DNA of 23,320 nucleotides from a virus. The notes under the pieces were generated by a model. That model searched no databases. It was not told the DNA's origin and saw only the letters and a list, made by a program, of their open reading frames with translations. The first letter of the stretch is position 1. Each line of letters opens with the position of its first letter. Positions 1-23,320 of the stretch are shown here, piece by piece. The stretch is taken from IMG/VR virus record IMGVR_UViG_3300031551_000007, positions 1-23,320 of that record, one strand, 5' to 3'. The translations under genes and the position numbers were made by a program.

Positions 1-402
1 GCCGACCGCACCTTCCATAGCTACACGGAGAATATCAATAGCATCCGCCCCTCTATAGCCGGCGGAAACTATCTGATAAAAGGCATTGGTTACATCGATG
101 GCACTTTTACTGGTAGCATCGGAAATCTCCAGGATCTGATCTTTATACTTGGCAGCCTCTTCGGTCGAGGCGCCCAGCATGACATTAACGGACCTGAATG
201 CCTGGTCAAAGTCTCCCGCCATCTTAAAGCTGGCAAGCCCGAGCGCAGTCAGTGGGGCAGTAATTTTCATAGACATCTGACTGCCTATTCTGGTCATGGT
301 CTGCCCGGCGGACCTGAGCTTGTCCTCAAGCCCTCCCAGTTGCTGGTTGACTGCATTTATACCGTCGAGAGTAATCTTCCCGACTAAAGAGAAAATATCC
401 AC
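1..402 (-). CDS. Tail tape measure protein, N-terminal part
   Basis: Partial gene: 134 codons are visible and the reading frame runs off the left edge. The start is GTG at 402-400, two bases beyond the stop of the chaperone frameshift product. The N-terminus reads VDIFSLVGKITLDGINAVNQ and continues into an amphipathic helical stretch (LEDKLRSAGQTMTRIGSQ), then KITAPLTALGLASFKMAGDFDQAF. This is the usual beginning of tape measure proteins of the PhageMin_Tail/TP901 type. The protein sets tail length and lies in the tail tube lumen. Position directly after the tail assembly chaperone pair is the standard order in siphoviruses and supports the call. A weak GGAAG-type ribosome site lies within the end of the preceding gene. 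The rest of the protein is outside the window, so length and any lytic domain cannot be judged. Confidence 0.88.
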   Translation of the reverse strand, partial: MDIFSLVGKITLDGINAVNQQLGGLEDKLRSAGQTMTRIGSQMSMKITAPLTALGLASFKMAGDFDQAFRSVNVMLGASTEEAAKYKDQILEISDATSKSAIDVTNAFYQIVSAGYRGADAIDILRVAMEGAVG

Positions 403-403
403 T

Positions 404-790
404 CTACTCTGCTTCCTTCTTTACCTTTTTGACCTTTATTTTCATCCGGGAAAATAGTTCCTCATCGGACACCATACTGGTAGGAATTCTTTGACCGCTT
501 TTAGTTCCTTTATCTTCTCCCGATAAACCAAGGGGAGATAGATATTCACCGAATGTCTTATTACCACCTAGAAGACACCCAATTTGCCAGCCTACAAAAG
601 CTGCTAGGATAGCCTTCTCTTTGAACTCATCTTGGTGTGCTCTGATAATGACTTTTTGGAGCTGCAAAAAACGGCTGAACTTCAATTCCTCGATTTCGGT
701 ATCAGGCCAGCCGTAGCGGTGCTGTATAAGGTCAAAGAGTCGGGCTACTTCTTGCTTATAAAACGGCTCGCTAGTTGCGAGGCCTTGGCG
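404..790 (-). CDS. Tail assembly chaperone, -1 frameshift extension (gpT-like part)
   Basis: This frame is open from the slippery site at 796-790 to the TAG at 404-406, but has no good start of its own; the only obvious one is TTG at 685-683, without a ribosome site. Read from the slip, it contributes 128 residues, including RLFDLIQHRYGWPDTEIEEL followed by KFSRFLQLQKVIIRAHQDEF. The Y-G-W-P-x-x-E-I-E-x-L signature is typical of the T part of lambda gpG/gpGT-type chaperones. The predicted fusion is 101 residues of the upstream frame plus 128, about 229 aa. It would bind the tape measure protein during tail assembly. The tail is lysine-rich (KIKVKKVKKEAE). The frame fit and lack of intervening stops are seen directly; function is by family. 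Confidence 0.85.
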   Translation of the reverse strand, partial: RQGLATSEPFYKQEVARLFDLIQHRYGWPDTEIEELKFSRFLQLQKVIIRAHQDEFKEKAILAAFVGWQIGCLLGGNKTFGEYLSPLGLSGEDKGTKSGQRIPTSMVSDEELFSRMKIKVKKVKKEAE

Positions 791-1092
791 AAAAAATCCT
801 TGATATCCTCTTGCTCAGCCAGCTTTTCGACTATGTCCAAAACGGCATTGGCCGGCATTGCCTCGAACTCTGCTTTATCTTTGCCTACCAGGTCTGCCAG
901 CCAGGATTTCAAGTCTTCCTCAGCTGCAGTGAAGATGCTTTGAATCATAGCTATACCCAGCTCAGTACGGTCTGCTTTGGCATCTTTTATAGCTGAGGCA
1001 AGTTCCTCCCTAGCACTCTTGGTAATCTTACCGAGCATCCGGGCAACGGCAAAGACATCCTTTATCTGTAGGGGCCTAATTTTGATTTCCAT
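745..1092 (-). CDS. Tail assembly chaperone (gpG-like)
   Basis: A 115-aa mostly helical protein starting MEIKIRPLQIKDVFAVARML and ending FISKK. Size, helical acidic character and place between the major tail protein and the tape measure fit the gpG-type chaperone that coats the tape measure protein. Codons 100-101 (TTT TTC) with the preceding T form a heptamer suited to -1 frameshifting, which would extend the protein to about 229 aa in the frame ending at 404. The start ATG at 1092 is preceded by AAAAGGAGGAGC, a strong ribosome site. It lies 10 bp after the major tail protein gene. The short form should be the main product if slipping is a minority event, as in relatives. Confidence 0.82.
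   Translation of the reverse strand: MEIKIRPLQIKDVFAVARMLGKITKSAREELASAIKDAKADRTELGIAMIQSIFTAAEEDLKSWLADLVGKDKAEFEAMPANAVLDIVEKLAEQEDIKDFFAKASQLASRFISKK
765..796 (-). promoter_or_regulatory. Programmed -1 ribosomal frameshift signal
   Basis: On the minus strand, positions 796-790 read T TTT TTC with TTT and TTC as zero-frame codons, a canonical X XXY YYZ slippery heptamer. Five bases later (784-765) comes a possible stem-loop: GGCCTCGC, loop AACTA, then GCGAGCC, giving 5 bp plus 2 bp past a one-base bulge. The -1 frame is then open for 128 codons and carries the conserved YGWP motif. Heptamer and stem are seen directly; slipping efficiency is not known. Confidence 0.82.
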
Positions 1093-1102
1093 GCTCCTCC
1101 TT

Positions 1103-1573
1103 TTATGCGGCAGCGTCTTCTACGGTCCCAAACTCACCGCTATCGTCCACCAGGGCTTTGAAGGTCACCGGCACCACGGTTATCTCGCCCTTTTTGTAAG
1201 GCATGCCGACAGCCCCGACCGGGTTAACCAAGGTAAGGGTGATAGTGCGGTCAAATCCCGCCGGGTTTGTACCCACCAGCACCAGAGCCTTCTCTTGAAG
1301 AGCAGCGCCACCAAGGGTCAAGATGCTGTCTGCCAGTGAGCTCCCGGGGATAGCCTCGGCCATATTGGCGAGCGATCCCTCAGCCATGTTGAGGGCAACC
1401 TCGATTTCCTGGTCGACCAAGACACGCTTGATAGTGCCGACCAGCTCCTCCACTTTGACGTCAAAGAAGTCGGAGGATACTGTCATTGTTACGCCGTCAG
1501 CCGTATAGCCTACCTCTGTTTCGCCGATGGTTACCGATGCCACTCCTACTAAAACATTAGCTGCAGTTCCCAT
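1103..1573 (-). CDS. Major tail protein (tail tube)
   Basis: A 156-aa protein, beta-rich by eye, starting MGTAANVLVGVASVTIGETE and ending GTVEDAAA. The opening VLVGVASVTIGETEVGYTADGV and the phrase VEELVGTIKRVLVDQEIEV resemble siphovirus tail tube proteins, where the subunit is built as beta-sandwich rings stacked around the tape measure protein. Ribosome site AGGAGG lies 6 bases before ATG. The gene sits after an intrinsic terminator, so it may have partly separate expression from the upstream connector genes; a copy of a dispersed 16-nt sequence lies between that terminator and the ribosome site. Location immediately before the tail chaperones is standard. No C-terminal Ig-like domain is visible. 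Confidence 0.82.
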   Translation of the reverse strand: MGTAANVLVGVASVTIGETEVGYTADGVTMTVSSDFFDVKVEELVGTIKRVLVDQEIEVALNMAEGSLANMAEAIPGSSLADSILTLGGAALQEKALVLVGTNPAGFDRTITLTLVNPVGAVGMPYKKGEITVVPVTFKALVDDSGEFGTVEDAAA

Positions 1574-1589
1574 GTGTCACCTCCTGAAT

Positions 1590-1605
1590 TATTTTTTGAG
1601 AAATA
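1590..1605. repeat. Copy 1 of a dispersed 16-nt motif
   Basis: Plus strand reads TATTTTTTGAGAAATA, an imperfect dyad (TATTT/AAATA). The identical 16-mer occurs at 18256-18271 (plus) and on the minus strand at 12725-12740 within an 18-nt match to this site. It lies between a terminator and the major tail protein ribosome site. Confidence 0.6.
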
Positions 1606-1628
1606 AAAAAGCGGCTTGAAAGCCGCTT
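1605..1628 (-). terminator. Intrinsic terminator before the major tail protein gene
   Basis: Arms AAGCGGCTT (1609-1617) and AAGCCGCTT (1620-1628) are perfect 9-bp complements around a 2-nt centre. On the minus strand the hairpin is followed by a T run (1610-1605). It would end or reduce transcripts coming from the tail-completion gene, leaving major tail protein expression to readthrough or another start. Confidence 0.75.
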
Positions 1629-1650
1629 AGATTACCTTCTTTTCATACCG

Positions 1651-2091
1651 TTACCTCCCGTCGATTGCTTCCGCCTCAGCCTTTCTCACAAAAATGGCGT
1701 TCCACTGAGTGGCATAATGCCATATCCCAGGCTCCGTTTCGGGAATAAACCCGTCTGTCTGAGTCTCTAGGTGCACCCTGAGAGCCTCGACAGTATTGAA
1801 AACGAGCTCATCCAAAAGCTCGATGATCCTCTTTCTTATTGCCAGTGCCTCGTTAGCATTAGGGGAGTCGGACCAGATATCGAGGTAATATGTGCCTTTC
1901 CTGACCGCATATGTTTCACCAGCGGACTTGAAGTCTAACCGGTGAACCAGGTAAGGGAATTCAGCATCCGGGACCGCCCAAACCGGGTAAAGCCTGACCA
2001 CGCCGCCCATAGCTGCTTCCAAGTCATCATCTGCCGTCAGCAAGTTAAATAGGTAGGTCAATATACTTTTTTGAGTATCTACGGTAGCCAT
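1651..2091 (-). CDS. Tail completion protein, DUF3168-like
   Basis: A 146-aa protein. The N-terminal helix ILTYLFNLLTADDDLEAAMG is followed by VVRLYPVWAVPDAEFPYLVH, a pattern typical of the DUF3168/gp17-like tail completion family. Further on, a strand-helix segment (GTYYLDIWSDSPNANEALAI) precedes the C-terminal beta part. In siphoviruses this protein caps the tail end and joins it to the head connector. The ATG overlaps the upstream gene by 13 bp, with AAGGAA almost touching the start, which suggests translational coupling. It is followed by a terminator hairpin at 1605-1628. The family call rests on pattern and position. Confidence 0.75.
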   Translation of the reverse strand: MATVDTQKSILTYLFNLLTADDDLEAAMGGVVRLYPVWAVPDAEFPYLVHRLDFKSAGETYAVRKGTYYLDIWSDSPNANEALAIRKRIIELLDELVFNTVEALRVHLETQTDGFIPETEPGIWHYATQWNAIFVRKAEAEAIDGR

Positions 2092-2495
2092 TTCCTTGAG
2101 AAAATTCCTATAATTCTATTTGCTGCCTTTTCAAAGGCGACACTTAACCACGGGCGGGCAGCCATCTTCCGAGTTCCGTATTCCAGCATAGGACCATAGT
2201 CCTTATCGGTTCCTACTTTGCCTATAAGCTGCCCGGCTTCTCCCCCGACTTCTGTACTGATAGATTGTCTCAGCTCACCCAACCGCTGCGCCGGCGGTTC
2301 CCCTGGGGCAGAAGCAGTATAATACCTGCTGGTGCCAGGGACTTTATATTGCCGCCCCGAGCGACTGCCCGATAGTGTATCCAGGGTTTCATTCCTGACT
2401 TCATTTACTGCCTCATGCATACGCTGCCTGGCAGTTGACTCTATATTAGTTTTTGCCTCGGGGATACGGGATGTAATCTTGATTTCAATACCCAC
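2079..2495 (-). CDS. HK97 gp10-like tail/neck protein
   Basis: A 138-aa protein beginning MGIEIKITSRIPEAKTNIES. The middle has SRYYTASAPGEPPAQRLGEL and the end YGPMLEYGTRKMAARPWLSV, both hallmark segments of the HK97 gp10 family (x-S-A-P-G-E-P-P-x-x-R-x-G-x-L and Y-x-x-x-L-E-Y-G-T-x-x-M-x-x-R-P-W). Members act at the head-tail junction. The start is GTG at 2495, abutting the TAA of the head closure gene, with AGAGG five bases before it. It overlaps the next gene by 13 bp. Length is normal for the family. Confidence 0.85.
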   Translation of the reverse strand: MGIEIKITSRIPEAKTNIESTARQRMHEAVNEVRNETLDTLSGSRSGRQYKVPGTSRYYTASAPGEPPAQRLGELRQSISTEVGGEAGQLIGKVGTDKDYGPMLEYGTRKMAARPWLSVAFEKAANRIIGIFSRKWLP

Positions 2496-2804
2496 TTAAA
2501 CCTCTTTTACCATAATGATAGTCGTGTTATTTATCTCCTGGGGAGGCTCGACCGGCTTGTATATCTTGGCACCATGCAGAAAGCGGTTATCAGCCAGGGA
2601 TATGTTAACACTGCCCCGGAAGATTATCTTATGGGTGACTTCACTCTGGAGCTGCTGGTAATGCGCCCTGGCCCGGGCATCGAGTGGGACCACTCTTGCA
2701 TATTTCCACTGCACAGGCTTCCAGACTTCCGTCTCGCCGGTCGCCGTTTGAGTAGTGGTCCTCTCCTGCACCTGAACCCTGTTTTTTAGGAGATTGCTGA
2801 GCAT
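2496..2804 (-). CDS. Head closure / head-tail joining protein
   Basis: A 102-aa small beta-barrel type protein: NRVQVQERTTTQTATGETEV, then WKYARVVPLDARARAHYQQL, then HKIIFRG and the C-terminal strands. This matches phage head-tail adaptor proteins (SPP1 gp16 / HK97 stopper family), which plug the connector and join the tail. Its ATG overlaps the TGA of the connector gene by one base (TGATG), implying coupled translation. Position between connector and gp10-like protein is canonical. Confidence 0.83.
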   Translation of the reverse strand: MLSNLLKNRVQVQERTTTQTATGETEVWKPVQWKYARVVPLDARARAHYQQLQSEVTHKIIFRGSVNISLADNRFLHGAKIYKPVEPPQEINNTTIIMVKEV

Positions 2805-3790
2805 CAGATAAAACTCACTTTCAGGGAGTTGAGCAGCCTCTTTGATGCCGGCGGCAGCTCCCCAGGCTCCCCATAATCCACCGAGCCTACGCCGGAGACA
2901 TTCTCAGACTTCACCCCCATCCGGTTGCCGTACCAAGTGGCGACAGCTATTAAGATGGCAGTAACCGCATCCGGGGCCAAAGCCTGAGTCGCCGCCCGGG
3001 TAGCCGCGTAGCCGGCGGTATAGACGATAACATACTCATAATTCTCTAGCCATGAACCGTGCAACCTGCCGATATGGAGCCGCTCGGAGTAATCATCAGC
3101 CAGGTCAAGCTCAACCTCGTATCGGAAGATTATCTTGGCGCCATCAGACGGGGCTGAAGTAAAGGTTACCGTAGAGCCGCTCAATATATAGTCCTCATCC
3201 ACTGTCTGTAAAACCCCGTCAACATAGACAGTCAAGCTGCTGGACTTGGGGGTATTGCCGAGAGCGAATGCCGTTGTGGAGCCATCCCCCGTTTTCCTTA
3301 CGACTTTCTTATATGACACGGAGGTCACTAAGGCAACTGGCTGCCGGTAAAGCCTGAGAATGTCCAGACCATCACCATTGTGGGACTCGGTAATAGAACG
3401 CTGGATAAATGCCCTGCCAGTATATACCTCGGCTTTCTTGGTGGCGGCGTTAATCAGGTTTTCCAGCAGGTTATCATCATAGCTCTCGAATGTATTATCA
3501 CCGGCCGTGGTGTCATAGCTGGCAGTAATAGGAGCATCAGCAACCGGGGCAGTCGTGAAGGTGATAGTGGCCTCACTAATCGTGAAATCAGTATCCTCCA
3601 CCTGGAGCACGCCGTCCACGTAGAGTTTAAGGCTGCCGCTAATCGGCGTATTATCCAGGGTAAACTCCACGGTCTCGCCATCCCCCAGACCCACATATTC
3701 AGCGGGCACATTAAGGCTGGTGGCAGCATCTACCCGGATGAAATTTTTGGCCTGTGCTAATGTAACCAGAGCTGTATCTGAAAGGGACAT
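2804..3790 (-). CDS. Head-tail connector (gp6-like) with two inserted fibre-type repeats
   Basis: The start is taken as ATG at 3790, which overlaps the TGA of the small cysteine-rich gene and follows GGGAG; a TTG at 3844 would add 18 residues. The 328-aa protein is about three times the length of ordinary gp6-like connectors. The core is recognisable in pieces: TALVTLAQAKNFIRVDA (6-22), DDNLLENLINAATKKAEVYT (105-124), then YEYVIVYTAGYAA (251-263) and a C-terminal helix plus ELPPASKRLL. Between these pieces sit two similar beta modules, about residues 33-94 and 165-226. Each runs GDGxT..F.L.NTP.....L.(L/V)YVDGVLQ..D.D(F/Y)..S..T(I/V)TFT.AP. The module looks like repeats seen in phage fibre and virion-surface proteins. 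The core would form the ring between portal and tail. Confidence 0.8.
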   Translation of the reverse strand: MSLSDTALVTLAQAKNFIRVDAATSLNVPAEYVGLGDGETVEFTLDNTPISGSLKLYVDGVLQVEDTDFTISEATITFTTAPVADAPITASYDTTAGDNTFESYDDNLLENLINAATKKAEVYTGRAFIQRSITESHNGDGLDILRLYRQPVALVTSVSYKKVVRKTGDGSTTAFALGNTPKSSSLTVYVDGVLQTVDEDYILSGSTVTFTSAPSDGAKIIFRYEVELDLADDYSERLHIGRLHGSWLENYEYVIVYTAGYAATRAATQALAPDAVTAILIAVATWYGNRMGVKSENVSGVGSVDYGEPGELPPASKRLLNSLKVSFI

Positions 3791-3915
3791 CAGTTCATCT
3801 CCCGACTTAAGATTTTGCGTTCCTTCTCTTTGAAGACTGGACAATCATGGCAATCGCCAGCAAAAGAGCAAATCACCTTTTTATAGGGGCATTTGGAGCC
3901 TACCGGCCTCTTCAT
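3790..3915 (-). CDS. Small cysteine-rich protein, 41 aa
   Basis: A short gene fitted exactly between two neighbours: its ATG (3915-3913) overlaps the TGA of the upstream gene (ATGA) and its TGA (3792-3790) overlaps the ATG of the connector (TGATG). The product begins MKRPVGSKCPYKKVICSFAG and contains C9, C16, C22 and C25, in the order C-x6-C-x5-C-x2-C, which could bind a zinc ion, followed by a charged helix (FKEKERKILSREMN). A purine-rich GAGAAAGAGAAA precedes the start. I do not recognise the family. The exact coupling on both sides is the main evidence that it is real. It could also serve mainly to couple translation of the connector. Confidence 0.65.
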   Translation of the reverse strand: MKRPVGSKCPYKKVICSFAGDCHDCPVFKEKERKILSREMN

Positions 3916-4160
3916 TTTCTCTTTCTCTTGCGGGCTGGTACCAGCTTTTTGCCTCCGGCTCTGGTCTTGGACTTAGCCACTTCTGCCTCTGGCTCAGCTG
4001 CCTTCGTCTCACTCGCACCATCTAAGCTCTTGTCCTGCATAGCCATCCCATGCCTCAGCCATAACTCGGCATCCTCACGGGGAGCATCCACCACATCACC
4101 AGGTTTATAGGTCGTATCCCGTTTCCGGAAATAAAAGGATTTAAGTATCCTGATTCTCAT
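3912..4160 (-). CDS. Small phage protein with basic tail, between capsid and connector genes
   Basis: An 82-aa protein starting MRIRILKSFYFRKRDTTYKP. The ATG at 4160 is chosen because AAAGGAGG lies five bases upstream; the longer frame from GTG 4268 runs through a hairpin and looks non-coding. The first 45 residues (strand, then YKPGDVVDAPREDAELWLRHGMA) fit a small domain common in phages next to capsid genes, with a KPGDVV.....A..L...G.A pattern. The rest is Ala/Glu/Lys-rich and ends GGKKLVPARKRKRK, strongly basic, perhaps contacting DNA or the capsid interior. Function is unknown. It overlaps the cysteine-rich small gene by ATGA. Confidence 0.7.
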   Translation of the reverse strand: MRIRILKSFYFRKRDTTYKPGDVVDAPREDAELWLRHGMAMQDKSLDGASETKAAEPEAEVAKSKTRAGGKKLVPARKRKRK

Positions 4161-4180
4161 AAAATCCTCCTTTAATAGTC

Positions 4181-4225
4181 GGGGGGAGCCGCTGCGCCAA
4201 GGAGTAAGCGCTGACAACTCCCCCC
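4181..4225 (-). other. Long-range hairpin upstream of the 3912-4160 gene
   Basis: Perfect 8-bp arms GGGGGGAG (4181-4188) and CTCCCCCC (4218-4225) flank a 29-nt interior that can itself pair GCGC with GCGC. It ends 21 bp before the start codon, just upstream of the AAAGGAGG site, and has no T run. It may be an RNA stability or processing structure; not a typical terminator. Confidence 0.45.
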
Positions 4226-4267
4226 TGGTTTCGGGGTCCCACCTTGCCCAAGGGTAGGCATTATTCA

Positions 4268-4648
4268 CTAGGCGGTGTAGGTCATTACATCGCTGATAAC
4301 TAACCGTCCATCGGGCATGACTAACACTAGATAAGCCTGCTTCGTGGTTACGATGGTAATAGTTACGTCGATGACTCCATCAGACTCGCTAACCAGCCAG
4401 CCCGCTATGTCTGCCAGGGTTTCAACAAATAGTCCATTTGTTTTGATAACGAAATCAGACGTATCTGTACCATCAGCGCAAATTTCCGCACCGGCCGCGT
4501 CTTTCGCCAGATAGGCGAATACTGCCCGACTCTCGTTTAGGGCATTACCCGCACCATCCACAAGTTGGATACTTACATCAGGTGTTTCAGTAGTGCCGTC
4601 CGTCACAGTCATTTCTGCATCGACAGGGTCAAATGCTAATTTCCCCAT
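4268..4648 (-). CDS. Putative capsid decoration protein, beta-rich
   Basis: A 126-aa protein starting MGKLAFDPVDAEMTVTDGTT. It has an Ig-like alternation of strands: VSIQLVDGAGNALNESRAVF, then AYLAKDAAGAEI, TNGLFVETLADIAGWLVSES, then DVTITIVTTKQAYLVLVMPD. Proteins of this layout are often found directly after the major capsid gene and include decoration or capsid-associated Ig-like proteins; the call is from composition and position, not a recognised signature. GGAGG lies nine bases before the ATG. The gene follows the capsid gene after a strong hairpin without T run. Alternative: a structural cement or tail-associated Ig-like protein. Confidence 0.55.
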   Translation of the reverse strand: MGKLAFDPVDAEMTVTDGTTETPDVSIQLVDGAGNALNESRAVFAYLAKDAAGAEICADGTDTSDFVIKTNGLFVETLADIAGWLVSESDGVIDVTITIVTTKQAYLVLVMPDGRLVISDVMTYTA

Positions 4649-4676
4649 TTTGTTTAACCTCCGTTCGTTTATTCTT

Positions 4677-4703
4677 AGGGGGCGGGGATTTCACCCGCCC
4701 CCT
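4677..4703 (-). other. GC-rich hairpin after the major capsid gene
   Basis: AGGGGGCGGG (4677-4686) and CCCGCCCCCT (4694-4703) form a perfect 10-bp stem with a 7-nt loop, 11 bp past the capsid stop codon. Neither strand has a T run after it. It may protect the 3' end of capsid mRNA or cause partial termination. Confidence 0.55.
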
Positions 4704-4713
4704 ATTATTCAGG

Positions 4714-5928
4714 TCAGCCACTGTTGTTATAGACGCCATAGAAGGCAGCCGGGCGATAGACACCGCCGCCTACCCTCCTGTGCACCTTGAAGCCCACCAG
4801 GCCAGCCTCAGCATAAAGCTCATCCAGCCGCTGGATGGCAATGCCAGCCCTATCCAGAATCATGTAGCCGTTCTTGAAGTTCCCGAAGATGACATTGATG
4901 CTGGTGACCGCATCGGCTGGGTAGTGCATGTCATTCTGGTTGATGATGGGCAAGCCGTCGAAGTTATTAGGTGCTCCAGCAATGAGAGACGGTTGCCACA
5001 GATATTGGCCATAAACCGGGCCGGCTTCAACTACTCTCAGCAATCTCAAAGCAAGCTCGGTTTTGCGGTTCATCAGCCAGGCGGCACCATTCAGGTACTG
5101 GGTGCCAAGAGAATATTCAGCAGTCAGCATACTATTGAGGTCTGCTGTATCCGCCACATCCCAGTTATCCTTGTAGCTGGCGATGATAGTAGCATCCAGT
5201 GCCACGCCGTCAGGCTCGCTGTAGGTAGTGTGCCCGCGCCCGATAGCAAACCTCTTGGCTTCCTCATTACCTATGGCCACGGCAAAGGAATCGGCCAGCA
5301 AGGCTTGCAGGTTGGCATCGGTATCCTGGAGTTCATCCTCGCCGATTTTGGTCAAGCCATAGAGGTCCTCAACGTAGATGTTGGGCTTGGAAGGGGTCAG
5401 GGTGGACTCGGTAATATCGGTGCCAGTCTCCAGCTTGCCCCAGCCAACGGATACCTCTGTCAGACTGCGGATACCAACCTTATCGCGAGTGGTGCCGCGG
5501 ACCCGGCAGTAATTACGCAGGGTATTAATCTGGGGTATCGCCCGCACAATCTCCGCCTCCAGTTCTTCAGGTACAAGGTAAAGCCCGGTGGTGTCTTCCA
5601 CCAGCGCCTTCCGCTCTTGAGGCTCCAAAGCTGCTCGGCCATCGCGGATAAACTTATAGAAGGCAGCCTTGCGGGCTTTGGTTTCCTCGGATTCCACCTT
5701 CGCTTCGCCGGCGCCAGGTACAGCCTGCCGTTCGACCTTTGTGGCAAGGTCATCGAGCTGTGTCTTCTGCTCGTCCAGGGCAGTGCTCATTTTCTCCAGG
5801 ATCGCCTTGTTCTCAGCACTGACCTCTCCCTGTTTTTTTGCCTCGGCCAGAACCTCATTATTCTTGGCCTTCATCTGCTCCCAGGTTTCCTCGATTTTCT
5901 CGGTGAGTTTCTTGATTTCCTCACTCAT
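4714..5928 (-). CDS. Major capsid protein, HK97 fold, with N-terminal delta domain
   Basis: A 404-aa protein. Residues 1-68 are a heptad-rich coiled coil (KKLTEKIEETWEQMKAKNNE onward), the delta/scaffolding domain removed by the prohead protease in HK97-type phages. A linker (RQAVPGAGEAKVESEETKAR) follows, then the mature shell protein: GLYLVPEELEAEIVRAI, SLTEVSVGWGKLETGTDITE, the E-loop region and helix DANLQALLADSFAVAIGNEE, then the C-terminal FGNFKNGYMILDRAGIAIQR. These match HK97-family capsid proteins. Cleavage probably falls near residues 70-110, but the exact site is not visible. AGGAGG is ten bases before the ATG, and the prohead protease gene ends seven bases upstream. A strong hairpin follows the gene. 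Confidence 0.92.
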   Translation of the reverse strand: MSEEIKKLTEKIEETWEQMKAKNNEVLAEAKKQGEVSAENKAILEKMSTALDEQKTQLDDLATKVERQAVPGAGEAKVESEETKARKAAFYKFIRDGRAALEPQERKALVEDTTGLYLVPEELEAEIVRAIPQINTLRNYCRVRGTTRDKVGIRSLTEVSVGWGKLETGTDITESTLTPSKPNIYVEDLYGLTKIGEDELQDTDANLQALLADSFAVAIGNEEAKRFAIGRGHTTYSEPDGVALDATIIASYKDNWDVADTADLNSMLTAEYSLGTQYLNGAAWLMNRKTELALRLLRVVEAGPVYGQYLWQPSLIAGAPNNFDGLPIINQNDMHYPADAVTSINVIFGNFKNGYMILDRAGIAIQRLDELYAEAGLVGFKVHRRVGGGVYRPAAFYGVYNNSG

Positions 5929-5935
5929 GTTGTTT

Positions 5936-6910
5936 TTACCTCCTGTTTATTTTGTCGAGTAGTTCGTCAATGCGGGCTTCAGCCCGCTTGGTATCGAAGT
6001 GAGATAACTCGGCTTCGATGCCGTCCAGTTTCCCTTCAAGTTCTGCGGCTTCCACGTCATCCAGAGTGTCTTCTGACGGCTCCGATATGCCTGGAAGTGC
6101 CTTGAAGGGGGACTCCATGTCCATCTTGTCGTAGTATTTGTTGAGGTGGGCGATTACCTTCGGCTTATCCTCAGCCGGTATATTCACGCCGCCCCGGCCG
6201 CCCTTCAGGACCACGGCGCAGGCGAAAATACCCCGGGGGATAGCAGTCAGCCGCCCGTTGATAACATCGGCAAAGCCCAGCTTATAGCTTCCAAATAGCT
6301 CGGGGGCATCCTCGTCATACCAGAAGAAGGCCCGGCGATATTTATTCCAGTTCATATTGTCGGCCCCACCGGCCCAGGCTCTCACTCTCTTCTCCACAGC
6401 CGAGCCATCCCACTCTTTATCTCGGTCAGCCAAGGGCAGGTCTTCAAAAGTGGTAACGCCTTTGACACCCAGAACCACCGCCTCGGGATTGGCAGCGAAG
6501 GTCACCGGCGACACGTCCCACAGCCTGACTTCCTTCAGGTGCCGGATACCCTTGTCCCATGCCTCCGAGATGGTGTCGTAGCCTATAGATAGCTCGGTAA
6601 TTACCTCATCCTTCATTAAAGCGAGGATTTCTCGAGCCCGCTGGACACCGAGGGAGAGTTTGCCCTTAATCTTTAGACCCTTCTCGTCCTCTGCCATCTC
6701 CAGGGGCTTGCCGATTGGCTCCATGACACTGTGGTTAAAGAGAATTTTCACCCGACCGCCGCTATCTTTAAGAGTCTTCTTGAACGCTCCCTTGTCTATC
6801 ACGTCCCCATAGCTGTCGGGGTGGTCGGCGAAGGTGGCAGCATAGCCTTCGAAAATACCGGTCTCCTCATCCAGCTCCTTGACCTCAAATGGTATCGTCT
6901 TCTTTTCCAT
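5936..6910 (-). CDS. HK97-family prohead protease with extra C-terminal domain
   Basis: A 324-aa protein from ATG 6910 (AGGAGG six bases upstream); an upstream ATG at 6985 would place a terminator inside the coding region and is rejected. The N-terminal serine protease domain has GYAATFADHPDSYGDVIDKG, the catalytic His in ILFNHS (H60), the catalytic Ser in ELSIGYD (S108) and EVRLWDVSPVTFAANPEA near residue 127. The enzyme cleaves capsid delta domains during head maturation. Residues about 170-275 (WDGSAVEKRVRAWAGG, NWNKYRRAFFWYD, then AIPRGIFACAVVLKGGRGGV) form a second domain that often follows this protease in phages. Residues from about 285 are a charged coiled coil, which may act as internal scaffold. 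Next gene is the major capsid protein. Confidence 0.9.
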   Translation of the reverse strand: MEKKTIPFEVKELDEETGIFEGYAATFADHPDSYGDVIDKGAFKKTLKDSGGRVKILFNHSVMEPIGKPLEMAEDEKGLKIKGKLSLGVQRAREILALMKDEVITELSIGYDTISEAWDKGIRHLKEVRLWDVSPVTFAANPEAVVLGVKGVTTFEDLPLADRDKEWDGSAVEKRVRAWAGGADNMNWNKYRRAFFWYDEDAPELFGSYKLGFADVINGRLTAIPRGIFACAVVLKGGRGGVNIPAEDKPKVIAHLNKYYDKMDMESPFKALPGISEPSEDTLDDVEAAELEGKLDGIEAELSHFDTKRAEARIDELLDKINRR

Positions 6911-6935
6911 GATTAACCTCCTGATTCTGGATAGT

Positions 6936-6956
6936 AAAAAGCCCGCCGGAGCGGGC
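6936..6956 (-). terminator. Intrinsic terminator before the prohead protease gene
   Basis: GCCCGC (6941-6946), loop CGGA, GCGGGC (6951-6956) form a 6-bp GC stem. On the minus strand it is followed by TTTTT (6940-6936). It lies 26 bp before the protease start, so capsid expression depends on readthrough or on a start between it and the gene. Confidence 0.65.
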
Positions 6957-6990
6957 GGTGATTTCAAGTAATATATTAAAAACAATATAC

Positions 6991-7029
6991 TGCTGGTATA
7001 TACTTCTGGTATATACTTCTGGTATATAC
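6991..7029. repeat. Three 13-bp tandem repeats with GTATATAC palindromes
   Basis: Plus strand units are TGCTGGTATATAC, TTCTGGTATATAC and TTCTGGTATATAC, at 6991, 7004 and 7017, each holding the 8-bp palindrome GTATATAC. They lie in the gap between the metallopeptidase and prohead protease genes, upstream of a terminator. They could be an operator or binding array; nothing shows which protein would bind. Confidence 0.7.
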
Positions 7030-7030
7030 C

Positions 7031-7207
7031 CTAATTCATGGTATGGAACATTAAGCTGTAACCAACAGGCATATTACTGGCCACCGGGTAGTAGTGCGAG
7101 GCCATGCTGACTCAGGCCCTGGCGCCGAACACCTCAGATTTATCGCACCAGTAGAATTGAATATGGACCAGGTTATAATAATGTACGAAAACATCAAATT
7201 GATTCAT
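7031..7207 (-). pseudogene. Small coding frame interrupted by one TGA
   Basis: The ATG at 7207-7205 overlaps the TGA of the metallopeptidase gene (ATGA) and follows AAGGTG seven bases upstream. The first part, MNQFDVFVHYYNLVHIQFYW then CDKSEVFGARA, 31 aa, ends at a TGA (7114-7112). The same frame then stays open to a TAG at 7033-7031, reading VSMASHYYPVASNMPVGYSL then MFHTMN. One stop in 59 codons, plus the coupled start, suggests a recently broken 58-aa gene, or a real 31-aa peptide followed by chance open sequence. An ATG in the second part has no clear ribosome site. I do not recognise the protein. Confidence 0.35.
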
Positions 7208-7716
7208 TCTGCATCACCTTGCGTCAAAAAGCGTCCGAAAATGTAACGAGTCTCAGCCTTGAGCGGATGCAGAATTTTATAGAATTCTGCATACTCAGGC
7301 GCAACCCAAAGAGTAAAGGCTTCAGCAAAAGCCTCCTCCCTATCAGTCCTGGCATATTTTGTAACAGGCGAAAGTATCCATCTAAACCCCAAAAGCTCAT
7401 CTAAGATATGCCCTATTTCGTGAACTACTATAAGGGGGCGAAGCCTTAGCGGATAGTCAGGGATAAGATTTGGCAAAACGACAGTTGTTTTCCGCAGAGC
7501 CTTTGGTAGCTTACTCAAATGATGGGGATAACAGACACACCATGTTTCCTTATATGAGCGACCGTCATCTGTCTCTTTATAATCAAAAAGCCCTGCAAAG
7601 ATGGGGGAAGTTCCAGTAAAGAAATCGATATGCCCCAAGCGGGTTAGAATAGGCCCTGGGATACGGCTAAGCCCCGCACTTATCAGCTCTGAATACCCCT
7701 TTTTAATCCGTTCCAT
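7204..7716 (-). CDS. Zincin-type metallopeptidase-like protein linked to the MuF protein
   Basis: A 170-aa protein from ATG 7716, which lies inside the end of the portal-MuF gene (14-nt overlap) after GGAG; a longer frame to 7758 has no ribosome site. It carries a clear zinc protease motif: LIVVHEIGHILDELLGF with H99, E100 and H103, and a downstream REEAFAEAFTLWV where E127, E128 or E132 can be the third ligand, as in gluzincins. No signal peptide or membrane segment is visible. Its place directly after MuF recalls phage head modules that carry extra enzymatic domains which may be packaged and injected. It could instead process virion proteins. Activity and role are inferred. Confidence 0.7.
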   Translation of the reverse strand: MERIKKGYSELISAGLSRIPGPILTRLGHIDFFTGTSPIFAGLFDYKETDDGRSYKETWCVCYPHHLSKLPKALRKTTVVLPNLIPDYPLRLRPLIVVHEIGHILDELLGFRWILSPVTKYARTDREEAFAEAFTLWVAPEYAEFYKILHPLKAETRYIFGRFLTQGDAE

Positions 7717-9730
7717 AGCTCTCCACACACCGGCACTGGATAAACTCCGCCGGATCACCGCTGGTATCGCCAGGGTACATCAACCCATTGGAATAAGACT
7801 CATCGAGGAGCCGTGTCTGACCGTCAATCCCTGCATGGCTGTCCCTCACCCGGTCATCCCGGGAGGTTATCCAGGTCTTTGTTTTAACCACGCCTGACTG
7901 CCGGGCCGCCTCATGCTGGCCGTAGCCCGCAGCTGCACTTACTTCAGTTCTGGCTACTCTCATGGCTCTATAGGTCGACCTGTCTGTATAAAAAGAGCGG
8001 AGTTCCCTGCTGATTTGTGCAGTCGTCAAATTTTTATCCCAGCCCGCGAGGATAAGAGCCTGGACATCCGCTCTGTTTGTCCCTAAGATGGTTTTAACAC
8101 TCTCTGCAGCATGGGTTATTATCCAAGCTCTGCCGGCAGCACTATATGGATCAAATACCCACTTTGCCTTTGTGGGTTCAGTAGACTTGGGCTCCCCGCC
8201 CAGGTCCTCAGCTATCTCATTGCCGAAGTCTTCCACCAAGGCACTAACGACAGCAGTGATTACCTTCTCCCACTCTGGCCTCAGGTCATCGATGGCAGCA
8301 TTGGCTACCTCTATGAGCTGATTGGGCTTCTGCCCCTTGAATGCCTGGATGATAGCCTCCCCTTCAGCCTCATAGAGCGGATATACTTTCTTGCTAACTG
8401 CACCCCACCAGCCCGTCCGGCGTTGATCTATCCGTTTCCAGTGGGTGGATTTCTTCTCCTCGGTATCCAGGTTAAGAGCTTTGGTCAGCATTTTGACTGG
8501 CTCCTTCGCAGGAGCAGAACCGGAAGGCAACAAGTTAACCGGGAGGTAGCCCATATCCCATCCCTCAAACTCCTCAAAGCCCAACTCCAGCTGCTCGTTT
8601 ATCTGGCTAAAAGGAACGCCCATCGCCCAAAGATTTTTAGCCTGCTCTACTTTCTTCCCAAAGTCCGCACGGAGGGCGGCGACATTTTTAAGGTCATAGG
8701 TAATAGTGATATCCTCTCCGTAAAGGGGGGCTACTTTAAGATTCAGCGTAGAGCGGATATCATCCAGAAGTGGTATCCCCACGTCCTCATAGAGAGCTTT
8801 CCTGGCTTCAATAACATTGTTATATGTGGAATGCTCGCGGTCACCCAGCCACCAGGGGTCCAGCCCGAAGGCGGAGGCGATATCCCTCTTATTCTGGAGC
8901 CGTGATTCAATGAAGTCCATCTCCACCGGTGTCAGTGACATCTGGTGCCACTTTGCCCCGCCACCGAGCACCCAGGGAGCCCGCCTTCTGGTCTTCTCCA
9001 AGAATATCTCCTGAATCCGCCTGTTTTGCTCCTTAAACTGCTCATCGGTTAACTGAGATTCATGCTCGAAGACACCGCTCGGCATACCCCGGTTTTGCAT
9101 CGATATCTTCTGTGTATCCTGGGACTCATTGTCGGTGTCCACGGTGCGCGCCGCCGCCATCAGGTCGCCGATACCCCAGTAGGGATTACCCGGGTCAAAC
9201 TGCATAAAGTGTATAAAGGTCCCCGGGAGTAATTCATACTGCTTCCCCTCGGTGTCCGTCACCTGGTAGCCTTTCAGCCATTCCCCCTTTTTCTCCGCCG
9301 GGATTGGTTTTATCAGGTCTGGCATACAGATCCAGAATTCCTTAGGCCGGCCGTTTACCATGATTGGCATGATCAGGGAATTACCCACCAGCTTAAGATG
9401 GGCGATAATAAACTCCATATTGTCCTGCCCGGAGAACTCCTTGTTAGGACGGCTCCAGACCTTGGTAAAATCGTGGTCAGGAATTTCCTCCCCGTTTTTA
9501 TCTAGGACTTTCCAGGGGATACCCGAGACAGCCTGGACAATGGTGCGGACAGCCCGGTAGACATGGAGCGAGAGCTTATATCCTTCCCGCGTAGCCTTGC
9601 GAGCCGACATCTCTGTATAAACGGGGATACCAGGCGTCGCAAACGAGGTTAGATTAAGCGGCTTCCCCTTCTCCGGGGCCTTATATGGGAAAAGGGCTAC
9701 TGCCAGGGTTTTCCGTATTTTTTCTAACAT
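7703..9730 (-). CDS. Portal protein fused to MuF (SPP1 gp7-like) head morphogenesis domain
   Basis: A 675-aa protein, much longer than a usual HK97-type portal (about 400). Residues 1-420 are portal: SLHVYRAVRTIVQAVSGIPW, LKLVGNSLIMPIMVNGRPKE, PGTFIHFMQFDPGNPYWGIG, and IASAFGLDPWWLGDREHSTY followed by NNVIEARKALYEDV. After a linker, residues from about 470 to the end have MuF features: AQISRELRSFYTDRSTYRAM, then RVARTEVSAAAGYGQHEAAR, KTWITSRDDRVRDSHAGIDG and a terminal CRCVESYGTD. The dodecameric portal would form the DNA channel, with MuF parts probably inside the head. AGGAG lies six bases before the ATG, and terminase ends eight bases upstream. A single frame covers both domains. Confidence 0.9.
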   Translation of the reverse strand: MLEKIRKTLAVALFPYKAPEKGKPLNLTSFATPGIPVYTEMSARKATREGYKLSLHVYRAVRTIVQAVSGIPWKVLDKNGEEIPDHDFTKVWSRPNKEFSGQDNMEFIIAHLKLVGNSLIMPIMVNGRPKEFWICMPDLIKPIPAEKKGEWLKGYQVTDTEGKQYELLPGTFIHFMQFDPGNPYWGIGDLMAAARTVDTDNESQDTQKISMQNRGMPSGVFEHESQLTDEQFKEQNRRIQEIFLEKTRRRAPWVLGGGAKWHQMSLTPVEMDFIESRLQNKRDIASAFGLDPWWLGDREHSTYNNVIEARKALYEDVGIPLLDDIRSTLNLKVAPLYGEDITITYDLKNVAALRADFGKKVEQAKNLWAMGVPFSQINEQLELGFEEFEGWDMGYLPVNLLPSGSAPAKEPVKMLTKALNLDTEEKKSTHWKRIDQRRTGWWGAVSKKVYPLYEAEGEAIIQAFKGQKPNQLIEVANAAIDDLRPEWEKVITAVVSALVEDFGNEIAEDLGGEPKSTEPTKAKWVFDPYSAAGRAWIITHAAESVKTILGTNRADVQALILAGWDKNLTTAQISRELRSFYTDRSTYRAMRVARTEVSAAAGYGQHEAARQSGVVKTKTWITSRDDRVRDSHAGIDGQTRLLDESYSNGLMYPGDTSGDPAEFIQCRCVESYGTD

Positions 9731-9738
9731 AGCTTCTC

Positions 9739-11064
9739 CTATGCTACCTGAAAGGGTTTCTCAGGCGGGATGCCATCCTCACTCTCGACAGCATAGCGCA
9801 GGGCATCCATACCATGGTCATTTTCCTTTATCGGCTGCTCCTTTAGAGGTCTTCCGTCTTTACCTTCAGGCCAGATGTAAGTGGGAAATTCCTCCTCAGT
9901 GCAGGTAGGCTTGCCACTTTGCTTTAAACTCGGGTCCGTCTCCACCAGGGCACCCCGGAGGAGGAATAGCCTCGGCTTCCCATCTCCTGCCTTCCGGAGC
10001 CGGGCCTGGACATCCTGTATCCCAGTTGAGACAGCCTTAATCGCCGGCACCGTGGGGATACCCCGCCGCTCTAAGGTCGCCCGGTCTTCCGCGTCATGAT
10101 CGCAGATGGTGGTTTCTATGGTTTCTCCTTCAGAAAGTCGCAGGATATCCACGGCGTGGTCCTCAACAAGCCGCTTGGTCCTGTATATTTCCCGGTAGCG
10201 ATACATCCGGCCGTCGTTATCAATTGCCCACCACTGGCAGACAAGCGGATTGGTAAAGCCGAAATCGATTACCCTTATCCGCCTCCAGGATTTGGGAATT
10301 TCTCTAGGTTCTATCAAGTGCAGAGCCGGGTCATATTCTTCGTAAACGACTCCCTCCGCCTGCACCCATTGCCCCTCTCGGAGTCGCTTCGCCACGAGTC
10401 CTGTAAGGGAGTCCAGGGCATCTAGGTATTCCTTCGGATTGTGGGGGTTATCCTGGGCCCCGCTGTAATACACCTTAGCCTCGCCGCCTATAATCAAGCG
10501 GCGGTTTATCCAATGGATGGGAGCGTCAGGGTTAGTAGTGAGAAGTACCTGGCACCAAGGAGCTGCCGTACCCCTCATCCTGGCCCGGACCTCATTGAAA
10601 TCGTCCTCGGTGAATTTGTTGGCCTCTTCCATCCAGACGAAATCTACTTTACCACCCTGGCCAATAGACCTGATCTGCTCCCGCTGCTCCTCATCCTTCA
10701 TGCCACCGTAAGCCAGGATGGAACTGTTAGCATACTCAAAACGATGGAAGCTCGGGTAATGCCTCACTTGAGGATCCGTCCCGATTATTGACCGGGCCAT
10801 AAATAGCACCGTGGAATTGGTCATGCTCTCCCGGGTTTTTCGGAGCATGAGAGCCATGGCATTGGGGTACTTTTTGCAGAAGGCATTTATCTTCTCTGCT
10901 GCTACTTGGGATTTACCCCCGCCAGCGCTCCCGGTCAGCAATAACACCGGGGAAGTATCTCTCCAGGGGCCTATCTGCCAGGGTAAAGGCTCAAAGGGGA
11001 GTATCGGTTTAACCTTTTGCCTCTGTCCCTTTATTATCCTTATCCCAGTCATCAGGGCTGACAT
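9739..11064 (-). CDS. terL: Terminase large subunit
   Basis: A 441-aa DNA-packaging motor protein. ATPase part: Walker A GSAGGGKS (45-52), Walker B VDFVWMEEA (140-148), coupling motif TTNPD (176-180). Nuclease part: D267 in RVIDFGFTNP, D322/D324 in CDHDAEDR, and D416/D420 in NDHGMDALRYAV, the RNase H-like metal site. It cuts concatemeric DNA and drives it into the prohead through the portal. The ATG at 11064 follows GAAGGG and lies 56 bp inside the small terminase gene, so translation is probably coupled. ATG at 11052 is a weaker alternative start. Confidence 0.95.
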   Translation of the reverse strand: MSALMTGIRIIKGQRQKVKPILPFEPLPWQIGPWRDTSPVLLLTGSAGGGKSQVAAEKINAFCKKYPNAMALMLRKTRESMTNSTVLFMARSIIGTDPQVRHYPSFHRFEYANSSILAYGGMKDEEQREQIRSIGQGGKVDFVWMEEANKFTEDDFNEVRARMRGTAAPWCQVLLTTNPDAPIHWINRRLIIGGEAKVYYSGAQDNPHNPKEYLDALDSLTGLVAKRLREGQWVQAEGVVYEEYDPALHLIEPREIPKSWRRIRVIDFGFTNPLVCQWWAIDNDGRMYRYREIYRTKRLVEDHAVDILRLSEGETIETTICDHDAEDRATLERRGIPTVPAIKAVSTGIQDVQARLRKAGDGKPRLFLLRGALVETDPSLKQSGKPTCTEEEFPTYIWPEGKDGRPLKEQPIKENDHGMDALRYAVESEDGIPPEKPFQVA

Positions 11065-11434
11065 TGATATATCCCTTCACTTCTATCGGCTGTCCATCCT
11101 TTCCGGTGAGCTCATGCTTCTCCTTCTTGCCCCACCGGTCAGGGAATTTACGCTCAAGTATCCATGCTCTCGATTGCCAGTTATCTGTTCCGGCCTTGAT
11201 ATAAGCCACGTTGAGGATTTCGGCTTTGGCCTCCGCCCTCTTCACAGCTAGGTAGAATTCCCGGAAGATGCCGGATGATTCTCTCTCCCCACGCTTAAGC
11301 CAGTTATAACCTGTTTGGGGGGTTATCCCCACTGCCCAACATGAAGTCTCAAAGTAGTTATCGGCTGAGATATATCTGAGGATCTCTTCCTGTAGCTCTG
11401 GTGTGAGCTTCGTCGGTCGCCCTTTCTTAGCCAT
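11009..11434 (-). CDS. terS: Terminase small subunit
   Basis: A 141-aa protein with an N-terminal helix-turn-helix: GRPTKLTPELQEEILRYI, then YFETSCWAVGITPQTGYNWL and KRGERES. A helical middle (FREFYLAVKRAEAKAEILNV) and an acidic C-terminal tail follow. This arrangement is typical of phage small terminases that recognise the packaging site and form a ring. GAGG precedes the ATG by four bases. It overlaps the methyltransferase gene by 8 bp and the large terminase by 56 bp. The packaging site was not identified; in related phages it lies in or near this gene. Confidence 0.85.
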   Translation of the reverse strand: MAKKGRPTKLTPELQEEILRYISADNYFETSCWAVGITPQTGYNWLKRGERESSGIFREFYLAVKRAEAKAEILNVAYIKAGTDNWQSRAWILERKFPDRWGKKEKHELTGKDGQPIEVKGYINVSPDDWDKDNKGTEAKG

Positions 11435-12704
11435 TTATCCTCACCGCCTTGATCCCCCTAAAGTCCTCCCACCGGTCTATAATCACCTGACAATAATGAG
11501 GGTCGAGTTCCATCATGTAGCACCGGCGCCCGAGCTTCTCACAGCCGATAAGAGTCGAGCCGGAACCTCCAAAAAGGTCCATGACAATATCCCCTTCCTG
11601 GCTGCTGTTCCTGACTGCACGCTCCGCCAGGGCAGTCGGCTTTTGGGTAGGGTGGACATATTCATTGAGCGGGTCCCGGGGGATATACCAGACATCCAAG
11701 TAATCCATAAAGGTCATCCGGTCCATCCAGACGTCCCGCTCCTTGGCCACGGCCTTGTTATTTTGGTAAGGCCGCTTGCCACCCTTCCAGAAGTAGCCGC
11801 AGGGTTCATAGCATCGGTGATAAGTGCCATGAGAGAAGACTATATTTTCCTTAAGCCAGATAATGGCCGGTTGGCTGGTGTATCCGAACTTCCTGAAGGT
11901 GCTATAAATTAGGTCAGAAAACAAGCCGGCATACCAGAAGTAGACCGGCGCTTTTGCTACAGTAAAATCAAAGATATTCTGGACCACCGCGGTAAGGAAA
12001 AAGTGATAACCGCTGAGCGTCTTGTCATCACTGAAAGCTTTCATGCCACCATATTTCCCCTCACTGTAGCTGTGGCCGCCTTTGGATTTATAGTCGACAT
12101 TATAGGGCGGGTCCGTAAATACCAGGTGGGCTTTGGCCCCGGCCATCAACTTTGAAGCATCCTCGAAGGAAGTACTGTCGCCGCACATGAGCCGGTGGTT
12201 CCCGAGCTGGAAGATATCCCCCACCTTGATATCAGTGGTAGTTTCCTTCGCTGCCGCCATGGCAGCTTCGATATCAAAGGTTTCTTCCTTCAATCTCATC
12301 GCTTCGGCTTCCAGTTCTCCGATAAGATGATCCAGGTCCTGCTTTGAATAGCCGATGTCCTTTAGCATTTCAGCATCTTGCTCTTTAAGGATCTCCACCA
12401 AGCCGGCTGTATCCCATTCAGTAAGCTCCTGGAGCCGGTTATCAGCGATGGCATAAGCCTCTGCGGTAACATCATCGTCCTCCACCACAACGCACGGCAG
12501 CTCCTTAAGCCCGACAGCCTTAGCCGCCGTTAACCGCCCATGGCCGGCTTCGACGATGTAATCGCCGTTCTTCTTATTCACCACGAGGGGTGAGCGGAAA
12601 CCGAACCTCTCGATGCTCTTAATCAGCTGCTCGATATCATGCCGGCGTGGATTCCTCCCCCAGGGCTTCAAGTCTTTGACGGGAATCACTTTAATCTCTA
12701 CCAC
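11427..12704 (-). CDS. ParB-domain / DNA adenine-N6 (or cytosine-N4) methyltransferase fusion
   Basis: A 425-aa two-domain protein. Residues 1-110 are a ParB/sulfiredoxin-type nuclease-like domain (PVKDLKPWGRNPRRHDIEQL, with VEAGHGRLTAAKAVG). Residues about 160-425 are an N6_N4 methyltransferase of the beta order: motif IV TDPPYNVDY (DPPY 198-201) precedes motif I DLFGGSGSTLIG (FGGSGS 378-383), with ELDPHYCQVIIDRW after it. It would methylate phage DNA, probably protecting it from host restriction; the target is unknown. GTG start at 12704, with GAGGAG eleven bases upstream. It is the first gene after the candidate late promoter and terminator. ParB-methyltransferase fusions next to terminase are known in phages. 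Confidence 0.92.
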   Translation of the reverse strand: MVEIKVIPVKDLKPWGRNPRRHDIEQLIKSIERFGFRSPLVVNKKNGDYIVEAGHGRLTAAKAVGLKELPCVVVEDDDVTAEAYAIADNRLQELTEWDTAGLVEILKEQDAEMLKDIGYSKQDLDHLIGELEAEAMRLKEETFDIEAAMAAAKETTTDIKVGDIFQLGNHRLMCGDSTSFEDASKLMAGAKAHLVFTDPPYNVDYKSKGGHSYSEGKYGGMKAFSDDKTLSGYHFFLTAVVQNIFDFTVAKAPVYFWYAGLFSDLIYSTFRKFGYTSQPAIIWLKENIVFSHGTYHRCYEPCGYFWKGGKRPYQNNKAVAKERDVWMDRMTFMDYLDVWYIPRDPLNEYVHPTQKPTALAERAVRNSSQEGDIVMDLFGGSGSTLIGCEKLGRRCYMMELDPHYCQVIIDRWEDFRGIKAVRING

Positions 12705-12723
12705 TCTAGGTCAGCTCCTCGAA

Positions 12724-12741
12724 TATTTCTCAAAAAATAAT
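12724..12741 (-). repeat. Copy 2 of the dispersed 16-nt motif (late leader)
   Basis: The minus strand reads ATTATTTTTTGAGAAATA, 18 nt identical to plus 1588-1605; the 16-nt core TATTTTTTGAGAAATA is also at 18256-18271. It lies between the leader terminator and the ribosome site of the ParB-methyltransferase gene. Confidence 0.6.
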
Positions 12742-12750
12742 GCGGAAATG

Positions 12751-12775
12751 AAAAAGCCCTGGGAAAGCCAGGGCT
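12751..12775 (-). terminator. Leader terminator of the late operon
   Basis: AGCCCTGG (12755-12762), loop GAAAG, CCAGGGCT (12768-12775) form a perfect 8-bp stem, followed on the minus strand by TTTTT (12755-12751, including the last stem base). It sits about 25 bp after the expected start point of the promoter at 12806-12832 and before all packaging genes. Confidence 0.72.
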
Positions 12776-12805
12776 GAAAGGGAAAATCCGACTTGTGTTT
12801 CTTCC

Positions 12806-12832
12806 ATTATATCACTGATTTTGAAATGTCAA
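12806..12832 (-). promoter_or_regulatory. Candidate late promoter
   Basis: Minus strand TTGACA (12832-12827), a 15-bp spacer and TATAAT (12811-12806), both hexamers at sigma-70 consensus though the spacer is short. It lies in the non-coding gap after the sigma-like regulator gene and reads toward the ParB-methyltransferase and terminase genes. The short spacer may make it activator-dependent. Confidence 0.65.
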
Positions 12833-12852
12833 GCCCCCGCTCCAGATATAAA

Positions 12853-13296
12853 TTAGCTACGAATTCTGCGATTCCGCTTTGATTTATTTTTGCGTTTTGA
12901 TTTCCTGCCTGCGCCAAGGCGGATTCCTCCCCTCCCACCCTTGCCGCTGAGCATCCTTGCCATTTTCCTTATAGCCTGTATCTCAATAGCCTGGACCTGC
13001 CCTATATCTTTACCCAGCCAGTAAGCACAATCTTCGAGTCGCCTACCATCAATAGAGACGGCAAGTATCACGAACTTCTCCAGTGCCGACAGTTGCTGCG
13101 CCGCCTTATCGATATCAGCCTTCATGCAGATGGGCAACTCATAAGGAGCCTGAGCTCGCCCTCTCCCGATTATCCTCGGTCCCCAGTACTCGATGTAATT
13201 ACTTTCATCCTGAGGCAGCGTCCCCATCTCGAGGGCAGCATAATTCGCCAGGAGCCACCGCACTAGCCCAATTTTATAATCATCACTGCTACTCAT
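12853..13296 (-). CDS. Sigma-region-4-like late regulator candidate
   Basis: A 147-aa protein. The segment LSALEKFVILAVSIDGRRLE followed by DCAYWLGKDIGQVQAIEIQA and IRKMARML (about residues 70-117) resembles sigma-70 region 4 helix-turn-helix. The C-terminus is strongly basic (GAGRKSKRKNKSKRNRRIRS) and could bind nucleic acid. The ATG overlaps the TGA of the upstream gene (ATGA). It is the last gene before the candidate late promoter and leader terminator, the position occupied by late activators or antiterminators (ArpU/RinA-type or Q-type) in other phages. The HTH is seen by pattern; the role as late switch is inferred from place. Confidence 0.6.
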   Translation of the reverse strand: MSSSDDYKIGLVRWLLANYAALEMGTLPQDESNYIEYWGPRIIGRGRAQAPYELPICMKADIDKAAQQLSALEKFVILAVSIDGRRLEDCAYWLGKDIGQVQAIEIQAIRKMARMLSGKGGRGGIRLGAGRKSKRKNKSKRNRRIRS

Positions 13297-13523
13297 CCCG
13301 GCGGCCTCTTTCCATATTTAGGCCGCTGCCGCATCTGCCGGCCAATTTCCTCAATATGAGATGCATCGGCAGGCGGTTCATAACCCCGGTAGTTCCGCTC
13401 CAGAGCTTTATCTTGCCTTTCCATCTCCTCTTCTAATTTCTTGACATCAATACTCAGCTTACTGGCGACCTCACACAGATTCACCATCCCCTTATCAGTC
13501 AGGCTATACCAGAACAAAGCCAC
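13293..13523 (-). CDS. Small hypothetical protein
   Basis: A 76-aa protein. The start is taken as GTG 13523 because AAGAGGAG lies nine bases upstream; TTG 13553 would also be possible. It reads SLTDKGMVNLCEVASKLSID then VKKLEEEMERQDKALERNYR, giving a possible small HTH-like helix pair followed by a charged coiled coil, and ends RPKYGKRPPG. I do not recognise the family. It overlaps the zinc-finger gene by 20 bp and the sigma-like regulator by ATGA, so it belongs to the same transcript and may be co-translated with the regulator. Confidence 0.55.
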   Translation of the reverse strand: MALFWYSLTDKGMVNLCEVASKLSIDVKKLEEEMERQDKALERNYRGYEPPADASHIEEIGRQMRQRPKYGKRPPG

Positions 13524-13746
13524 GAGTCTTGCACTCCTCTTTATGTTTCTCAAGCCCGGTCTCTATGACAAAATGGCCGCAGGTCCTGCACCTAAAGTAC
13601 CTGAAGTACTTTGGCCGGCGCGGGGAGTCGGTGGCACTCCGGGGTAGCTCCTTGCCCGCCTTGATGCGTTCTTTTCTTTCCCTATTCCGTTTGCCCATTT
13701 TGCATATAAAAAAGAGGCGACACTCTGAGCCTATAAGCCCATACAA
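13504..13746 (-). CDS. Small C2HC zinc-finger protein
   Basis: An 80-aa basic protein: KMGKRNRERKERIKAGKELP, then YFRYFRCRTCGHFVIETGLE and KHKEECKTRG. C53, C56, H68 and C72 make a C-x2-C-x11-H-x3-C zinc finger. The start is uncertain: TTG 13746 has AGGAGG five bases upstream and is preferred; ATG 13761 lacks a ribosome site; ATG 13698 (MGKRNRER) also lacks one but lies just after a terminator. Ribosome site and TTG fall inside the first arm of that terminator hairpin, so folding would hide them. Likely DNA or RNA binding; role unknown. Confidence 0.55.
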   Translation of the reverse strand: MYGLIGSECRLFFICKMGKRNRERKERIKAGKELPRSATDSPRRPKYFRYFRCRTCGHFVIETGLEKHKEECKTRGFVLV

Positions 13747-13755
13747 TGTCGCCTC
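13708..13755 (-). terminator. Intrinsic terminator overlapping a gene start
   Basis: GAGGCGACA and TGTCGCCTC (plus-strand arms 13714-13722 and 13747-13755) are perfect 9-bp complements. An inner hairpin TGGGCT-TATA-GGCTCA (with two G-T pairs) adds stability. TTTTTT (13713-13708) follows on the minus strand. The 5' arm contains the AGGAGG site and touches the TTG start of the zinc-finger gene. Confidence 0.75.
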
Positions 13756-13800
13756 CTGCATCTGCCCGGTCAGCTCGTTGCCTCCGGGCCAGGTCAGCTC

Positions 13801-13986
13801 TTATTCAGTTGTTAAGCCTCTATCCTCCCGTGTCAAATCCTGGGTAGCTTTACTCTCTATATGGACGATAACACCATCGGCCACTTTTATCAATACTTCA
13901 CCATGGCCGGCTGCATAAACAAAAGCCAGGTGCTCATCCACCAACGCCCGGCCTTTGGACTTTTCTTTATTTTCCTTCTCAGGCAT
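13801..13986 (-). CDS. DUF2292-like small protein
   Basis: A 61-aa protein: MPEKENKEKSKGRALVDEHL, then GHGEVLIKVADGVIVHIESK. The G-x-V-x-(I/V)-x-(I/V)-x-D-G-x-(I/V)-x-x-I-E pattern is that of DUF2292, small proteins found in many bacteria and phages with unknown function. Its ATG overlaps the TAA of the resolvase gene (TAATG). It is followed by the hairpin terminator at 13708-13755. Family assignment is by pattern only. Confidence 0.6.
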   Translation of the reverse strand: MPEKENKEKSKGRALVDEHLAFVYAAGHGEVLIKVADGVIVHIESKATQDLTREDRGLTTE

Positions 13987-14459
13987 TATTCTCTCGCCAT
14001 CCTTAGTAATTTCCCCACTCCGTAATGGTGCTGCCCGATGCCTATAGCATCTGTTTCGTGGTCAGTGATATCTCGGGGCAGCTGGGGATATATCAAGTGA
14101 ACCGCCCCGGCCGCTATCGCTTTATCCGCTTTACCGGTGCCGGTAACACTCCGCTTCCACTCCGCTGGGCTGTAGAAAGATATCTTTAATTTACTCATCT
14201 CCGCCCACTTCTTGATGCTGGTGACCGCCACCTCCAGCGCCGGTATCCTTTTGCCATAGAACCGGATGGCACGCTCGCAAGCCACCTCGGTAAAGCCGTA
14301 CATTGTATGGAGTCTTTTCAGCTCTCCCACGATGTGCATAAAGCGGCGGTCGTAGGCTATCCCTTTGGTGCTGATGAGCCCCCATGCCGCCAGGTCCTCA
14401 TTATCGAAAAGCGCCCAGCCCAGGACAGTAGATGAAGGGTCAACCGCCAGGAATTTCAT
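13986..14459 (-). CDS. RuvC-fold Holliday junction resolvase
   Basis: A 157-aa RNase H-fold nuclease. D7 in FLAVDPSSTVLGWA, E62 in EVACERAI, and D133/D137 in ITDHETDAIGIGQHH give the acidic metal-binding set of RuvC-type enzymes. The middle, SPAEWKRSVTGTGKADKAIA, fits the RuvC SPxxVKxxxTGxGxAxK pattern. It would cut branched DNA arising in recombination by RecT or clear junctions before packaging. ATG overlaps the LuxR-like gene by ATGA, with GGAGG nine bases upstream. Confidence 0.88.
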   Translation of the reverse strand: MKFLAVDPSSTVLGWALFDNEDLAAWGLISTKGIAYDRRFMHIVGELKRLHTMYGFTEVACERAIRFYGKRIPALEVAVTSIKKWAEMSKLKISFYSPAEWKRSVTGTGKADKAIAAGAVHLIYPQLPRDITDHETDAIGIGQHHYGVGKLLRMARE

Positions 14460-14698
14460 TTATTTATTCCTCCATTCCCGAGGGGCAGTTCAAAGGGATG
14501 AATCCAGCGTTTATACACGGCAAAGGCCACCGCTTGGGTAGTGGTCTTGGCAGCCAGCTTTGTTCTTATAATACGGACATAGACATCAAGAGTAGCCACG
14601 CCGACCGCCTGCTCCTTGGCGATTGCATCATAATTGAAGCCTCTCGCCAGCCGGTCGAGGATTGTAATCTCCTGCAGGGTGAGGGGCGACGTTATCAT
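14456..14698 (-). CDS. Orphan LuxR/GerE-type helix-turn-helix protein
   Basis: An 80-aa protein that is little more than the DNA-binding domain: LTLQEITILDRLARGFNYDA, IAKEQAVGVATLDVYVRIIR, TKLAAKTTTQAVAFAVYKRW. This fits the GerE tetrahelix (T-x-x-E-x-x-I-L ... I-A-x-x-x-x-V ... T-L-x-x-Y-V-x-x-I-x-x-K-L-x-A ... A-V). There is no receiver or ligand domain, so activity must be set by its amount or by partners. GGGAG lies nine bases before the ATG. A degenerate version of the dispersed 16-nt motif (ATTATTTGAGA) lies just upstream. Probably a phage transcription regulator. Confidence 0.75.
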   Translation of the reverse strand: MITSPLTLQEITILDRLARGFNYDAIAKEQAVGVATLDVYVRIIRTKLAAKTTTQAVAFAVYKRWIHPFELPLGNGGINK

Positions 14699-14739
14699 CT
14701 AGGCTTCTCCCTTTTTTATAGTCTCAAATAATGCGCGGC

Positions 14740-15504
14740 TCAACGCTCCACCCCCAGCCAGTCAAGTAGTATCGCCCGGACATAGCTGACATTACATTTA
14801 TTGTGATTCACGGCTTCTGAGAAGGCATCATGTATCTGTTTCTCGGTGGCGCCGCCGGCCTGTGCAACCTCTACGGCAAGATCCCTTAACTGTGCCATCT
14901 CCCTACTACCAGGCTCTCTCCCAAAAGCATAGGGGAACTTTTTAAGAAATTTTTTTAATACTGGTGAAATAGCTGATGAGGTTGTGGGATCCCGCCCCTC
15001 TCCCTCTCCTATAGTTTCATTTAGTTTAGTATAGTTTAGTTTAGTATGTGGATTTCTGACAGTAGAAATAGGGGTAGCGCTGGGGTTTTCGCCAGTAGAA
15101 ACCTTTGCTTCGCTGGATTTCTGCTGTAAGAAACTGGGTTTTGGGGGTGGTTCGGTTTTTCTGTTCCGGTAGGCATCGGCGACCCCGTCCACGAAGTTCT
15201 GCACCCACACTATCCTCTTCTCCCACAATTCTTTGTCGATGGCTTCCAGTTCCACGAGTAACGACATAATCTGATTACCTTTATCCTCATCCACATGGGT
15301 TTTCGCCAGTAGAAACTCCCACGCTGCGGGATTTCTACAGTCATAAAAATGCCCTGGACCCTTAGCCAGCAGCTCCAGGAGTTTGAACCAGAAAGCATAG
15401 CCGTCATTGCCGAACTTGCTCTCCAGGATAAACAGCGTCTTCTTATCACTGGCATCAGCGTCATGGGGGAAGTAATCGACTGTTTGTTTTTTCGGTCTAC
15501 CCAT
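14740..15504 (-). CDS. Replication initiation protein, DUF4373 / DnaD-type
   Basis: A 254-aa protein. Residues 8-110 (VDYFPHDADASDKKTLFILE, then SKFGNDGYAFWFKLLELLAK) are a DUF4373 (Lin1244/Lin1753-like) N-terminal domain. A low-complexity linker holds TKLNYTKLNET. Residues 176-254 (SPVLKKFLKKFPYAFGREPG, and EKQIHDAFSEAVNHN) form a helical C-terminal domain resembling DnaD-type primosome proteins. It likely binds the phage origin and loads the host helicase. The gene itself contains tagttt iterons and repeated GTAGAAA motifs, consistent with an origin inside it. AGGAG precedes the ATG by seven bases. Confidence 0.75.
   Translation of the reverse strand: MGRPKKQTVDYFPHDADASDKKTLFILESKFGNDGYAFWFKLLELLAKGPGHFYDCRNPAAWEFLLAKTHVDEDKGNQIMSLLVELEAIDKELWEKRIVWVQNFVDGVADAYRNRKTEPPPKPSFLQQKSSEAKVSTGENPSATPISTVRNPHTKLNYTKLNETIGEGEGRDPTTSSAISPVLKKFLKKFPYAFGREPGSREMAQLRDLAVEVAQAGGATEKQIHDAFSEAVNHNKCNVSYVRAILLDWLGVER
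15083..15102. repeat. 20-bp direct repeat, copy A
   Basis: Minus strand GTTTCTACTGGCGAAAACCC, identical to 15297-15316. Here it is read in frame as V-S-T-G-E-N-P. Confidence 0.8.
15297..15316. repeat. 20-bp direct repeat, copy B
   Basis: The same 20 bases as 15083-15102, but read in another frame of the same gene, as F-L-L-A-K-T. A following GGGATTTCTAC pairs with its end as an inverted repeat. Confidence 0.8.
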
Positions 15505-15515
15505 CGGTCACTCCT

Positions 15516-15857
15516 TTACAACAATCTCCTCTGCTCCGCCGGCTTTAGATGACAGTCGGCGGCACGTCTGAAATCGCGCCGCCTCAAAGCGTCCTCAATT
15601 AGCCTGCTCTTGATGGAGTCGGCATATTCTCGGGCTTCCTCATAACTGGTCACCAGGAAGTAGCCGGCGGGCGGCTTGGTGGTGCTGGCCACCGGCAACC
15701 CCTCGGCTATCAGTTCCCGGATAATTTGCCGGATTACTCGATCTTCTTGGTGGCCAAGCATCCGCGCCAGTTCTCCGCCGGTGATAGCCCGGTCCCGGCC
15801 TTCATGCCGCTCCAGGATATATCTCAGCTCCGTTTTCAGGTCTTGAGCAAGCACCAT
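15516..15857 (-). CDS. Winged-helix DNA-binding protein
   Basis: A 113-aa protein. AITGGELARMLGHQEDRVIR, then QIIRELIAEGLPVASTTKPP and AGYFLVTSYEEAREYADSIK, fit a winged helix: helix, helix, recognition helix, then a two-stranded wing. A basic C-terminal helix follows (ALRRRDFRRAADCHLKPAEQ). It sits just upstream of the replication initiator in the transcript and overlaps the gene before it by 22 bp, so a role in replication control or early gene regulation is plausible. The family name is not known to me. Confidence 0.65.
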   Translation of the reverse strand: MVLAQDLKTELRYILERHEGRDRAITGGELARMLGHQEDRVIRQIIRELIAEGLPVASTTKPPAGYFLVTSYEEAREYADSIKSRLIEDALRRRDFRRAADCHLKPAEQRRLL

Positions 15858-16003
15858 AATTTAGTGATTATCCTCTCACCCATATATTCCACTATCACTG
15901 TCCGCCTCGGGCAGAATTTCACGACCTGGACTGTCGCTCCCTGGGGGATCTTGCTCCCCAGGGCTTTGGTCCACCGATCACCTTTGAATACCCTGGTTAC
16001 CAA
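15836..16003 (-). CDS. Small beta-rich phage protein
   Basis: A 55-aa protein if TTG 16003 is used (AAAAGG five bases upstream); ATG 16027 or TTG 16036 would add 8 or 11 residues but lack a ribosome site. It reads VTRVFKGDRWTKALGSKIPQ, then GATVQVVKFCPRRTVIVEYM and GERIITKLWCLLKT, suggesting a small SH3-like barrel. It resembles small proteins seen in phage replication modules by my recollection; function unknown. It lies across the end of the zinc-ribbon gene and overlaps the winged-helix gene. Confidence 0.55.
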   Translation of the reverse strand: MVTRVFKGDRWTKALGSKIPQGATVQVVKFCPRRTVIVEYMGERIITKLWCLLKT

Positions 16004-16862
16004 TTTCTCCTTTTGATAATTCAACATAAGATTCAAACCAAGAAACTTTTACCTTGTCCCTCCATTCCTCATTGAAGGCGGGAAAGTTTGGTAAGCGGGT
16101 TGATGATTTGACCGGAGCAGCCTTTGGCTGCTGTTTCTTGGGACATGGGGATAGCTTAGGCTGCCGGCTCGGTGAATATGGTAATAAGCCCCACTTCATT
16201 TTCCTGGTTGACCAGGTTGAATCAGCTATCCCCCATCTTCTCTTGGTAAATCTTTCTCCATAATCCCCAACCTCAGCGAGGATTTGGGCGGTATTTTCAT
16301 CAAGATACTTCCTCATGGCGCCCTTGGTATAAGGGTCAGGCAGGGGAGGCACCGGGATCAGCTCTACCTTCGCCTGGTGACTTTGGTTTACTTTGGTAGC
16401 AGAAGGTGACCCTTTTTTGTTCTGCCTGCTCCTACCCCATTTACCTATCGGCAGTCCCCATCTTTTTTTGAGATATGCCCAGGTGCCGGATGGAATTCCC
16501 CACCGCTTCCTGGTGGTCAATTCCCTAAGTTTTTCAACCTCGGCTTTTATCTGTTCCTTATTCTCCTCATAATAAGCATACATGATAAGCCTGTGTTTAG
16601 GCCATTTATCTCCGCTTACATCGGGTTTCGGAGGGACCGGTAATTTCAAGAGAGTGTCTTTATCAAGGTCCTTGAATCTTAATTTTCCCGCCATAATTTC
16701 CCCCATTTCTAACGCTTTCTTCCTTCTCACCCGCCTATTTACGATTACCTCCATCGTTTCTTGTGTTTTTCTCTCCCCACATTGAATACAGACCCACCTT
16801 TCTTCTTCATCATTCCATCCCATATCGCCACCGCACTTCGGGCAGGCCCTGGAGAGAATCAT
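15978..16862 (-). CDS. Zinc-ribbon protein with duplicated RWG-motif module
   Basis: A 294-aa protein. C7, C10, C25 and C28 (ACPKCGG ... VCIQCGE) form an N-terminal zinc ribbon. Then come two similar modules, residues about 72-138 and 166-227: each begins L.PVPP.PD, has a helix (EENKEQIKAEVEKL / DENTAQILAEVGDY) and ends with a paired motif, KRWGIPSGTWAYLKKRWGLP in the first and RRWGIADSTWSTRKMKWGLL in the second. A third partial start, RLPNFPAFNEEWRDKVKVSW, closes the protein. The RWGI..(G/S)TW pattern looks like an HTH turn, so sequence-specific DNA binding is likely. I know no named family. Confidence 0.6.
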   Translation of the reverse strand: MILSRACPKCGGDMGWNDEEERWVCIQCGERKTQETMEVIVNRRVRRKKALEMGEIMAGKLRFKDLDKDTLLKLPVPPKPDVSGDKWPKHRLIMYAYYEENKEQIKAEVEKLRELTTRKRWGIPSGTWAYLKKRWGLPIGKWGRSRQNKKGSPSATKVNQSHQAKVELIPVPPLPDPYTKGAMRKYLDENTAQILAEVGDYGERFTKRRWGIADSTWSTRKMKWGLLPYSPSRQPKLSPCPKKQQPKAAPVKSSTRLPNFPAFNEEWRDKVKVSWFESYVELSKGEIGNQGIQR

Positions 16863-16884
16863 TTATTATTTCCCTCTCTTATAG

Positions 16885-18786
16885 TTAGTCTTTATCCTGT
16901 GAGCTTCGCCGTGTCTGGCATATGCCCTTTTCGACTTTAATGACATCATCGGCTATGCAACACGGCTCCCCGGTCCCCACTCTCTCCTTTATGGCGAAGT
17001 AGCATCCTGGGCAGTTGGCATTCTGAAAGGCAGCCAGAGGATTTTTAGCTCCGGTGTAGGCTGATAACTGATCATCGCTGATATAGACGATCGGTTTTTC
17101 CTCTTCCGCTGCCGGCTCTATAATCTCCTCCTCATCCTCCAGCTCGTTATCCTCGACCTCTTCCGCCGCCGGCTCACACCGCCCGCGGCATTTCCCAGCA
17201 CTATCCAGCTGCTTGTGATAGGTATAATTGCAGCATTCCTCCCCGGTACCGATGAGATTCTCCTTGGCATGGATACAGCCCCGGCAGTTCGCTTCCTGGA
17301 AGGCGGTAACCTCGGCAATAAAGGCTTCCAGGGTACCGGTGATAATGGCCAGATCTCGCTGCTGCTCATGCTTGAGGACCACGCTATAATCATGGTAAGC
17401 GCTGGCCCGCCGGCCCCGGGTAAACTGGGCAGCGATCGTTAAATTCAGGAGCTTCTCGAGAGATTTACCATTAAGGCCGACGATTAAAGTATCTATATCC
17501 AGCCTGCCATTGTTCAATTTGGGCAGGTCTTCAAACATGAGCCCCAGGTCCTGCCGCCCGGCGGCATCCAAGGTGGGGAGGATATGCTTCGCCAGGACCA
17601 ACAAGCAGCCGCGGGGATTTTCATTTGCGTGCTGAAACGTCTGCCCGAGCTTGATAGTCAGCTCCCGGTCCTGCTCTTTTTTGAGCTTGTTCGTATCTCG
17701 AGTTTTCTTAGTCTTTTTCTTCCGATAGCAGCTGGGGTCAAGGCAGATCCGCTCTGGCTCTTCTTTGTCAGTCACCCGGTACTTGAAGAGGGCTGTCTTG
17801 GGGCATTTTTCGCATTCCTCGGGGCTGTCAATCTCATCCGGGCGGATGGTTTCCCGCTGGCTATAACTGATTTCGTCACCGGTAAGGAATTTCTCCTTGG
17901 CGCCCTGTCCCTTCAGGGCTTTTTGGGCTTCTTCAACCCAAGCTCTAACCGCGGCGGAGTTTTTCTTCTCCCAGCATTCGATATTAAGGCACCGGTCCTC
18001 TTTCTTTCTGGACTCCCAAGGCTCTGATGCTTTTATCTTAAACTCACAACCTTCGCATTCGCTGACGTCAAAAGCTGGCTTCTCCCATCTATCAGATTTC
18101 GGGTTGAGGCTTTTACTACTATTCCAGAGTTCCCTCTCCACAGAATTTGATAGCTCGGCTACCGAGAAATTTCGGCTGATACTCTGTTTCGCCAGGTCCT
18201 GCTGCAGTTTCGGCGCCTTGTTCATCCGGAGCAGCTGTCGGCCATGGGTAGGTGATATTTTTTGAGAAATAATTTCCTGCTGGATCTCCGCCGGCAGCTC
18301 CAGGAGCCGGATAGTATTGGCTATCTCGCCCTGGCTGCAGTTGTGGCACCGGGCCAGTTCCGTCTGGGATATCTTGAAGTCCTCCAGGTACCGCTTATAA
18401 AAAGTGGCCAGCTCGATGGGGTTAAGGTCTTTGCGGACTGTGTTGGCCTCCATCACCAGGTCGGCCATTTGCTGATCGCTTAGATCCCGGACCACACAAG
18501 GTATCTCGGCATATTCCTGCAGTTTGAACTCCTGGAGATTAAACAGAAAGCCAGCCCTCCGCAGCCAGCCATCCCCAATCTCATATTTGCCAGGCTCCTT
18601 GCCAGGTCGGACCACCGGCATCTGTATCAGTCCGTGCTCCTGAAAGGATAGGGCGAATTCCTTCGCCGTCTCCGGGGATACCTTTCTCCTGCTCTCCGGC
18701 TGATAGGGATTCGGGAGCAGGTCCTCCACCTTAATGAACCGGGCCACCTCCACCCCGGTCACTTTGGGCTTAGTCTTTGTTGCCAT
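16885..18786 (-). CDS. Large ParB-like protein with four cysteine clusters
   Basis: A 633-aa protein. Residues 15-125 are a ParB N-terminal domain (EDLLPNPYQPESRRKVSPET, with EIGDGWLRRAGFL) and 130-215 a ParB HTH (ISQTELARCHNCSQGEIANT then IRLLELPAE). Two C-x2-C...C-x4-C units follow (C244/247/266/271 and C325/328/348/353), like the zinc units of PRTRC-type ParB proteins. Two further Cys repeats end the protein (C501 to C537, C592 to C623), each with FQ.ANC.GC and GTGE.CC, separated by an acidic linker. No ParA gene is in the window. It may organise or segregate phage DNA or regulate transcription. AAAGGAG precedes the ATG, which overlaps the previous gene by 17 bp. Confidence 0.85.
   Translation of the reverse strand: MATKTKPKVTGVEVARFIKVEDLLPNPYQPESRRKVSPETAKEFALSFQEHGLIQMPVVRPGKEPGKYEIGDGWLRRAGFLFNLQEFKLQEYAEIPCVVRDLSDQQMADLVMEANTVRKDLNPIELATFYKRYLEDFKISQTELARCHNCSQGEIANTIRLLELPAEIQQEIISQKISPTHGRQLLRMNKAPKLQQDLAKQSISRNFSVAELSNSVERELWNSSKSLNPKSDRWEKPAFDVSECEGCEFKIKASEPWESRKKEDRCLNIECWEKKNSAAVRAWVEEAQKALKGQGAKEKFLTGDEISYSQRETIRPDEIDSPEECEKCPKTALFKYRVTDKEEPERICLDPSCYRKKKTKKTRDTNKLKKEQDRELTIKLGQTFQHANENPRGCLLVLAKHILPTLDAAGRQDLGLMFEDLPKLNNGRLDIDTLIVGLNGKSLEKLLNLTIAAQFTRGRRASAYHDYSVVLKHEQQRDLAIITGTLEAFIAEVTAFQEANCRGCIHAKENLIGTGEECCNYTYHKQLDSAGKCRGRCEPAAEEVEDNELEDEEEIIEPAAEEEKPIVYISDDQLSAYTGAKNPLAAFQNANCPGCYFAIKERVGTGEPCCIADDVIKVEKGICQTRRSSQDKD
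18256..18271. repeat. Copy 3 of the dispersed 16-nt motif, inside the ParB gene
   Basis: Plus strand TATTTTTTGAGAAATA, identical to 1590-1605 and to the minus strand of 12725-12740. It covers about codons 172-177 of the ParB-like gene, in the HTH region. Confidence 0.6.
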
Positions 18787-19654
18787 GACTTCTCCTTTCT
18801 GGCATCTCCTGTCTTAATTTATATGCACCATGAAGCAGTGGTTTACCCTTAATACTCATTGGTAATTCAGCAAGTAAGTTGTTTTTTATGAACACCGGTA
18901 TCCCCGCTTGGTCAGCAGCCTTAACTATCTCCTCCACCCACTCAATCTTGGGCGGTTTATAGGGCTTGGTCTGGGCACCGATGATTACCCAGTTGATATA
19001 TCGTTTTAGCTGACCTGGTGTGGTTAAAATTCTGCCCAGCAAAGGCTCAAAGGAAATAAACCTTATCTTTGCCTGAACATAGGGTAGATACTTCATGGCT
19101 TTTTGGAACATTGGCTCATTGCAGACAGTAACTCCCACCCAGCAGTTATCGGGGAACGGCGACCACTTCACTAGGTTCTGCGGTTGCTTGGTGAGTAGAT
19201 AGAAGCGGTGATGACGATTAGCTTTAATACAGTCAAATATTTCATCTTGCCACACTCTGGGTATCCAATCGCCGAAGAGTTCCCCCATATCACATACAAA
19301 AATACCCTTTGCTTGGGAGCTAAAACGCTTTATGGTATAGGTTTTGCCCTGATTAGTTGTCCAAGCTTTGACCTGATGTAACTCTTTTAACCTCTCCTCC
19401 CAGAAGCGGGGATAGAAGGGATCTAACATACAGTTAGGATACCGTTCGTGAATGGATGAGCTAATAGGGAAGATGCCACCTGATAGATACCTTTGCCTCA
19501 ACCGCCCGTGAGCCAGCTTGTAGGCATAGCAGGGGAACAGCCCCCCAAGACAAAGCCCTTCTGGGGTATGGTTGAGACAGCCGGTTATCGGATTCCAAGT
19601 ATAGCCCTGGCTGCCGTCAGGGTTTTTTACCCATTCTATATTCGTCTTGTTCAT
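18770..19654 (-). CDS. Phage Gp37/Gp68 family protein (DUF5131)
   Basis: A 294-aa protein from ATG 19654 (GAGGG eight bases upstream); a GTG at 19687 inside a hairpin is less likely. It starts KTNIEWVKNPDGSQGYTWNP then ITGC, and has GIFVCDMGELFGDWIP, HHRFYLLTKQPQNLVKW, NCWVGVTVCNEP, FISFEPLLGRI and INWVIIGAQTKPY, all typical of DUF5131. The N-terminal cysteines C26, C35 and C42 have wider spacing than the usual C-x6-C-x2-C of this family; they may hold a metal cluster. The biochemical role of the family is not settled to my knowledge. It overlaps the ParB gene by 17 bp. Confidence 0.88.
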   Translation of the reverse strand: MNKTNIEWVKNPDGSQGYTWNPITGCLNHTPEGLCLGGLFPCYAYKLAHGRLRQRYLSGGIFPISSSIHERYPNCMLDPFYPRFWEERLKELHQVKAWTTNQGKTYTIKRFSSQAKGIFVCDMGELFGDWIPRVWQDEIFDCIKANRHHRFYLLTKQPQNLVKWSPFPDNCWVGVTVCNEPMFQKAMKYLPYVQAKIRFISFEPLLGRILTTPGQLKRYINWVIIGAQTKPYKPPKIEWVEEIVKAADQAGIPVFIKNNLLAELPMSIKGKPLLHGAYKLRQEMPERRSHGNKD

Positions 19655-19671
19655 TCTGATAACCCTCTCAT

Positions 19672-19697
19672 CCCAGCCCACTGTCACCAGGGCTGGG
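19672..19697 (-). other. Hairpin before the DUF5131 gene
   Basis: CCCAGCCC (19672-19679) and GGGCTGGG (19690-19697) form an 8-bp stem with a 10-nt loop and no T run. It lies 9 bp past the stop of the preceding gene and shortly before the GAGGG ribosome site, so it could tune translation or act as a weak stop for transcription. Confidence 0.5.
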
Positions 19698-19705
19698 TCA
19701 GGGGG

Positions 19706-20041
19706 TTACTTCTCGTCGGTTTCGGCTTTATAATTAACGCTTGTCATCTTCATGACTTTCTTTACCGCTTGGGCGAAGGCTATAAGCAGATCAGGGGCGG
19801 TAGCGATGCCGGCAGTATCCACGATCCCATTCAGGCTAATAACCCTCGGCCGTTGCCTTTTGAACCACCTGAAGACGCCTCGTGGTGTATCCTGCCGTAC
19901 GGGCAAAATCTGGTGGAAGCCGACCGGTCTCCCTTCTTTGATGTCGGCCTGGATCTGGTCGCCATTTGGGAACGTAACGATGACAGGCAACCGGGCAGGT
20001 GTCCCTATGACAATGCCGTTAGGTAATCTTTCGCTCTTCAA
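19706..20041 (-). CDS. Hypothetical phage protein
   Basis: A 111-aa protein that I do not recognise. It starts at TTG 20041 with GGAGG six bases upstream. The first half is beta-like (NGIVIGTPARLPVIVTFPNG then DQIQADIKEG), the middle basic (GVFRWFKRQRPRVISL), and the second half helical (APDLLIAFAQAVKKVMKMTS). No cysteine, signal peptide or membrane segment. It follows an AT-rich gap and is separated from the next gene by a hairpin. Confidence 0.6.
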   Translation of the reverse strand: MKSERLPNGIVIGTPARLPVIVTFPNGDQIQADIKEGRPVGFHQILPVRQDTPRGVFRWFKRQRPRVISLNGIVDTAGIATAPDLLIAFAQAVKKVMKMTSVNYKAETDEK

Positions 20042-20136
20042 AATTCTCCTCCTTTTTGTATTTACTATAAGTATCTACTAATACTCACTACTAAAACTCG
20101 ATTCCACCACCTCCCTTTATTTATCTATGTATCTAT
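20042..20136 (-). promoter_or_regulatory. AT-rich gap with short repeats
   Basis: Holds TATC microsatellite-like repeats (about 20121-20141, running into the gene end) and several TAGTA units, including the inverted pair AGTAT...ATACT. A TATAGT hexamer on the minus strand lacks a good -35. It may hold an operator or weak promoter for the 19706-20041 gene; nothing firm is seen. Confidence 0.25.
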
Positions 20137-20400
20137 CTATGTCTCAGCAAAGACTGGCTCTTTGCTCTCCACCACCTCCATGACCGCCTGGGGAGAACCT
20201 ATAATTGCATGGACCGGTGCTTTTACAGCCATTAGGCGGTGGATATTAGCCAGGACAGTAGGATCAACCTCGCCCTCAAACTGGACTTTGGTAATCAGGC
20301 GGCGGTCTATTTCCTGCCCTGTCTCCTTATCTATTTCCACCTTGGCACCGGTACTGGTCTTCAGGTTCTCGATATCCTTGATGTGGACCTTGACTTCCAT
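20137..20400 (-). CDS. Hypothetical phage protein
   Basis: An 87-aa protein with AAAGGAGG six bases before its ATG. It reads MEVKVHIKDIENLKTSTGAK, then RRLITKVQFEGEVDPTVLAN and IHRLMAVKAPVHAIIGSPQA: strands in the first half and a helix plus strand in the second, suggesting a small alpha/beta protein. I do not recognise it. It lies directly after recT in the transcript, so a role in recombination or early metabolism is possible but not shown. Confidence 0.6.
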   Translation of the reverse strand: MEVKVHIKDIENLKTSTGAKVEIDKETGQEIDRRLITKVQFEGEVDPTVLANIHRLMAVKAPVHAIIGSPQAVMEVVESKEPVFAET

Positions 20401-20419
20401 GGGCTACCTCCTTTCCTTT

Positions 20420-21544
20420 CTACTTTCTAGCTTCAACAATCTGCCGCCAGGCGTCTTGAACATCGGCTATCTGATCCTTAGTGATGCCGCCGAGCTGCTC
20501 CAGGACAGCACTTTGGTTTAGCCCGAAGTGCTTATGGCAGGCACTAAAGAGCTCACCGAGGTTTTTGATGGAGAGGCTCATTAGCTCGGTGTTATTCTCT
20601 TCAGGTTCTTTACCTGTTGGAGGGCTAATCTCCTCCTTTACTTCAGTAGCTTCGCCTTCAATGAAATCCTCCTTGCCCTCTCTCCCCGCGTAAGTTTCAT
20701 CAATAACCTCAACCCCAATGGGCATTTCGCCAGGGCAGAGCCGGTCCAGAGCTTGACTCTCGGCTCGGATAGTAGCCATGTTAAACATAGTGTTGCCTTT
20801 ATCCGTGCCATACGGCTCATTATCCACTTCCACAAACTTTTTCAGTTCCTTATCCCACTGAGACTTTTTCAGTGGCCATTCACCATAGCCAACTGCTTCG
20901 GCGCCGGTCTGGGGATCTTTCAGCTTGACTATAACCACAAGTTTATCTTCCTTGACCTTGCCAAATCGCCTGACCTGTTCTTCTTCGGTCATAATGCGTG
21001 GCGTATCATCCACGTAGCTAAAAGGTCGCTTCCTAGAAGCAAGCAGGCGCTTGGCTTTGATACCTATTACCGTAGCCCAGCTTTCATTCTCCTTCCCCTT
21101 ATTAAAGGGGATGAGAAAGACATGCCCCATAAGAGGATTAAGACTGTAGCTGGTGCAAAGCAGAACCGCCCTTGTCATTTCCTTTTCCGGGGCATCGGGG
21201 AAAACCGATTGCAAAATCTCCAATGCTTCCGGTTTGGTGAGTGAGGTTACTCCGTGATACTTCTCAAGTGCCCTTGTTGTTTCCTCGCCGTGTTGCTGTT
21301 CCATGATTTTTCTCCTTTCTGCTATTGTTAGGGACTCCAGTCCCTTTTGCTGAAATGGGCTGGCTTCTCTCATAATGCCTTCGTGGTGAGTTCGGAGCCA
21401 GTCGTGGCAAGCCACGAAAGCAAGTCCGGTGTCCTTATCCAGAAATACATTGAGCCACGCTCCGCAGACCGCGCATACATTGGTCTTCCTGAGCTTCTCT
21501 AGGTCATCCCTGGTCCTGGTTTCACTTTCAAAAATAGGTGACAT
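20420..21544 (-). CDS. recT: RecT-family annealing protein with N-terminal zinc finger
   Basis: A 374-aa single-strand annealing protein. The RecT core spans about residues 100-290: EALEILQSVFPDAPEKEMTR, AVLLCTSYSLNPLMGHVFLI, PFNKGKENESWATVIGIKAK, a strand-rich middle (VVIVKLKDPQTGAEAVGYGE) and TMFNMATIRAESQALDRLCP. Ahead of it, C24, C27 and C46 with H47, H53 or H54 could form a zinc finger, which is not part of the classic RecT of about 270 aa. The C-terminal 60 residues are helical. It would pair complementary strands during phage replication and repair. A separate RecE-like exonuclease is not in the window; the coiled-coil partner gene lies just upstream. Confidence 0.85.
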   Translation of the reverse strand: MSPIFESETRTRDDLEKLRKTNVCAVCGAWLNVFLDKDTGLAFVACHDWLRTHHEGIMREASPFQQKGLESLTIAERRKIMEQQHGEETTRALEKYHGVTSLTKPEALEILQSVFPDAPEKEMTRAVLLCTSYSLNPLMGHVFLIPFNKGKENESWATVIGIKAKRLLASRKRPFSYVDDTPRIMTEEEQVRRFGKVKEDKLVVIVKLKDPQTGAEAVGYGEWPLKKSQWDKELKKFVEVDNEPYGTDKGNTMFNMATIRAESQALDRLCPGEMPIGVEVIDETYAGREGKEDFIEGEATEVKEEISPPTGKEPEENNTELMSLSIKNLGELFSACHKHFGLNQSAVLEQLGGITKDQIADVQDAWRQIVEARK

Positions 21545-21557
21545 CTCTTTCCGCCTT

Positions 21558-22325
21558 TTATTTTGCGTTCACCCTGATAACCGGTTCGTTATAGAACCTC
21601 ACTCCCGGTATCTGCTTCCGGTCATGGTGTTTCTTGGCGACGGCGTTTAGCATGGAAGTGTCCGCCACCTTGTACTCGTCCGGGAGGAGGGCAAAGTCAA
21701 TGACTTCATACTTCCAGTTATCCACCATCCCGGTGGTACCCATATCGGTCGAAACCCGCTTAGGTGCCGGCGGTGCCACCTCAACCAGGTTAACCGACTC
21801 GGACAACTCGCCGTTGAGCTTCATTTCCTGCTCGGCTGCCTCTTGTCGCTTTCGGTTAATCTCTTCCTGCTCCAGGCGGCGGCGCTCCTGTTCCTTATTG
21901 AAAGCAAGTATCTTCTCCCGGGTAATGCGGTCCGCGGCCTCTATGGGCTGCATCCAGAATTTGTAGTTATCGTTTATTGCCTTCACTTCCTCCTGAAGGG
22001 GCCTGAGATATTCCTTCCGTTTCTCCTCCATGACCTTTTTGTACTTGGCGATAATGGCCAAGTCATCGGTGGCCATCTTTATATCCTGGACGTCTTTGAT
22101 AACCCGGCTCTCGGCATACTCCAGCAGCCTTTTGGACTGCTGAACAATGTTCTGGATCTCCACATCCTCCCCGGCCGCTGGCATCAGCGCTTTGCTTTCT
22201 GAGGATTCGGGTGGTTCCTCCTTGGTAGGCGCTTTCTCCCCCTGCTTCTCGGCTAGGCATTGAGGACATCCCTCAGTCAGCACGAATTCGATGCCGTGTT
22301 TCTGGCAAAATCCTTTTCCTTCCAT
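21558..22325 (-). CDS. Coiled-coil protein with N-terminal zinc knuckle, RecT partner candidate
   Basis: A 255-aa protein. C7, H10, C20 and C23 (FCQKHGIEFVLTEGCPQC) form a small zinc site. Residues about 60-170 are a long charged coiled coil (KVMEEKRKEYLRPLQEEVKA, then REKILAFNKEQERRRLEQEE). The C-terminal domain has NWKYEVIDFALLPDEYKVAD, then AVAKKHHDRKQIPGVRFYNE and PVIRV. This C-terminal pattern is common in phage proteins encoded beside recT and other single-strand annealing genes. Function is unknown; possibly a recombination accessory protein. The ATG overlaps the upstream TGA (TGATG). It ends 13 bp before recT. Confidence 0.7.
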   Translation of the reverse strand: MEGKGFCQKHGIEFVLTEGCPQCLAEKQGEKAPTKEEPPESSESKALMPAAGEDVEIQNIVQQSKRLLEYAESRVIKDVQDIKMATDDLAIIAKYKKVMEEKRKEYLRPLQEEVKAINDNYKFWMQPIEAADRITREKILAFNKEQERRRLEQEEINRKRQEAAEQEMKLNGELSESVNLVEVAPPAPKRVSTDMGTTGMVDNWKYEVIDFALLPDEYKVADTSMLNAVAKKHHDRKQIPGVRFYNEPVIRVNAK

Positions 22326-22516
22326 CAGTTTTGCCTTCCTTGCACGGCAAGATGCTTATCAGCTTCCTTTAGTATCTCCTCTAGAGTGGCACTGGTGGCA
22401 AAAAACCTTGCCAATGTCCGTTGTCTTCGTTTGAGATAGAGAATATGGTCATCCTCTTCGAGATAAAGCCCTTGCCGTCTATGTTCCTCTTTGAGGGCTG
22501 CTGTTAAGATTTTCAT
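22325..22516 (-). CDS. Small hypothetical protein
   Basis: A 63-aa charged helical protein (MKILTAALKEEHRRQGLYLE then DDHILYLKRRQRTLARFFAT) with GGAGG six bases before the ATG. The end, SATLEEILKEADKHLAVQGR, is another amphipathic helix. No known family is evident. Its stop overlaps the start of the coiled-coil protein gene. Confidence 0.6.
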   Translation of the reverse strand: MKILTAALKEEHRRQGLYLEEDDHILYLKRRQRTLARFFATSATLEEILKEADKHLAVQGRQN

Positions 22517-22527
22517 GTTATTCCTCC

Positions 22528-22713
22528 TTAATTTTGGCGATTAGTTCTCAGCCAGGCGGTTGATGCCTCTACCCCCCCCCGCAGCTCCGGATGCAGATGC
22601 TTATGGATGCAATCAAAGCTACTGCAGGTCGCGGGTTTATATCCGCCCTCTGGGTATTCATATTCCTTCCCACATTCCGGGCATTTAGCTTTAAGCCACT
22701 TAATTTTTGTCAT
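22528..22713 (-). CDS. Small zinc-ribbon protein containing a G9 tract
   Basis: A 61-aa protein: KAKCPECGKEYEYPEGGYKP followed by ATCSSFDCIHKHLHPE. C11, C14, C30 and C35 (plus H37/H39) make a zinc ribbon. GAGGAGG lies six bases before the ATG. Codons for R-G-G-V run through nine consecutive G residues (C9 on the plus strand at 22572-22580). One base fewer would give an immediate TAG; one more would give a 14-residue alternative end. Function unknown, probably nucleic-acid binding. Confidence 0.65.
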   Translation of the reverse strand: MTKIKWLKAKCPECGKEYEYPEGGYKPATCSSFDCIHKHLHPELRGGVEASTAWLRTNRQN

Positions 22714-22795
22714 CGACTACCTCCTCTTATTCAATTAGCGGTTATTCTCAGCCGCTTCCACCACCGCGGCCCGAATAGATTTTTAAGTGCTGCTC

Positions 22796-22993
22796 TCAGA
22801 TACCCCAGGGGCTCCGGATAGTTCCGCTGCCAGTCCTCTGCCTGACCAGGGAATAAAGGACCGGCTCCGGATAGTTCCGCTGCCAGTCCTCTGCCTGACC
22901 AGGGAATAAAGGACCGGCGCCGTAATGCACCTCTGCAACCTCAAAGTCCTCCAGGGCATTATCATTCGGGGCATCTGTGCGCTGAGAGCTCAT
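22796..22993 (-). CDS. Small protein with C-terminus rewritten by a 53-bp duplication
   Basis: As it stands this is 65 aa: MSSQRTDAPNDNALEDFEVA, then EVHYGAGPLFPGQAEDWQRN, then YPEPVLYSLVRQRTGSGTIR and SPWGI. The ATG overlaps the upstream TGA (ATGA). If one 53-bp unit is removed the frame continues instead as YPEPLGYLRAALKNLFGPRW then WKRLRITAN, ending at a TGA (22733-22731) just ahead of the next gene's GAGGAGG site. That arrangement fits the tight packing seen elsewhere, so the single-copy form is probably ancestral and the present product truncated or altered. Family unknown. Confidence 0.55.
   Translation of the reverse strand: MSSQRTDAPNDNALEDFEVAEVHYGAGPLFPGQAEDWQRNYPEPVLYSLVRQRTGSGTIRSPWGI
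22811..22916. repeat. 53-bp perfect tandem duplication
   Basis: Units 22811-22863 and 22864-22916 are identical, starting GCTCCGGATAGTTCCGCTGC. The unit length is not divisible by three, so copy number changes the reading frame of the gene it lies in. Confidence 0.92.
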
Positions 22994-23250
22994 GAACTAT
23001 TCCTCTGTTCCTCAGGCTGATTTAGCTCTGAGTCATCTATAAAAAAATTGACCTCTACGCCCGTCGCTAGTAAGAGGTCGTCAACAGTCTGAAAGCCAAA
23101 ACGTCGGGCGAGTTTTGCCCAGCGCCAGTCTCTCATCTTATCCGCCCAGTCTCGATTACAGCCGTGAAGTTTGCATACAAGGTATTTAGCCTTCCTTTCT
23201 TCGGGAGACTGGACAATATTCGGCAGCTTATCAAGCCAGGGTGATGCCAT
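22990..23250 (-). CDS. Hypothetical phage protein
   Basis: An 86-aa protein from ATG 23250, which follows GGAAGG and lies one base past the stop of the upstream partial gene; an ATG at 23316 would overlap that gene and is rejected. It reads MASPWLDKLPNIVQSPEERK, then LVCKLHGCNRDWADKMRDWR and WAKLARRFGFQTVDDLLLAT, mostly helical, with two cysteines. The W-A-D-K-M-R-D-W-R-W-A-K segment and the RRFGFQTVDDLLLAT end look HTH-like. No family recognised. The stop overlaps the next gene by ATGA. Confidence 0.6.
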   Translation of the reverse strand: MASPWLDKLPNIVQSPEERKAKYLVCKLHGCNRDWADKMRDWRWAKLARRFGFQTVDDLLLATGVEVNFFIDDSELNQPEEQRNSS

Positions 23251-23251
23251 T

Positions 23252-23320
23252 CTACTTACCTTCCCCGATATGATGACATTCAGGATTGGTGCATACCCAA
23301 AGCTGGGGGCCGACACCTTT
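23252..23320 (-). CDS. C-terminal end of an upstream zinc-binding protein
   Basis: Partial gene: 22 codons and a TAG (23254-23252) are visible and the rest lies beyond the right edge. The end reads GPQLWVCTNPECHHIGEGK. The C-x4-C-H-H arrangement after W-V suggests the second half of a zinc ribbon. It is one base from the start of the next gene, as expected in this compact operon. Confidence 0.5.
   Translation of the reverse strand, partial: KGVGPQLWVCTNPECHHIGEGK

Follow-up and report, generated by a model that had tools for sequence, protein, structure and literature searches.

How the late genes of a phage are controlled when the DNA just ahead of them carries both a promoter and an immediate terminator is the question raised by a gap of 148 bases in the phage genome analysed here. 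The window, by which we mean the whole stretch of DNA that was analysed, is a 23,320-base virus record of an uncultured phage. A near-identical record, IMGVR_UViG_3300031554_000006 (27,864 bases), matches it at 99.99% over 15.3 kb and adds about 6.4 kb beyond the window, through tail genes. Every gene in the window lies on the minus strand. The first part of the gene order comprises recombination and replication genes, ParB, RuvC and small proteins, and the second part comprises packaging, then head, then tail genes. The 148-base gap separates the last early gene, which ends at 12853, from the first late gene (11427-12704), a ParB-methyltransferase in which a ParB_N domain is fused to an N6/N4 DNA methyltransferase (PF01555, 5e-30; PF02195, 3e-9; phrog_498, 9e-117). 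The late operon continues with the small (11009-11434) and large (9739-11064) subunits of the terminase, which were recognised by profile searches and span 9739-11434 together, and with portal, protease and capsid genes. This gene order agrees with a preliminary description of the locus, in which the gap had been placed ahead of the ParB-methyltransferase, terminase and virion genes. Phages are known to carry ParB-methyltransferase fusions of the type encoded by the first late gene, and the best matches of the terminase in bacterial genomes were found in one Planctomycetes and one Chloroflexi metagenome bin.

Predicted promoter and terminator in the late-operon leader

The gap contains a predicted late promoter on the minus strand (12806-12832), which is composed of a TTGACA −35 element (12832-12827) and a TATAAT −10 element (12811-12806) with a spacer of 15 nt. 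The predicted RNA start is near 12799, and the −35 element begins 20 nt past the stop codon of the 12853-13296 gene. This TTGACA-15-TATAAT sequence had already been reported in the preliminary description. At spacers of 15-19 nt, no other sigma-70-type site of the window reaches 12/12 or even 11/12 matches, and in 60 dinucleotide shuffles 12/12 sites were never obtained, the mean number of sites with at least 11/12 matches being 0.4. A routine promoter scan, which considers spacers of 16-18 nt only, did not report this promoter because its spacer is 15 nt. A TG located one base before the −10 element (TGATATAAT), which makes this an extended −10, was absent from the preliminary description, where the 15-bp spacer had been taken to fit a promoter that needs help. 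This view is not supported, as the consensus hexamers and the TGn motif argue for a strong and self-sufficient promoter and, thereby, point to antitermination rather than activation. An open reading frame of 25 codons that starts within the −10 element was ruled out, since a ribosome site for it was not seen.

Within the leader, an intrinsic terminator is predicted on the minus strand (12750-12775). It consists of a perfect 8-bp stem with a 5-nt loop (AGCCCTGG-CTTTC-CCAGGGCT, 12775-12755) that is followed by the T run TTTTCATTT, and the hairpin starts at about +25, i.e. 25 nt past the predicted RNA start. RNA folded from 12799 reaches −15.6 kcal/mol with a z of −2.9, and the perfect hairpin and T run described earlier at about 25 bases after the start are thus present. 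In a strict scan for terminators on the minus strand, for which 0.07 are expected per strand, only the hairpin at 12775 and one other (1628-1609) passed. The latter, AAGCGGCT-TTCA-AGCCGCTT followed by TTTTATTT, is a second strong intrinsic terminator (1609-1628, minus strand; fold −13.7 kcal/mol) that is located between tail genes inside the late operon. The combination of a promoter and a terminator within 30 nt was found once in the window and in 0 of 30 shuffles. A comparison with Rfam gave no match to a known small-RNA family at the gathering threshold.

Leaders with terminators were also found in relatives. Judged by the first late gene, the closest relative (L085/L464; ParB-methyltransferase 52%, TerS 51% and ParB 46% identical) has a leader of 362 bases with two strong terminators, the first of which is located about 40 nt past a weaker promoter-like sequence, TTGTAA-15-GATAAT. 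The leader of another relative, L463, has one terminator at the same place. In both cases the product of the gene before the leader is small and basic-tailed but differs from that of the 12853-13296 gene, and no sigma-like domain and no known family were recognised in it. In a third relative (L168; TerL 64% identical), the early/late boundary, after a helicase-like gene, has an extended −10 promoter and, 58 nt downstream of it, a strong terminator. When the 500 nt upstream of the gene were scanned at 40 non-redundant ParB-methyltransferase loci, a strong terminator was present at 7, including one (L097) whose coordinates are unreliable, as the gene starts at the contig end. The corresponding controls for the same 40 loci were 0 terminators inside the gene and 1 in shuffles. 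Terminators in the leader are thus shared among kin with differing upstream genes, and lambdoid Q genes vary in the same manner. However, this pattern is equally expected of a plain boundary terminator.

The protein encoded directly upstream of the leader

The last early gene (12853-13296, minus strand) encodes a protein of 147 residues that is a candidate small regulator. An N-terminal part of 58 residues is followed by a sigma-70 region-4-like domain (residues 59-117) and a tail (residues 118-147) in which 14 of the 30 residues are K or R and none is D or E, in keeping with the sigma-region-4-like protein with a very basic tail of the preliminary description. Profile libraries gave weak sigma matches only (PHROG 351, E 0.006; NF005248, E 0.03). 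A single-sequence AlphaFold2 model shows four helices over residues 59-117 with pLDDT values of about 60-80. There are six helices in all, the last four of which form region 4, but this count carries little weight because the model is based on a single sequence and the pLDDT of its N-terminal part is below 60. The tightest Foldseek matches of the model were sigma region-4 domains (PDB 3hug, 1.2 Å over 54 residues), and 21Q was absent among the structural matches listed. Of 400 Chloroflexota genomes searched, 96 contained weak matches (E≤0.1), the best of which were mostly region 4 of ECF sigma factors that align at residues ~58-135 of the protein. The hhalign comparison with these ECF sigma factors, a set picked by similarity, gave a probability of 96.5 and an E of 8e-10. 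Together, the fold, the homology search and hhalign identify residues 59-117 as a genuine sigma region 4. Nevertheless, the protein is not a sigma factor, since profile searches revealed no region-2 match and the 58 residues before region 4 leave no room for a region 2.

Viral contigs, GTDB genomes and INPHARED yielded no homolog of the protein other than that of the same virus (a 99.99% identical copy), and no conservation of the protein beside the ParB-methyltransferase was found in relatives. A match of its C-terminal tail to the protein adjoining the L149 ParB-methyltransferase (GGRGGxRxGAGRK) was rejected as a shared basic motif rather than homology. Another candidate regulator in the early region is a second small HTH protein of the LuxR/GerE type (14456-14698, minus strand; PF00196, 1.4e-6; PHROG sigma factor, 2.4e-5).

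The preliminary description had stated that the sequence of the presumed regulator is not that of lambda Q and had proposed a comparison with HMMs of the ArpU, RinA and Q families. The first point holds, and the comparison gave no match to any of these families. Specifically, the lambda Q and 82Q families had no match in Pfam or PHROGs at E≤1, no Q PHROG, PHROG 79 included, was among the matches at E≤1, and for the 21Q family (PF06530) a search of the window remained negative when the threshold was relaxed to E≤10, with an hhalign probability of 0.2 against a 21Q-family protein. Likewise, RinA and ArpU gave no NCBIfam, Pfam or PHROGs match at E≤1, and the hhalign probabilities were 0.2 against 35 ArpU-like proteins and 0.04 against RinA, the latter being a weak test as the RinA profile is a single sequence.

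Proposed antitermination and alternative forms of late control

We consider the 148-base gap as the leader of a late operon that may be controlled by Q/AlpA-type antitermination through a new, unrelated region-4 protein. This reading, which we prefer to an activator of the RinA/Ltr type, is a tentative one whose chances we put at a little below even. In such a scheme, the self-sufficient promoter at 12832-12806 would initiate RNA near 12799 and, as long as the regulator is absent, RNA polymerase would halt at the hairpin, whose end is about 45-50 nt from the start, and produce a short RNA only. Once the 12853-13296 protein is made, its sigma-region-4-like domain would contact promoter DNA, RNA polymerase or both; polymerase modified in this way would then pass both the terminator at 12775 and that at 1628-1609, leading to expression of the packaging, head and tail genes. 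The anatomy of the locus fits Q-type control because the candidate regulator is the last early gene and is followed by the promoter, a terminator starting near +25 and a long one-way operon with a second terminator.

Work on Q-type antiterminators has so far dealt with enterobacterial phages and Pseudomonas. The 21Q protein has six helices, of which H3-H6 are folded like sigma region 4 and used for DNA binding, and it binds between the −35 and −10 elements of a promoter with a downstream intrinsic terminator (PMC6606751). The present locus is like 21Q and its PR'/tR' region (PMC6606751) in having a small protein with a sigma-region-4 fold, a predicted strong late promoter and a downstream intrinsic terminator. 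It is unlike that system in that there is no detectable sequence similarity to 21Q and no clear TGAGCA-type paired site, and in that the spacer is 15; furthermore, the phage of the window lies outside the enterobacterial groups. Reading the leader by eye, we recognised no clear pair of Q-binding repeats between the −35 and −10 elements, nor did the first transcribed bases contain a good −10-like pause element, the best candidate being GATTTT at +12 to +17 (3/6). In Pseudomonas aeruginosa, AlpA has a target promoter with an intrinsic terminator that begins 54 nt past the start; the Q families share no sequence similarity, AlpA is a small HTH antiterminator unrelated to Q, and those who solved the AlpA structure expected further antiterminators to be findable by fold, not by sequence (PMC7969949, PMC9371919). 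The likeness to AlpA (PMC7969949, PMC9371919) consists of a promoter that is followed by an intrinsic terminator within tens of nt, and of a small HTH protein, but no AlpA match was found in the libraries searched and the binding element may differ. With its compact leader and 147-residue region-4 protein, the locus represents a directly testable candidate for antitermination. Among the points against this are that no profile ties the 12853-13296 protein to any antiterminator, that no homolog of it was found outside the near-identical record, that the protein at its place in L085 and L463 is a different one and not sigma-like, and that a terminator in the leader would also just end the early transcript.

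The last of these points also belongs to an alternative that we regard as unlikely. Here, the gap would hold an ordinary gene boundary or a short-RNA gene, with a constitutive promoter giving an RNA of ~50 nt or a weakly attenuated late transcript, and the region-4 protein would act elsewhere. This is consistent with the location of the terminator at 78-98 nt past the last early stop codon, which is a normal position, with the lack of a homolog that links the 12853-13296 protein to the leader, and with the similar leader terminators that follow a different gene in the closest relative. However, a near-perfect promoter makes little sense upstream of a boundary terminator rather than after it, attenuation would then act on the late operon at two places (12775 and 1628), and no match to a known small-RNA family was obtained.

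About as unlikely is a RinA/Ltr-type activator that binds upstream and recruits RNA polymerase, in which case the hairpin would merely end the early transcript or damp leakage. The RinA and Ltr proteins of staphylococcal phages are small basic proteins encoded directly upstream of their target promoter (PMC13123087). The 12853-13296 protein shares this basic character and the gene position at the end of the early genes, just before the late promoter, the terminase and the structural genes, and a weak similarity to sigma region 4 (PF04545, 0.004) is seen in RinA itself. Unlike in the RinA/Ltr systems (PMC13123087), no RinA/ArpU-like profile similarity was detected here by hhalign, and the promoter is near-consensus, with both hexamers and the TGn motif already in place. 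Nor was a set of four repeats seen: their number is about four in Ltr targets, but here no more than two imperfect copies, spaced by ~18 nt, were found, at the 3' end of the 12853-13296 coding sequence, the corresponding place to that of the Phi13 Ltr repeats. This level was reached by 6% of shuffles, and the tail, in which KSKR codons recur, accounts for the copies.

Phage phi11 (L220), too, has a terminator between rinA and terS. This strong hairpin (GGGTTGGCT-GATTAT-AGCCAATCC, then a T run; 4455-4478) lies in a RinA-controlled leader, about 48 nt before terS. A terminator at the early/late boundary is therefore not diagnostic. The late control that had been proposed from the order of genes, promoter and early terminator is partly supported, namely in its Q-type anatomy and in the region-4 fold and lack of lambda Q similarity of the protein, which may act on the leader. 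A general rule that late regulators with a region 4 have promoter-terminator leaders was also considered and fails for an ArpU-like family, in which a downstream terminator was present in 4 of 37 non-redundant loci; E. coli QuuD as a positive control was uninformative for the leader, since its 80 loci are near-identical. In L141, the 300 bases that follow a RinA/ArpU-like regulator (2544-2993) contain an extended −10 promoter, albeit a weak one, and then two terminators, ahead of HNH, terS and ParB-methyltransferase genes, which is a rare arrangement given the terminator count of that family.

Candidate ParB/Noc-like sites past the terminators

The leader also contains a 16-bp element that was absent from the preliminary description. 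The exact 16-mer TATTTTTTGAGAAATA is located at 12724-12739, 1590-1605 and 18256-18271, and a repeat search showed it to be the only 16-mer with three copies in the window. Both strong terminators are directly followed by a copy, and in both cases a ribosome site comes just after it. In the leader, the element (TATTTCTCAAAAAATA, the reverse complement of TATTTTTTGAGAAATA) is located at about +61 to +76, just before the ribosome-binding site of the ParB-methyltransferase, and the copy past the second terminator precedes the ribosome-binding site of gene 1103-1573. The third copy lies within the parB coding sequence, where coding constraint could explain its presence. Compared with the full 16-bp sequences of the Noc-binding site and parS, the 16-mer is identical at 12/16 positions to the former (2.5e-5 for shuffled letters) and at 10 to the latter.

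A candidate binder of these sites is the ParB-family protein encoded at 16885-18786 (minus strand), which has both a ParB_N and an HTH_ParB domain and is closest to Noc (HTH_ParB, 1e-23; TIGR04285 nucleoid_noc, 5.7e-39; PDB Noc 7ol9, 7e-26), with a score that is below the curated Noc cut-off and above the ParB cut-off. The Noc-binding site and parS differ at bases 1 and 6, and Q173 of Noc reads the A at base 1 (PMC7383237). In a residue alignment, the equivalent of residue 173 in the phage protein is Q, as in Noc, and base 1 of the 16-mer is A. Base 6 of the 16-mer and residue 201 of the ParB are T and T, respectively, and neither is ParB- or Noc-like. The phage system thus resembles Noc/ParB (PMC7383237) in its ParB, in the 12/16 site and in the Q173-A1 pairing, and it differs in base 6, in residues 179, 184 and 201 (T, E and T) and in the presence of sites in late-operon leaders. 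No ParA was seen in the window fragment. In relatives, ParB homologs (39-53% identity) are accompanied by variants of the site, i.e. the palindromic TATTTCTTGAGAAATA twice in L464 (11590 and 16396) and once in L463 (16824), and TATTTCTCAGGAAATA or TATTTCTTGAGAAATC in L462 (517 and 6840). The consensus over the window and these three relatives is TATTTCTYRAGAAATA. One relative's site is inside a gene, and the copies within parB are weaker evidence because they are located in conserved codons.

The 12/16 match, the variants beside ParB in relatives and the Noc-like residue suggest that the leader is probably also a ParB-type regulatory site. Judging from these sequence comparisons, the phage ParB may bind the 16-bp sites and affect late transcription, for which KorB provides a precedent of silencing by a ParB-family protein (PMC11790492). 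In combination with the preferred antitermination, the Noc-like ParB on the sites past each terminator may hinder transcription there as a second layer of control. If bound, these sites would represent an unusual regulation of phage late transcription by the ParB family. That ParB is instead the chief control, loading at the 16-bp sites for KorB-like silencing or genome organisation with the sigma-like protein being secondary, seems improbable to us: the three exact copies, two of them past the strong terminators, the palindromic variant in two relatives that carry a ParB homolog, the Q173-A1 pairing and the joint departure of base 6 and residue 201 from the canonical state would favour this, but conserved parB codons hold the third copy as well as its counterparts in relatives, so that coding constraint may have created them, one relative's site is intragenic, and the assignment of the binder follows from sequence concordance. 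A bolder version of the antitermination reading, to which we give a small chance, is that the 12853-13296 protein founds a new Q-like type made of a bare region 4 and an Arg/Lys-rich tail, outside Q, AlpA, RinA and Ltr, and that the leader would also be a loading site for the Noc-like ParB, with double gating by read-through and the ParB clamp.

Two other repeats were observed in the window. A perfect tandem duplication with a 53-bp unit is present at 22810-22915, close to the window's end. Three tandem 13-bp units (ATATACTTCTGGT), which read TATAC..GTATA, are located at 6985-7029 in a gap of 218 bases ahead of the prohead protease gene and may represent an operator array.
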